Positions 1-43,524 of a DNA stretch of 43,524 nt are shown piece by piece. Every line of letters starts with the position of its first letter. Within the stretch, counting starts at the first letter, position 1. The position numbers and the translations under genes were made by a program. This DNA comes from a virus: IMG/VR virus record IMGVR_UViG_3300032893_000106, positions 1-43,524 of that record. One strand, written 5' to 3'. The notes under the pieces were generated by a model. It did not search any database. It was not told the DNA's origin and was given only the letters and a program-made list of their open reading frames with translations.

Positions 1-1
1 A

Positions 2-343
2 ATGTGGCATAAGCGATATTTTGAGCAATTAAAAGGAGTTAAACATATTTTGATAAGGGGCAATCACGATTCTAAAAGTAATAGCTGGTATTTAGACCAC
101 GGCTGGCCGTTAGTTTGCACCTCGTTTAGCTTTGAAATGTTTGGCAAAAATATAATGTTTAGCCATTACCCTACGGCTTGGGATGGATACTACGACGTAA
201 ATGTTCATGGCCATTTCCACGATACCGACCACCGTCGCTTTGAGCCGCAGTTCACGAAAATTTTGAATGGCTATCATAAATTACTTGCGCTGGAAAAAAC
301 AAACTATCAACCTGTATTATTAAGAACGTTTTTAGGGATTTAA
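2..343 (+). CDS. Metallophosphoesterase, C-terminal part (cut by window edge)
   Basis: The reading frame is open at the left edge, so the true start probably lies outside the window. The visible 113 residues contain GNHD (residues 20-23), the classic metal-binding block of calcineurin-like phosphoesterases, and a later HGHFHD block (about 69-74) that matches the GHxH metal ligands. Members hydrolyse phosphomono- or diesters with two metal ions. The N-terminal DxH and GDxxD blocks are missing because of the cut. The stop codon is also the first triplet of a 30-nt cassette that leads into the next gene. The family call is firm; the phage substrate is unknown. Confidence 0.85.
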   Translation: MWHKRYFEQLKGVKHILIRGNHDSKSNSWYLDHGWPLVCTSFSFEMFGKNIMFSHYPTAWDGYYDVNVHGHFHDTDHRRFEPQFTKILNGYHKLLALEKTNYQPVLLRTFLGI

Positions 344-370
344 CCCCCTTACTTATTAAAAAGAAAGAGA
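341..370 (+). repeat. Intergenic leader cassette, copy 1
   Basis: This 30-nt sequence starts at the stop codon of the preceding gene (TAACCCCCTTAC...) and ends in TATTAAAAAGAAAGAGA just before the next start. The same 30 nt recur exactly at 42585-42614, and the last 17 nt recur at 43298-43314 and 43468-43484. The purine-rich end probably serves as a weak Shine-Dalgarno region. Confidence 0.8.
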
Positions 371-376
371 ATGTCT

Positions 377-841
377 ATGAAAGAATTGCTTTTAAGTCGA
401 ACTAGCAAGGGGGAATTATCTGGTAAATTTAAGGCTATCGTTGATGATGATGTTTTTGAAGAAGTCAGTAAATATAATTGGGCAATCGCTAGTTATTATG
501 GATATGCGCAAAATTATAAGCTTGGTTATCTTCACAGATATATTTTAAAAGCGCCCAAAAAAGTTTATGTTGACCACATAAATGGTAATCCATTAGACAA
601 CCGCCGAGAAAATTTAAGAATATGCACCATAGCTCAAAATAATCAGAATGCCCGAAAACATAAAAGTAGACTATCAAGATACAAAGGAGTAGATTTCCAT
701 AATAATAAATGGCGAGTAAACGTGAAGAAGAAGCATATTGGTTATTTTGAGAAAGAGATACACGCCGCTATGGTTTACGATATTTGGGCGAAGGAATTGT
801 TTGGAGAATTTGCAAAGCTTAATTTTCCCGTTCTCCCCTAA
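377..841 (+). CDS. HNH homing-type endonuclease with AP2 DNA-binding domain
   Basis: The 154-residue protein has an HNH core (VDHINGNPLDNRRENLR, about residues 65-81) followed by an AP2/ERF-type domain (YKGVDFHNNKWRVNV, about 102-116, then IGYFEKEIHAAMVYD). This domain pair is typical of free-standing phage homing endonucleases that nick or cut DNA and spread themselves. An ATG at 371 sits directly against the AAAGAGA leader; the ATG at 377 has better spacing and was chosen. The gene lies directly upstream of the structured RNA cluster at 845-1342. HNH genes often sit in or near introns, but I see no group I intron core here. Confidence 0.88.
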   Translation: MKELLLSRTSKGELSGKFKAIVDDDVFEEVSKYNWAIASYYGYAQNYKLGYLHRYILKAPKKVYVDHINGNPLDNRRENLRICTIAQNNQNARKHKSRLSRYKGVDFHNNKWRVNVKKKHIGYFEKEIHAAMVYDIWAKELFGEFAKLNFPVLP

Positions 842-844
842 AGT

Positions 845-924
845 GAGATGGCGTTGTGGGTTGCCGCCGAAGAATAAGGCGGGATGGCGCAAGCCAGTAA
901 AGTTACTCTCCGTAACGCCCTCTC
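845..924 (+). ncRNA. Candidate structured RNA 1 (closed three-hairpin element)
   Basis: The ends pair over nine positions (845-853 GAGATGGCG with 916-924 CGCCCTCTC, one mismatch). Inside are three hairpins: CCGCC/GGCGG (864-868 with 878-882), TGGC-GCAA-GCCA (885-896, GNRA loop) and GTTAC/GTAAC (902-906 with 912-916, whose last C is shared with the closing stem). The outline resembles a cloverleaf, but there is no T-loop or recognisable anticodon arm, so I do not call it a tRNA. Its 3' flank GCCCTCTCGCTCAA recurs at the end of the next RNA element. Confidence 0.45.
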
Positions 925-930
925 GCTCAA

Positions 931-1053
931 ATGAAATATATGATTAACTGGCCAAAATATGTAAAAGTTCGTAACCCTGACCGAAAATGGTATCAATTTT
1001 GGAAACCTTTAATGGTTTGGGTTAGATATAAAGATTGGTTAAAAACTTTATGA
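931..1053 (+). CDS. Small Trp/Tyr-rich protein between two RNA elements
   Basis: A 40-codon frame begins MKYMINWPKYVKVRN and ends RYKDWLKTL, rich in Trp, Tyr and Lys. The start lies six bases after the closing stem of RNA 1, and the TGA stop overlaps the first two bases of the tRNA-like element. There is no clear Shine-Dalgarno sequence; ATG 940 is an alternative. Composition looks protein-like and the frame fills the gap exactly, but with no recognised family this is only a plausible gene. Confidence 0.4.
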   Translation: MKYMINWPKYVKVRNPDRKWYQFWKPLMVWVRYKDWLKTL

Positions 1054-1167
1054 GAGGGTGGTGGAAAAGGTAGACACAAAACTCTTGGTGAATAAATGCG
1101 TTTTAGCCTCGCGGAGCAGAATAGCCAAGAAAATTCAAACTCTAAGGTGCAAATCCTTAGCCCTCTC
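1052..1167 (+). ncRNA. tRNA-Leu-like RNA with abnormal central region
   Basis: A seven-base acceptor-like stem pairs GAGAGGG (1052-1058) with CCCTCTC (1161-1167). It is followed by TG and a D-arm GTGGAAAAGGTAGACAC, which matches the usual bacterial tRNA-Leu D-arm. A T-arm-like hairpin TAAGG-TGCAAAT-CCTTA (1143-1159) sits next to the 3' stem. Between D- and T-arms are about 65 nt, longer than a normal anticodon plus variable arm. AAAAC (1078-1082) can pair with GTTTT (1100-1104), leaving a 17-nt loop, and TCTTGG (1083-1088) with CCAAGA (1125-1130). No normal seven-base anticodon loop is evident. It may be a tRNA with an insertion, a degraded tRNA, or a tRNA mimic. Confidence 0.5.
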
Positions 1168-1176
1168 GCTCAAGTG

Positions 1177-1267
1177 GCCTCTAGGGGAGGGTGATTACGG
1201 ATTCGTTCACAGTGCCGTATGAGCCTGAAGTGTGAAGGGAAGGGCTTCGGCTCTCTCCCCTAGGGGC
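1177..1267 (+). ncRNA. Candidate structured RNA 3 (long-stem element)
   Basis: A 13-bp stem with one G-U pair joins GCCTCTAGGGGAG (1177-1189) to CTCCCCTAGGGGC (1255-1267). Inside is a UUCG-capped hairpin (AGGGC-TTCG-GCTCT, 1241-1254). TACGG (1196-1200) can pair with CCGTA (1215-1219), and TTCACA (1206-1211) with TGTGAA (1231-1236); these two helices cross, as in an H-type pseudoknot. The 11-mer CACAGTGCCGT (1208-1218) recurs in the next element. No known RNA family was recognised. Confidence 0.5.
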
Positions 1268-1342
1268 TTAAGTGGTTAGTCGGACGGCGTTGTTAAGCCA
1301 CAGCACAGTGCCGTTAAACGAGTGGCTCATCCGACACTTAAG
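1267..1342 (+). ncRNA. Candidate structured RNA 4 (pseudoknot-like element)
   Basis: CTTAAGT (1267-1273) pairs with ACTTAAG (1336-1342) and GTCGGA (1279-1284) with TCCGAC (1330-1335). Inside, ACGGC (1284-1288) can pair with GCCGT (1310-1314), and GCCAC (1297-1301) with GTGGC (1322-1326). Again the two inner helices cross, and the second strand of the first helix lies in a copy of CACAGTGCCGT (1304-1314). The element ends about 30 nt before the next gene, so it might also act as a leader. Confidence 0.45.
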
Positions 1343-1371
1343 TGTTTATGGGAATTGGTGTGAAAGGTCTT

Positions 1372-1524
1372 ATGAAAAAAGGTGGCCACAATTATCATCC
1401 TTCACGCACTAGCGGGATTCAAAAGCAAATCCGTGCCAGGGATTTTGACGCCTTAAAAAAGAAAAAAGCTAAAAAGCTTAATAAGCCTTTAGACTTAAGC
1501 AAGGGCGATTGGAGTTTGAGGTAA
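1372..1524 (+). CDS. Small basic protein
   Basis: The 50-residue protein begins MKKGGHNYHPSRTSG and ends DLSKGDWSLR, with a Lys-rich centre (KKKKAKKLNK). The start at 1372 was chosen because GAAAGGTCTTATGAAAA around it is identical to the start region of the gene at 37374; an upstream ATG at 1348 or GTG at 1342 is less likely because 1342 lies inside the RNA element. Function unknown; the charge suggests nucleic-acid contact. Confidence 0.6.
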   Translation: MKKGGHNYHPSRTSGIQKQIRARDFDALKKKKAKKLNKPLDLSKGDWSLR

Positions 1525-1527
1525 TTT

Positions 1528-1701
1528 ATGAAAAACACCGAATACATAAAATGGCAGGGGAAGACGCAGAAATGGAAAGCGCAGGGAGAAAAATCCGCCC
1601 GCGAGTTATTTGATGATGACCTTTTAAAAGGTGGCTATTGGGCAGCTGGGTATTCCCAAGCGATTACTGATTTTATTTTAAAGTTTAAGGATAAAATTTA
1701 A
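1528..1701 (+). CDS. Hypothetical small protein
   Basis: A 57-residue frame begins MKNTEYIKWQGKTQKWK and ends TDFILKFKDKI. It starts three bases after the previous stop, with GAGG at 1518-1521 as a probable ribosome-binding site. It is a soluble protein with a mixed charged N-terminal half. No family recognised. Confidence 0.65.
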   Translation: MKNTEYIKWQGKTQKWKAQGEKSARELFDDDLLKGGYWAAGYSQAITDFILKFKDKI

Positions 1702-1714
1702 CTAGAAAGGAATT

Positions 1715-1897
1715 ATGAAGACAATGACTGAAAACAGAATGCGAGCAATGGAAGAGCTTAGGCAAGCGGAGATTCGGTTTTGGCAGAAAATGCACCCAAA
1801 AGCTAAAGTTATGTTTAAGAAAAATACAATAGTTATTGAGTATCCCTTACCTACCGATTTTGACGCAATTAGTAAATTTACCGAAAGATACGTTTAA
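1715..1897 (+). CDS. Hypothetical small protein
   Basis: A 60-residue protein with a helical charged N-terminus (ENRMRAMEELRQAEIRFWQ) and a short strand-like segment (KAKVMFKKNTIVIEYPLP). The start is preceded by AGAAAGGAATT, almost the same ribosome-binding stretch as at 37171-37180. Function unknown. Confidence 0.7.
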   Translation: MKTMTENRMRAMEELRQAEIRFWQKMHPKAKVMFKKNTIVIEYPLPTDFDAISKFTERYV

Positions 1898-1917
1898 CCC
1901 CAAGCTAATTAAACTTT

Positions 1918-2130
1918 ATGACCGACTTAAAAAAAGAGTTCTTAAAAATCAAAAGTTGGAATGGCTTAGAAGGCGTTGCCGACTGGTGGCTAGCTAAACT
2001 TGAAGCCGCACGGGATGAAAGCCGCCGTGAGGCTCAAGATGAGATACGGGCTTGGGCTAAAGCACACGGCAAGAATTACAAAGAATTGAGGGATTTTGTT
2101 GATTTTATAAATGACTCTCGCAATATATGA
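1918..2130 (+). CDS. Hypothetical protein with LEAARDE motif
   Basis: A 70-residue, mostly helical acidic/basic protein. Its middle (KLEAARDESRREAQDEIR) resembles a segment of the next protein (DLEAAREEGYRDG); 17 nt, CTTGAAGCCGCACGGGA, are identical at 1999-2015 and 2292-2308. The stop overlaps the next start (ATGA). No family recognised. Confidence 0.7.
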   Translation: MTDLKKEFLKIKSWNGLEGVADWWLAKLEAARDESRREAQDEIRAWAKAHGKNYKELRDFVDFINDSRNI

Positions 2131-2561
2131 CCGACAAACTAAAATGGCGTGAAAATTTACATAACAACATCCTTTCGGTAATGTATCCCAAAAAAGGAAG
2201 CGATGGAAAGTTTTTGTCAAAGTTACCGCCTATAATAATTGACGCAATAGATTCCGCTTATGTCGCAGGCTTGGATAGTGTGAGCCAAGACCTTGAAGCC
2301 GCACGGGAGGAAGGCTACCGAGATGGGCTTACCGATGGACAGAATAACCCGATGGGAGTGACTAAATGGAAAAATTATGGCATCGATTTCGGTTACTGGG
2401 AATATTTTGAAAAGGTATGCCGCCGTGAGATGGCTAAAGAGATAATTGAAGCGATACCAGATGAGAAAAAAGATATAGGCTATACGGGAATAACTTTGAG
2501 TTCAACTTCTTTAAAAGACCTTAAAGCCCAACTCCGCGCTAAATATTTAGGAGATATATGA
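2127..2561 (+). CDS. Hypothetical protein, shares a segment with its upstream neighbour
   Basis: A 144-residue soluble protein with an LEAAREEGYRDG segment shared with the preceding gene and a charged C-terminal half (RREMAKEIIEAIPDEKKD). It overlaps both neighbours by ATGA, showing translational coupling. No catalytic motif recognised. Confidence 0.75.
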   Translation: MTDKLKWRENLHNNILSVMYPKKGSDGKFLSKLPPIIIDAIDSAYVAGLDSVSQDLEAAREEGYRDGLTDGQNNPMGVTKWKNYGIDFGYWEYFEKVCRREMAKEIIEAIPDEKKDIGYTGITLSSTSLKDLKAQLRAKYLGDI

Positions 2562-2773
2562 AAAATAAATGGAGAATTGTATTTTGCGGATTGTGGGGTC
2601 TGGTTGAATTAGGCGCTTTAATTATAAGTATCTGGTTAGCTCTTTTTGGCTATTTATTTACTGGTTTACTTATTTGGCTAATTGGGGATTTTTGTGGAAG
2701 TGGATGGATTATAATTTTATGGTTGCCTGCTTTATGGTCGGAAAGAGTCTTAGAATTTTGGCAGAATATTTAG
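2558..2773 (+). CDS. Small membrane protein
   Basis: A 71-residue protein with a basic N-terminus (MKNKWR) and two long hydrophobic, Trp/Leu/Ile-rich segments (about residues 8-38 and 45-60), so probably two or three membrane passes. It is coupled to the preceding gene by an ATGA overlap. Role unknown; early-region membrane proteins of phages can act in superinfection exclusion, but nothing here proves that. Confidence 0.7.
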   Translation: MKNKWRIVFCGLWGLVELGALIISIWLALFGYLFTGLLIWLIGDFCGSGWIIILWLPALWSERVLEFWQNI

Positions 2774-2782
2774 GAGAATGAA

Positions 2783-2944
2783 ATGGCTAAATGCAAAAAT
2801 CAAAAATGTGGCAAAGAGTTTACACCTCATAAAGCCGCCTACTACCAAACGCAAATTTACTGTTCGCGCGCCTGCGCTGTTAAACGCACGGGTTGGGGAA
2901 AGTTTCACTATCTTAAAGTAACTAAGGCACTTGGAGGTTACTAA
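2783..2944 (+). CDS. Small zinc-binding protein
   Basis: A 53-residue protein begins MAKCKNQKCGKEFTPHKAA with Cys at 4 and 9 and a second pair in YCSRAC (27 and 31). Four Cys with nearby basic residues indicate a treble-clef or zinc-ribbon fold. GGAG at 2773-2776 supports the start; ATG 2778 is out of frame. The last stop base is shared with the next start. Probably a nucleic-acid-binding finger; target unknown. Confidence 0.7.
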   Translation: MAKCKNQKCGKEFTPHKAAYYQTQIYCSRACAVKRTGWGKFHYLKVTKALGGY

Positions 2945-3090
2945 TGACCCATCTTTGCAGGGAAGACCAACATCATTTGTGCCAATACGAAGATTGCGAT
3001 TGTTTTTGCCACAAGCGGCTTTCCCTCATCAAACGCTACGGGGAAGAATGGCTTAGGGAGTTAGGACGATTATTTACACACAAAAATTAA
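2944..3090 (+). CDS. Small Cys/His-rich protein
   Basis: A 48-residue protein with Cys and His packed in the first half (MTHLCREDQHHLCQYEDCDC, then FCHKR) and a basic helical tail (LIKRYGEEWLRELGRLFTH). It starts on the last base of the preceding stop. The pattern suggests one metal site. No family recognised. Confidence 0.65.
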   Translation: MTHLCREDQHHLCQYEDCDCFCHKRLSLIKRYGEEWLRELGRLFTHKN

Positions 3091-3094
3091 ACCA

Positions 3095-3469
3095 ATGGCT
3101 TTTTACATCCAACGTAATGCTAATAAATATGGCGCGCAAAAAACAATCTACAACAACCTCAAATACGACTCTAAAGGGGAAGCTGGTTATGCCCAAGAAC
3201 TTGACTTACTCCTTAAAGCGAAGCAAATTTCCAAAGTTGAGCGACAAAAAACATTTATTCTTTATGGTAAAAATGGCGGACGAATCACCACGCATCGGGT
3301 GGATTTCCTTGTAACCTTCCCTGACGGCCATCAGGAAGTTCACGAGTATAAAGGCTGGGCTTCCGATGTTTGGAAAATTAAGCGGGATTTATTTGTAGAC
3401 AACTACCCTGACATCCAGTATGTTGTCATAACAGCTAAGGGAAATTGGTTTAATAAAAAATTTAGATAA
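3095..3469 (+). CDS. DUF1064 family protein, nuclease-like
   Basis: The 124-residue protein has the DUF1064 pattern: an N-terminal NKYGAQKTIYN stretch, YDSKGEAGYAQELDLL, KVERQKTFIL, VDFLVTFPDGHQEVHEYKGW. The E...D...ExK arrangement (GEA, VDF, HEYKG) fits a PD-(D/E)XK nuclease core, and family members occur in phage recombination regions. Whether it cuts branched DNA, as an endonuclease would, cannot be told from sequence. It is the last early gene before the terminator at 3564. Confidence 0.85.
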   Translation: MAFYIQRNANKYGAQKTIYNNLKYDSKGEAGYAQELDLLLKAKQISKVERQKTFILYGKNGGRITTHRVDFLVTFPDGHQEVHEYKGWASDVWKIKRDLFVDNYPDIQYVVITAKGNWFNKKFR

Positions 3470-3500
3470 ATAGCCTGGACCGAAAACGTTCACCCAAACT

Positions 3501-3535
3501 CTTTTTTACGCTACCGTATGGATGCCGTAAAAAAG
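3501..3535. other. AT-rich inverted repeat after the last early gene
   Basis: CTTTTTTACG (3501-3510) is the exact reverse complement of CGTAAAAAAG (3526-3535), with a 15-nt loop. On the plus strand it lacks a trailing U-run, so it is not a standard terminator. It may protect the transcript 3' end or bind protein. Confidence 0.55.
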
Positions 3536-3563
3536 TTCCAAAGCAAACTAAAAGTGGCTATAC

Positions 3564-3591
3564 AAAAACCGCCTTTTAAAGGGCGGTTTTT
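3564..3591. terminator. Bidirectional intrinsic terminator between converging operons
   Basis: AAAAACCGCCTTT pairs with AAAGGGCGGTTTTT around a one-base centre. It gives a GC-rich stem with U-runs on both strands. It sits between the last plus-strand gene (ends 3469) and the last minus-strand gene (ends 3684), so it stops both early and late transcripts. Confidence 0.9.
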
Positions 3592-3635
3592 GTTGGCTTT
3601 CTATCAGCTTAAATATTATAGCACTTTATGGGAAA

Positions 3636-3663
3636 GGGGCAAAGCTTGTTAGCCTTTTGCCCC
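3636..3663 (-). terminator. Probable hairpin at late-operon 3' end
   Basis: GGGGCAAA (3636-3643) and TTTGCCCC (3656-3663) form an 8-bp stem with a 12-nt loop, 20 bases past the last minus-strand stop. On the minus strand it is followed by TTTCCC rather than a long U-run, so it is a weak terminator or an RNA-stabilising hairpin ahead of the strong one at 3564. Confidence 0.5.
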
Positions 3664-3683
3664 CTTCGTCCCGCGGGTATTAC

Positions 3684-3881
3684 TTAGGTGTTCGTGGACG
3701 CCACTTTGGTCTTTTCTGTGGCTTTAATCTCCTCATAGCGTGCCTCAATTTCTAAGAGTTGGGTGGTGATTTGTGTAGCAAGCCGTTCTATCTCCGCCTT
3801 ACCCAAATACGAGTTTTGGATGAGCTTACGGATTAGTTCGGCAAGCAAAAAGGTTGGCTGGGCGAGCGAGCGCTTGACAAT
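3684..3881 (-). CDS. Small helical protein with probable ATT start codon
   Basis: The frame reads VKRSLAQPTFLLAELIRKL then QNSYLGKAEIERLATQI, a convincing amphipathic helical protein of 65 residues. No ATG, GTG or TTG lies in frame before the upstream stop. A strong AGGAGG lies eight bases ahead of an ATT (3881-3879), the same rare initiator used by infC and pcnB. It overlaps the end of the zinc-finger gene in the -1 frame, so a ribosomal -1 frameshift at tandem AGG AGG (Arg) codons is the alternative. As last gene of the late operon it may belong to lysis. Confidence 0.55.
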   Translation of the reverse strand: MVKRSLAQPTFLLAELIRKLIQNSYLGKAEIERLATQITTQLLEIEARYEEIKATEKTKVASTNT

Positions 3882-4045
3882 CGTGATACCCTCCTATTCT
3901 TGTAGAGTTCAGGTTTATTACGGGGCTGGCAAAAAAGCTGGACAGGAGCCGAAAGTTTTTTCCCACACCCAAGATTGGTGCAACGTCCATTATGGTTTGT
4001 AGCCACACGGCGGTTGCAATGCGGACATACCGGCGGTTTTTCCAT
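3833..4045 (-). CDS. Small zinc-ribbon protein
   Basis: The protein starts MEKPPVCPHCNRRVATNHNG and has two Cys pairs (CPHC and CTNLGC), a zinc-ribbon, followed by a basic tail of about 40 residues. AAGGAGG precedes ATG 4045 at normal distance; the in-frame GTG at 4051 overlaps that site and is unlikely. The last 49 bases overlap the following gene in another frame, and this tail contains the follower's AGGAGG. Confidence 0.7.
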   Translation of the reverse strand: MEKPPVCPHCNRRVATNHNGRCTNLGCGKKLSAPVQLFCQPRNKPELYKNRRVSRLSSARSPSQPFCLPN

Positions 4046-4055
4046 TTCCACCTCC

Positions 4056-4220
4056 TTATGCGGAACCGAACTTATGGTAGCAATAAACTAAAACAATGCC
4101 TAAAACCGCCAAACCGCCGGCTACATAATAATCGTGCTGGGCTAAAGTTGAGGCGGCCGAGGCAAAAAAACCTAAGGCGAGTGACATCAAAGTCACATCG
4201 GTTGAGGAAACATTATTCAT
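4056..4220 (-). CDS. Holin-like two-TM protein
   Basis: A 54-residue protein has a hydrophobic segment LMSLALGFFASAASTLA, a short polar turn QHDYY, then VAGGLAVLGIVLVYCY and a small basic end (HKFGSA). Two short membrane helices with a tight turn in a phage lysis neighbourhood is the profile of a small holin, which forms holes in the inner membrane at lysis. Identification rests on topology and position, not on a recognised family. Confidence 0.6.
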   Translation of the reverse strand: MNNVSSTDVTLMSLALGFFASAASTLAQHDYYVAGGLAVLGIVLVYCYHKFGSA

Positions 4221-4221
4221 A

Positions 4222-4374
4222 TTATTTTTCTTCAGTTAATTCCTGGGCTGGCTCGACTCGTTCCAGCTCAATATACATTTTTTTACCATCGCCAAAAGAC
4301 GAGGTAACTTTATAAATTTCTCCGCTGCTATCCTTAAACTCATTTCCTATTGTCAGGTTGTCAATATGTAACAT
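4222..4374 (-). CDS. Small hypothetical protein
   Basis: A 50-residue protein (MLHIDNLTIGNEFKDSSG..., ending QELTEEK) with a strand-rich, acidic composition. Its ATG shares a base with the stop of the peptidase-like gene (TAATG), and the next gene starts two bases after its stop, so it is firmly within the operon. Function unknown. Confidence 0.7.
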   Translation of the reverse strand: MLHIDNLTIGNEFKDSSGEIYKVTSSFGDGKKMYIELERVEPAQELTEEK

Positions 4375-5075
4375 TAAAGTCCTGACACTTCTTTGGCCTT
4401 AGTAAAATCTATGCTCCCATCAGGGCCTAAAATGTCAGTTCCTAAATTTAAGGCTTTATCTTTAATCGCGTCTTCCGAAAGAGCGGGCAGGTAAAAGCCA
4501 TACTCTTTCGTCCCTGTCTTGTGGACGAACTCTGCGTTGGTCATAGGATTTATGGTTAATTGAAAATAATGAATTACAGGGGCATAAAGAGGGCGGATTA
4601 ACTGCCCGTAGCTCTCAAAAACCGTAGTCGGATTAACCAGCATATCAGCGTGGGTCGTGGTGGAGAGTTGGAGTTCAAGCCAAAGGGGAGCTTTGCCTAA
4701 CCAAATTAAAGGATTAGAACCTAAGTTAGTGTTCAAGGTCACAGGACACTTCTTAGCCTTCGCCAATACTGTCGGCGGAATGTCTTGGTAGAACTCATCC
4801 CAAGTATAGTTATCAGTCGGAATCGGCCAATCTTCCTCTAAAATAAGCCCATATTTGTTAATTGCGTTGACTACATTTACATAGGAATTTCCTTGAGGTG
4901 TCGTGCCGGAAAGTTTAGCTAAAGCCCGTTCAGAGAAGTCAACTTCCACTCCCGTCTGTTGCTTTAAAATCGTTTCAATTATATGGATAGCCGAAAACGA
5001 AACACACGCCGCGGTTTCGGTGCGCTGACTTTCTTGAACATCTCCGTCTTGGGGCACAAAAGGTTGCCAGTCCAT
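4374..5075 (-). CDS. Papain-like cysteine peptidase fold protein, possible lysis enzyme
   Basis: The 233-residue protein begins MDWQPFVPQDGDVQESQRTE and then TAACVSFSAIHIIETIL, where Cys-24 sits at the start of a helix as in papain-fold enzymes (C1/C39-like). A THADMLVNP segment (about 141-149) could supply the catalytic His. The C-terminal part (KTGTKEYGFYLPALSEDAIK) may bind or tether. Phages use such folds for cell-wall peptide cleavage, and here it lies between an anchored coiled-coil protein and a holin-like gene, so an endolysin role is reasonable. The Cys-His pairing is my reading, not proven. Confidence 0.55.
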   Translation of the reverse strand: MDWQPFVPQDGDVQESQRTETAACVSFSAIHIIETILKQQTGVEVDFSERALAKLSGTTPQGNSYVNVVNAINKYGLILEEDWPIPTDNYTWDEFYQDIPPTVLAKAKKCPVTLNTNLGSNPLIWLGKAPLWLELQLSTTTHADMLVNPTTVFESYGQLIRPLYAPVIHYFQLTINPMTNAEFVHKTGTKEYGFYLPALSEDAIKDKALNLGTDILGPDGSIDFTKAKEVSGL

Positions 5076-5350
5076 TATTTTTTATTTAATTGCTGCTGAA
5101 TCAGCAAGATGTTACTTTGGTCTAAGGTTTCCTGGGCTTGGAGGGCGGTGTAATTCTGGCTGACTTGTTTTAAACTCACCTGAATCTGGGTGAGTTGAAT
5201 CTGCATATTGTTAATCGGAATCACCACGGTAGAAACAAACGTCCAGCCTACGCCTAAAAGAAAAACCACTATCAAAGCCACGCGGGTCACGCTTAACTCG
5301 GTGTTGGCTAAGTTGATTCGTCTGTCAGGGATTATTATTGGTTCTGGCAT
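5075..5350 (-). CDS. Membrane-anchored coiled-coil protein (spanin or holin partner-like)
   Basis: A 91-residue protein with one strong transmembrane segment (VALIVVFLLGVGWTFVSTVV, about residues 23-42) followed by a Gln/Leu-rich heptad coiled coil (IQLTQIQVSLKQVSQNY) to the C-terminus. One helix plus coiled coil resembles Rz-type inner spanins or class III holins. Its start overlaps the glycosyltransferase gene by 26 bases and its stop abuts the peptidase-like gene. Confidence 0.6.
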   Translation of the reverse strand: MPEPIIIPDRRINLANTELSVTRVALIVVFLLGVGWTFVSTVVIPINNMQIQLTQIQVSLKQVSQNYTALQAQETLDQSNILLIQQQLNKK

Positions 5351-8255
5351 AAAGTTCTCCTAATTTTTGGTTTAAAACTTCTCGGTCTTTTTCCAGGTTT
5401 TGCCATCCTCGCTGGTATACCTCGTCATTGGGAAAGCCCCTGCTGAAGTGGTAATGCTTGATGACCGCGCTTTCACACCTTGCGGCTTCTTTTCTCTGGT
5501 CAGCCAAAGCCCATAGATAATTGTCAACACCAACGTGGTTAAAATCAAGGTCGAATATCTGCCCGTTAATAGACGGAATAAAGCTCTTTCTAATGATAAA
5601 ATGTTCATTGATGTTTCCTTTATCTGGATAAACTTCGCCTGTGTTAAAAGCGACTAGCGCCTTATTTTCCCTTTTCGCAAAAGTTACTGCTTCGTAAAGA
5701 CTTGTGGGCGTAAATTCTATATCATTGGCGGCATAACAAATCCACTCGCCCTTGCTCATCTCTAAACCTTTAGCCACTTTCACAGGCACGCTTTCGTCAC
5801 CCTCTATAACGAGAACTTCTACCAAATGTTTAGGATAGTAAAGTCGGTCTATAGACTCTAAACAGCGCTTAAGTCCTTCTGGCCTTCCTAGCTGGGGGAT
5901 AATTATGCTAACTGTAGGCAACAAATCAGGGGAAATATCCGTCCAAGTCTTCATAAAATGGTGGAAGGTGCGGGTATTAGGTGTAACATTTATAATCCCC
6001 GTCTGATGGTTGTAAGGGAAAAAATAATCTGAACGTAAAATAACCGCATCTTTACCATTATGTTGATACATTAAATGGGTAAAAATTTCCATTGAGCTTT
6101 CAAAGTTCTTGCCATCTAAGGGTGTGAATTTTTCGTGGACTTGCTTAAAATATTCTTCCCATAACGGGTGGTTAGGAACAGACCCTATCAAGCTTGAACC
6201 TACAAAACCATTTTCTTCTATGGAGGCAAAAAGTTTATGGTCTAATAAATCGTCAAAGTTTTTTCCAGGTAATATCTCCTGGTCTGCGTCTAAAAATATG
6301 CCGCCATAAGTCTGTAAAATCCAAGCTTCTAGATAATCCTTAGCCTTAACCCATTTTTTATTTGCTAAGGCCACCTTAACGTATTCAGGCGCGTTAGCTA
6401 TCTTGGTTAAGGAGTCGTCCTTAAAATTCTCCTCCGTTAAGACAAAGTGTTCATAGCCAGGAATATGTTGCGAGGCTATGCTTTTCTTGACCACATCGGG
6501 CATTGGGTCGCCAAACCAGCAAGTCCAAATCTTCTTCGGGATTTTCTGCGTTGAATTGCGTTTCTTGAAATCTACCACCCAGACCCAATCAATTATTTCA
6601 TCAGGTTTGCCAAATCTTTCGTTTACAGCTTGGACTACACCCATCCAAGTGCCTGGTAGGTAGTCGTGGCCGCATAAGATACCGTCATCTTTGACCTTCG
6701 GTAGCCAAGCGTCTATGTCTTGTAAAACCTCTTCGTAAGTGTGGCCTGCGTCGATAAAGCAGATGTCTATACTTTTATCAGCAAAATCTTTCGCCGCTTC
6801 CACGCTAGGTTTAACTATAATATTAAGGTGTGGGTAATGCCCGACGTTTTTCTTAAAAACTTCCAGCATATCCCGTTCCTTGGCCATCCCATTGGTCAAG
6901 TCTTGGGTGTCCTTAGAACCCTTCCAAGTATCCACACAGTAAACTTTACTTGCCTTACCCGATAAAATCGCGTCCGAACTCCTGCCAGCCCAACTACCGA
7001 CCTCTACAAAAATATCTCCCTCTTTAGCAACTTTATGCAACCATTTTAAATCCTTCCACGTCATCCACCCTTCAATCCCTTTATCTAAATAATCGGTTGG
7101 GTCTTTAGGGCCGAAGTAGTATTCTACATCCCTGTTGTATTCAGGGTTGTTAGGTTGGTATTCTAACGCTTTCATTATGGCTTGCTGGGCTTCAGGAATC
7201 CTACCTAGCCAACCATAAGCTTTATACAAAATCTCATAGGGTAAGTGCTCGTAATATGCTTTGTTCGTCGCATAAAAGCCGTTCCAGGGTATCTCCATCG
7301 CCCCCTTAGCGTAAGAAGCCGCCGCTTGGTAATTTTTATTCCACAAGTAGAACTCCGCTAGTTTCATTAAAGGCTCCCTGCGTCCTGAATCTATATAAAA
7401 AGCTTTAGAATACATCTCCGCTTGCTTTTCTGGGTTATTTAACCGAGCATAGATGTCGCCCATAAAAATCAAGCTCTCCGCCCGTTCGCTATGCCAGCCG
7501 TTCATCTTTATGTGGCGCTCAAATTCCTTTAAGGCGCTCTTAGGCCTTCCTGTCCAAAAAAGCTCCCTCGCGAAGTAGTGGGAGTTCCTGTCGTTATGTG
7601 GGTTGTTAAAACAATCCACGGCCAAACCCCGTAAGTAAGAGTGCCGGTCGTGGGGTTCTTGGAAGTGCTCTAACCTAAATATTTCGTTGTTAAGGAACCC
7701 AATCTTAGCCTGCCCGCTCAAAACCTCGTGAACTAAACCTACCCACTTGACCTTCCGCCTGTCGTAGAACTTGCTTTGGACGAACTCAATCGCCGGTTTT
7801 CCGTATCTATCGTGGGCGAAGACAAAGTTATACTCAAACTGCTCAAACCCCTGGTCTATAAGTTCGTTAATCTTATTAAAATCTAAAGTAGTCAGCTGCT
7901 CATCTGCGTCTACAAAGCTCACCATATCATTGGAAGCTAAGGAAGCTGCGTGGTTACGTGCAGAAGCAAAGTCAAAATATTCATCGCCTCCTCGGACTAT
8001 AGATTGTTCATTATCATCACGGAATCGTCTATTGATTGCATTAGCTAGTTCCTCTGGAATAGTATCGGTATATTTATCGCCGACTTCCTCTACCTTACAG
8101 CCCCAATCCCTTGCAATTTGGGCTGTATCATCAGTTGAACCCGTATCCAGGAGGCAGACTTCCCCACCATTGGCTTTAAACTCATCTAACGACTTAAGCA
8201 GTCTAGGCAAAACCTTAGCCTCGTTCTTAGCTATCAAACAGAAACTGAATTTCAT
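5325..8255 (-). CDS. Giant multi-enzyme glycosylation protein (GT2-TPR-methyltransferase-GT32-GT2)
   Basis: One 976-residue chain carries five recognisable units. Residues 1-200 are a GT2 glycosyltransferase (CLIAKNEAKVL, LLDTGSTDDT, FVDADEQ). About 230-375 are TPR-like repeats. About 400-545 are a class I SAM methyltransferase (IFVEVGSWAGRSSDAI, CFIDAGHTYEEV, GILCGHDYL). About 570-765 are a GT32-like, DxD-bearing transferase (KKIWTCWFGD, YGGIFLDADQEI). About 780-900 are a second GT2-like domain (VSIIIPQLGRPEGLKRCLES). It probably builds or caps a glycan on a virion protein or on the host surface. It is the largest enzyme in the window and lies between adhesin and lysis genes. The domain calls are firm; the substrate is unknown. 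Confidence 0.85.
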   Translation of the reverse strand: MKFSFCLIAKNEAKVLPRLLKSLDEFKANGGEVCLLDTGSTDDTAQIARDWGCKVEEVGDKYTDTIPEELANAINRRFRDDNEQSIVRGGDEYFDFASARNHAASLASNDMVSFVDADEQLTTLDFNKINELIDQGFEQFEYNFVFAHDRYGKPAIEFVQSKFYDRRKVKWVGLVHEVLSGQAKIGFLNNEIFRLEHFQEPHDRHSYLRGLAVDCFNNPHNDRNSHYFARELFWTGRPKSALKEFERHIKMNGWHSERAESLIFMGDIYARLNNPEKQAEMYSKAFYIDSGRREPLMKLAEFYLWNKNYQAAASYAKGAMEIPWNGFYATNKAYYEHLPYEILYKAYGWLGRIPEAQQAIMKALEYQPNNPEYNRDVEYYFGPKDPTDYLDKGIEGWMTWKDLKWLHKVAKEGDIFVEVGSWAGRSSDAILSGKASKVYCVDTWKGSKDTQDLTNGMAKERDMLEVFKKNVGHYPHLNIIVKPSVEAAKDFADKSIDICFIDAGHTYEEVLQDIDAWLPKVKDDGILCGHDYLPGTWMGVVQAVNERFGKPDEIIDWVWVVDFKKRNSTQKIPKKIWTCWFGDPMPDVVKKSIASQHIPGYEHFVLTEENFKDDSLTKIANAPEYVKVALANKKWVKAKDYLEAWILQTYGGIFLDADQEILPGKNFDDLLDHKLFASIEENGFVGSSLIGSVPNHPLWEEYFKQVHEKFTPLDGKNFESSMEIFTHLMYQHNGKDAVILRSDYFFPYNHQTGIINVTPNTRTFHHFMKTWTDISPDLLPTVSIIIPQLGRPEGLKRCLESIDRLYYPKHLVEVLVIEGDESVPVKVAKGLEMSKGEWICYAANDIEFTPTSLYEAVTFAKRENKALVAFNTGEVYPDKGNINEHFIIRKSFIPSINGQIFDLDFNHVGVDNYLWALADQRKEAARCESAVIKHYHFSRGFPNDEVYQRGWQNLEKDREVLNQKLGELYARTNNNP

Positions 8256-8273
8256 AGTTCTAGCGTTTAATTT

Positions 8274-9263
8274 TTAATCCCCATTAAAGAAAATGGCATT
8301 ATTACCACCCGTTGTATAGGTGATAACAATAATCCCGTTAGCTCCATTACCGCCATTACCATTACCCGCCCCGCTAAATCCCCCGCCACCACCGCCGCCT
8401 CCGTATAATCCACCATTTCCACCATCATCACCAACTACCGAATTGGTAACATCACCACCGCCACCACCTCCACCACCACCGGAACCGTGGGTCGAATCCC
8501 ATTCCGTTCCTGGTCCGCCATTACCGCCCTTAATCGTTAAGCTGGAACTGCCGTCACCGCCACCGCCGCCACCGCCGACCGTGCCATTAGTATTATGCGC
8601 CCCGCCGCCTGAACCTGCGTGATTGTTGCCGCCAGCGCCGCCTGTATCTGAATTATTTGCTGTATTACTGCCGTTTGAACCTCCGCCATTGCCTCCACCA
8701 CCGCCACCGCCGTCAGAGTTGGAGTTTCCATTAGCGCCACCCTTGGCACCCACGCCTAAATTGCCGCCAGCGCCGCCGCCGCCATCGCCTCCAAAACCTG
8801 CACTCGTAGTCGTGCCATTACCGCCGTTAAATCCGGTTGTGCCTGTGCCTCCGCTACCGCCCACGCCATTGCCAGTTGAACCCAAACCTGGTTTGGCAAT
8901 TACCACATTGGTATTCCAGTGAGTTTCCGTCCCAGGCTGGCCTATAGCTCCGCTATTTCCGCCAGCACCTCCTTGTCCTATCTGTATTCCGTTAACCGTC
9001 GTGCCGGATGTATAAGCGACCGAGCTAGACCGATATTCTCCACCACCGCCAGACTTTAGGCGCTGTCCATAGTCGCCGCCGCCGCCTCCGCCTATGGCTT
9101 CAATAGTAATGTTAGAACCATTTGTGGCAGCCCCAGACCAGCTCGTGCCAGATGTTATAAACACGGTCACATTACTGGCATAAGCGAACTGGCTTTTAAC
9201 CAATCCGAGCACTAATAAAGTCACGAGGTAAGAAGCTAAACTGATTGTTAAAAGTTTTTTCAT
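8274..9263 (-). CDS. Secreted glycine-rich adhesin-like protein
   Basis: Residues 1-30 form a signal peptide (MKKLLTISLASYLVTLLVLG, ending YASN). Next comes a short beta segment (VTVFITSGTSWSGAATNGSN, ITIEAIGG), then about 230 residues of Gly/Asn/Ser-rich sequence, as in glycine-rich tail adhesins that fold as polyglycine-II sheets. The end ANGIIVITYTTGG matches the usual C-terminal strand of such domains. It overlaps its neighbour by ATGA. A cleavable signal is odd for a virion part and implies export or a host origin. A receptor-binding role is inferred. Confidence 0.75.
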   Translation of the reverse strand: MKKLLTISLASYLVTLLVLGLVKSQFAYASNVTVFITSGTSWSGAATNGSNITIEAIGGGGGGDYGQRLKSGGGGEYRSSSVAYTSGTTVNGIQIGQGGAGGNSGAIGQPGTETHWNTNVVIAKPGLGSTGNGVGGSGGTGTTGFNGGNGTTTSAGFGGDGGGGAGGNLGVGAKGGANGNSNSDGGGGGGGNGGGSNGSNTANNSDTGGAGGNNHAGSGGGAHNTNGTVGGGGGGGDGSSSLTIKGGNGGPGTEWDSTHGSGGGGGGGGGDVTNSVVGDDGGNGGLYGGGGGGGGFSGAGNGNGGNGANGIIVITYTTGGNNAIFFNGD

Positions 9264-9730
9264 TGTATTGAAGTTGCCGTTGTCGTCGGTGCCTGAAATG
9301 TCGCATTAGTATACTTCCATCCAGGGCCAGCGACATCGCTTTGGACGAAGGTATCATTAGCTGGCGGCGGGTCAATCGTGGGGTCAGCTATGGTCGCCCC
9401 AATTACGTTGCCTTGCGGGTCAACGATGGCATACCTGTCGTTAGAAGGTGTTAATCCTGTTTGAAGTGAAACCGTGCTTTGGAGGGTCGGGAGGTCGCCA
9501 TATAAACCATTATCTAAGATAATTTTAGCCTCACCTTTGCCAACCTTAACTGAACTAAGGTCTTGCGTGCTGCCTATGACAACTGACCTAATGCGTCCAG
9601 TGGTAGCGGAGTAGACAACAGCAAACTGGCCAGGTGGCAACATATTAGGCTGTTCCTGTAAAAGTCCCAAGCCTACACCTATCCCTGCTGCAATCGCAAC
9701 GCATATAATAGATTTGTGGAGTTTTTTCAC
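9260..9730 (-). CDS. Exported or membrane-anchored protein of unknown function
   Basis: A 156-residue protein with a basic N-terminus and a hydrophobic stretch (ICVAIAAGIGVGLGLL, residues 9-24) that looks like a signal anchor. The rest is strand-rich with small repeats (GRIRSVVIGSTQDLSSVKVG, then YAIVDPQGNVIGAT). It sits between two other signal-bearing genes with start/stop overlaps on both sides. No family recognised. Confidence 0.7.
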   Translation of the reverse strand: MKKLHKSIICVAIAAGIGVGLGLLQEQPNMLPPGQFAVVYSATTGRIRSVVIGSTQDLSSVKVGKGEAKIILDNGLYGDLPTLQSTVSLQTGLTPSNDRYAIVDPQGNVIGATIADPTIDPPPANDTFVQSDVAGPGWKYTNATFQAPTTTATSIQ

Positions 9731-10716
9731 GGCGCGAAGTTAGATGATTCAATACCATAGCAATTAACCAAGCAACCAAAGGTAGCAATATCAATTTGGC
9801 CATAAGTTCCTGTAGTGGGTGTTGGTGTCGTGCCCCCTGTCCAATGGATTAAGGACTGCCAGTTAATGGTGTAGACCGTCGTCGTTGCTGCTTGGACTAT
9901 TAAAAAATACCTGCCACCAGCTTTTTGGTTGGTGAAGTTTATACCTAATTGGGCAGCATTGATACCGATACGCTGGAAATTGCCGTGGCCCCAGTCAATG
10001 GTTGATGTCGCCGTCGAAGTGCCATTATCATAGTAAGCGGAGTAGTATTGCCCTGCTACAGCCATTGTTGTGGTTGCGTCCGGCGTGGACGTGGCTATCG
10101 CAATACCACCATCAGCGAATATCTTAAGATAGTTAGAGCCTGTTGATGATGCTACTACTAAAAGAGGCAACGTCGGGTATGTAGATGTGCCTTGGACATA
10201 GAGCACCGTAGAGTTCGTTGTAGTGTTAATCCCTAATGTCAAATTTGGGTTAACCGTGAAGATGGAAACGCCCGTAGATGTATTGACCTGAAAAGGATTC
10301 AAGGTTGTAGTTCCTTGAACTAAGAAACTAATCGTAGAGGAAGTTGCATTTGCACCTGCGACCGTAGCATTATCTAAAAGAATTCCCACGCCTAGCTGGG
10401 TGTTAGAAGTCCATCTTGTTACATAGCCAGTTGTGCCAGTAGAAAGTGGCATTAAACCTAAAGTAGATGTCGCCACCCATTGGGGAGTCGTGCCAGAGGA
10501 TTCTAAAATATTACCTATCGTCCCTATAGGCAAAATAGTAAGGGAAGTTATGGAGCTGGTAGACACAAACAATGAACCAGCGGTTGTCGTTCCCCAGCCA
10601 GTCCCTCCTTGGTAGACATTTAAAATAGCAGCCCTAGCGCTTGCGCCAAGAATTATCAAGCCTAGAATAATCCCTATGGCAATTCCTATTCCTATAAGCC
10701 CTAGAAGTTTTTTCAT
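9727..10716 (-). CDS. Exported repeat-rich surface or fibre-like protein
   Basis: The 329-residue protein starts MKKLLGLIGIGIAIGIILGL and ends its hydrophobic region with ASARAA, a probable signal-peptidase site. The body is Thr/Ser-rich with GGTGWGTTTAGSLFV, ATSTLGLM, TSTGVSIFTV and similar beta-repeat units ending in CLVNCYG. This style recalls surface proteins of Patescibacteria (from memory, not a search). It may be a fibre or a protein shown on the infected cell. First gene of the signal-bearing trio. Confidence 0.7.
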   Translation of the reverse strand: MKKLLGLIGIGIAIGIILGLIILGASARAAILNVYQGGTGWGTTTAGSLFVSTSSITSLTILPIGTIGNILESSGTTPQWVATSTLGLMPLSTGTTGYVTRWTSNTQLGVGILLDNATVAGANATSSTISFLVQGTTTLNPFQVNTSTGVSIFTVNPNLTLGINTTTNSTVLYVQGTSTYPTLPLLVVASSTGSNYLKIFADGGIAIATSTPDATTTMAVAGQYYSAYYDNGTSTATSTIDWGHGNFQRIGINAAQLGINFTNQKAGGRYFLIVQAATTTVYTINWQSLIHWTGGTTPTPTTGTYGQIDIATFGCLVNCYGIESSNFAP

Positions 10717-10739
10717 AATATTAACTTAATTATATCAAG

Positions 10740-12230
10740 TTAAAAGAAATAAGTAACTACAGCCGTCACGCCGTTGCCAGGGTTGACCACGGGGGTTACC
10801 GTAGCACTAGAAATCGTGTAATCCGTGGTCGGTGTCAAAAGTCCGCCACCTACAAAGACTAGCTCACTTCCACTTACAGGAGTATGGGTTAGCGTAATTG
10901 TTCCACTAGAAAAAGTCAGGGTTTCACGCACGTAAGTGCCAGGTGAAGCCCCAGTATACCCTGTGTAGCCAGTCCTGCCGGTATAACCCGTATAACCAGT
11001 AGGGCCTATTGGACCTGTATATCCGGTATACCCCGTATATCCAGTATAACCAGTAAAATTACCTGGCCCAGTATAACCAGTAAACCCTGTATATCCGGTA
11101 TACCCCGTAAAGTTGCCTGGACCCGTATACCCCGTAGGTCCAGTTGGGCCTAAAGGTCCAGTATACCCAGTATAACCTGTGGTGCCTATTGGACCCGTGT
11201 AGCCAGTGTATCCCGTATAGCCCGTGAAGTTTCCAGGACCAGTATATCCAGTTGCTCCCGTAAGTCCTAATGGTCCCGTGTAACCTGTGTAACCAGTTGG
11301 GCCTGTTTGTGTAGCCATCCCAGCTGGTCCTGTATAGCCTGTAGTTCCCGTGTAACCCGTATACCCAGTCGCCCCGTTTCCTGTATAACCCGTGTAACCA
11401 GTTGCGCCGGCATCGCCTGTGTAACCTGTATAACCTGTATAACCAGTTGCACCGCTACCGCTTCCACTTCCACCTCCGTGCATTAACTCTTCAAATTTAT
11501 AATGTTTCCCGTTAAACCTAAAGCCTAAAGGGTCATAACTTTTCATCTTACCGATGGCGGCAATTATCTCGGTAGAGTTTTTTAAATTGCTAATGTCTAA
11601 TCTGTCTTTTTCAGGCAACTTTTTAAGTAAATCTACAACTTCTTTGGGGTCGGGATTTTTACCATCTTTTCCGTCTTTGCCAGGGTCACCTTTTTCACCT
11701 TTTTCACCAGGTTTGCCGTCAAAATAATCCACGCCTTTTATCGGGGTGTAGCCATCTTTACCAGGCACACCACGCTCTACTTGGCTGATTATCTCGCCCT
11801 TTTGCTCCTCGGTTAAATCATCCCAGCTCAAAGCAGGGCCAACATCGCCTTTTTCACCCTGTTCGCCTTTTTCCCCTTTAATGGAACTTAAGAAATTGGA
11901 AACAAAATCTGCCGTAGAATTTACTTTTTGGCCTTGTTCACCAGAAAGTTTTACCTCTAAAGGAGTCTTAAACGTTTCTTGGATATTATCTAACTTTTCG
12001 TGCGTTGAGGTCATATCTAATTCAGGCTTATTTACTTTTTCCGAAATCGCATCAAGCTTTTCCAAAGCTTTGCCGTGGGCTTCCCCAAGTTTATCAAGTT
12101 TGCCATCCATCTTTTCGTGGTGGTCACTATGGTCTAAAACTTCGTCAAAAATTGCGCCAGCAGGGTCTTGCTGCGCTTTATTTTTCTTTAAAAGCTTCTT
12201 AACCTTTTTAAGTTTATCGGGGTCTATCAT
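10740..12230 (-). CDS. Collagen-like tail fibre with GYTG repeats
   Basis: The 496-residue protein has a basic N-terminal helix ([14 protein letters not shown]), a coiled-coil region, two classical collagen blocks ([13 protein letters not shown], about 119-131; [17 protein letters not shown], 174-190), a [12 protein letters not shown] unit common in phage fibres, a Gly/Ser linker and about 170 residues of GYT/GYTGP triplets (261-432). It ends in a beta-rich tip ([18 protein letters not shown]...). Collagen triplets form trimeric rods, so this is almost surely a trimeric fibre with a C-terminal tip. The same GYTG unit recurs in the genes at 22028 and 25685. Confidence 0.85.
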
Positions 12231-15200
12231 TTCTTTTTCCTTGTTAAAGCTTTAGCGACTAAAGGTGCGGCGGCAAAGGCTTCTATGGGAAGTTTAGCTT
12301 GGGCTTTCTTTATAGGAACTTCGTTCCAGGTCACGCCTTGCGGGTCGGTAATTGTCTTAGCGCCAAACTTATTCTTTAGGTATTTACCAACTTCCTTTTC
12401 GTAGAATTTGTAGATTGGGTTATTGGTGTCTACTTTGCCGGAGATGTCAAAAGATTCTCGGTATGCACGTAAGTAATCATTTTTTTCCGCATCTATAATT
12501 CCTTGTGCGGTTTCTCCCGAATGAACGCGATATGAAGCTCCAGTCTGTGAATTAACAACTATTTCCCCACCTTTTTCTTTAATAACTTTAAATCCATTCA
12601 TAGCTTCATAAACATTCTTTGGCACAGCCTTAAACTTCCCATCTCCGAGGACATCGGTGATTATCCAAGAATCACCTTGCATCCCTTGTGTAACTTCTAG
12701 CCCAGTTTTTAACTGTTCTGGTTTTAAAATATCTTCAGCAACAGGAATTCCATTTTCATATTTAACCGGTGACCAAGTTGGAGCTTCCCCCAACCCCTCA
12801 ATCTTCATCGCCGTTTCCCCAGTCGGGAATTGGAGTTTAGTCTTTCCATCCTTAGCAGCTTGCTTAATTTCTTCCCTTATAATCCTTTCCTGCCAGGTGT
12901 TGCGGTAGGGTTCTAGTTTAGATAATCCCTTTTCGTTAGCTACCCACTTTTTAGCCAAATCACTTGCTTCTGTTCCCTTAAATCCCCTATCGTGAGCTTC
13001 TTGTAAGGCAAAATCATAATTTTTAGCAAATGCAGTTGATTCATTCTCCAACCTTCCCTTTTGGAAAAGGTCGCTTTGGAGTTCTATGACACGGCGAGTG
13101 TCGCCACTTGCTCGTCCTAATCTAGTTTGAGGGTCTGCTACCGTTATTCTGCCCCTACCTTCTGGAGCCATATCCTCTACCCGTGTATGGGCGAAGTAAT
13201 TATCTATACCATCTCCAGAAAAATGAACATCTCCTGCTGAAGTCTTTATAGGACTTTCATAGATATTTTCTTTATAATTTGCTACATTACCACGCAAATT
13301 TTCAGGTAACGTAATATTTTCATACCTGCTTCCTCTTGCTTCAGCAGTAGCTTCCATTCCTCTTACCCTCTCACTTGTATCTATTTTTAGCGGCAATAAC
13401 TCCGTCTTCACCGCATTAGCAAAATCCTTCACAGGCACTTTGTCTGGGAAGTCCTCTAAAGTTTTCTTTATAAGGTCGCGTTCAGCTTGCTTTACATCCC
13501 CGCTATTAGTCAGGTCGCTTATAAACTGCTTGCTTACAACATCACGGCCTTTTAGCTTATCTATAATCTTGGTGGAAAGGTCTTTAAATCCTTTAAATTC
13601 AGGGGGGGCTTCTTGAGGGGCAGTTTCTTCCTTAGGTGCACCTGGCAACCCTCCTACCGCTTCAGTTGTAAGCCCCACATTAGGCTTTACGGGAGTGTTA
13701 AAAACTTTATTCAAAACCCCAGAAATATCTACGCCATTTAATTTTCCCCAGCCTGCTAAAACTTGAGTAACAAGACTTGGATTAGTCAAAATATATTCAG
13801 CTACTGCCCCAGGTAAGCCTCCCTTTAAGAAAGCTGCACCAGTAGCAAGAGTTCTAGTATAAGTTCCAACTTTTTGGCCACCAGCATTGGCAATATCCTC
13901 TACAGCTTTTAATACCGAAATTTCCTTGCCTATGCCTGGACTAATTTTCTCTAGTCTAGCCAAAGCTGGTTCTTTACCAGCATTAGTTACATTAGCTAAC
14001 CTAGATAAGGCATTATCCTTAAAAGTCCCATCAGGTTTTAAGTAATCCCTTTTAATTTGTTTAAGCAGTTGGGTTTCAGGGGCATATTTTTCATCTAATT
14101 CTCGTAAACCCGTAATTTGGTCTTTGCCCATAATGTCGTAAGCTGTCCTTAAAGCCCTATTCATAGTAGTAATAGCAGTAGTTTCTCCTTGCCCATATTT
14201 GGCCGCTTGGGAAAGAGTAGAACGGGCATTAAGAAATTGATTCGCTGTCAATTCATCTCTTTTCCCAAAAGTATCAATAAATCTTTGTAATCGTGCTTCG
14301 TCTGCCCCACTCATAGGTAAAGAATCAGCATCGGTTATAACTTTACCTGCTTTATTTATCTTTACGCCAAATTGGTCTAAAATATTCTTTAAAGGAGTGC
14401 TAATCCCATTGGTGGTCGGGATTTTAACGCTTTCCCCACTTTTCCTTATAGCTTGGTATTCTTTCCCTGTGGCAGATAAATCTTCCAGCCGTTTATCAAT
14501 CGCTGTAGAAACTTTTTGGCCAATCGCATCACGGCTATAATCAGACTTATAATCCTTACCAAAAAACTTTTCAGGGTTTTCTAAAATTGTATTGATTGTC
14601 TTAGGCGACATCCCACTTACTCCTGAAATGCCTAATTTAGTCAAAGTTTTGCCAAAATCCGCAACTTTCCCTACCCCTTTCCCTGCCAAATCAAGAGTTT
14701 TTACGCCAGGCTTGGCTATAGTGGAAATTGTTTTATCAATCGCTTTGCCTACGCCTGTATCAGCTACAGTTGCAGGTTTGGGCGCACCGCTTTCTTCGCT
14801 AATAGTTTCTCCCCCTGTGGGAATATCCAAAGCTCCTTTAAGTCCTAATAAGGGGACGGCTAATTGGAAAGGGTCTTCAGCCAAAGACTGAAGGCTATTA
14901 GTGAATTGGCCTTTTGCGGCTAATTGGGCGGCTTTAGGGGTAACTGCTTCGCCAGCCGCGCTTGTGTAGCTAGGCGTTAAATCCTGTAAGTTAGGCACAT
15001 TGATTTTCTGGGCATTAGGTCCCGCAAAGGCGTGACCAGGAATAGAAGGAAGTTGGGCTGCTTTGTTAGCTAAAATATTTGATTCTTGGATTGATTTTCC
15101 AGCCGAACTTATGTCATTTAAAAATCCGCCAACTGCGCTAGGAATTTGGGATAAATTTTTTAGGGTGTTATAAGGGTTAAAAAAATCAAATGTCCCTTTG

Positions 15201-15448
15201 GCAAATTTCAATCCTGACTTGCCAATATTCGCCGCTTCTTTACCTAAAGTGCCAAAAAGTCCCGAAGTATTTTCTGGCCCCATACTATAAGCAGGGGTGC
15301 TTAAGAAATTATTTATGGAATCATTCAAGCTTGGCTTAGGAGGGGTAGGAGGTTTGGCTATTGGAGGCGCACCAAAAGGAATAGTATCCGGTTGGGTAGG
15401 CGATACTAAAGGAGGTGCGCCAAAAGGAATTGTGGCTGGATTAGGCAT
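12227..15448 (-). CDS. Very large virion-associated protein, possibly ejected
   Basis: The 1073-residue protein has a Pro-rich N-terminus with a repeated TIPFGAPP unit, a helical middle ([40 protein letters not shown]) and a C-terminal region with [31 protein letters not shown] and [19 protein letters not shown]. The last part resembles domains in polyvalent phage proteins that enter the host with the DNA. With no tape-measure gene present, this and its 652-residue neighbour are candidates for internal or ejected virion proteins. No catalytic motif can be assigned. Confidence 0.55.
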
Positions 15449-15469
15449 AATTAAGCGGGAAAATAGGGC

Positions 15470-15498
15470 TTGACAAAGATATAGAAATATCTTAAACT
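15470..15498 (+). promoter_or_regulatory. Plus-strand promoter with operator-like dyad inside the late operon
   Basis: TTGACA (15470-15475) and TAAACT (15493-15498) are 17 bases apart, a good sigma70-type promoter. The spacer holds the perfect inverted repeat AAGATAT-AGAA-ATATCTT (15476-15493), exactly where a repressor would block RNA polymerase. It points against the surrounding late operon and serves only the small gene at 15528. Confidence 0.75.
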
Positions 15499-15527
15499 AG
15501 CTAGTTAAGTCTTATTTAATTAAATTT

Positions 15528-15632
15528 ATGATTTTTAATATTCTCATTGCTCTCTTTGTCTTAGCTATGGTTAATAGTGCGTGTGAAATGTGGGAAGAAC
15601 GCAGAGTTCGTAGAATCTACGAAAATAAGTAG
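15528..15632 (+). CDS. Small membrane protein, lone plus-strand gene (moron-like)
   Basis: A 34-residue protein, MIFNILIALFVLAMVNSACE then MWEERRVRRIYENK: one membrane helix with a charged tail. It lies alone on the opposite strand between two long late genes, with its own promoter and possible operator, and its stop abuts the neighbour's stop base for base. No Shine-Dalgarno sequence is obvious. Independent single genes of this kind (morons) are often expressed outside the lytic programme and change host surface or immunity. Function unknown. Confidence 0.6.
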   Translation: MIFNILIALFVLAMVNSACEMWEERRVRRIYENK

Positions 15633-17591
15633 TTATTGCTTTACCCATTGCGTGCCGTCAGAAACGTAGCCAGGATAACCATAACTTGCCCCATCTGTTC
15701 CTTTAGGAATGGTTGGGGTATTTTGATTGCTAGTTGAACTACTACCACCTACCAAAGCGTTTTCCCTATCGTTTATTAACTGCCTCAAAATATTTAATTT
15801 AGTATTCACCACATCCGCAGTATCGGTCGGGCTTGGTAAGTTATTGTTAATCTCTTTAATAATTGTCTGGTTGCCGCGGAAACCTTGCAAGCCAGAAATT
15901 GCTTTAAATATATCCAAACCGGCGCTAGTCAAAATCCCCGAAGAAGCAATCGTCGGGTCAATTTGGCCAATCTGTTCAAACTTAGTAATCCCATAACCTC
16001 CCAAATCCCTAGCTAAAGCGCTTGGTTGGGCAACCGAACCTACAATATTCGCAATCGTATCTAATTTAGCATTAGCGTCTTTTATGTTAGTTAAGTCAGC
16101 CGCTTCATTCTTGTTAGTAATTACTTGCAAGCCAGAAGCAGTTGCATCATCAATTATCTGTTTTTTCTGGGCAGCTGTGCCTTGAAGGGCGGTTGCATCT
16201 ACATAACCTACCCCACTAGAAGTCGTATTGTAATAAGGGGCAACACTAGAAGGCACTTGCACAGGATTGCCTTTATTATCTAAGACTGTAGAAACTCCAG
16301 CCGTTCCTCTGCTGTAAGGTGAAGGGGCTATATATACAGCTTTGCGGTAAAGGGCGGAATTCGCTAACTTCGCTTCCGCTTGGTCAGGAGTATCAGTAAG
16401 CAAAATTCCAGCATCTGGGTAATCATTTTTTAACTTAACTACTGCGGGGTCAGCAATATGCTGAATCTGTGAAAAATCCGTCTGACTTTCAGGAAGTCCT
16501 ACCTGCTGTCCCGTAGCTTGCTGGTATTGGGCTAATGTAACTGGTAAACCTGTCTTAGTATCGATGGCGGTATTTCCGACTAAATAAAATGGGGCGGTAA
16601 TCCCATTAGTCGCCGCAAACTGAATCGCCGCTTGCTGGTTCTGTAATTGCTGTTGGGCTTCATCCATCTGTTGCTTATGGATAGCTAAAGCATCATTGGT
16701 GGCGTTCCTAACATTGTCATTCATCTGTTGGATAGCCGAAGTTTTGTCCGCGAATAATTTAGAAGCTTGCGAGTAAGCGTCATTTATCATCGTGTAGTCT
16801 TGGTTCATAAACCCTTGCTGTAAATCGGCCACAGCCTTGGAAGCTTGATTATCTATATTGGCGATTTTAGTTACGCCTTCATCTACCACGTTTTTTATAA
16901 TCCCTAAATTTATAATCGGAGCAACACCAGGAAGTTCTGAAAGTTTAGCCATCCCTTCAAAGTTTTTGTTAGCCAAATCTTGTTGGGCTTTAAGTTGGGC
17001 GAAACTATTTTGTGTAGCTTGGATTTGGGCTTGCTGGGCGGGGGTAAGCGGAAAAGTCCCAGTCAGAATTTGTTGAATCTGGCTTTGGAAATTCTGAAAA
17101 GCCGCATCTGCCTGTCCTTGGACGGCAGCTATAGCATCATTAGCTTTTTGTGCGCCTTGTTGTCCCGCTTCACCATTTATAATTTTATCTAAATCATCAG
17201 CAGTTGCTGCCGGAGCAGGTGCAGGGGCGGGAGCAGGGGTTGCTTGGGCTAAGGCTTGCTGGGCGGCAATATTTTGTGTCTGCTGGGCTTGGGCTTGGAC
17301 AGCTTGGTCTAAGCCTGCCTTTTGATTAGTCAAATTATTTATAGCATCTTTAGCCGTCATTACGCTTGGAGGATTAACTTGCTTTCCTGTCTTAGCGTTA
17401 TACGAAGAGCCATCTAGAAACGACAAAGTAGGCACCGGAGCTGGGTTAGGAGTCTTAGGCGCAGGAGGTGGTGTCGCTCCATTTGCCGGCTGGGGACTCA
17501 AAGTCAAACCACCTGAATTCAAAGCTTGGTTTAAATTCAAAGCAGGTGCAGGTGCGGGAGTGAGCGTTGAAGTTGGGGTTGTAATTGGCAT
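15633..17591 (-). CDS. Large Ala/Gln/Pro-rich virion protein
   Basis: The 652-residue protein has a Pro/Ala-rich N-terminus (TPAPAPAL, APAPAPAPAA), long Gln/Ala helical stretches with coiled-coil character (about 85-320), a central globular part (FYLVGNTAIDTKTGLPVT) and a C-terminal YGYPGYVSDGTQWVKQ. It lies beside the 1073-residue protein. Size, helical content and position fit an internal or ejected virion protein, but no family was recognised. Confidence 0.6.
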   Translation of the reverse strand: MPITTPTSTLTPAPAPALNLNQALNSGGLTLSPQPANGATPPPAPKTPNPAPVPTLSFLDGSSYNAKTGKQVNPPSVMTAKDAINNLTNQKAGLDQAVQAQAQQTQNIAAQQALAQATPAPAPAPAPAATADDLDKIINGEAGQQGAQKANDAIAAVQGQADAAFQNFQSQIQQILTGTFPLTPAQQAQIQATQNSFAQLKAQQDLANKNFEGMAKLSELPGVAPIINLGIIKNVVDEGVTKIANIDNQASKAVADLQQGFMNQDYTMINDAYSQASKLFADKTSAIQQMNDNVRNATNDALAIHKQQMDEAQQQLQNQQAAIQFAATNGITAPFYLVGNTAIDTKTGLPVTLAQYQQATGQQVGLPESQTDFSQIQHIADPAVVKLKNDYPDAGILLTDTPDQAEAKLANSALYRKAVYIAPSPYSRGTAGVSTVLDNKGNPVQVPSSVAPYYNTTSSGVGYVDATALQGTAAQKKQIIDDATASGLQVITNKNEAADLTNIKDANAKLDTIANIVGSVAQPSALARDLGGYGITKFEQIGQIDPTIASSGILTSAGLDIFKAISGLQGFRGNQTIIKEINNNLPSPTDTADVVNTKLNILRQLINDRENALVGGSSSTSNQNTPTIPKGTDGASYGYPGYVSDGTQWVKQ

Positions 17592-17601
17592 TGGATTTTA
17601 A

Positions 17602-19023
17602 TTAAGTTGTGGGTCCAAAGGCTTCCCAAATAATTTGATAAGCTCCAGTTGGGCTGCCTGTTTTGACCCAGGCTATGGAGATGTTCGTCGCGTTCACGCT
17701 TATAGTGCCAGTTTGGTAAACGTTATCAGCGGTTCCTGTAATTATTAAACCCGTGCCAAGTGTGCCTAAGTTAGAACCAGAACCAATGCTTGTATACATC
17801 GCAGTTTGGGTCGTGCCGTTGTAAACAGCCAGAGTTTGAAAAGTTACTGCGCTTGCGGTTGCGCCCTGGCTTTTCCAAAAAGTCAATCTGACGTATTTAG
17901 GAGTTACGCCTAACCCGTGAGCTATAGTTTGCGTTCCAGAGGAATCACTCACATCTTTGGTCGTCGTCCCGTTGGCATAAGCTCCCGTGGTCGTTAAAGG
18001 AGCCACTCCTGAAGGCGAAAGCATCTGCCAATTATCATTGGTAGAGTTATAAGCTACCTCTACAACTTGATTCTGTAGAATATCTCCTGTAGCAAGAGCC
18101 GTGTTGTAAAGTTTTACAATAGCTTTGGCGGCTCCGCTTCCGACCTGTAAAGTTGCTGCCCCAGTATTGGCAGTCCCAGCTTTAAACCTAAACACCATTC
18201 CTGCGGAGTAAGCAGATATAGCAGGAGTTGGTGTAATTGCGTAAGCATCAGTCCCAACCGAATCAGCCCCATAAATCGGCACACCTTTTTGGAAATCAGT
18301 TTGTGATACGTAAAGGTTAGAACCAGAGGGAGTGGTAGTAGAAGCTAACGCCGCTTTTTGTCCGCTAGTAGGGAGCTGTAGTCCATAAATGGAAGCCGCT
18401 AAATCAGCGGGACTGGCAAATAAGACAGCACCGGTTGAACCTGTGTTCGTGCCGGCATTGACTTGGGCTGTCGTAGCCTCTTGGACTAAACCTTGGACGC
18501 TCGGTGAAGCATTAGGCGCTCCATTAAAAGTGAGAGAATCAGCATAAGCTTTCGGCACAAGCTGTTCAGGGTCGGTAGGGAAAATCGCGATACTATCCAT
18601 CCTTGGATAATTCGGCAACGTAAAAGTCCAAGTGCCTGTAATAGTTTCATCGTCATTTTTATCAGTAAAAGTATTGTAAAAACCTGAAGTATTGGAAATT
18701 ACAAACTTCGCCCCACCCGCGTGGCTTTTGGCAAAGCCGGAGGTTTCAGTATAAGGAGAGAGAAAAAGCACGTTGGAAATTCCAGTTAAAGTCGCAGTCC
18801 CATTAGCATTTTGGGTTATACCTGTAAAGGAAACTTGCTCTTCTTGCGTGCCTGAATTAGGTTCTAAGGTGGCAAAACCTTTAGTCCCAAAATCAGCCAT
18901 TGTCAAAGGCACGCCATCAATGCTATTAAAGGAAGAAAGTATGACTTCAGTATCACCAAGAACTACACCGGCTCCAGCTAGGGTTGCCGCTTGGATTTGA
19001 GCAAATTTTATATTGTCGGCCAT
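17602..19023 (-). CDS. Tail fibre or appendage protein
   Basis: The 473-residue protein has an N-terminal beta domain (IQAATLAGAGVVLGDTEVIL), a middle with NDDETITGTWTFTLPNYPRM and EQLVPKAYAD, and VQEATTAQVNAGTNTGSTGA, units commonly seen together in phage tail appendages. A C-terminal beta domain (ITGTADNVYQTGTISVNATN) likely forms the tip. I associate this module set with Patescibacteria-linked phages from memory. Receptor binding is inferred. Confidence 0.7.
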   Translation of the reverse strand: MADNIKFAQIQAATLAGAGVVLGDTEVILSSFNSIDGVPLTMADFGTKGFATLEPNSGTQEEQVSFTGITQNANGTATLTGISNVLFLSPYTETSGFAKSHAGGAKFVISNTSGFYNTFTDKNDDETITGTWTFTLPNYPRMDSIAIFPTDPEQLVPKAYADSLTFNGAPNASPSVQGLVQEATTAQVNAGTNTGSTGAVLFASPADLAASIYGLQLPTSGQKAALASTTTPSGSNLYVSQTDFQKGVPIYGADSVGTDAYAITPTPAISAYSAGMVFRFKAGTANTGAATLQVGSGAAKAIVKLYNTALATGDILQNQVVEVAYNSTNDNWQMLSPSGVAPLTTTGAYANGTTTKDVSDSSGTQTIAHGLGVTPKYVRLTFWKSQGATASAVTFQTLAVYNGTTQTAMYTSIGSGSNLGTLGTGLIITGTADNVYQTGTISVNATNISIAWVKTGSPTGAYQIIWEAFGPTT

Positions 19024-19038
19024 AAGTTTAATTTAATA

Positions 19039-21312
19039 TTATTGCGTAATCGCGTTATTCCCCTCACTTGTCGGCAGTTGGGCGGGTCCAAAAGCAATTA
19101 AAGACCAAATGTAATCAATGCCAGAAGAGCCAAAGAACGGTGAAGCTTCATAGTAAGGAGTCCTTGGGAAAGTTTTAATCACGCGGAATTTATCAGTATT
19201 GGTTTCATCTATCACTAGGTCACCACCTAGAGGATTCTTACCTAAACTTTCCTTGCCTAAACTATTTAAGCCACCTGTAGTCTGCACAATTTGGGTGTCA
19301 GTTCCTTGAATCGTGCCATTATACTGGCCTCCAAAGCCGTCTAGCTCATAGTTAATGCCCATATTTATGGTAGCATTAGGAGAAATATAACCTTCAACGT
19401 AAAATTCATTCTCACTTTTGTTCTGGGGGCGGACTCCATATTGCTGGTAGGCAAAAACTGCCAAAGCTGGAATCGGGTGGCCGTTAAAATTATAACCCTC
19501 AAACATCTTGTAAGTTTCAGAAACTAAATAGGAGTGGCCATATAACTCACCATCAATCACTGAAAAACGCGAGAACGGCATCGTTAAAGGTGCTTCCCAA
19601 TAATGGATAGGAGAATTTGTCGGATTAGCTGTCGTGGTATCTTTGGTCATATTATAAATCCGCAACAATCCCTCTTTAGGCACAGCCACCAAGATAAAAT
19701 TCTGCCAAAAGAATATGGAGCCATCAGTAAAATCGTATTTATTCATATCATTGACTATGGGAAAAGACAAATCCGCCATCTGGGGGGTCAAAACCACATT
19801 GTCCACACGGCCTAAAGTATTTACAATCGGTTCAAAGGAAACGAATATCACATCATTTTTGTTCTTGCTCACAAAAGCTTGGCTTTGTGCTCCCTGTAGT
19901 CCTGTTGTTTTTAAGCGCTGTAAAGTCGGGGTCAAAACATCTATGTTGGTAACAAAAACTTGGCTATCTACAATCGTTGAAGCCGCCGTGCTGATAGCTT
20001 TTTGCACGACTTCATACCATTGGTTAAGTCCAGCTGACACATATAACTGGTCTTCTTGGGCGATAAAAGCCCTAGGTGGTGCTTGGCTAGTTAAAACAAT
20101 GCCTTCACCCGATTGTCTGGGAAAGCTAAAGTTATAATTAGTATAAACTCCGGCTACCGACACATAAATTTGGTTGGAGATTAACGAACCAATGTAAAGT
20201 TGGGTCGCCGTGGTTAGACTTAAAGTGACAGACAAAACAGCGCCAAAAGTTGTAATCAAATCATTTTCAAAATCCACAGGGATTCCCTGCATAGCTGAAT
20301 TTAAAGTCGTTTTAACGGTCTGGTGGATAACATCGCCGGCCACGCCTGCACCTGTCGGGTCTGGGGTAACACCAACTAAGGTTAAGCTATTCCAACCACC
20401 CGTAGCTTGATAATCCACCCCATTTATAGTCACCGAGTGGGTTCCAGAGTTATAAAAACCTTCCTCAACCCAAGTTTTTGTCCCTTGTTTGGTAATCGTG
20501 TTGTTACTTATAGCTAATATCTCCATCTTTGCGCCAGTCCCAGTCCCACCTGTAACCGAAATACCAGAAGCAGGCGCATAACCTGTTCCACCATTAACTA
20601 TACTAACAGAGGTTATTGCCCCAAAATCTACCTCCGTAATTTCCATCGTAGCTAATGTCCCGCTACCGCCTGTCAATACTAAATTATCGTCCGCGAAATA
20701 ATCGTGGCCTTGCGTCCTTAAAGAAAGTGTTAATATTCCACCTCCACCATCTACGGTTTCAACTTTTACCGTGCCTCCGGCGGCTGACCCTTGGGTTATA
20801 GTTAAAATATCGCCTACCATATAACCAGTCCCTGCATTATCTGGGACAGGATTGATAGTATAAATTGCCCCTAAACTTACCACACTTTCAACTCTTAAAG
20901 TCGCATCGTCATTACCGCCTGTAAGCGTGATTATATCTCCTACTGTATAGAGTTTGCCGCCAAAAGTATTAGGCAATATAAAGCCACTTTCAGTCACCGA
21001 GGAAACTGCACCAGCGGAGTTGGAAGTTGAATCTAAAGTTGTAATCCCCCCGCTCCATTCGTATATCTGCGGAAGGCCATTAACAAATAATAAATGGGAT
21101 TGGGACATATCATATTGCCACCAGTTGGTAAAATTAAAATTTACCGAAGTCAGCCCTGTCATTAAATCCCGCCATTCCACCGTGCCATCAGGGTAGACAT
21201 ACCTATATTGGAGTTTGCCGTTGTTGACATTATCTAAAAAGCCCGCTCGCAGATGGCGAATCAGTCCTATAGACATTTCCCAGTCAAAAGATGATAAGAT
21301 AGGTGCTGACAT
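19039..21312 (-). CDS. Large beta-rich tail protein (possible C-terminal part of a split protein)
   Basis: The 757-residue protein begins MSAPILSSFDWEMSIGLIRH, followed by GKLQYRYVYPDGTVEWRDLM and LLFVNGLPQIYEWSGG. Strand-rich repeats with GGTGYAP-type glycine units follow. It looks like a propeller or tail-hub-associated protein. The start resembles mid-protein sequence of related phage proteins, whose N-terminal part resembles the separate gene at 23009-23326; the two could be halves of one ancestral gene separated by the LamG and collagen-like genes. That is an inference from remembered family architecture. Confidence 0.6.
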   Translation of the reverse strand: MSAPILSSFDWEMSIGLIRHLRAGFLDNVNNGKLQYRYVYPDGTVEWRDLMTGLTSVNFNFTNWWQYDMSQSHLLFVNGLPQIYEWSGGITTLDSTSNSAGAVSSVTESGFILPNTFGGKLYTVGDIITLTGGNDDATLRVESVVSLGAIYTINPVPDNAGTGYMVGDILTITQGSAAGGTVKVETVDGGGGILTLSLRTQGHDYFADDNLVLTGGSGTLATMEITEVDFGAITSVSIVNGGTGYAPASGISVTGGTGTGAKMEILAISNNTITKQGTKTWVEEGFYNSGTHSVTINGVDYQATGGWNSLTLVGVTPDPTGAGVAGDVIHQTVKTTLNSAMQGIPVDFENDLITTFGAVLSVTLSLTTATQLYIGSLISNQIYVSVAGVYTNYNFSFPRQSGEGIVLTSQAPPRAFIAQEDQLYVSAGLNQWYEVVQKAISTAASTIVDSQVFVTNIDVLTPTLQRLKTTGLQGAQSQAFVSKNKNDVIFVSFEPIVNTLGRVDNVVLTPQMADLSFPIVNDMNKYDFTDGSIFFWQNFILVAVPKEGLLRIYNMTKDTTTANPTNSPIHYWEAPLTMPFSRFSVIDGELYGHSYLVSETYKMFEGYNFNGHPIPALAVFAYQQYGVRPQNKSENEFYVEGYISPNATINMGINYELDGFGGQYNGTIQGTDTQIVQTTGGLNSLGKESLGKNPLGGDLVIDETNTDKFRVIKTFPRTPYYEASPFFGSSGIDYIWSLIAFGPAQLPTSEGNNAITQ

Positions 21313-21314
21313 AG

Positions 21315-22028
21315 TTAGTAAAACATTGGTGAAGAAATTGAGCTTGCCCCTGAAATTGAACGATGGGAAACATATAAGCTGAAGATTTCAGTTGCCGTTA
21401 AAACGCGGCTAAAGACCTGCCAGTCATCGTAGATTGCCGAAGCGTAAGCATTGGGGACGAACGAAGCGCCTAAGGTGAACAAATCGCTATAACCTGAAGC
21501 CCCATTACCGCTAGCGCTAACCTGTGCAACGTTGATACCATCAACGTATAAATTCACGGTCGAACCATCATACGCATATGCTAGGTGATGGAAGTTCGTC
21601 GTGCCTAAATCCACGTTAAAACTTGCAATCTGCTCCCCAATCCCTCCTTTGCTTCGGTCTACAAACACGGATTTAGTCCCAGAAGTATCTTGGTAACCGA
21701 TGAAGTTGCCGATGTTGTTCGTGGAGCTTGAGCACACGGCTAAATAGTATTGCGCGTTAGCTCCAGGTTCAGTTAGGATTTTAATCCAACCACACAACGT
21801 AATAGCCCCTCCCGTTATTCCCATATTCGTAGCCGCGTGGAGGTAAGTTCCGCTGTTAGATGTGCCCAAATTCGCCCCATTGTTAAACTTAGCTGGCGTG
21901 AAGGTCGCAGACCCTGTATTGGTCAAGGTGTTCGCACCTTTGGAATCAGACGTGTTCTCCAGCTGATAGTAAGATACCAAGCTAGCATCGTTAAATAACG
22001 GGCTGTGTAAGAACGGGAGAGATGGCAT
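21315..22028 (-). CDS. LamG/concanavalin-like carbohydrate-binding virion protein
   Basis: The 237-residue protein shows the LamG_3 pattern: SLVSYYQLENTSDSKGANTL, FTPAKFNNGANLGTSNSG, ITLCGWIKI, HHLAYAYDGSTVNLYVDG, then SAIYDDWQVFSRVLTATEI. Such jelly-roll domains bind sugars on cell surfaces. It is almost the whole protein, so it may be a stand-alone decoration or fibre-tip subunit. Start and stop nearly touch its neighbours. Confidence 0.85.
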   Translation of the reverse strand: MPSLPFLHSPLFNDASLVSYYQLENTSDSKGANTLTNTGSATFTPAKFNNGANLGTSNSGTYLHAATNMGITGGAITLCGWIKILTEPGANAQYYLAVCSSSTNNIGNFIGYQDTSGTKSVFVDRSKGGIGEQIASFNVDLGTTNFHHLAYAYDGSTVNLYVDGINVAQVSASGNGASGYSDLFTLGASFVPNAYASAIYDDWQVFSRVLTATEIFSLYVSHRSISGASSISSPMFY

Positions 22029-23005
22029 TAGTAAGAGATGATTACTTCTAAGAGGTTCGCCGTCGCAGCTAAGTTATCAGACCCAGACCCACCGTCACGG
22101 TTAACCCTAAACTGGACCATCTGCGAGGCCGCAGGTGACCCCCCCAACGTGATGGCCGAGGTGGCCGAGGAGATATGCACCTGTTGAGCCGTCGAGGTGT
22201 TAGCCTGGGTTACCGACTGGGCGCTTCCCCACGATTGGTCAATCGTGTCACCGCTCGCATAAGCCCTGCCCTGGCAACTCCAAACCACGGAGTTGGTGGA
22301 TGTTGAGTTAGCCGTCCAAACGAATTTAGCCGTCACGGTGCCGCCTCCATAAGCTGGGGGCATAAACACCGTCCACTCGGCGTAGTTATTCCCACTCTGT
22401 GAAAAATCTAAGGTTTGGATGTTAATCTTGTTGCTAGAAAGTTCGGTTTGGTTAGGCCCGCTAGCGCCGCTTGTCAAACTGCCCCAACCGCCGGCAGCCC
22501 CTAAGACGATGATGCTGCTTTGGCCAGCACCTGTGTAGCCCGTGTAACCCGTATACCCCGTTGAACCAGCACCCGATGGTCCAGTATACCCAGTAGGCCC
22601 TGTGTATCCAGTAAAATTACCCGCGCCAGTATAACCTGTGTAACCCGTCGTTCCATTTCCTGTGTAGCCGGTATAGCCGGTAAAGTTTCCAGCCCCAGTA
22701 TATCCAGTTGGGCCTGTATAGCCCGTGTAACCGCTAGGTCCTGTATAGCCCGTGAAATTTCCAGGCCCTGTGTAGCCTGTTGCGCCAGTATTGCTAGGGC
22801 CAGTATAACCTGTATAACCCGTTCTGCCTGAATAGCCCGTCGCACCTGTGTAGCCCGTGTAACCTGTCGTGCCTAAAGTCACCAAGTTTTGAACTTGGAT
22901 TTTTTTAGTTGTGCCATCTCCGGCCACGTCTACGATAGGCAAGACATCGGTCGGTGAACTGCTGCCTAATTCAGTTAGCTCTGTGATTTTTTTATTTTCA
23001 GCCAT
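22028..23005 (-). CDS. Collagen-like fibre protein with GYTG repeats and beta tip
   Basis: The 325-residue protein begins [20 protein letters not shown], a common phage fibre attachment domain, then has about 120 residues of [12 protein letters not shown]-type collagen triplets, then a globular beta tip ([20 protein letters not shown]...). The layout, attachment head, triple-helix rod and tip, fits a trimeric side fibre. The triplet region is closely related at the DNA level to those at 10740 and 25685. Confidence 0.82.
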
Positions 23006-23008
23006 ATA

Positions 23009-23326
23009 TTATGCGTTTAAAATTATTTTGCCTGTTGACTCTAAAAGTAAGAAACCAAGTCCAGCGTCCTCGTCTTCCCAAAGTAAAAAATTTTCACTAG
23101 CTGATTGTCCATCTAAGACATAGCCTTTAGTAATGCCTACAGTGTTATTTACGCTCGTTAAAACATTCTGCGAGCCTTCAATCAAGACGCCAGGGGGAAG
23201 CTTGGTCTTGTCCTCACGGTTACGGTAACCTAAGGCAAAAGAGTCAGTTAAGGTAAACTCTCTTACTTTAGCCGCTGCAATCCTCCGGCCTACGGTAAAA
23301 CCTGGGTTAGAGTATTTTTGGGCCAT
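23009..23326 (-). CDS. Small tail protein, possible N-terminal fragment of a split protein
   Basis: The 105-residue protein contains LPPGVLIEGSQNVLTSVNNT and VGITKGYVLDG. This is the usual beginning of long podovirus tail proteins, which continue into a segment like the start of the 757-residue protein at 21312. Here the frame ends after another about 35 residues (LLWEDEDAGLGFLLLESTG). It may be functional alone. Confidence 0.55.
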   Translation of the reverse strand: MAQKYSNPGFTVGRRIAAAKVREFTLTDSFALGYRNREDKTKLPPGVLIEGSQNVLTSVNNTVGITKGYVLDGQSASENFLLWEDEDAGLGFLLLESTGKIILNA

Positions 23327-23329
23327 AAA

Positions 23330-24553
23330 TTATTGGTTCCACCGGCGGGGCAAAAATGCGTTATACGAAGGTCTAGGCAAGCCATAGTAAGGTTGCCTAG
23401 GTTTCTGTTTTTCGCTCTTATAGAGTCCTTTATACCGCTCCACATCCTGCTGGTAGTTTTGTAAGAAAAAGTTAGCGTCAAAAAATTCCGCATCCAAGCC
23501 TTGAAGTTGCTGGGCGGTTAAGTAAGCGACCTGGTTAAATAAAATATTGTAAGAATCGGTATCTAGGTTAATTAGGTTAGAATCATCCGTCACGGTTTCC
23601 TGAAATGCCCCCGTAGTTGCATCAGCGAACATATACTTGGAATAGTAAACATACTCCATAATCTGGCCTAAGCGGGATGCAATATCATTTAACATCACGC
23701 CAGTTTGAGCTGTGCCATTATAAGTCCAAGTCACTCTTAAGTAAGTTATCTCCGAAGCATCAGGCGAGCCTACAACCGTTGCTCCGCTCCATAGGTAGGA
23801 AAGTAAGTTCCAGCCGTTTTCAAAAGCGGTCAAAGCTTGGGTTTGGGTGGCATTAACTTCGTAGTAAGCAGTCGGTGAAGAGCCAAACCTTAATTTAACC
23901 CCAGAGAAAACCGAAGCCGTAGGTAAGTAAGTGTATAAAAACCACGTAGCGAAGTTCACAAAATCCTCTAAGTTGACCGCTTGCATTGTCGAATTTTCCA
24001 AATAGCCAGTATCACCAGGTGACCCTGCGGCTAAATCAAATTGTAAAGCCCCACCGCCAGCTAAATAATTAACGGGATTAACGACTAGATTAGAAGCATT
24101 GCCTCCCGCAGTCCACGTTCCATTATCAGTTAAAGAAGAAGCGTAATTTACAATTACGCCCGTGTTAAATAAAGGTGCGTTGACTTGGATATTTCTCACG
24201 CCCTGGTTCCATTGGATGGTAAACTGGTTAGCAAGCGAAGCTATGGTGGCTAGACTGAACTGCTGGGTATAATCTTGGTTAAAAACCTGCCCAGGAAACC
24301 TATTTACCTGTGGCCGGATGTCAATTATGCCATTGCCTTTGACATCAGGGGCTAAGTAGTAGTTATAAACGCTTTCAAAAATCGGCGTGGCAAAAGGCAG
24401 GACACGTTTAGTTTCCTGCGGGTCAATATCCTGCAAGACTTGTCTAGCGGCGCGGTTAATAATCCCGTTTAAGTTGACCACCTTGTTCAAGGTAGTCCCG
24501 TGGATGACACCCACTAAATCCTGCTTAAGTTTGAGTATATTATATGCTGGCAT
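23330..24553 (-). CDS. Head-tail connector or adaptor-like virion protein
   Basis: The 407-residue protein starts with a helical region (IINRAARQVLQDIDPQETKR) and a long C-terminal helical part with RLGQIMEYVYYSKYMF, separated by a beta-sandwich of about 130 residues (NGTWTAGGNASNLVVNPVNY). Helices at both ends with position after the capsid genes fit an adaptor or tail-tubular-A-like protein that carries an inserted carbohydrate-binding-type sandwich. The fold is inferred from composition and position. Confidence 0.5.
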   Translation of the reverse strand: MPAYNILKLKQDLVGVIHGTTLNKVVNLNGIINRAARQVLQDIDPQETKRVLPFATPIFESVYNYYLAPDVKGNGIIDIRPQVNRFPGQVFNQDYTQQFSLATIASLANQFTIQWNQGVRNIQVNAPLFNTGVIVNYASSLTDNGTWTAGGNASNLVVNPVNYLAGGGALQFDLAAGSPGDTGYLENSTMQAVNLEDFVNFATWFLYTYLPTASVFSGVKLRFGSSPTAYYEVNATQTQALTAFENGWNLLSYLWSGATVVGSPDASEITYLRVTWTYNGTAQTGVMLNDIASRLGQIMEYVYYSKYMFADATTGAFQETVTDDSNLINLDTDSYNILFNQVAYLTAQQLQGLDAEFFDANFFLQNYQQDVERYKGLYKSEKQKPRQPYYGLPRPSYNAFLPRRWNQ

Positions 24554-24555
24554 AT

Positions 24556-24822
24556 TTAGGCATTGGTATTAACTATAACCACATCGCTAGCCGAGGTAAC
24601 AACATCTAAGCCATTACCGCAGACGGCATCAAAAATATAAGTTCCCGCTACTGTGGAAGCTGGTAGCACAAAATAAGTTACAGCGCTTGCAGCAACACTT
24701 TGAAAAGTTACCGTGCCTGTAGTAGTTTTAGGCACAACCACCGTGTGGACGACGCAACTGCCAGCAGTTTGAATATGGGTCGTCGTATTAGTTGTAATAT
24801 ACGTTGAAGTATTAACATTCAT
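24556..24822 (-). CDS. Small beta-rich virion protein
   Basis: An 88-residue Thr/Val-rich protein (STYITTNTTTHIQTAGSCVV... VIVNTNA) with alternating hydrophobic residues throughout, as in small immunoglobulin-like or decoration proteins. It overlaps the upstream gene by 11 bases. No specific family recognised. Confidence 0.6.
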   Translation of the reverse strand: MNVNTSTYITTNTTTHIQTAGSCVVHTVVVPKTTTGTVTFQSVAASAVTYFVLPASTVAGTYIFDAVCGNGLDVVTSASDVVIVNTNA

Positions 24823-25615
24823 AAAATTTAAAGGCTTGTTTTAATTGTCTAATATTTCTAGGCTCGCCGCCGTAATCGTAATCATTAAAGCGGTTAGCCC
24901 AAACCTCATCTATCTCATCTAACTGGAAGTTTTCAAACTCGCTATCAACCAAAGCGAATCGGAAAGCTTTTTTGAAAGGTGGGAATAATAAAGCTAAATT
25001 TAAAAGTCTAAACACCATCTTAAACTTATCAGTCACCGTATTTTCGCCCTGGGCAGTATCGCGCCCTAAATAAAGTTTTTCAATCCGCTTCAATTCCTTA
25101 CGGGAATTAGCTAATAACCTATCTTTAGTCGTCATCATAGCAATATCCTCAAAGCGGAAGCGGTAAGTATTTTCACCTTCTAAAAGTTGGGCGGGGATTC
25201 GGGCAAAGCCGTAACTTAAGTCAAATCCAAAACCTAATTTCCTTAAGAGCGCGAAAGTAAATTGGAATAACTCGCGGGAGCAATCATTGTAGTAACGAGT
25301 ATGCAAGTAATGCGGGGCGTAAAGATAATCGGCCAGACGTTTAATTTGGGTAAGGATGTTACTCGGCCAATGCCAGGTGGGTTTTAGGCACATCACCATC
25401 CCAATGCTAATGCGCTTCATTATATTGTTAGTTTCGGTTGACTGGCTGTAAGACATCCCTTTATTCGGCACAGGCCGGCCTTCATAGTAAGCTAATATCC
25501 CACCTTTTTCGGGGAAACTAAAACTTTTAAAGCCATAATAAGTTTCCCAAACCCGTAATTCGCTTAAAGGTTTTTTAGGGTTTAAGAACACAAAATCTGG
25601 GGGCATTACATCCAT
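24812..25615 (-). CDS. Unrecognised 267-residue protein
   Basis: The protein is rich in aromatic residues, Arg and Lys, with a helical tail (WANRFNDYDYGGEPRNIRQL). It contains PYLHTRYYNDCSRELFQFTF-like mixed segments and no clear catalytic motif. Its place between capsid and connector genes suggests a virion assembly role. It lacks signal or membrane features. Confidence 0.65.
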   Translation of the reverse strand: MDVMPPDFVFLNPKKPLSELRVWETYYGFKSFSFPEKGGILAYYEGRPVPNKGMSYSQSTETNNIMKRISIGMVMCLKPTWHWPSNILTQIKRLADYLYAPHYLHTRYYNDCSRELFQFTFALLRKLGFGFDLSYGFARIPAQLLEGENTYRFRFEDIAMMTTKDRLLANSRKELKRIEKLYLGRDTAQGENTVTDKFKMVFRLLNLALLFPPFKKAFRFALVDSEFENFQLDEIDEVWANRFNDYDYGGEPRNIRQLKQAFKFYEC

Positions 25616-25638
25616 AGCGTTTATTTAATGGCTCAAGC

Positions 25639-25666
25639 CCCCCGCTTTCTTTCTTTAAAGCGGGGG
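25639..25666 (-). other. Strong intergenic hairpin
   Basis: CCCCCGCTTT (25639-25648) is perfectly complementary to AAAGCGGGGG (25657-25666), with an 8-nt loop. It lies in the 69-base gap between the collagen-like gene and the next late gene. No U-run follows on the minus strand, so it more likely sets mRNA stability or processing and separates abundant capsid transcripts from downstream ones. Confidence 0.65.
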
Positions 25667-25684
25667 AATGAACTATCAAAGATT

Positions 25685-26014
25685 CTACGGGCCAGTATAA
25701 CCGGTGTAGCCAGTCCTGCCGGTGTAACCGGTATAACCGGTCGCACCAGTCACAGACGGGCCTGTGTAACCAGTAGGACCTGTCGGGCCTACTGAACCCA
25801 CTCCGTTAATTGTCCAAGAAGGGCTAGCCGTTGTCCCAGTCATCTGGTAAAGCGTGCCATTGTCCGTGCGGATGCACAGACAGCCAACTTGGTAAGTTGC
25901 GGCTTGGGTTTCAGGCGTGGTATCACAAGTTACCACCAAAGCTAAACCAGTAGAATCTTCAACATATACCGTTGTATCGGCCGAAATCGGCCAACCAGGA
26001 TTTATTCCAGGCAT
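25685..26014 (-). CDS. Short collagen-like protein next to capsid gene
   Basis: The 109-residue protein has a beta-rich N-terminal domain (TVYVEDSTGLALVVTCDTTP, YQVGCLCIRTDNGTLYQMTG) and ends with about 36 residues of [10 protein letters not shown]-type triplets that stop abruptly at GYTGP. The short collagen tail after a globular domain next to the major capsid gene suggests a capsid-surface fibre or decoration protein. Confidence 0.7.
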   Translation of the reverse strand: MPGINPGWPISADTTVYVEDSTGLALVVTCDTTPETQAATYQVGCLCIRTDNGTLYQMTGTTASPSWTINGVGSVGPTGPTGYTGPSVTGATGYTGYTGRTGYTGYTGP

Positions 26015-26033
26015 AAGTTTAAAGATTTAATGG

Positions 26034-26960
26034 TTAAACACCGGTAGAACCAACCGCTCCCGCGTAGTCAGGCACAAAGACCTGTTCACGGAAGTTACCT
26101 TGATAAAGGTAGGTGCGGTTGTTGGAATACTGCCAGGGGCGCAGGGCGGTTTCAATGCCCTGGCGGATTAAGCGGGAAACACTATGTTGCGGAGTCAACA
26201 TAAACCAAGCGGTATCACTACCGCCGGCAGCCGCTCCCAAATACGGGGAGCTGTAAACCGTAAAGCCATAAGCTGAACGATAAACGTTGATAGCATTGTT
26301 GGAGTTATCGGCAACCAAAGCACTTTCAGTCAGCTGGGTAGCTAACTTAAAAAGTTTGGACGGGACTAAGAGAATGGACGGAACGCCACCCAAAATCACG
26401 CCAGCTTGGTTTTTCTGTTCGCGCAAAGCGACAATTGCGTTGTTAATTGTCGTATCGGAAAGCGCGCCAGAAATTACATTACTTACCGTGCCACCGCCAA
26501 TCAGCGGGTGGGAGGCAGAAATGAAAGCCACACCATCGGCCGTTAAGGTCGTGGTGAAAGCGTTGACGAACAACTGGAAGGCGTTTTGGTCTTGGGTTAC
26601 GCGGGCCATAAAAGCAAATTGCTTGACATCCTCGGCCCATACGCCGTGCATATTGTCATCAAACAGGTCTTTAGAAATTTCAATACTATCGGCGAAGTCC
26701 TGGACGTAGATAGTATATTTGTTGCGGACGGCAGGGTTGGAAGTCGGCACAGTCTGAACTTCAGACACCTTGTTCCATAAGCCAGTCGCCTTGTTAATCT
26801 CACCAATGTAAGCGGCGTGCTCGGTCGTTACTGGTTTGAAAATTACACCAGTATTAGCCGTGGCAATGCCAGGAGTTGAACTATCGTATTCAAATTGCTG
26901 GAAGAATACGGTATCAAGCTCGGTCTGCACAATGGCGAAATTTTGTGCTTCTGTGAACAT
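26034..26960 (-). CDS. Major capsid protein (HK97 fold)
   Basis: The 308-residue protein has features of HK97/Mu-T-like capsid proteins: EISKDLFDDNMHGVWAED, a SASHPLIGGG segment (about 154-163), VPSKLFKLA and a C-terminal TPQHSVSRLIRQGIETALRP then FREQVFVPDYAGAV. It lies just after scaffold and decoration genes and after a structured leader. It forms the icosahedral shell. No maturation protease gene is adjacent. Confidence 0.85.
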   Translation of the reverse strand: MFTEAQNFAIVQTELDTVFFQQFEYDSSTPGIATANTGVIFKPVTTEHAAYIGEINKATGLWNKVSEVQTVPTSNPAVRNKYTIYVQDFADSIEISKDLFDDNMHGVWAEDVKQFAFMARVTQDQNAFQLFVNAFTTTLTADGVAFISASHPLIGGGTVSNVISGALSDTTINNAIVALREQKNQAGVILGGVPSILLVPSKLFKLATQLTESALVADNSNNAINVYRSAYGFTVYSSPYLGAAAGGSDTAWFMLTPQHSVSRLIRQGIETALRPWQYSNNRTYLYQGNFREQVFVPDYAGAVGSTGV

Positions 26961-26982
26961 AAAATTTCGTTGTTGTTAATAA

Positions 26983-27477
26983 TTAAGCCAAATAGCTGAC
27001 CGCATTACGGAAAGCAAAGCGAACTTGCCCAGGGTTCTTTAAGACGTTTAAGGGCATAATGACACAGCCGTTATTCGCGCCGTCAGAAGCGAGAATCGTG
27101 TAAGTGCTGGAGGTCAAATCTAACAAGACGCGAGCGCCAACCAAAGCATCATACAACGCTTGGGTAGCAAACGTAGCCGCTACTTTCGGGGCAATCAAAT
27201 AGGTAATACCAGGCAAAAGCTTGGTAACCCTAACTGACCCAGGGGCGCTGCTCGTGTTGGTGGAAGTTGTAGAGGCAATACCGGCATAATTGTCGGTGCC
27301 AACTACGGGAGTATTGGTGGCCGCAGGCGTAACGTAAGAACCGGCGGTATTCCCCAAAGATTTAGCCACCGGCTCGCCGGCGTTAATCAAAGTGGAAGAC
27401 GCGCCGACGCAAAATGCATCGTCGCCTGGGTATCCAAAAGCTCCTTCTGTGTGAACTTGAATATCACCAAGAGCCAT
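26983..27477 (-). CDS. Capsid decoration or stabilisation protein
   Basis: A 164-residue Ala/Thr/Val-rich beta protein (IQVHTEGAFGYPGDDAF... VRVTKLLPGITYLIAPKVA). Its position directly ahead of the major capsid gene and after the scaffold, with no membrane or enzyme motif, fits head decoration proteins of many tailed phages. Assigned by position and composition. Confidence 0.65.
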   Translation of the reverse strand: MALGDIQVHTEGAFGYPGDDAFCVGASSTLINAGEPVAKSLGNTAGSYVTPAATNTPVVGTDNYAGIASTTSTNTSSAPGSVRVTKLLPGITYLIAPKVAATFATQALYDALVGARVLLDLTSSTYTILASDGANNGCVIMPLNVLKNPGQVRFAFRNAVSYLA

Positions 27478-27493
27478 AAAATTAAGTTGTTAA

Positions 27494-28117
27494 TTATCTT
27501 CGCAGGTTTTTCTTGAAGCGCTCAATTTTTTTGTCATCCCAACCCCTGGCTTTTAAATCCTTGAGCTGGTCGGCTGAAAGAATATTATCCGGCACGCTTT
27601 GGCCTTCCGTAGAAGCGCCTAAGCCCGTTGCTCCAAGTCCAGCCCTGTTTTGCAGGGCTGTTGCCATTTCTTTCTGCTTTTGTAAAATGGCTTTTTTGTC
27701 GGTAATCAGGGCGGCATTTTCCATCCGCTCCCTCATTGTGCCTTCAGCCGATACTTTGTTTTCAAAATTCCAGCGAAGAAGTTTCCTTTTAGCTTCATTG
27801 CCGCCGGAAAATTCCGTCAGCAAATTTTCAATGGTATCTTCAGCTAAAGTGCTTTGCAACTTGGGAACGATTTTTGGCAGTTCCTTAGCAAGCGCGGCGG
27901 CAACTTGGGCTTCAATATCCGTTGTTGGGGCTTCTTCACCTTCCGCTTTGGCTTTGCGCTTGGCATAGCCTTCGCGGTTTTTCTCGGCTGTTTCAAACTT
28001 TTCAACCTGTTCGGCTAACTCCTTGTCATAATCGACTTCAGGAGTTTCCGGTTTTTTTTCTTGAGTGCCGTCCTCAATGGTAGGTTTTTCTTCCACCACA
28101 ATATCTTGCTCTGGCAT
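27494..28117 (-). CDS. Capsid scaffolding protein
   Basis: The protein (207 residues from ATG 28117) is highly charged and helical, with an acidic N-terminus (VVEEKPTIEDGTQEKKPETP), coiled-coil middle (AEQVEKFETAEKNREGYAKR) and basic C-terminal tail (KARGWDDKKIERFKKNLRR). Acidic coiled coil plus basic tail upstream of the capsid gene is the standard scaffold profile. The frame is open further upstream but that part lies in the structured leader; MPEQ is the natural start. Confidence 0.8.
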   Translation of the reverse strand: MPEQDIVVEEKPTIEDGTQEKKPETPEVDYDKELAEQVEKFETAEKNREGYAKRKAKAEGEEAPTTDIEAQVAAALAKELPKIVPKLQSTLAEDTIENLLTEFSGGNEAKRKLLRWNFENKVSAEGTMRERMENAALITDKKAILQKQKEMATALQNRAGLGATGLGASTEGQSVPDNILSADQLKDLKARGWDDKKIERFKKNLRR

Positions 28118-28143
28118 AAATTTATCTCGCTTGCGCGGTTTCT

Positions 28144-28323
28144 GGTCTAGCAAAGCTAGACCGTTATCTCTGATACTGCCCTGGCCAGTATCAGGTTCTC
28201 TTTTTAATAAAAGGTGTAAAAAAATACAGCGCCATTGCTGGCGCTGTATCAACCGTGAACAGAGAGAACGCTAGAACCCCCCATTCACGGCTTATATAAT
28301 GCCGTCAATGTTAGTCTAGCGTT
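28144..28323 (-). ncRNA. Structured leader of the scaffold-capsid genes
   Basis: The 214-base gap 28118-28331 is packed with inverted repeats: GGTCTAGC/GCTAGACC (28144-28162), CTGATACTG/CAGTATCAG (28170-28194), the terminator hairpin 28224-28249, CCGTGAA/TTCACGG (28253-28290), AACGCTAGA/TCTAGCGTT (28267-28275 with 28315-28323) and ACGGC/GCCGT (28287-28305). The last three cannot all form at once, so alternative folds exist just upstream of the terminator in the minus-strand transcript. This suggests a regulated leader for capsid gene expression. Confidence 0.65.
28218..28249 (-). terminator. Intrinsic terminator inside the late operon
   Basis: ATACAGCGCCA-TTGC-TGGCGCTGTAT is an 11-bp perfect hairpin, followed on the minus strand by seven T (28224-28218). 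It lies upstream of the scaffold gene, so read-through or antitermination must set the level of capsid expression. Confidence 0.85.
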
Positions 28324-28331
28324 TAAAATTT

Positions 28332-28667
28332 TTAACGTGCTTCTTCTATCTTTTTGATGATATTTTCTTGCACAGAAATAGTATAACACATCATCTTGGC
28401 GTTCAGCAGGTCTTGTAAGTCCTTACTCTGGTTAAAGGCCAATTCCTGGGCTTGGGCTTTTAAGGTTGCGGTCATAATTTCCCAAATCTCGGTATTGCGC
28501 ATCATTCGCGCTTGGGCTTTTAAGCTGGCTTTCCTTTTTTCAGTAACTAATTCCTTATTTAAGAATAAATGGCCGCTCTTACTGGCTGTTAAAACCTTAT
28601 CAGCCTTAAAAATTGGGAATAAATGTTCAAGCGCGTAATTAAGCAAGCGGAGTTTAAAGCTCTTCAT
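28332..28667 (-). CDS. Hypothetical helical protein
   Basis: A 111-residue basic, helical protein (MKSFKLRLLNYALEHLFPIF... IIKKIEEAR) with repeated LKAQA units (SLKAQARMM, TLKAQAQEL) about 18 residues apart. ATG 28667 was chosen over a GTG one codon upstream. It overlaps the 3' end of the tiny zinc-ribbon gene. Its place before the scaffold suggests an assembly role. Confidence 0.65.
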   Translation of the reverse strand: MKSFKLRLLNYALEHLFPIFKADKVLTASKSGHLFLNKELVTEKRKASLKAQARMMRNTEIWEIMTATLKAQAQELAFNQSKDLQDLLNAKMMCYTISVQENIIKKIEEAR

Positions 28668-28728
28668 CACAATAAGGGCAGTTTAATTCTTCGGGTTTAA
28701 CACGTTTCCCGCAACTTGGGCATTTCAT
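28654..28728 (-). CDS. Tiny zinc-ribbon protein (24 residues)
   Basis: MKCPSCGKRVKPEELNCPYC then DEEL: two CxxC knuckles at the textbook spacing of a rubredoxin-type zinc ribbon, with almost nothing else. The ATG overlaps the preceding stop (ATGA), and the stop lies inside the next gene's start region, so translation is tightly coupled. Minimal ribbons like this may bind RNA polymerase or nucleic acid; function unknown. Confidence 0.7.
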   Translation of the reverse strand: MKCPSCGKRVKPEELNCPYCDEEL

Positions 28729-28928
28729 TGAAATGAGTCTAGTAAATCTTTGGTGTGGCTTTTAGCGTGGTCGCCGCCCATCTTGTAACCATCCCCAAAG
28801 CCTTGCGTAAAAGCATTAGCCCTAGCGTCAATAAAGTCTTGGGGAAACAGGTGGACAGCCAGCCAGTAACGTATCTTTTCCCAGCGGGTTTCCACCGCTT
28901 CAGCTTTCCGGCAGTTAGCGCATTTCAT
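28725..28928 (-). CDS. Small CxxC-start protein
   Basis: A 67-residue protein begins MKCANCRKAEAVETRWEKIR: one CxxC knuckle, then an aromatic helix (YWLAVHLFPQDFIDARANAF) and a polar tail. It has ATGA overlaps on both sides, and its N-terminal MKC-xx-C matches the next tiny gene, as if the ribbon had been duplicated and split. No family recognised. Confidence 0.65.
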   Translation of the reverse strand: MKCANCRKAEAVETRWEKIRYWLAVHLFPQDFIDARANAFTQGFGDGYKMGGDHAKSHTKDLLDSFQ

Positions 28929-29362
28929 AAAAACTCGGTCTTTAAAGTTTCAAGCTTGCGCTCCATCAACTCTTTATCAGTCAAGCGCTGTAATTCCCGT
29001 TCTAAGCCGGAAATCAAACCTTTGGTGGTGGAAATCTTTTCATCCTTTAAAGCTTCAATCCACTCCCATTCAGTAGAGTTTTCTTTACCCTGGTTCATTA
29101 TGCCTTTTAAATCCAGCGTAGTCAGCCTGTCTTGGCTGCGGAATTCAGAATACTTGCGTATGTCAATTTGGAAGCCCGCATCTAAGGCAATGCAGAAATT
29201 CTTGCAGATATTTTTGGCATCCTTAATGCTTTTGGCATTTTTTAAGAGTAAGGGATAAATTACATCGGTCACTAATTTGCGCTGCCTAAATTCTTCGGCT
29301 TTAAGTTCTTTCTTACTTAGCTTTTTTTCTACCTGGCTTTCTTTTGATGGCGAGAGTTCCAT
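28925..29362 (-). CDS. Hypothetical charged protein
   Basis: A 145-residue, very charged, helical protein (EKKLSKKELKAEEFRQRKLV, WIEALKDEKISTTKGLISGL, then RELQRLTDKELMERKLETLK). A short Cys-bearing segment KNICKNFCIALDAGF stands out. Overlaps its neighbour by 50 bases in another frame. Probably an assembly cofactor by position; function unknown. Confidence 0.65.
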   Translation of the reverse strand: MELSPSKESQVEKKLSKKELKAEEFRQRKLVTDVIYPLLLKNAKSIKDAKNICKNFCIALDAGFQIDIRKYSEFRSQDRLTTLDLKGIMNQGKENSTEWEWIEALKDEKISTTKGLISGLERELQRLTDKELMERKLETLKTEFL

Positions 29363-29762
29363 TGGGGATAAATTTAGTTAGTAAAAGGGCAAAGTGGTCG
29401 TCCATTTTCAGGCTTTCAGCTTCGGTTTTCATCCGCGTTAAATGCGCCGTCCAATTCTCCAAAATTATCGCCGTCGGCGCTATAGGTTCGTCCTCAACTT
29501 CCAATTCCTTATCTAGCTCTTCAATCTTTTCCAAGCAGGAATTAAAAAGTTTAACGAAGTCAGTTTGGTCAGATTCTAAGAACGCCTGCATCTTTTCCAG
29601 CGTAATGGCTTTTAAGTCCTCATAGGTTGTGCCATCGCTTTTAACTACATTGCCTTCTACTAAACTGCCTTTGGATTTTGGGATGTTAAATATTTCCCTC
29701 AATTTAATCCTGGTAAGCATTGGTAAGGCTAACCAATCGTGGGTGGACACTTGAATTTCCAT
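29313..29762 (-). CDS. Hypothetical protein following the portal gene
   Basis: A 149-residue acidic/helical protein (LPMLTRIKLREIFNIPKSKG; KIEELDKELEVEDEPIAPTA) ending in a basic KRKPGRKKAK tail. Its start shares a base with the portal stop. Position suggests a portal- or head-associated factor. No family recognised. Confidence 0.65.
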   Translation of the reverse strand: MEIQVSTHDWLALPMLTRIKLREIFNIPKSKGSLVEGNVVKSDGTTYEDLKAITLEKMQAFLESDQTDFVKLFNSCLEKIEELDKELEVEDEPIAPTAIILENWTAHLTRMKTEAESLKMDDHFALLLTKFIPNGTLAIKRKPGRKKAK

Positions 29763-31846
29763 TATTGTATAGCGTTATTTGATAAAGGTGATTGTGGTAG
29801 CGGAGTTTTACCGCCTAAGGCGGCAAGCGGGCTAGGTGATTGTCCTGCACCGACCATCGCAGGTTGCTGGCCTTTCGCCGCCATTGTCGCTGTCTGAATC
29901 GGCCCTTGCGGTTGTTGTTGGGCTACAAACTTATCTGGGTCTTTCTTAGTCTTCGGGTTAGTCATCAGCAAGAGTTTTAAAGCTTCCTCTTGGTCTGCCA
30001 TCGGGTTTAAAATCAACCTATCATAAGTTTCTAAGTCAAAGGCGCGTTCCAAATCTTCCGAACGGGGGTTTAAGACATCAGCGTCAATCGTCAGCATATA
30101 AGTTAGGTCACGGAAAAGCTGGGGATTAACCTTATAAATTTCCATATTGGAATCCACGCCACCTTGTTCTTTTAGGACATCATAACTCATCTGCAAACTT
30201 TGGCCTTCGGAAATCTTTTCATTGGGCATATCACCGCTAAATTGAATTTTTCGCGCTCTAGCCTTCCCATTAGATTGTTTATCGTGCAACAAAAAAGTCT
30301 TGTAAACCAAATCAGGCTTATCTGTAATCTTGTCCACATCCACAATCGTCAGGTATTGCAAAATATCGCCCATCCGTAGAGTGCCGTAATCTTTGACATA
30401 CTTAGAAATCATCTTAATAAACAAACCTAAAACCGTGGCGGCGTTCTGCTCAATCCTGCTTATCTCGTAAGCTGTCGTGCCGGCGGGTTGGTCAGCCGTG
30501 GCATCTTGAGGATTGGAAGCTGAATCTTGTAAACTCTCTGAAACATTTTGTAAAGTATCAAAACCCACCTTTAAACCATTTACATTAGTGCTTTGGACAA
30601 CCCTTAAATCAGCATTAGTGTCAGATAAGTTTGTCACCGCACCAGGCACAATTACATCAGCGCCAATCATCTCCCCGCCAGTCTGGACCATTGCGGGGAA
30701 AATCTGTAAATATGTGCCGTCAATAATCATTGGGTAAAGAGTATTAACTATGTTGGCATCCTGTTGCAATTTAAAAGCTAAACTTTTGTAATAAGCGCAG
30801 CGGTTGTTAATCAATTCATAGCCAAAAACAGCAAAGGGATATAACTTATCATTTCTAGGATTCGGCGCATCATAATCAGTCAACATCACGCCGTTGACCA
30901 TTATAATTTTGACATCTAAACTTTTGTTCCAGTAAGTGACTTCTTCCACATCATACTGGCGCATATTCGGGTCGTAGACTTGGTAAAAACTCTGGTTAGC
31001 GTCGTTATAAATCAGTTGCACGCCAGGGCGGACGTGTTGCCAGTTGGGATAAAGATTTTTGTATTTAGCTTCGCCTAAAGCATAAGAATAAACTTTACGC
31101 CGAATCAGCCACGCTTGCTTCTGCCAATCCGGTTCGTAAAAGTTTTCAATAAACATTTCATCGCACGGGCACATTTCATCCTTAAAACCCGACAAAGTGC
31201 GGTCTAACATATCCTCCCACTTCCATTTGCCGTTTTCTTTGCCACGCTTAACTTTCCGGTAAACCTCCCCGTATTCGGTATAAACAATGCTCACAGGGTC
31301 GGTTAAAGCCGTAATTACCGCGTGTAAAGAGGTATTAGTGTAATTAGCCTGGTCAGCCGTCCATTCCATTAAATCCCTCATTACTTGGGCGGCATCCTCT
31401 TGGGTATCGCTTAACTCGTCATAAGCATAAACTTTGGGGAAAATTAAACGCGCCGTGGCGTGGGCGGCGATAGAAATACATTTATTCCTCACAACCGGTT
31501 TTAAAGCACGCGAGCGCCAAGCGTTTAACTCATCACCCCACATAGGACCACCATTATTCGGTTGGTAAGTATTCCAAGACATTTGGTCAATCTGCATCCG
31601 GTCTAGCACGCACAAATCGTTAAACTCAACCCTAGGCGTATACATTGTCACATAACCTAAACCGAAGTGCTTGATAATCATCGCCCTAACATCCATTTCT
31701 TCAGGAGTCGGTTGGTATTGCGAAACGCCTACCACGTTAATGCCTTTTTTGATATTCTCGGCCGTTAAAAGCGTCGGGTCGTCCTGCATCGAGGTTACAC
31801 CCGCAAACTTTCCGTATTCGTCCTTGTTGACGTTAATCATTGACAT
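29762..31846 (-). CDS. Portal protein
   Basis: The 694-residue protein follows the terminase genes and matches podovirus-like portals in size and layout: an N-terminal wing (MWGDELNAWRSRALKPVVRN, IFPKVYAYDELSDTQEDAAQ), a clip/stem region with VMLTDYDAPNPRNDKLYPFA and a long helical barrel (LQNVSESLQDSASNPQDATA, TAYEISRIEQNAATVLGLFI), then a Gln/Pro/Ala tail. Portals form the dodecameric DNA gate at one capsid vertex. The assignment relies on position, size and these segments. Confidence 0.85.
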   Translation of the reverse strand: MSMINVNKDEYGKFAGVTSMQDDPTLLTAENIKKGINVVGVSQYQPTPEEMDVRAMIIKHFGLGYVTMYTPRVEFNDLCVLDRMQIDQMSWNTYQPNNGGPMWGDELNAWRSRALKPVVRNKCISIAAHATARLIFPKVYAYDELSDTQEDAAQVMRDLMEWTADQANYTNTSLHAVITALTDPVSIVYTEYGEVYRKVKRGKENGKWKWEDMLDRTLSGFKDEMCPCDEMFIENFYEPDWQKQAWLIRRKVYSYALGEAKYKNLYPNWQHVRPGVQLIYNDANQSFYQVYDPNMRQYDVEEVTYWNKSLDVKIIMVNGVMLTDYDAPNPRNDKLYPFAVFGYELINNRCAYYKSLAFKLQQDANIVNTLYPMIIDGTYLQIFPAMVQTGGEMIGADVIVPGAVTNLSDTNADLRVVQSTNVNGLKVGFDTLQNVSESLQDSASNPQDATADQPAGTTAYEISRIEQNAATVLGLFIKMISKYVKDYGTLRMGDILQYLTIVDVDKITDKPDLVYKTFLLHDKQSNGKARARKIQFSGDMPNEKISEGQSLQMSYDVLKEQGGVDSNMEIYKVNPQLFRDLTYMLTIDADVLNPRSEDLERAFDLETYDRLILNPMADQEEALKLLLMTNPKTKKDPDKFVAQQQPQGPIQTATMAAKGQQPAMVGAGQSPSPLAALGGKTPLPQSPLSNNAIQ

Positions 31847-32033
31847 AAGTAATCTCCGCGTCGTCTGCGATAGACATTAGTTGCGCCGCAAACCATTGCT
31901 TGTCAGGGATGCCATTGGCTTTCCGCATCTCTTTGGTAGCTTCGTATTTTTCCTTGCCGCCATTTGCCCAAAACTTATCTAAGAGGGCGCAAAGTTCATC
32001 TTCATAAGGCGGGATGGTGACATCAAATTTCAT
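31833..32033 (-). CDS. Hypothetical small protein between terminase and portal
   Basis: A 66-residue acidic/helical protein (VTIPPYEDELCALLDKFWAN then KYEATKEMRKANGIPDKQWF). Overlaps the portal start by 14 bases and the upstream gene by ATGA. No family recognised; coupled expression suggests a packaging or portal-assembly role. Confidence 0.65.
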   Translation of the reverse strand: MKFDVTIPPYEDELCALLDKFWANGGKEKYEATKEMRKANGIPDKQWFAAQLMSIADDAEITYVND

Positions 32034-32356
32034 TCGGGTATGTTTAAATGTTTAGCGATTTTTCTCACAAGTTGGAGTTCAGGGTTTACGCTATTGGAAG
32101 TCTTCGTAGCGTAATCTGACATCCCGCTTTTCTTTAAAATCAATCCAAGTCCAGTAAACAGCAGAAATGCGCCTATGCCAAATCCTATGGTAGCTAACAA
32201 GCTAATATGGAAATGTAAGACTAAAGCTAGGAAGCCTAGAATTATCGCTATATCTTTAGCTAAACTAACAAAGCTGGAAACTTCCCCATAACCTAGTTGG
32301 AAGTAAAAGAGCGTGCGGATTTTAAAGCGGTAAATCAGTTTAAAAAGTTCTCTCAT
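32030..32356 (-). CDS. Two-TM membrane protein
   Basis: A 108-residue protein (MRELFKLIYRFKIRTLFYFQ...) with two hydrophobic segments (DIAIILGFLALVLHF; LLATIGFGIGAFLLFTGLGL) and a soluble C-terminus. ATG 32356 was chosen because it overlaps the stop of the small gene upstream (ATGA). A membrane protein between portal and terminase genes is unusual; role unknown. Confidence 0.65.
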   Translation of the reverse strand: MRELFKLIYRFKIRTLFYFQLGYGEVSSFVSLAKDIAIILGFLALVLHFHISLLATIGFGIGAFLLFTGLGLILKKSGMSDYATKTSNSVNPELQLVRKIAKHLNIPE

Positions 32357-32490
32357 CGGCTTGAATGGGCTGCATCCCAAAATTCAAAGCGCTGTTCAAA
32401 GCCTGTTGGCTGGCTTAAAGCTATCGCTGCCGCAAAAAAACCTACACCTATAATAATTGCCCACAAGATTAGTAATAAATAAATTTTCAT
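32353..32490 (-). CDS. Small single-TM protein
   Basis: A 45-residue protein begins MKIYLLLILWAIIIGVGFFA and continues AAIALSQPTG, then a polar tail (FEQRFEFWDAAHSSR). The first 26 residues look like a signal anchor. It is linked by ATGA overlaps to the terminase upstream and the two-TM gene downstream, which supports it as a real gene. Confidence 0.65.
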   Translation of the reverse strand: MKIYLLLILWAIIIGVGFFAAAIALSQPTGFEQRFEFWDAAHSSR

Positions 32491-33764
32491 CGCGGCCGGA
32501 ATTGGTTAGGGATATACTGCTTGGCCATTTTTATCGGCTCTTTGTGTAAAGTCGGAATCGCCGTCCGGTCCATATTCTGCGGCCTAAATTGTTCAGCTTG
32601 CTTTCGGTAAACACCGGCCATCCCTAAAGCATACCTCAACGCATCGCAAGCGTGGTCATTTTCCTTAATCGGGTTCTCATCAGGATTATGCTGGTCTTTC
32701 TTGTCAGGGTAAGCGTAAGTTTCCAGTTCGTAAATTAAATTAACACAAGTGCGGTTAATGTGGAGTCGGCCGGCTTTAAACAATTCGCGCACCGCGGTAA
32801 TGCCGTTTTTAATTGAATCCTTGTTCTTAATAACTTCCCGCACATTAACTTTTAGCTTAGTAAGCTCCCGTATGGCGCTTGGGGATTCTGGGTCAGGGTA
32901 AACTTTGTTGAACGCCTGCGCTTGAACCCATTCGGCAATTTGTAAATCAGTTTGTCCCGACTTGTAAAATTCGCTGTCAACCCAAAAGTTTTCATCGCTA
33001 TCTCGTAAGATAGTAAGGATGGCGCAAGGGTTGGTGAATCCAAAGTCAATGCCGGCAATTCGTTCCACGATTCTTGCGTCGCATTTGTCATACAAATGTT
33101 TGCTCCTATCAAATTCTTTATAAACTAAACCTTCAGTCTTGCGGAAGTCGGCAAGGTATTCTTGAGCAAAGCGGTCTTCGGTAAGTTCCTTCTTCGCCTT
33201 ATCAAGCTCATCCACCGGCAGGAAAGGATTATCATAGCTAGTAAAATGGAAAGACTTGAAATCGCTATCAGTATGTTCAAGATTGAAAAGGTCATAGAAG
33301 TGGTTAAAGCCTTTAGGCGTGGAAATAAATAAGGCTTCACCTTTCGTATCCGTCAATGTCGGCCGCAAGACTTCCTGCCAGTTCAGCCAGAAGTTGCGCA
33401 TTGTCGCAATTTCGTCTATCACCAAAAAATCAAACTTCTGTCCGCGTAAAGTTTCTACGCTCTCCCAGCCTCTTAAAAAAATTATGCTCTCGCCGCCTTG
33501 CAGCGTCCGAGTTTTAACTTCTAGCCGGCTTTCGTTAATCGTCTTATGAAAAGTTTGGATGCCGTGCTTGAGTTGTTCCCAAGCAATGTCGCGGGCTTGC
33601 TGGTAAGTCGGCGCAATGTAACAAATCCGGTTAGGTTTAACTAAAGCTTTAGCTTTTATTTCTTCCACCGCTTCCGTAGTTTTGCCAAACCTGCGGCCGC
33701 AATTTACCACCCTAAACCTATGGGTGTCCGCTGCTATTTGGTTCTGGGCCGGATGGAATTCCAT
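32487..33764 (-). CDS. Terminase large subunit
   Basis: The 425-residue protein has Walker A GRRFGKT (23-29), Walker B FLVIDEIA (113-120), a STPKGF coupling motif (148-153) and an RNase H-like nuclease with IAGIDFGFTNPCA (236-248) and DHACDAL (370-376) supplying the acidic metal ligands. It is the ATP-driven motor and nuclease that packages DNA through the portal. It overlaps the small-subunit gene by 47 bases and is followed by an ATGA-coupled membrane gene. Confidence 0.95.
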   Translation of the reverse strand: MEFHPAQNQIAADTHRFRVVNCGRRFGKTTEAVEEIKAKALVKPNRICYIAPTYQQARDIAWEQLKHGIQTFHKTINESRLEVKTRTLQGGESIIFLRGWESVETLRGQKFDFLVIDEIATMRNFWLNWQEVLRPTLTDTKGEALFISTPKGFNHFYDLFNLEHTDSDFKSFHFTSYDNPFLPVDELDKAKKELTEDRFAQEYLADFRKTEGLVYKEFDRSKHLYDKCDARIVERIAGIDFGFTNPCAILTILRDSDENFWVDSEFYKSGQTDLQIAEWVQAQAFNKVYPDPESPSAIRELTKLKVNVREVIKNKDSIKNGITAVRELFKAGRLHINRTCVNLIYELETYAYPDKKDQHNPDENPIKENDHACDALRYALGMAGVYRKQAEQFRPQNMDRTAIPTLHKEPIKMAKQYIPNQFRPR

Positions 33765-34176
33765 TTTTCTTCACTAAAGCTTCGGGTAATTGGATAATGA
33801 TTGGTTTGCCGTCGGAAGTTACATCTGTCTTTGTCACTAGCCTGCCTTTTAACTTGTAAGCTAATTCCGCCGCTTTTAAAGCATCGGAGTGCGGCTGGCC
33901 AGTATCAACGACTTCGGAATAACCTTTGCCAATTCCCACCACAATCTTTTCTTTCTTTTTCAAAACTTTCGTGTGGACTGCGGCTAACAAATCATCCGGC
34001 AACATTTCTTCCATCAGCTCTTGCCAACCTTTGCTCCTTGTCACAACTTGCGGATTAGTTTGCATAGATTTTCCATAGCCATTCTTAACTAAAATTTTTC
34101 CTATGGAAACTTTTTTGCCCTTCCGTAGGTTTTCAATAGTTTCTCTCACCGCTTTGCGTTGGTTGAGCGTTGGCAT
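33718..34176 (-). CDS. Terminase small subunit
   Basis: The 152-residue protein sits immediately before the large subunit, with an N-terminal HTH-like part (NQRKAVRETIENLRKGKKVS, GYGKSMQTNPQVVTRSKGWQ) and a middle with DALKAAELAYKLKGRLVTK, as in Terminase_2-type small subunits. These oligomers recognise the packaging site and activate the motor. The C-terminal Pro/Gly tail is disordered. Called by fold pattern and location. Confidence 0.8.
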   Translation of the reverse strand: MPTLNQRKAVRETIENLRKGKKVSIGKILVKNGYGKSMQTNPQVVTRSKGWQELMEEMLPDDLLAAVHTKVLKKKEKIVVGIGKGYSEVVDTGQPHSDALKAAELAYKLKGRLVTKTDVTSDGKPIIIQLPEALVKKNGIPSGPEPNSSGHP

Positions 34177-34182
34177 TTAACA

Positions 34183-34326
34183 TTAGTTATCTGTATTAGC
34201 AATTTGGCCCTGGCCAATTACAATTCCGGTCGTGTTAGCCGAACCGGTTACTAAAATATTTTGTGTTCCGCTTGTGACAATAAGTGTTCCAGCGCTTACT
34301 GCTGGTTCTGGTGTGGGGTTAGCCAT
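34183..34326 (-). CDS. Small Thr/Gly-rich protein
   Basis: A 47-residue protein (MANPTPEPAVSAGTLIVTSG... QIANTDN) with a beta-repeat look: GTLIVTSGTQNILVTGSA. The stop lies seven bases before the small terminase start. It overlaps the upstream gene by eight bases. It may be a small virion decoration peptide. No family recognised. Confidence 0.6.
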   Translation of the reverse strand: MANPTPEPAVSAGTLIVTSGTQNILVTGSANTTGIVIGQGQIANTDN

Positions 34327-34498
34327 AAATTTCCATTAAATCTTTTAAATTACCTTCAGGCACGGGGAAAGTGTTTAAAGGTCGGCTTATACCATCAATA
34401 ATCTCGCCATAAAAACTCTCTATAGTTTTTTCTTCGTATAGCTGTTGCCATTCCTCAATAGCATAAGGATTCCTTAAAACTCTAACGGGGATTTGCAT
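34319..34498 (-). CDS. Hypothetical small protein
   Basis: A 59-residue protein (MQIPVRVLRNPYAIEEWQQL... LKDLMEIYG), acidic and helical. It overlaps both neighbours, which supports translation within the operon. No family recognised. Confidence 0.65.
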   Translation of the reverse strand: MQIPVRVLRNPYAIEEWQQLYEEKTIESFYGEIIDGISRPLNTFPVPEGNLKDLMEIYG

Positions 34499-34871
34499 AA
34501 CGTTTATAAGCTTTATTCTTAGCTTTTTTGCCCATCCGCTTAATTAGTTTTTTCGTTTGCTTGTAAGTAGTTTTCTCTGTGGCTTTGGGATGGCGCTTAT
34601 GATATTCTTCGTGGACAATGGTGTCTAAGAGTTCAGGGTAATTTCCCTTCTTGTGCTTCTTAGCCATTTTCTTGTTAATGCGGATGATGCCGGTTTTTTC
34701 GTCATAGTCGCCAAAGCTCCGCATCTTGTTATCCACCTTACGCTTTTTGTGGAATGCGCCTTTATGCTTGGTAAAGCCATTGGTCGCGTAATACATTTTC
34801 ACCTGCTTGGCTGTAAATACGCGACCACTTGGCGATTTATATTTTCCATTACCTATCGGGGTAAAGGGCAT
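34482..34871 (-). CDS. Small zinc metallopeptidase-like protein (HEEYH)
   Basis: The 129-residue protein has LLDTIVHEEYHKRHPKATE (about 81-99): an HExxH zinc-peptidase motif on a helix, with a preceding strand-like IIRINKKM. The rest is very basic (KKHKKGNYPELL; KRMGKKAKNKAYKRYANPR). The N-terminal GNGKYKSPSGRVFTAKQVKM may bind DNA. The protein could process capsid or basic proteins, but the third zinc ligand is not certain and it may be inactive. Confidence 0.6.
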   Translation of the reverse strand: MPFTPIGNGKYKSPSGRVFTAKQVKMYYATNGFTKHKGAFHKKRKVDNKMRSFGDYDEKTGIIRINKKMAKKHKKGNYPELLDTIVHEEYHKRHPKATEKTTYKQTKKLIKRMGKKAKNKAYKRYANPR

Positions 34872-34874
34872 AGT

Positions 34875-35090
34875 TTAGTAACCTTTATGATGAGTTGGCA
34901 TCGCGGGATGGCCAGAGGCTAAGTGGGCAAAGCCTTTTGCCGCGTGGCCTGCTCCTACCTTATGATGGCCAACGTGATGCTTATGTTTGTGCATTTCGTG
35001 CATATGGGCAGGCGTGCCTTTCATATGCTTGTGGTGCGCGGAGTGCTTAGTGTGCGCTCCGCTAATGCCGTGTGCTGTTGCTTTCGCCAT
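34875..35090 (-). CDS. Histidine-rich small basic protein
   Basis: A 71-residue protein with about 19 His (AHHKHMKG, HMHEMHKHKHHVGHHKVG, PTHHKGY) plus Lys and Ala, but no Cys and few acidic residues. Such composition binds divalent metals or, when protonated, nucleic acid. It sits among several Lys/Arg-rich genes at the head of the late operon. Could be a DNA-condensing or metal-storing virion protein; unproven. Confidence 0.65.
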   Translation of the reverse strand: MAKATAHGISGAHTKHSAHHKHMKGTPAHMHEMHKHKHHVGHHKVGAGHAAKGFAHLASGHPAMPTHHKGY

Positions 35091-35094
35091 AAAT

Positions 35095-35547
35095 TTATTT
35101 ATGTAAATGTTTAAGAGTCTGGGCTAATCGTGCGCGGCGACCTAGTTTGCCGCCTTTGCTTGCGGCCCGCGCTAAAGTTTTAGCTGGAATTTTCCGGCCT
35201 TGTTTAATACCTAATTGCCTATGTAACGCTCCTGGATGCTTGATGGCTCCTGCTATCCAGTTTTTCTTATGTTTACGGTGTTTTTTCGCCTTAATGCCTT
35301 TGTGCATTTCATTAAGTGCGCGGATAGCTTTTATTTCCTCACCTTCCTTATATTTTCCAGGCTTGTAAGTTACGGATACCGTTTTCCGCTTTTTCGTCTT
35401 AACGGGCGTGGCTAATTGGGGCTTAGCTAATCTTGGTGTCGCTTGGGTGGTATGAAGCACCATATTGCCCACGCCCATTGTTAGTTTATGGTGCTTTTTA
35501 GCGTTCATTTTCCTAATTAGCTGGCCTGGGAATTTTGGTTTCTTCAT
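35095..35547 (-). CDS. Highly basic protein, probable DNA-associated virion component
   Basis: The protein is very Lys/Arg-rich with short hydrophobic turns: KPGKYKEGEEIKAIRALNEM, KKHRKHKKNWIAG and a C-terminal LHRQLGIKQGRKIPAKTLAR then GGKLGRRARLAQTLKHLHK. The C-terminus looks like a small helical DNA-contacting unit. ATG 35547 follows the previous stop; ATG 35577 and 35607 in the same frame are alternatives, overlapping the upstream gene. Possibly packaged with DNA. Confidence 0.6.
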   Translation of the reverse strand: MKKPKFPGQLIRKMNAKKHHKLTMGVGNMVLHTTQATPRLAKPQLATPVKTKKRKTVSVTYKPGKYKEGEEIKAIRALNEMHKGIKAKKHRKHKKNWIAGAIKHPGALHRQLGIKQGRKIPAKTLARAASKGGKLGRRARLAQTLKHLHK

Positions 35548-35551
35548 TGGA

Positions 35552-35701
35552 TTATTTTTTAGCTGGTTGCTTCTCATTGCCTCGGACTTCAAGAATTTTT
35601 TTCTCATAAGCCGAAGTATTCAGCGCCGATTTTAAGGCACTGCCTTTGGGAGTCTTTGGCCGGCTCATTTCGGCGTTGACTATCCTGCTTTGTCCTGACA
35701 T
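35552..35701 (-). CDS. Small basic protein
   Basis: A 49-residue protein (MSGQSRIVNAEMSRPKTPKG... EVRGNEKQPAKK) with Lys/Arg/Pro-rich ends and no hydrophobic core. Lies between two other basic genes; the stop is five bases before the next chosen start. Likely unstructured, perhaps nucleic-acid binding. Confidence 0.55.
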   Translation of the reverse strand: MSGQSRIVNAEMSRPKTPKGSALKSALNTSAYEKKILEVRGNEKQPAKK

Positions 35702-35716
35702 AAAGTTCTTAGTTAA

Positions 35717-35881
35717 TTATATAAGGCCACGCCAGGCTACCCCTAATTGGGTAGTCGGCGGGGGTAATTTAGTTTTTGTCCGGTCAATGGAATCATTGAC
35801 CTTGCGGATTAAAGCGCCAGGAGTCTGGTCTTTAACTCGCAGTTTCTTGTGGAGCTTGGCTTTCTTGGTTGCTAGTTTCAT
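35717..35881 (-). CDS. Small basic protein at the head of the late operon
   Basis: A 54-residue protein (MKLATKKAKLHKKLRVKDQT... QLGVAWRGLI) with a strongly basic N-terminal helix and a Pro-rich middle (KLPPPTTQ). It overlaps the 27-codon frame at 35832 in another frame. No family recognised. Confidence 0.55.
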   Translation of the reverse strand: MKLATKKAKLHKKLRVKDQTPGALIRKVNDSIDRTKTKLPPPTTQLGVAWRGLI

Positions 35882-35915
35882 CGCTTTTGGTTTCTTGGGT
35901 TTGTTCGTCGCTCAT
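35832..35915 (-). CDS. Possible acidic 27-residue leader protein
   Basis: MSDEQTQETKSDETSNQESQ then APQETAS: a fully polar, Glu/Gln/Ser-rich chain, the reverse in charge to its neighbours. It is the first start codon after the late leader and overlaps the next gene's first 50 bases. It may be a true small gene or a coupling frame for the basic protein at 35881. Confidence 0.4.
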   Translation of the reverse strand: MSDEQTQETKSDETSNQESQAPQETAS

Positions 35916-36035
35916 AAAGTTTAGTTTAATGTTCTTGGCCCCCACAACGTCGTCAACCTTGAACCTTAAGGTTTCTCCCGTGAGGGCTTTGCGGGCTTAG
36001 TAGCACCGTAGAAAATTGGGGAGGCTAAAAATACT

Positions 36036-36058
36036 AAAAAAGCCGTCAAGCAACGGCT
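36036..36058 (-). terminator. Terminator just downstream of the late promoter
   Basis: On the minus strand AGCCGT-TGCTTG-ACGGCT is followed by TTTTTT. It lies about 60 bases after the expected start of the late transcript, so without read-through late genes stay off. A further hairpin AACCTG/CAGGTT (36092-36114) precedes it in the same leader. Confidence 0.85.
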
Positions 36059-36125
36059 AGTAAAAAACTCCGTATTGGCGGCTTAGTGTTGAACCTGGGT
36101 TGTGATAGCAGGTTGTCATAGCTAA

Positions 36126-36154
36126 ATTATATACCTTTGGCTTGACAATGCAAA
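36126..36154 (-). promoter_or_regulatory. Probable late promoter (minus strand)
   Basis: Read on the minus strand, TTTGCA (36154-36149) and perfect TATAAT (36131-36126) are 17 bases apart. Transcription would start near 36119 and run into the late leader. It lies back to back with the plus-strand promoter at 36184. The -35 is only four of six consensus bases. Confidence 0.7.
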
Positions 36155-36169
36155 CTGGGGATAACTTTT

Positions 36170-36189
36170 CTTGCAAGATATGCTATACT
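36170..36189 (+). promoter_or_regulatory. Probable early promoter with CTTGCAAG palindrome
   Basis: TATACT (36184-36189) is preceded by TGC, making an extended -10 promoter; no good -35 is present. The 8-base palindrome CTTGCAAG (36170-36177) lies within the region RNA polymerase covers, and its core recurs within the 14-base palindrome at 36367-36380, so it may be an operator. Confidence 0.6.
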
Positions 36190-36206
36190 AGATTTAATCA
36201 AGAAAT

Positions 36207-36284
36207 CCTGCTACATTAAGAACCCTGTGTTTAGGGTTGGTCTGTATCGTAGCAGGTCAGCCAATTCTAAACATAGGGTTTTTT
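36207..36284 (+). promoter_or_regulatory. Attenuator-like leader with two alternative folds
   Basis: Fold A: CCTGCTAC (36207-36214) pairs with GTAGCAGG (36249-36256), enclosing AACCCT/AGGGTT (36221-36238). Fold B: AACCCTGTGTTTAG (36221-36234) pairs with CTAAACATAGGGTT (36267-36280), a 14-bp stem with one G-U pair followed directly by a U-run: an intrinsic terminator. The two folds exclude each other, as in transcription attenuators and riboswitches. No leader peptide is visible, so a protein, RNA or antitermination signal probably decides. Confidence 0.75.
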
Positions 36285-36366
36285 GTTTAGGCGAATTATA
36301 GTTTTCCTGCCAGCGGATTTTTGCGGTTATAAAGTGGAAACTACAGACGGGGACCCGACTACCCTT

Positions 36367-36411
36367 CTCCTTGCAAGGAGCTTCACAATGCGGGGTATCA
36401 AATTTTTGATA
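36367..36411. promoter_or_regulatory. Two operator-like dyads upstream of the RHH gene
   Basis: CTCCTTGCAAGGAG (36367-36380) is a perfect 14-base palindrome sharing CTTGCAAG with 36170-36177. TATCAAATTTTTGATA (36396-36411) is a perfect 7-bp dyad with a 2-base spacer; its right arm contains TTGATA, a possible -35. Both look like protein sites controlling the next gene. Confidence 0.55.
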
Positions 36412-36426
36412 CAGGGAAACCACTAG

Positions 36427-36459
36427 ATAACCTATGGGTGACCTATAGATAACCTATGG
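36427..36459 (+). promoter_or_regulatory. Tandem 11-bp operator repeats overlapping the RHH start
   Basis: CCTATGG (36431-36437), CCTATAG (36442-36448) and CCTATGG (36453-36459) recur exactly every 11 bases; the wider unit is GATAACCTATGG. The third copy contains the start codon of the ribbon-helix-helix gene. RHH repressors typically bind such tandem sites one helical turn apart, so this is a likely autoregulatory operator. Confidence 0.7.
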
Positions 36460-36614
36460 ATAAACAAAAACGGCGAAATAAAAAGTTTGAAGCCTACCCC
36501 CACCGCGGTTTCAGTTGTTCAGATGAAGTTTGGGAGCAGTTAAAATCGGCGAAACTTAAAAGCGGAAAAAATTGGACGAATTTTTTAAAAGATTTGCTCA
36601 ATAAAACCAAATGA
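36456..36614 (+). CDS. Ribbon-helix-helix DNA-binding protein
   Basis: A 52-residue protein: a basic N-terminus (MDKQKRRNKKFEAYPHRG), a strand FSCS, then DEVWEQLKSAKLKSGKNWTN and FLKDLLNK. Strand-helix-helix with the GKNWTNFL turn is the Arc/CopG-type fold, which works as a dimer binding tandem sites. Its start codon lies within three 11-bp repeats, so autoregulation is likely. It is the first gene of the plus-strand operon. Confidence 0.75.
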   Translation: MDKQKRRNKKFEAYPHRGFSCSDEVWEQLKSAKLKSGKNWTNFLKDLLNKTK

Positions 36615-36766
36615 ATATTTTTTACCAACTCACAATCTACAACCACGAAGACGCATTTATCCGGCAAGTCGTTAACCTGCGCGAAGCCCATTACGTCAAG
36701 AAGGCTTTAGAAAAACAGGGGTTTATTGTCGTCATAGAAAAGTTTAAGGTGGAGGATGAAAAATAA
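36611..36766 (+). CDS. Hypothetical small protein
   Basis: A 51-residue protein (MNIFYQLTIYNHEDAFIRQV... VIEKFKVEDEK), alternating strands and one helix. Starts within the stop of the RHH gene (ATGA), so the two are co-translated. No family recognised; it might modulate the RHH protein. Confidence 0.65.
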   Translation: MNIFYQLTIYNHEDAFIRQVVNLREAHYVKKALEKQGFIVVIEKFKVEDEK

Positions 36767-36804
36767 TTAGGCTTAAATAAGACACAAAATCTTAAATAAA
36801 TCCC

Positions 36805-36833
36805 TTGACAATTCTGTATCACGGGTGTATAAT
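36805..36833 (+). promoter_or_regulatory. Consensus sigma70-type promoter
   Basis: TTGACA (36805-36810) and TATAAT (36828-36833) at the ideal 17-base spacing, a full consensus and the strongest promoter in the window. Two CTTAAATAA repeats (36772-36780 and 36791-36799) lie just upstream and may be activator or UP-like sites. It drives the small-gene operon from 36881. Confidence 0.9.
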
Positions 36834-36880
36834 AGATATATAGTTCCTTAACAATTCGGACTCAATGGAAAGGGAAATAT

Positions 36881-37051
36881 ATGAAAAATATGGAGCTTAT
36901 CCAAGCTTGGAAAGTTTTAGATTTAATTGATTCAATGTTAGACCCGCAAATACAAAGTGACAATCCTTCTGGCGAAGTTGTTGGCTGGAATAGAGGCTTA
37001 ATTGCTTTAGGTAGGAAAATAGACCCTAAATTTCACAAAGTAAAATTCTAA
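36881..37051 (+). CDS. Hypothetical small protein, first gene after the strong promoter
   Basis: A 56-residue protein (MKNMELIQAWKVLDLIDSML... RKIDPKFHKVKF). AAAGGG at 36870-36875 is the ribosome-binding site. The gene is flanked by the 9-bp inverted repeat CGGACTCAA (36857-36865) and TTGAGTCCG (37059-37067). Placed first after a consensus promoter it should be strongly made, but function is unknown. Confidence 0.7.
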   Translation: MKNMELIQAWKVLDLIDSMLDPQIQSDNPSGEVVGWNRGLIALGRKIDPKFHKVKF

Positions 37052-37058
37052 ACTAATT

Positions 37059-37157
37059 TTGAGTCCGAGTTGCTAGAGTGCAAACTCATTCAATTGATAA
37101 GGCGCCCTAGAAGGTGTGGCGAAGGACTTTCTCATAAGTTTGGACTTCGCCCTCTTT
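37059..37157 (+). ncRNA. Structured intercistronic RNA
   Basis: The 129-base gap holds GAGTT/AACTC (37067-37071 with 37083-37087), then a hairpin GGCGAAG/CTTCGCC (37118-37124 with 37145-37151) topped by ACTT/AAGT. No gene fits here. It could control translation of the downstream membrane gene or protect the mRNA. No tRNA match was found although CTCATAA resembles a Met anticodon loop. Confidence 0.4.
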
Positions 37158-37180
37158 CCAAAAAATTAACGAAAGGAATT

Positions 37181-37387
37181 ATGTATATCCCCCTTTGGTT
37201 CTTAGTCGCTAGTATCTTAGTCGTTATGTCCTTAATGGGCGCTAAAATTTCCCAGTTGCTGTTCTTTGGGGCAATCTTTGCCCTTGCAACTGACGCTCCT
37301 TTTACGGCCGTAATTTTATTCTTAATCAGCTTTGGGATTTGGCATTTGGAAGTCCCTAGCGAAGAAAGGTCTTATGAAAACTCATAG
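37181..37387 (+). CDS. Membrane protein with about three TM segments
   Basis: A 68-residue protein (MYIPLWFLVASILVVMSLMG, then LLFFGAIFALATDAPFTAVI and LFLISFGIWHLEV) that is almost wholly hydrophobic with a charged end. Start chosen at 37181 with GAAAGGAATT in front, the same signal as at 1715. Early-region membrane proteins can block superinfection or alter membrane state; nothing specific is visible. Confidence 0.7.
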   Translation: MYIPLWFLVASILVVMSLMGAKISQLLFFGAIFALATDAPFTAVILFLISFGIWHLEVPSEERSYENS

Positions 37388-37586
37388 CGGAATCTTAAAG
37401 TTTGGCAAGCGAGAAGAAGAGGCAATGCGTTGCGTGTTAGAGCATTGCAAGATAGACATAAGTTATGGCGGAGGCGGAACTTTTAATAAAGGTGACGCAG
37501 ATAACACCGCCGACGAAAAAGAAATAGCCAAAGCTAGGCAAGGCATAGAAGACTTAGAATGGATATTAGATACTTATAAAAAATAA
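37374..37586 (+). CDS. Hypothetical acidic protein
   Basis: A 70-residue protein (MKTHSGILKFGKREEEAMRC... WILDTYKK) with a glycine stretch YGGGGTF. It starts at ATG 37374 behind AAAGG; the surrounding GAAAGGTCTTATGAAAA is identical to that at gene 1372. Overlaps the preceding gene by 14 bases. Function unknown. Confidence 0.65.
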   Translation: MKTHSGILKFGKREEEAMRCVLEHCKIDISYGGGGTFNKGDADNTADEKEIAKARQGIEDLEWILDTYKK

Positions 37587-37589
37587 TTT

Positions 37590-37685
37590 ATGGAAAATTT
37601 CCACAAAAAATTTATTATCTTAGCTTTAATGGACTACGCCATTTGGTTTGCTATCGGCTTTGCCACAGCTCGGATGATTAAATAA
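37590..37685 (+). CDS. Tiny membrane protein
   Basis: A 31-residue protein (MENFHKKFIILALMDYAIWF, then AIGFATARMIK) with one hydrophobic helix and basic ends. It starts three bases after the previous stop. No function known. Confidence 0.55.
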   Translation: MENFHKKFIILALMDYAIWFAIGFATARMIK

Positions 37686-37687
37686 GT

Positions 37688-37716
37688 TTGACAGGATTGT
37701 TTAACTAAAGTAATAT
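37688..37716 (+). promoter_or_regulatory. Probable promoter for the HTH-ParB operon
   Basis: TTGACA (37688-37693) with a 17-base spacer to TAATAT (37711-37716); TATAAT at 37714-37719 with a 20-base spacer is the alternative. The sequence after it is very AT-rich (TATAATTATATATAAATTAAA). It precedes a small HTH protein, which may control it. Confidence 0.65.
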
Positions 37717-37742
37717 AATTATATATAAATTAAACGCTAATT

Positions 37743-37913
37743 ATGCCACAGATTGACCTCAAACAAGAAACCCGCATCCTAGAACAAGCCCGTAAGACTA
37801 TTGAAATAGTTAAGGCTATAAGGCGCGGGGCGACTGCCAATGAAATCGTCCAAGAAATTGGCGTGAACCATTCAGTCGCCAGTTATTACATTAAATTATT
37901 AGTCATAAAATAA
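37743..37913 (+). CDS. Small helix-turn-helix regulator
   Basis: A 56-residue protein whose second half ATANEIVQEIGVNHSVASYY is a textbook helix-turn-helix, preceded by a long helix (RILEQARKTIEIVKAIRRG). Located directly after its own promoter, it is a candidate repressor or activator of this operon. Specific target unknown. Confidence 0.65.
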   Translation: MPQIDLKQETRILEQARKTIEIVKAIRRGATANEIVQEIGVNHSVASYYIKLLVIK

Positions 37914-37914
37914 T

Positions 37915-38076
37915 ATGAAAACTTTATTTACAATTATATTTTTAACCGCAACCATCCATTGGCCGCACATTTCGGAAAGCCAGCGGATTGAATTATGCAC
38001 TCGCGCAAGCTTGGCCGTAATGCCCCAAGACCGCACTTACGAGTTTAAAGAGTGCTACAAACGCTTAAACTACTAA
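37915..38076 (+). CDS. Small exported protein with two Cys
   Basis: A 53-residue protein begins MKTLFTIIFLTATIHWPHIS, a signal-peptide-like start, followed by a polar C-terminal part with two Cys (LCTRASL and ECYKRL) that could form a disulphide outside the cell. It starts two bases after the HTH stop. It may alter the envelope; unproven. Confidence 0.55.
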   Translation: MKTLFTIIFLTATIHWPHISESQRIELCTRASLAVMPQDRTYEFKECYKRLNY

Positions 38077-38077
38077 T

Positions 38078-38509
38078 ATGACCTCAACGCTAGAAAAAAA
38101 ACTTAGAGGCTTGCCAGGCAAGCTTAAAGCCGGCATAGACGCAGGTGCACAACTCACGGTGTCAGAATGGGCGGAAGAATTAGGAACTAACGAAAATTAC
38201 ATCCGCCGAGCCTTAACAATGCTCCGCCAGTGCCACGGCTTCCACCAATACCATCCTATTGGCACTAAAAAAGGTCACAATCCCCATCAAGGTGTCATCG
38301 TAGACATCCGAACTAAAAAAGAATATCTTTTAGAAACCGCCGAAAACCAAAAAACCATTTTTATGAAGCCCCAATACAAAGCCTTTTCCAGCTGGCTTCA
38401 TTCGGCATACCAAAAATATCCCGAACTTCGCCATCATTTCAAAGCTTTACTTTCCGAAGAAATGGCTATTTTAACCATAATGGACGAGGAGCTGAAAAAT
38501 GGAAATTAA
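38078..38509 (+). CDS. Winged-helix DNA-binding protein
   Basis: The 143-residue protein has LTVSEWAEELGTNENYIRRA and LTMLRQCHGFHQYHPIG, a helix-turn-helix with a wing-like strand, then a helical C-terminus (KALLSEEMAILTIMDEELK). It starts two bases after its neighbour and overlaps the ParB gene by 11 bases. Together they may form a replication or partition control pair. Confidence 0.65.
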   Translation: MTSTLEKKLRGLPGKLKAGIDAGAQLTVSEWAEELGTNENYIRRALTMLRQCHGFHQYHPIGTKKGHNPHQGVIVDIRTKKEYLLETAENQKTIFMKPQYKAFSSWLHSAYQKYPELRHHFKALLSEEMAILTIMDEELKNGN

Positions 38510-39413
38510 ATTTATCGCCATAGACAAACTCAAGCGGGACAAGAACCAGCCGCGCCAAACCATAGACCACGACAAAATTGCGGATATGGCACAAAGCATA
38601 AAGACCGAAGGAGTTATCAATCCTATAGAAATTTCAGCCGACTATGTAATCATAACTGGGGAAATGCGCTGGCGAGCTGCCAAACTTGCGGGACTCAAAG
38701 AAGTTCCTTGCAAAATTCTTAAAATCAATCCGACCGAACGTTTCCGCCGACAGGTCATAGAAAATATCCACCACAATACTATGACTGATTGGGATACGGC
38801 TAAAGCTTTAGAACAATTACGCCAAGGTGTCCTGGCCTCCTTGGGAGAATCTAAGCACGGCGGAAGGCCAAATGAAGGTATCAGAGAATTGGCTAGAATG
38901 ATTGGTAAAAGTCGTGATTACATCGCCGACCATTTAGAAATTATAAAAGTTTCTCCAGCCCTACAAAAAGTCTTACAAAAAGACCTTATACCTTATACTT
39001 TAATTCGTGCTGTTTCCTCTACTCCTGTTGCTTATCAAAAACTAATGGAGCAAAAAATTATCAAAGGGGAATTTCAGACACGGGAAGCCGCCTTAGAAGT
39101 TGCGGCAGCCTTAAGTCGCACTCCGGAAAAAGGCGCGACAATTTTAGAAAAAGATTTTACCAAAAAAACTGCTAAAGAAATCGGCGATTCTTTATCTAAA
39201 ATTTCCCCGCGCTTCCCAGACATCATAGAAAAACGTTTAGCCCCAGGCCAAGAATTCATTAAAATTAAAAACGAACTTTTAGACTGGCTTACATCTAACC
39301 CTCCCCACAGAATTATCCAAATGGATAAAGTCACAATCATCTTAGGGCTATCCCTCATTACCGAGCGGATTAACCAATGGCAAAAAAACGCTAATCAACT
39401 TAAACTTAAATAA
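38499..39413 (+). CDS. ParB-like DNA-binding protein
   Basis: The 304-residue protein has the ParB/Sulfiredoxin N-terminal fold (QPRQTIDHDKIADMAQSIKT; ITGEMRWRAAKLAGLKEVPC, where GEMRWRA at 54-60 replaces the common GERRxRA), then an HTH (IRELARMIGKSRDYIADHLE) and a helical C-terminus. ParB-family proteins bind CTP and centromere-like sites. No ParA gene is nearby, so it could act in partition, transcription or nuclease functions known for phage ParB proteins. I see no parS-like cluster. Confidence 0.8.
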   Translation: MEIKFIAIDKLKRDKNQPRQTIDHDKIADMAQSIKTEGVINPIEISADYVIITGEMRWRAAKLAGLKEVPCKILKINPTERFRRQVIENIHHNTMTDWDTAKALEQLRQGVLASLGESKHGGRPNEGIRELARMIGKSRDYIADHLEIIKVSPALQKVLQKDLIPYTLIRAVSSTPVAYQKLMEQKIIKGEFQTREAALEVAAALSRTPEKGATILEKDFTKKTAKEIGDSLSKISPRFPDIIEKRLAPGQEFIKIKNELLDWLTSNPPHRIIQMDKVTIILGLSLITERINQWQKNANQLKLK

Positions 39414-39414
39414 T

Positions 39415-39780
39415 ATGAACTTAGAACTTTCCATCAGCATAGACGGCGAAACTATGCAGCCTAACCAAGAACTTTCCGCCACCTTAAATTCCATCATCCA
39501 AAGTTATATCAAGCAAAAAATCAGCGGGGTGAAAGAGAAAAAAATAAAAGTTCCTAAAGCAAATAAGCCTCGTAAGCCCCACCCGACTCAAGAACAAATC
39601 CAAGCTTTGCTAGACAGAGCTAAAGACTTACAGGATAAAAATAAATCCCAAGCGGCTAAAATTCTTATGGCCGAATTTGGTGGGAAACTTAATACAATTT
39701 ACGGCTATCTCCTTAAAGCTGAAAAGACCGGCCAATTAAAATTCGCTATTTATGAACCAAGTTACCCGCCAAGAGCTTGA
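39415..39780 (+). CDS. Hypothetical protein with C-terminal HTH-like segment
   Basis: The 121-residue protein has a charged middle (GVKEKKIKVPKANKPRKPHP) and AKILMAEFGGKLNTIYGYLL near the end, which fits a helix-turn-helix. It starts two bases after ParB stops and overlaps the next gene by 29 bases. Role unknown; possibly a partner of ParB. Confidence 0.55.
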   Translation: MNLELSISIDGETMQPNQELSATLNSIIQSYIKQKISGVKEKKIKVPKANKPRKPHPTQEQIQALLDRAKDLQDKNKSQAAKILMAEFGGKLNTIYGYLLKAEKTGQLKFAIYEPSYPPRA

Positions 39781-39976
39781 AGCTTGGCAAACTTTCCTAG
39801 TAGGTAAAGCTTGCCCCAAACATCCAGCTTACACCATCCGTGAGGGCAAATTTGGCCTCTGGTGTGGCGTTAAAACAGCGTTCGGCTGGTGTGATGGTAG
39901 CTGGCCTAGCGAAGAATGGCTTAATAATTATCGTTCGGCCAAGACAGAGAATCAAAACGCTAGCGCAGAGATTTGA
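39752..39976 (+). CDS. Small Cys-containing protein
   Basis: A 74-residue protein (MNQVTRQELEAWQTFLVGKA) with three Cys in CPKHPAYTIREG, LWCGVK and WCDGSW, spaced like a zinc-ribbon, though with an irregular fourth ligand (His-24). It overlaps both neighbours. The last 42 bases lie in the inverted repeat 39935-39988. Function unknown. Confidence 0.6.
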   Translation: MNQVTRQELEAWQTFLVGKACPKHPAYTIREGKFGLWCGVKTAFGWCDGSWPSEEWLNNYRSAKTENQNASAEI

Positions 39977-39988
39977 AATCTTGGCCGA
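39935..39988. other. 10-bp inverted repeat around a gene junction
   Basis: TCGGCCAAGA (39935-39944) and TCTTGGCCGA (39979-39988) are perfect complements, with a 34-base loop that contains GCTAGC. It spans the stop of one gene and ends eight bases before the next start. As RNA it could limit translation of the next gene. Confidence 0.5.
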
Positions 39989-39996
39989 CTAACTTT

Positions 39997-40125
39997 ATGT
40001 CTAACTTACAAAATGAAATAATCTTTGAACAGCTTTTAGAAAAAGCCCAGGAACAAGTTAAAGACCCTGACCAAGCCGAAGCTTTGGCTGAACGCTGGTT
40101 TGAAGAAAAAGGATTGGAAATATAA
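39997..40125 (+). CDS. Small acidic helical protein
   Basis: A 42-residue protein (MSNLQNEIIFEQLLEKAQEQ... FEEKGLEI), Glu/Gln/Leu-rich and wholly helical. It ends one base before the candidate annealing protein. Small acidic partners of recombination proteins occur, but this link is only positional. Confidence 0.6.
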   Translation: MSNLQNEIIFEQLLEKAQEQVKDPDQAEALAERWFEEKGLEI

Positions 40126-40126
40126 T

Positions 40127-40828
40127 ATGGACAAAAAAACTGAAATCGTGCCTAAAGAAATTATCCAACACCAGGACATCACAACTTTTGACCCTGCCCA
40201 GCAAGTAGAATATGCCCAAAAAGCCGCCAAAGCTTTATTGGTCATCATAGACGCAACCAAGCCTTTAATAATGCAAGGTAAGCGTTACCTTTACTTTGAA
40301 CATTGGCAGACTATTGCTAAATTCTTTAACACAAGCGTAGGCATAGAAAGCACAACCCAAACGCCCGAAGGCTATATTGCTAAAGCTGTTGTCTATGACA
40401 AAAATGGTATAATTATTGGGGGTGCGGAAGCTTCGTGTATGAAGGACGAAAATAATTGGAAAAACAAACCTGACTTCCAGTTGCGTTCAATGGCGCAAAC
40501 TCGCGCTATGGCTAAAGCTCTACGTTCCATCTATGGCTTCGTCGCAGTCCTCGCTGGTATGGAGGTAACGCCCGCAGAAGAAATGTCAGGCGTAGAACAA
40601 GTCAGCAAAGTCCATACCCAAACCTTAGATGCTTCACCTACCCGCCAACCTACAGAAAAGCAGAAAGCTTTTATCAAGCAACTTTGCCGGCAGAAAAATA
40701 TTTCGCAAGAACAAGTCACAGAAATGGCCAAAGGCAAAACGCCTAGCCAGCTCATAGAATTCTTATTGGCCTATCAACAGTCTATGGATGCAGCAGATGA
40801 AGAAATCGCTAATAGGTTAGACTACTAA
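40127..40828 (+). CDS. Candidate single-strand annealing / recombination protein
   Basis: The protein (233 residues from MDKK) has FQLRSMAQTRAMAKALRSIY followed by GFVAVLAGMEVTPAEEM, a conserved block I associate with phage ssDNA-binding or annealing proteins (ERF/Rad52-like groups), and a C-terminal PTEKQKAFIKQLCRQKNISQ unit that is often fused to such proteins. It would anneal single strands for phage recombination or repair. Start at 40127 was preferred over 40100 because the latter overlaps the previous gene and has no ribosome-binding site. Family assignment is moderate. Confidence 0.55.
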   Translation: MDKKTEIVPKEIIQHQDITTFDPAQQVEYAQKAAKALLVIIDATKPLIMQGKRYLYFEHWQTIAKFFNTSVGIESTTQTPEGYIAKAVVYDKNGIIIGGAEASCMKDENNWKNKPDFQLRSMAQTRAMAKALRSIYGFVAVLAGMEVTPAEEMSGVEQVSKVHTQTLDASPTRQPTEKQKAFIKQLCRQKNISQEQVTEMAKGKTPSQLIEFLLAYQQSMDAADEEIANRLDY

Positions 40829-40849
40829 TTTCTAAAGGACAATAACCTA
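40827..40849 (+). repeat. AAGGACAATAACCTA leader repeat, copy 1 of 3
   Basis: A 23-base sequence ending AAGGACAATAACCTA precedes ATG 40850. The same 23 bases precede ATG 41505 (41483-41505), and 17 bases around AAGGACAATAACCTATG recur at 41815-41831 before gene 41829. AAGGA is the ribosome-binding site. The 10-mer ATAACCTATG is also the repeat unit of the RHH operator at 36427-36459. Confidence 0.75.
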
Positions 40850-41491
40850 ATGACAGAACAAATCATCTGCGGCGACTGCCTGGTAGAAATGAAAAAGTTT
40901 CCTGATAAGTATTTTGACCTTTGCTTAACAGACCCGCCGTATGGGATAAAGCGAGATGAGGGATTTGAGGGATTTGGGGGATTTGGGGGCTTTGGAAAAC
41001 CTATTGCCCGTAGAAGATATGTTGGCGGTTGGGATGATAGTAGACCTAAAAAAGAAGTATTTGATGAAATTTTAAGAATTAGTAAATTTGCTATTATATT
41101 TGGCGGTAACTTTTTTGCAGATATTTTGCCACAGGGCAACCATTGGATTGTTTGGGATAAATTAAATACTATGCCTACTTTTGGGGATTGTGAGCTTATT
41201 TGGACAAACATTGACCGTAATTCTGTTAAAAAATATACACTTCAATGGAACGGACTCTTAGGTAAAGAGGATAATCGCTTTCATCCTACGCAAAAACCAG
41301 TAACCTTATTAGAATATCTTTTACAAACTTATTCAGAACCAACGGATAATATAATTGACCCCTTCGCCGGTTCCTTTACCACCGGAGTAGCGGCTAAGAA
41401 ACTTAAAAGGAATTTTATAGGCATTGAAATCAGCCCAGAATATTGTGAAATCGGACGGCAGAGAATGGCGCAAGGAGTTCTTAATTTCTAA
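40850..41491 (+). CDS. DNA methyltransferase (DPPY type)
   Basis: The 213-residue protein has DPPY (28-31, motif IV, adenine or N4-cytosine) first and the SAM-binding DPFAGSFTTG block (170-179, motif I) later, so it is of the beta class, followed by NFIGIEISPEYCEIGRQRM. Motif I reads SF where SG is usual. A low-complexity GFEGFGGFGGFGKP (38-51) interrupts the region after DPPY. It may protect phage DNA from restriction or regulate. The family call is firm; the target base and site are not. Confidence 0.9.
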   Translation: MTEQIICGDCLVEMKKFPDKYFDLCLTDPPYGIKRDEGFEGFGGFGGFGKPIARRRYVGGWDDSRPKKEVFDEILRISKFAIIFGGNFFADILPQGNHWIVWDKLNTMPTFGDCELIWTNIDRNSVKKYTLQWNGLLGKEDNRFHPTQKPVTLLEYLLQTYSEPTDNIIDPFAGSFTTGVAAKKLKRNFIGIEISPEYCEIGRQRMAQGVLNF

Positions 41492-41504
41492 AGGACAATA
41501 ACCT

Positions 41505-41825
41505 ATGTTGAACCTAAAACGGATAAAAGAACTTAAAGGACAGCCTTTAACTTTTGAAGCGATAAAAGAGCTTCGGGAAATGGGCTTAGCTTACCGACAA
41601 ATAGCTGATGAGTTTGGATTAAGCCGTCAAAGGGTTCATCAGATATTTATACCAGAATATCAAAAAGTTTATCAAAAACTCCCCAAAGTTAAAGCCTACA
41701 AAAAAGCTTATGCTCAACGTCCCGAAGTTAAAGCCCATCGTAAGGATTATAGGCGAGCCTACTATCAAAAAATTAAGCAAGCCCTAAAAGAATATAACGA
41801 ACGCCATTTAGGGGAAGGACAATAA
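41505..41825 (+). CDS. HTH protein with sigma-region-4-like fold
   Basis: The 106-residue protein has LAYRQIADEFGLSRQRVHQI (28-47), a helix-turn-helix resembling sigma region 4 or resolvase-type units. A Lys/Tyr-rich, partly repeated tail follows (LPKVKAYKKAYAQRPEVKAH). It likely binds DNA, maybe as a transcription factor. The start carries the ATAACCTATG motif. Confidence 0.65.
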   Translation: MLNLKRIKELKGQPLTFEAIKELREMGLAYRQIADEFGLSRQRVHQIFIPEYQKVYQKLPKVKAYKKAYAQRPEVKAHRKDYRRAYYQKIKQALKEYNERHLGEGQ

Positions 41826-41828
41826 CCT

Positions 41829-42077
41829 ATGGACAAGTTACTACTAAAATATTGGGCAGCAGGAAATTCAACTAACTTAGAAGTGGTGGCTGCTGAATTA
41901 ACAGCAAAAATCAACGAACTCATCGACGAACTCTCCCAACTTAAATCCGAATCCCAAAAGCGGGATAAGCAGGTGCGGAGAGCTATCAAACATATCGCTC
42001 AAATACTTGAGATAGCTTTCAAATCTGGAAATACACTTGAGGCCATTGATTCTATCCTTAACTCCACAAAAGAATGA
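41829..42077 (+). CDS. Small coiled-coil protein
   Basis: An 82-residue protein with AELTAKINELIDELSQLKSE then SQKRDKQVRRAIKHIAQILE, a long heptad-type coiled coil. It starts behind the third AAGGACAATAACCTATG copy. Probably oligomeric; no family recognised. Confidence 0.65.
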   Translation: MDKLLLKYWAAGNSTNLEVVAAELTAKINELIDELSQLKSESQKRDKQVRRAIKHIAQILEIAFKSGNTLEAIDSILNSTKE

Positions 42078-42337
42078 AGTTTAGAAAAAAGCCAGTAGAA
42101 GTAGACGCTTGGCAAATTACCGCAGAGATAGCACAAGGCAGAGAAGTTCCAGGATATATGCTAGACGATAAAATTGCTCCTTATGGGGATTACATAATTA
42201 TAAAAACCCTGGAAGGCAGTATGCGTGGAGAACTGGGCGACTGGATTATCCAAGGAGTTAAGGGCGAGATTTACCCTTGCAAACCTGATATTTTTGAATT
42301 AACTTATGAGCCAGTTTTAACCCCCTTAACTAAATAG
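42074..42337 (+). CDS. Conserved small phage protein (PGDYG-type)
   Basis: The 87-residue protein has MKFRKKPVEVDAWQITAE and TLEGSMRGELGDWIIQGVKG, EIYPCKPDIFELTYEP. This combination (FRKKPV at the start and GDWIIQGVKGEIYPCKPDIF near the end) is common in many phages with unknown function. It starts within the previous stop (ATGA). Confidence 0.8.
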   Translation: MKFRKKPVEVDAWQITAEIAQGREVPGYMLDDKIAPYGDYIIIKTLEGSMRGELGDWIIQGVKGEIYPCKPDIFELTYEPVLTPLTK

Positions 42338-42347
42338 AGAGTGAATT

Positions 42348-42587
42348 ATGAAAGAAACGATAAAAGGCGAATATGAGATTGACGCTGACTATACAACCAC
42401 CAAATTACGGGCAATTACCGCTATTTTAAAAACCCTTTATGAGATTGAAATTAAAGATTTTAATGGTGAAGTTACGATTTGGAAAGAGGGGGTGAAAGAA
42501 GCTACTTTGAAAATATCTGATATTACAGATGGGCACCGGCCTGAGCCTATGAGCCAAGCCGAAAAAGATTATTATGAAAAGTTGTAA
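42348..42587 (+). CDS. Hypothetical protein
   Basis: A 79-residue protein (MKETIKGEYEIDADYTTTKL... MSQAEKDYYEKL), mixed alpha/beta, acidic. Its TAA stop is the first triplet of the second copy of the 30-nt cassette. No family recognised. Confidence 0.65.
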   Translation: MKETIKGEYEIDADYTTTKLRAITAILKTLYEIEIKDFNGEVTIWKEGVKEATLKISDITDGHRPEPMSQAEKDYYEKL

Positions 42588-42614
42588 CCCCCTTACTTAT
42601 TAAAAAGAAAGAGA
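42585..42614 (+). repeat. Intergenic leader cassette, copy 2
   Basis: Identical over 30 bases to 341-370 and again starting at a stop codon. Here no start codon follows at once; 37 bases with a short GGTG-CACC hairpin separate it from ATG 42652, so this copy is not placed as a normal ribosome-binding site. Confidence 0.8.
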
Positions 42615-42651
42615 AAAATTATTAAACGGGCGGTGTCCTACCACCAAACAA

Positions 42652-42996
42652 ATGCCAACATTAGAAGTGTCGGAGGAAACCCTCCAAAAGATAAAAGACC
42701 AATTAGGGATAGATAGTTTTAGAGAAGTAAACTCCTATGAAGATTTAATAGGAGGTAAATACTTTTTTCGGACTGTAACTTATTTCGTGGTTGGTGAAGT
42801 TAAAAAAGTAGTCGGGCGGTTTGCTTATTTGAAAGATGCGTCGGTGATTTTTGATACTGGCCGTTTTTCTGATTTCATTAAAGATGGGGTTCAAAGTTCA
42901 ACCGAAGTAGAACCTACCAGCGATGTATTTGTTAATTTTGATAGTGTAACAGACTTCTTTCCGTGGAAGCACAAACTTCCCTCAAAGCAGCAATAG
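42652..42996 (+). CDS. Conserved small phage protein
   Basis: The 114-residue protein contains LIGGKYFFRTVTYFVVGEVK, VVGRFAYLKDASVIFDTGRF, and VNFDSVTDFFPWKHKLPSKQ. I recall similar proteins in many phages, often directly followed by a short Gly/Ser-repeat protein, which is the case here. Function unknown. No Shine-Dalgarno sequence stands before the start. Confidence 0.7.
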   Translation: MPTLEVSEETLQKIKDQLGIDSFREVNSYEDLIGGKYFFRTVTYFVVGEVKKVVGRFAYLKDASVIFDTGRFSDFIKDGVQSSTEVEPTSDVFVNFDSVTDFFPWKHKLPSKQQ

Positions 42997-43004
42997 GAGG
43001 TTTT

Positions 43005-43289
43005 ATGCTTTTACAAAATTGGCAATATGGCTGGAGCGGGAGCGGGAGCAGGAGCAGGAGCGGGAGCTGGAGCGGGAGCTGGAGCAGGAGCGGGAGCAGG
43101 AGCTGGAGCGGGAGCTGGAGCTGGAGCAGGAGCGGGAGCAGGAGCGGGAGCTGGAGCAGGAGCTGGAGCAGGAGCGGGAGCAGGAGCTGGAGCTGGAGCA
43201 GGAGCGGGAGCAGGAGCGGGAGCTGGAGCTGGAGCAGGAGCGGGAGCAGGAGCGGGAGCAGGAGCTGGAGCTGGAGCAGGAGCGTTTAA
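43005..43289 (+). CDS. Ser/Gly/Arg/Trp repeat protein from a GGAGCN hexamer array
   Basis: ATG 43005 has AGGAGG at ideal distance, so this frame (MLLQNWQYGWSGSGSRSRSG, 94 residues) is the most likely translated one. After the first 10 residues every second residue is Ser (AGC), alternating with Gly, Arg or Trp (GGG, AGG, TGG). I recall related phages having Gly/Ser-repeat proteins at this place after the same conserved neighbour. Trp in a repeat of this type is unusual. Function unknown. Confidence 0.6.
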   Translation: MLLQNWQYGWSGSGSRSRSGSWSGSWSRSGSRSWSGSWSWSRSGSRSGSWSRSWSRSGSRSWSWSRSGSRSGSWSWSRSGSRSGSRSWSWSRSV

Positions 43290-43329
43290 ATTAGTCTTAT
43301 TAAAAAGAAAGAGAATATATGAAACTTGA
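43027..43329 (+). CDS. Alternative Ala-Gly repeat frame over the same array
   Basis: From ATG 43027, in another frame, the array reads (Ala-Gly)n for about 85 residues and then FKLVLLKRKRIYET. All base differences between repeat units fall at the third position of Ala codons, so this protein is invariant although the DNA is not. That would be expected if this frame were under selection, but no ribosome-binding site is visible. It overlaps the next gene's start. Confidence 0.3.
   Translation: MAGAGAGAGAGAGAGAGAGAGAGAGAGAGAGAGAGAGAGAGAGAGAGAGAGAGAGAGAGAGAGAGAGAGAGAGAGAGAGAGAGAGAFKLVLLKRKRIYET
43033..43284 (+). repeat. GGAGCN hexamer array, 42 units
   Basis: The array is 42 perfect units of GGAGC followed by G, A or T (never C). 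The variable base follows an irregular order beginning GGAAGTGTAG and ending GAGATTAG, so it is not a simple slippage product. Both strands are open over the whole array. Confidence 0.95.
43298..43314 (+). repeat. Leader cassette, copy 3 (short)
   Basis: TATTAAAAAGAAAGAGA, identical to the last 17 bases of the 30-nt cassette; it ends four bases before ATG 43319. Confidence 0.75.
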
Positions 43330-43456
43330 AATTAGGGATGAACTTATCGGTGCAGTAGAGGTTGTGTTTTTCCTGTATTGTCTGGCTGTAAGGGAAAACA
43401 TCCCAGCGGCAATTTTATTGGTCGGTATAGCGTTTCATTACTCTAAAAAGTTTTAG
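43319..43456 (+). CDS. Small membrane protein
   Basis: A 45-residue protein (MKLEIRDELIGAVEVVFFLY, CLAVRENIPAAILLVGIAFH, YSKKF) with two short hydrophobic segments and charged ends. It follows a leader-cassette copy. Function unknown. Confidence 0.6.
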   Translation: MKLEIRDELIGAVEVVFFLYCLAVRENIPAAILLVGIAFHYSKKF

Positions 43457-43467
43457 CCTTTTAAGTC

Positions 43468-43484
43468 TATTAAAAAGAAAGAGA
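43468..43484 (+). repeat. Leader cassette, copy 4 (short)
   Basis: TATTAAAAAGAAAGAGA again, followed after four bases by ATG 43489. Spacing matches copy 3. Confidence 0.75.
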
Positions 43485-43488
43485 ATGT

Positions 43489-43524
43489 ATGAATAAACAA
43501 GATTTTAAAAAGCTATTTGGCGAA
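43489..43524 (+). CDS. Gene start cut by the window edge
   Basis: Only MNKQDFKKLFGE is visible before the window ends. The leader cassette in front supports the start. Nothing can be said about function. Confidence 0.6.
   Translation, partial: MNKQDFKKLFGE

Follow-up and report, generated by a model that had tools for sequence, protein, structure and literature searches.

A tRNA-Leu-like RNA element with a variable central domain in a phage contig, and its relatives in Firmicutes phages and Enterococcus plasmids

The window, which is the whole stretch of DNA analysed here (43,524 nt), is a 43.5-kb environmental phage contig from IMG/VR. Its terminase gene (32487-33764, minus strand) has many environmental relatives and no close isolate. 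The structural genes lie on the minus strand. The early-type genes occupy the plus strand, beginning near 36 kb and reaching the right end of the contig; in a permuted genome this plus-strand run would continue through 1-3.5 kb. Four structured elements are found at 842-1342, on the strand of the early genes. Upstream of them is an HNH endonuclease gene (HNH_3, 371-841, plus strand; PHROG 99, E 7e-32; PF13392), and element 1 (842-927, plus) starts directly after its stop codon. A candidate 40-codon reading frame (931-1053, plus), which matched no family, lies between elements 1 and 2. Element 2 (1052-1167, plus) is followed by element 3 (1176-1268, plus) and element 4 (1267-1342, plus). A DNA search among phages with positions 1-2600 of the window gave no match. 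When early-region proteins were used as baits, the one encoded at 1342-1521 retrieved none and the one at 3095-3466 retrieved one locus.

A sequence-only reading had described four self-closing stretches in this region, and their existence was borne out by closing helices and fold z-scores, with comparative support for elements 2 and 3. The ends it gave for element 1 had to be moved: 845-924 closes with 4 bp only, matched by 23% of the window segments of equal length, while 842-927 is better bounded, by AGTGAGA/TCTCGCT and then GGCG/CGCC. From the ends first given for element 3 the closing helix has 15 bp, equalled by 0.016% of same-length window segments; elements 2 and 4 each close with 8 bp (0.6% of window segments as good). 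Against 200 dinucleotide shuffles, the fold z-scores were -3.9 for element 1 (842-930), -1.5 for element 2, -4.2 for element 3 and -2.7 for element 4. Graded from these scores and from the closing-helix frequencies, folding energy is significant for elements 1 and 3, moderate for element 4 and weak for element 2. More extreme structure than this cluster exists in the window, 36201-36300 reaching z -7.7 in a coarse whole-window fold scan. The shared strings are also real, with GCCCTCTCGCTCAA at 917-930 and 1160-1173 (elements 1 and 2) and CACAGTGCCGT at 1208-1218 and 1304-1314 (elements 3 and 4). The Rfam and ARAGORN checks that had been proposed were run on the four elements: ARAGORN called no tRNA, and Rfam returned nothing credible at gathering or permissive thresholds, so that the suggested GOLLD or ROOL RNAs have no Rfam match in the cluster. 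Integron attC and HDV-like ribozyme readings were dropped after inspection by eye. The elements differ in the breadth of their families: element 2 has a wide family, element 3 has one relative, and the searches yielded no homologue of element 4, nor, among phages, of element 1. We take the comparative evidence to be decisive for elements 2 and 3, for which the idea of a new phage RNA stands; for elements 1 and 4 the support is limited to folding.

Element 2 carries real tRNA-Leu features, as had been noticed. The 5' strand of its acceptor-like stem, GAGAGGG (1052-1058, plus), pairs at 7 of 7 positions with the 3' strand CCCTCTC (1161-1167, plus). A tRNA-Leu-type D arm, TGGTGGAAAAGGTAGACAC (1059-1077, plus; stem GTG 1061-1063 with CAC 1075-1077), lies in a stretch that matches the element of Bacillus phage SBSphiJ1 with 86% identity over 44 nt. 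The anticodon arm is replaced by a variable central domain (1078-1141, plus), which has a first helix, CTTGG (1084-1088) with CCAAG (1125-1129), and a candidate second, crossing helix, GAAT/ATTC, for which 10 of 60 shuffles were as good. The T arm (1142-1160, plus) has a 6-bp stem, CTAAGG/CCTTAG, and the loop TGCAAAT in place of the TTCAAAT-like loop of tRNAs. There is no CCA; the acceptor strand is followed by G1168 and then CTCAAG. For element 2, ARAGORN and Rfam RF00005 gave no anticodon stem-loop or canonical tRNA fold, no tag reading frame or tmRNA model match was obtained with ARAGORN and Rfam, and the Rfam models of GOLLD, ROOL and OLE did not match.

A blastn search of phages with element 2 gave the 44-nt match (86%, E 2e-4) in SPO1-like Bacillus phages, at places without an annotated gene; the element of SBSphiJ1 is unannotated. 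These stretches share the plan of element 2, with an acceptor-like closure, a D arm GGTGGTGGAAAAGGTAGACAC and the T-loop TGCAAAT. Re-querying with newly found members brought phi3T, SPP1 and phages of Listeria, Enterococcus, Paenibacillus, Brochothrix, Leuconostoc, Lactobacillus, Latilactobacillus, Liquorilactobacillus, Weissella, Aerococcus and Geobacillus. Phages of 12 Firmicutes genera carry the family, as do Enterococcus plasmids. Its plan consists of a 6-8 bp acceptor stem, a tRNA-Leu D-arm, a variable domain and a 6-bp T-stem without CCA, and in most members acceptor and T-stem add up to 13 bp (7+6) instead of the 12 of a tRNA. The loop TGCAAAT and the 6-bp T-stem are kept in nearly all members; the Geobacillus member has the canonical TTCGAAT and A511 has TGAAAAT. 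The layout with fully paired acceptors occurs at 25 loci including the window (24 other phage loci), a count that includes the near-duplicate pair Ent21C1/Ent113 and two minimal 51-nt forms. The latter, from Enterococcus phages (L139 and L144, both 479-529), consist of little more than an acceptor and a T arm, without a full D-arm or a centre, and each precedes a different real tRNA (Glu, Arg); the variable domain is therefore not always needed. Family elements had no Rfam match where scanned and no ARAGORN call on the members checked. Matches in Streptococcus thermophilus were set aside as chance, being 22 nt long and inside replication genes. Streptomyces BRock, where only the T-arm matches, was also rejected. 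No earlier description of the family was found in the open-access literature (preprints and subscription papers lay outside the scope), and it is apparently undescribed so far.

A covariance model built without the window (R1) finds exactly 1052-1167, with 66.7 bits and E 6.4e-17, E-values being rough according to the tool's own note. Ordinary tRNA-Leu genes score lower, 39.1 bits in Melnitz and at most 20.6 bits at L149. We regard the identity of element 2 as a family member as almost certain. Since a real tRNA-Leu reaches 39.1 bits, L146 (41.4 bits) and L147 and L148 (about 24 bits each) are not safe members. L146 (1501-1610, minus) and L148 (1501-1677), the latter with an apparent insertion in the T-loop, may be distant members on contigs related to the window phage by their terminase.

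The stems of element 2 covary in its phage relatives, a check that had been called for on homologues. In an alignment of 18 phage members, with the window left out, 98.6% of the cells were paired, against 71.4% (sd 1.7) in shuffles and 33-44% in slid controls. The tested pairs were chosen from the conserved layout and sequence ends were trimmed to the best-paired acceptor, so this percentage leans toward structure. The count of double changes is thus the stronger evidence: both partners had changed in 12 of 16 pairs, with 82 double-changed cells against 22.3 in shuffles (0 of 500 as good). The acceptor stem covaries, 6 of its 7 pairs being double-changed among the relatives.

Members sit in several kinds of surroundings. 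In temperate phages the element often has a late activator of the RinA/ArpU/DUF722 type on one side and HNH or terminase genes on the other; in SPP1 it is flanked by head genes 9 and 11. In Herelleviridae members lie among tRNAs, several loci being within phage tRNA arrays, and many members are at loci without nearby tRNAs. Among plasmids, 151 records matched, mostly from Enterococcus, and most of those listed match the T-arm part only. Three plasmids examined all have model matches (best 44.5, 96.4 and 35.2 bits) and two of the three carry two; the match at 35.2 bits is uncertain because it falls below the tRNA-Leu control. Tandem copies occur in E. faecalis plasmids, at L158 (2802-2923 and 3000-3128) and L159 (2997-3112 and 3176-3280), those of L159 scoring below the same control. 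In pTEF1 of E. faecalis the element is flanked by the prgA-like sea1 and a DUF5406 (PrgU) gene, with asa1 downstream. The fold of PrgU is PUA-like and binds RNA, and the protein exerts its effect via a different, upstream intergenic region (PMC8265641). DUF5406 is absent from the phages examined here, which rules out PrgU as a general partner of the element. Other structured RNAs were observed near members. At L125, in an Enterococcus phage tRNA cluster, a member (1402-1530) starts 3 nt after a phage tmRNA (1052-1399). In SPP1 (L123) a second tRNA-like stretch, ACGGACGG...GCGGGTTCAATTCCCGG...GTCCGT, follows the member at about 1540-1590, with a weak tmRNA match (E 0.025). An mcrA RNA lies about 90 nt and a DUF3800-VIII RNA about 1.2 kb downstream of members (L128 1620-1670, L141 778-828, L122 2862-2927). 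Structured RNAs seem to cluster in such phages.

The central domain ranges from absent to more than 130 nt across members. Crossing helices were rarely matched by shuffles in PWc (0 of 60 as good), SPP1, Grass and AVP (1 of 60 each) and Pd22F (2 of 60), and were not better than shuffles in other members, including the window. Because these results differ between members, a central pseudoknot is predicted as likely in some of them and is unproven as a family trait. SBSphiJ1 and Grass share flanks (94% and 93%) and scaffold (93% and 100%) and have centres that cannot be aligned, and the same holds for Ln-9 and UCMA21115, with flanks 96% and 99% identical. The unrelated phages SPP1 and Grass have centres 93% identical, and SBSphiJ1 and phi3T, with unrelated flanks, have centres 82% identical, these being raw identities. 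By these comparisons the central domain behaves as a cassette exchanged between phages. The centre could instead be a spacer free to drift, a reading disfavoured by the similar centres of unrelated phages. Its exchange is the strongest clue to the function of element 2; with the scaffold kept constant, it may reflect an arms race or target-specific control.

Some known RNAs resemble the family in part. tRNA-Leu, a class II tRNA, has the same D-arm sequence, a G18G19-like GG and the same acceptor/T-arm layout, but the family has no anticodon arm, a 6-bp T-stem forming a 13-bp stack with the 7-bp acceptor, the loop TGCAAAT, no CCA, and a domain that varies from nothing to over 130 nt. In tmRNA a tRNA-like domain is joined to pseudoknots, which recalls the often pseudoknot-compatible centre, whereas the family has no tag-coding part, one short domain and another T-loop, and the tmRNA model does not match. 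The mcrA RNA (RF03010) and DUF3800 RNAs are likewise structured, occur in Firmicutes phages and lie close to some members, but they are separate RNAs whose own Rfam models do not match the element. The stable RNAs C and D of the T4 tRNA cluster, whose role is unknown, are alike by description, as phage stable RNAs near tRNAs.

The likely role of element 2 is that of a stable tRNA mimic showing a target-specific domain. Acceptor stem, D-arm and T-arm would build the elbow of a tRNA, with the anticodon arm replaced by a variable domain that is often compatible with a pseudoknot. The element would be part of the early-operon transcript and be cut out and protected as tRNAs are (RNase P and RNase Z or 3' exonucleases; RNase P processing is assumed from shape alone), and we infer that it does not decode and would act as a stable RNA. 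Host factors that bind tRNA may see the elbow, while the swappable domain may bind a host-specific protein or RNA, such as a regulator or part of a defence system. Element 3 would be a separate structured RNA on the same early transcript. That element 2 is a mobile-element tRNA mimic presenting a swappable target-binding domain is, as a whole statement, evenly balanced in our judgement, and its functional mechanism is doubtful. More generally, it is possible, at somewhat less than even chance, that a conserved tRNA elbow is a standard holder for interchangeable RNA domains in Gram-positive phages and plasmids, exchanged as cassettes that each target a different host factor.

The tRNA-like fold may instead be a processing or regulatory mark in cis. 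Cut by tRNA maturation enzymes, or bound while the transcript is still being made, it would define the ends of the downstream mRNA, how stable it is or how it is translated, and the freed RNA would have no role. The recurrence of temperate-phage members between the late activator and HNH, terminase or nearby small genes would fit such a mark, as would the SPP1 copy between its head genes and the pTEF1 copy between prgA and prgB homologues and adjoining the prgU homologue; members in Herelleviridae tRNA arrays do not, and a processing mark has no need of cassette exchange in the centre. We regard it as unlikely. Centre exchange between close relatives would fit a decoy or antitoxin-like RNA, whose swappable domain would neutralise a host defence or toxin protein while the scaffold gives stability only; this would also suit the crossing helices that few or no shuffles equal in SPP1, Grass, PWc, Pd22F and AVP and the nearby mcrA and other structured RNAs, but the minimal members have no centre to act as decoy, and we consider this improbable.

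YrlA bacterial Y RNAs, which tether Ro60 to a nuclease, are reported tRNA mimics in which another domain replaces the anticodon region, just as in the family. A Y RNA has been proposed by others for the abundant non-coding RNAs of Listeria phage CKA15 (PMC12282133), to which the A511-type phages carrying the element are close. Yet no TROVE/Ro domain is encoded in any of 27 phage records (the window phage and 26 others; a Deinobacterium control was positive), and no Y RNA family matched in the Rfam scans, which makes this very improbable, though a Ro60 supplied by the host may bind the RNA. The tRNA-Leu-like D arm, the presence of some members in tRNA clusters and the missing anticodon and CCA would be expected of degenerate tRNA-Leu remnants within phage tRNA arrays, much like the broken tRNA array that had been suggested. 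Against this, the acceptor and T stems of element 2 are intact and covary strongly across 18 other phages, the odd T-loop TGCAAAT and the 6-bp T-stem recur in phages of many genera, and many members have no tRNAs nearby. Together with the 13-bp stack, these features argue that element 2 is not a tRNA pseudogene, the least probable reading of all. The preferred reading, a stable tRNA mimic, concerns RNAs that annotation tools miss in the model phages SPP1, phi3T, A511 and SPO1-like phages and in an E. faecalis V583 plasmid. Provided that they are expressed, these RNAs would make up a common class of phage non-coding RNA, open to immediate testing in B. subtilis.

Element 3 has one relative, a 74-nt copy (96% identity) that stands alone between two genes on an unrelated phage contig, L097, in different surroundings. 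A 51-nt core is identical, and the outer helix (1176-1189 with 1255-1268) differs in sequence and pairs at 14 of 14 positions in both. Six double changes were counted in this helix, reached by 10 of 500 shuffles, a control limited by there being two sequences. By this comparison element 3 is evidently a second real RNA. We propose a three-way junction made of the outer helix, TACGG/CCGTA and GAGCC.GAAG/CTTCGGCTC, with putative kissing loops TTCACA (1206-1211) and TGTGAA (1231-1236); the inner helices have no covariation support because they are invariant between the two copies. An 18-mer of the element matched one Oscillatoria genome, where the rest of it is missing. Element 1 is a closed multi-hairpin whose pseudoknot was not better than shuffles. 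In element 4 a stem, GTCGGA/TCCGAC, encloses a candidate pseudoknot in which AGCCAC/GTGGCT crosses ACGGC/GCCGT; the crossing helices are not significant (20 of 100 shuffles as good). Ten matches to an exact 17-mer of element 4 were judged chance, their surroundings being unlike it. Since elements 1 and 4 adjoin elements 2 and 3, and elements 1 and 2 share their 3' end, at most a common history is suggested.

L097 also has a counterpart of an early leader RNA that lies at 36333-36417 of the window (79% over 85 nt), so that the two phages have at least two early-transcript RNA elements in common, this leader and the core of element 3. The leader, ACTACAGACGGGGASCCGACTACCCTTC, is non-coding (window 36333-36417, plus; L097 9738-9821, minus) and forms two hairpins that differ in sequence with pairing kept; it contains CACAATGCGG, similar to CACAGTGCCG of elements 3 and 4. 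A very stable leader lies just before it (36197-36290, plus; z -7.3), where CCTGCTAC/GTAGCAGG, enclosing AACCC/GGGTT, is in competition with a 14-bp stem that runs into TTTTTT; the arrangement resembles an attenuator or a terminated short RNA. In a related phage (L096 8596-8722), a long stable hairpin (-44 kcal/mol) between two small genes contains AGTGAGATGG, resembling the start of element 1. At 36857-37072 of the window an inverted repeat, CGGACTCAA/TTGAGTCCG, surrounds a small gene (36881-37051) and is preceded by TTGACA-17-TATAAT. Finally, a low-complexity repeat with GAGAGA or SGSRSGS frames is found at the right end (43027-43329).
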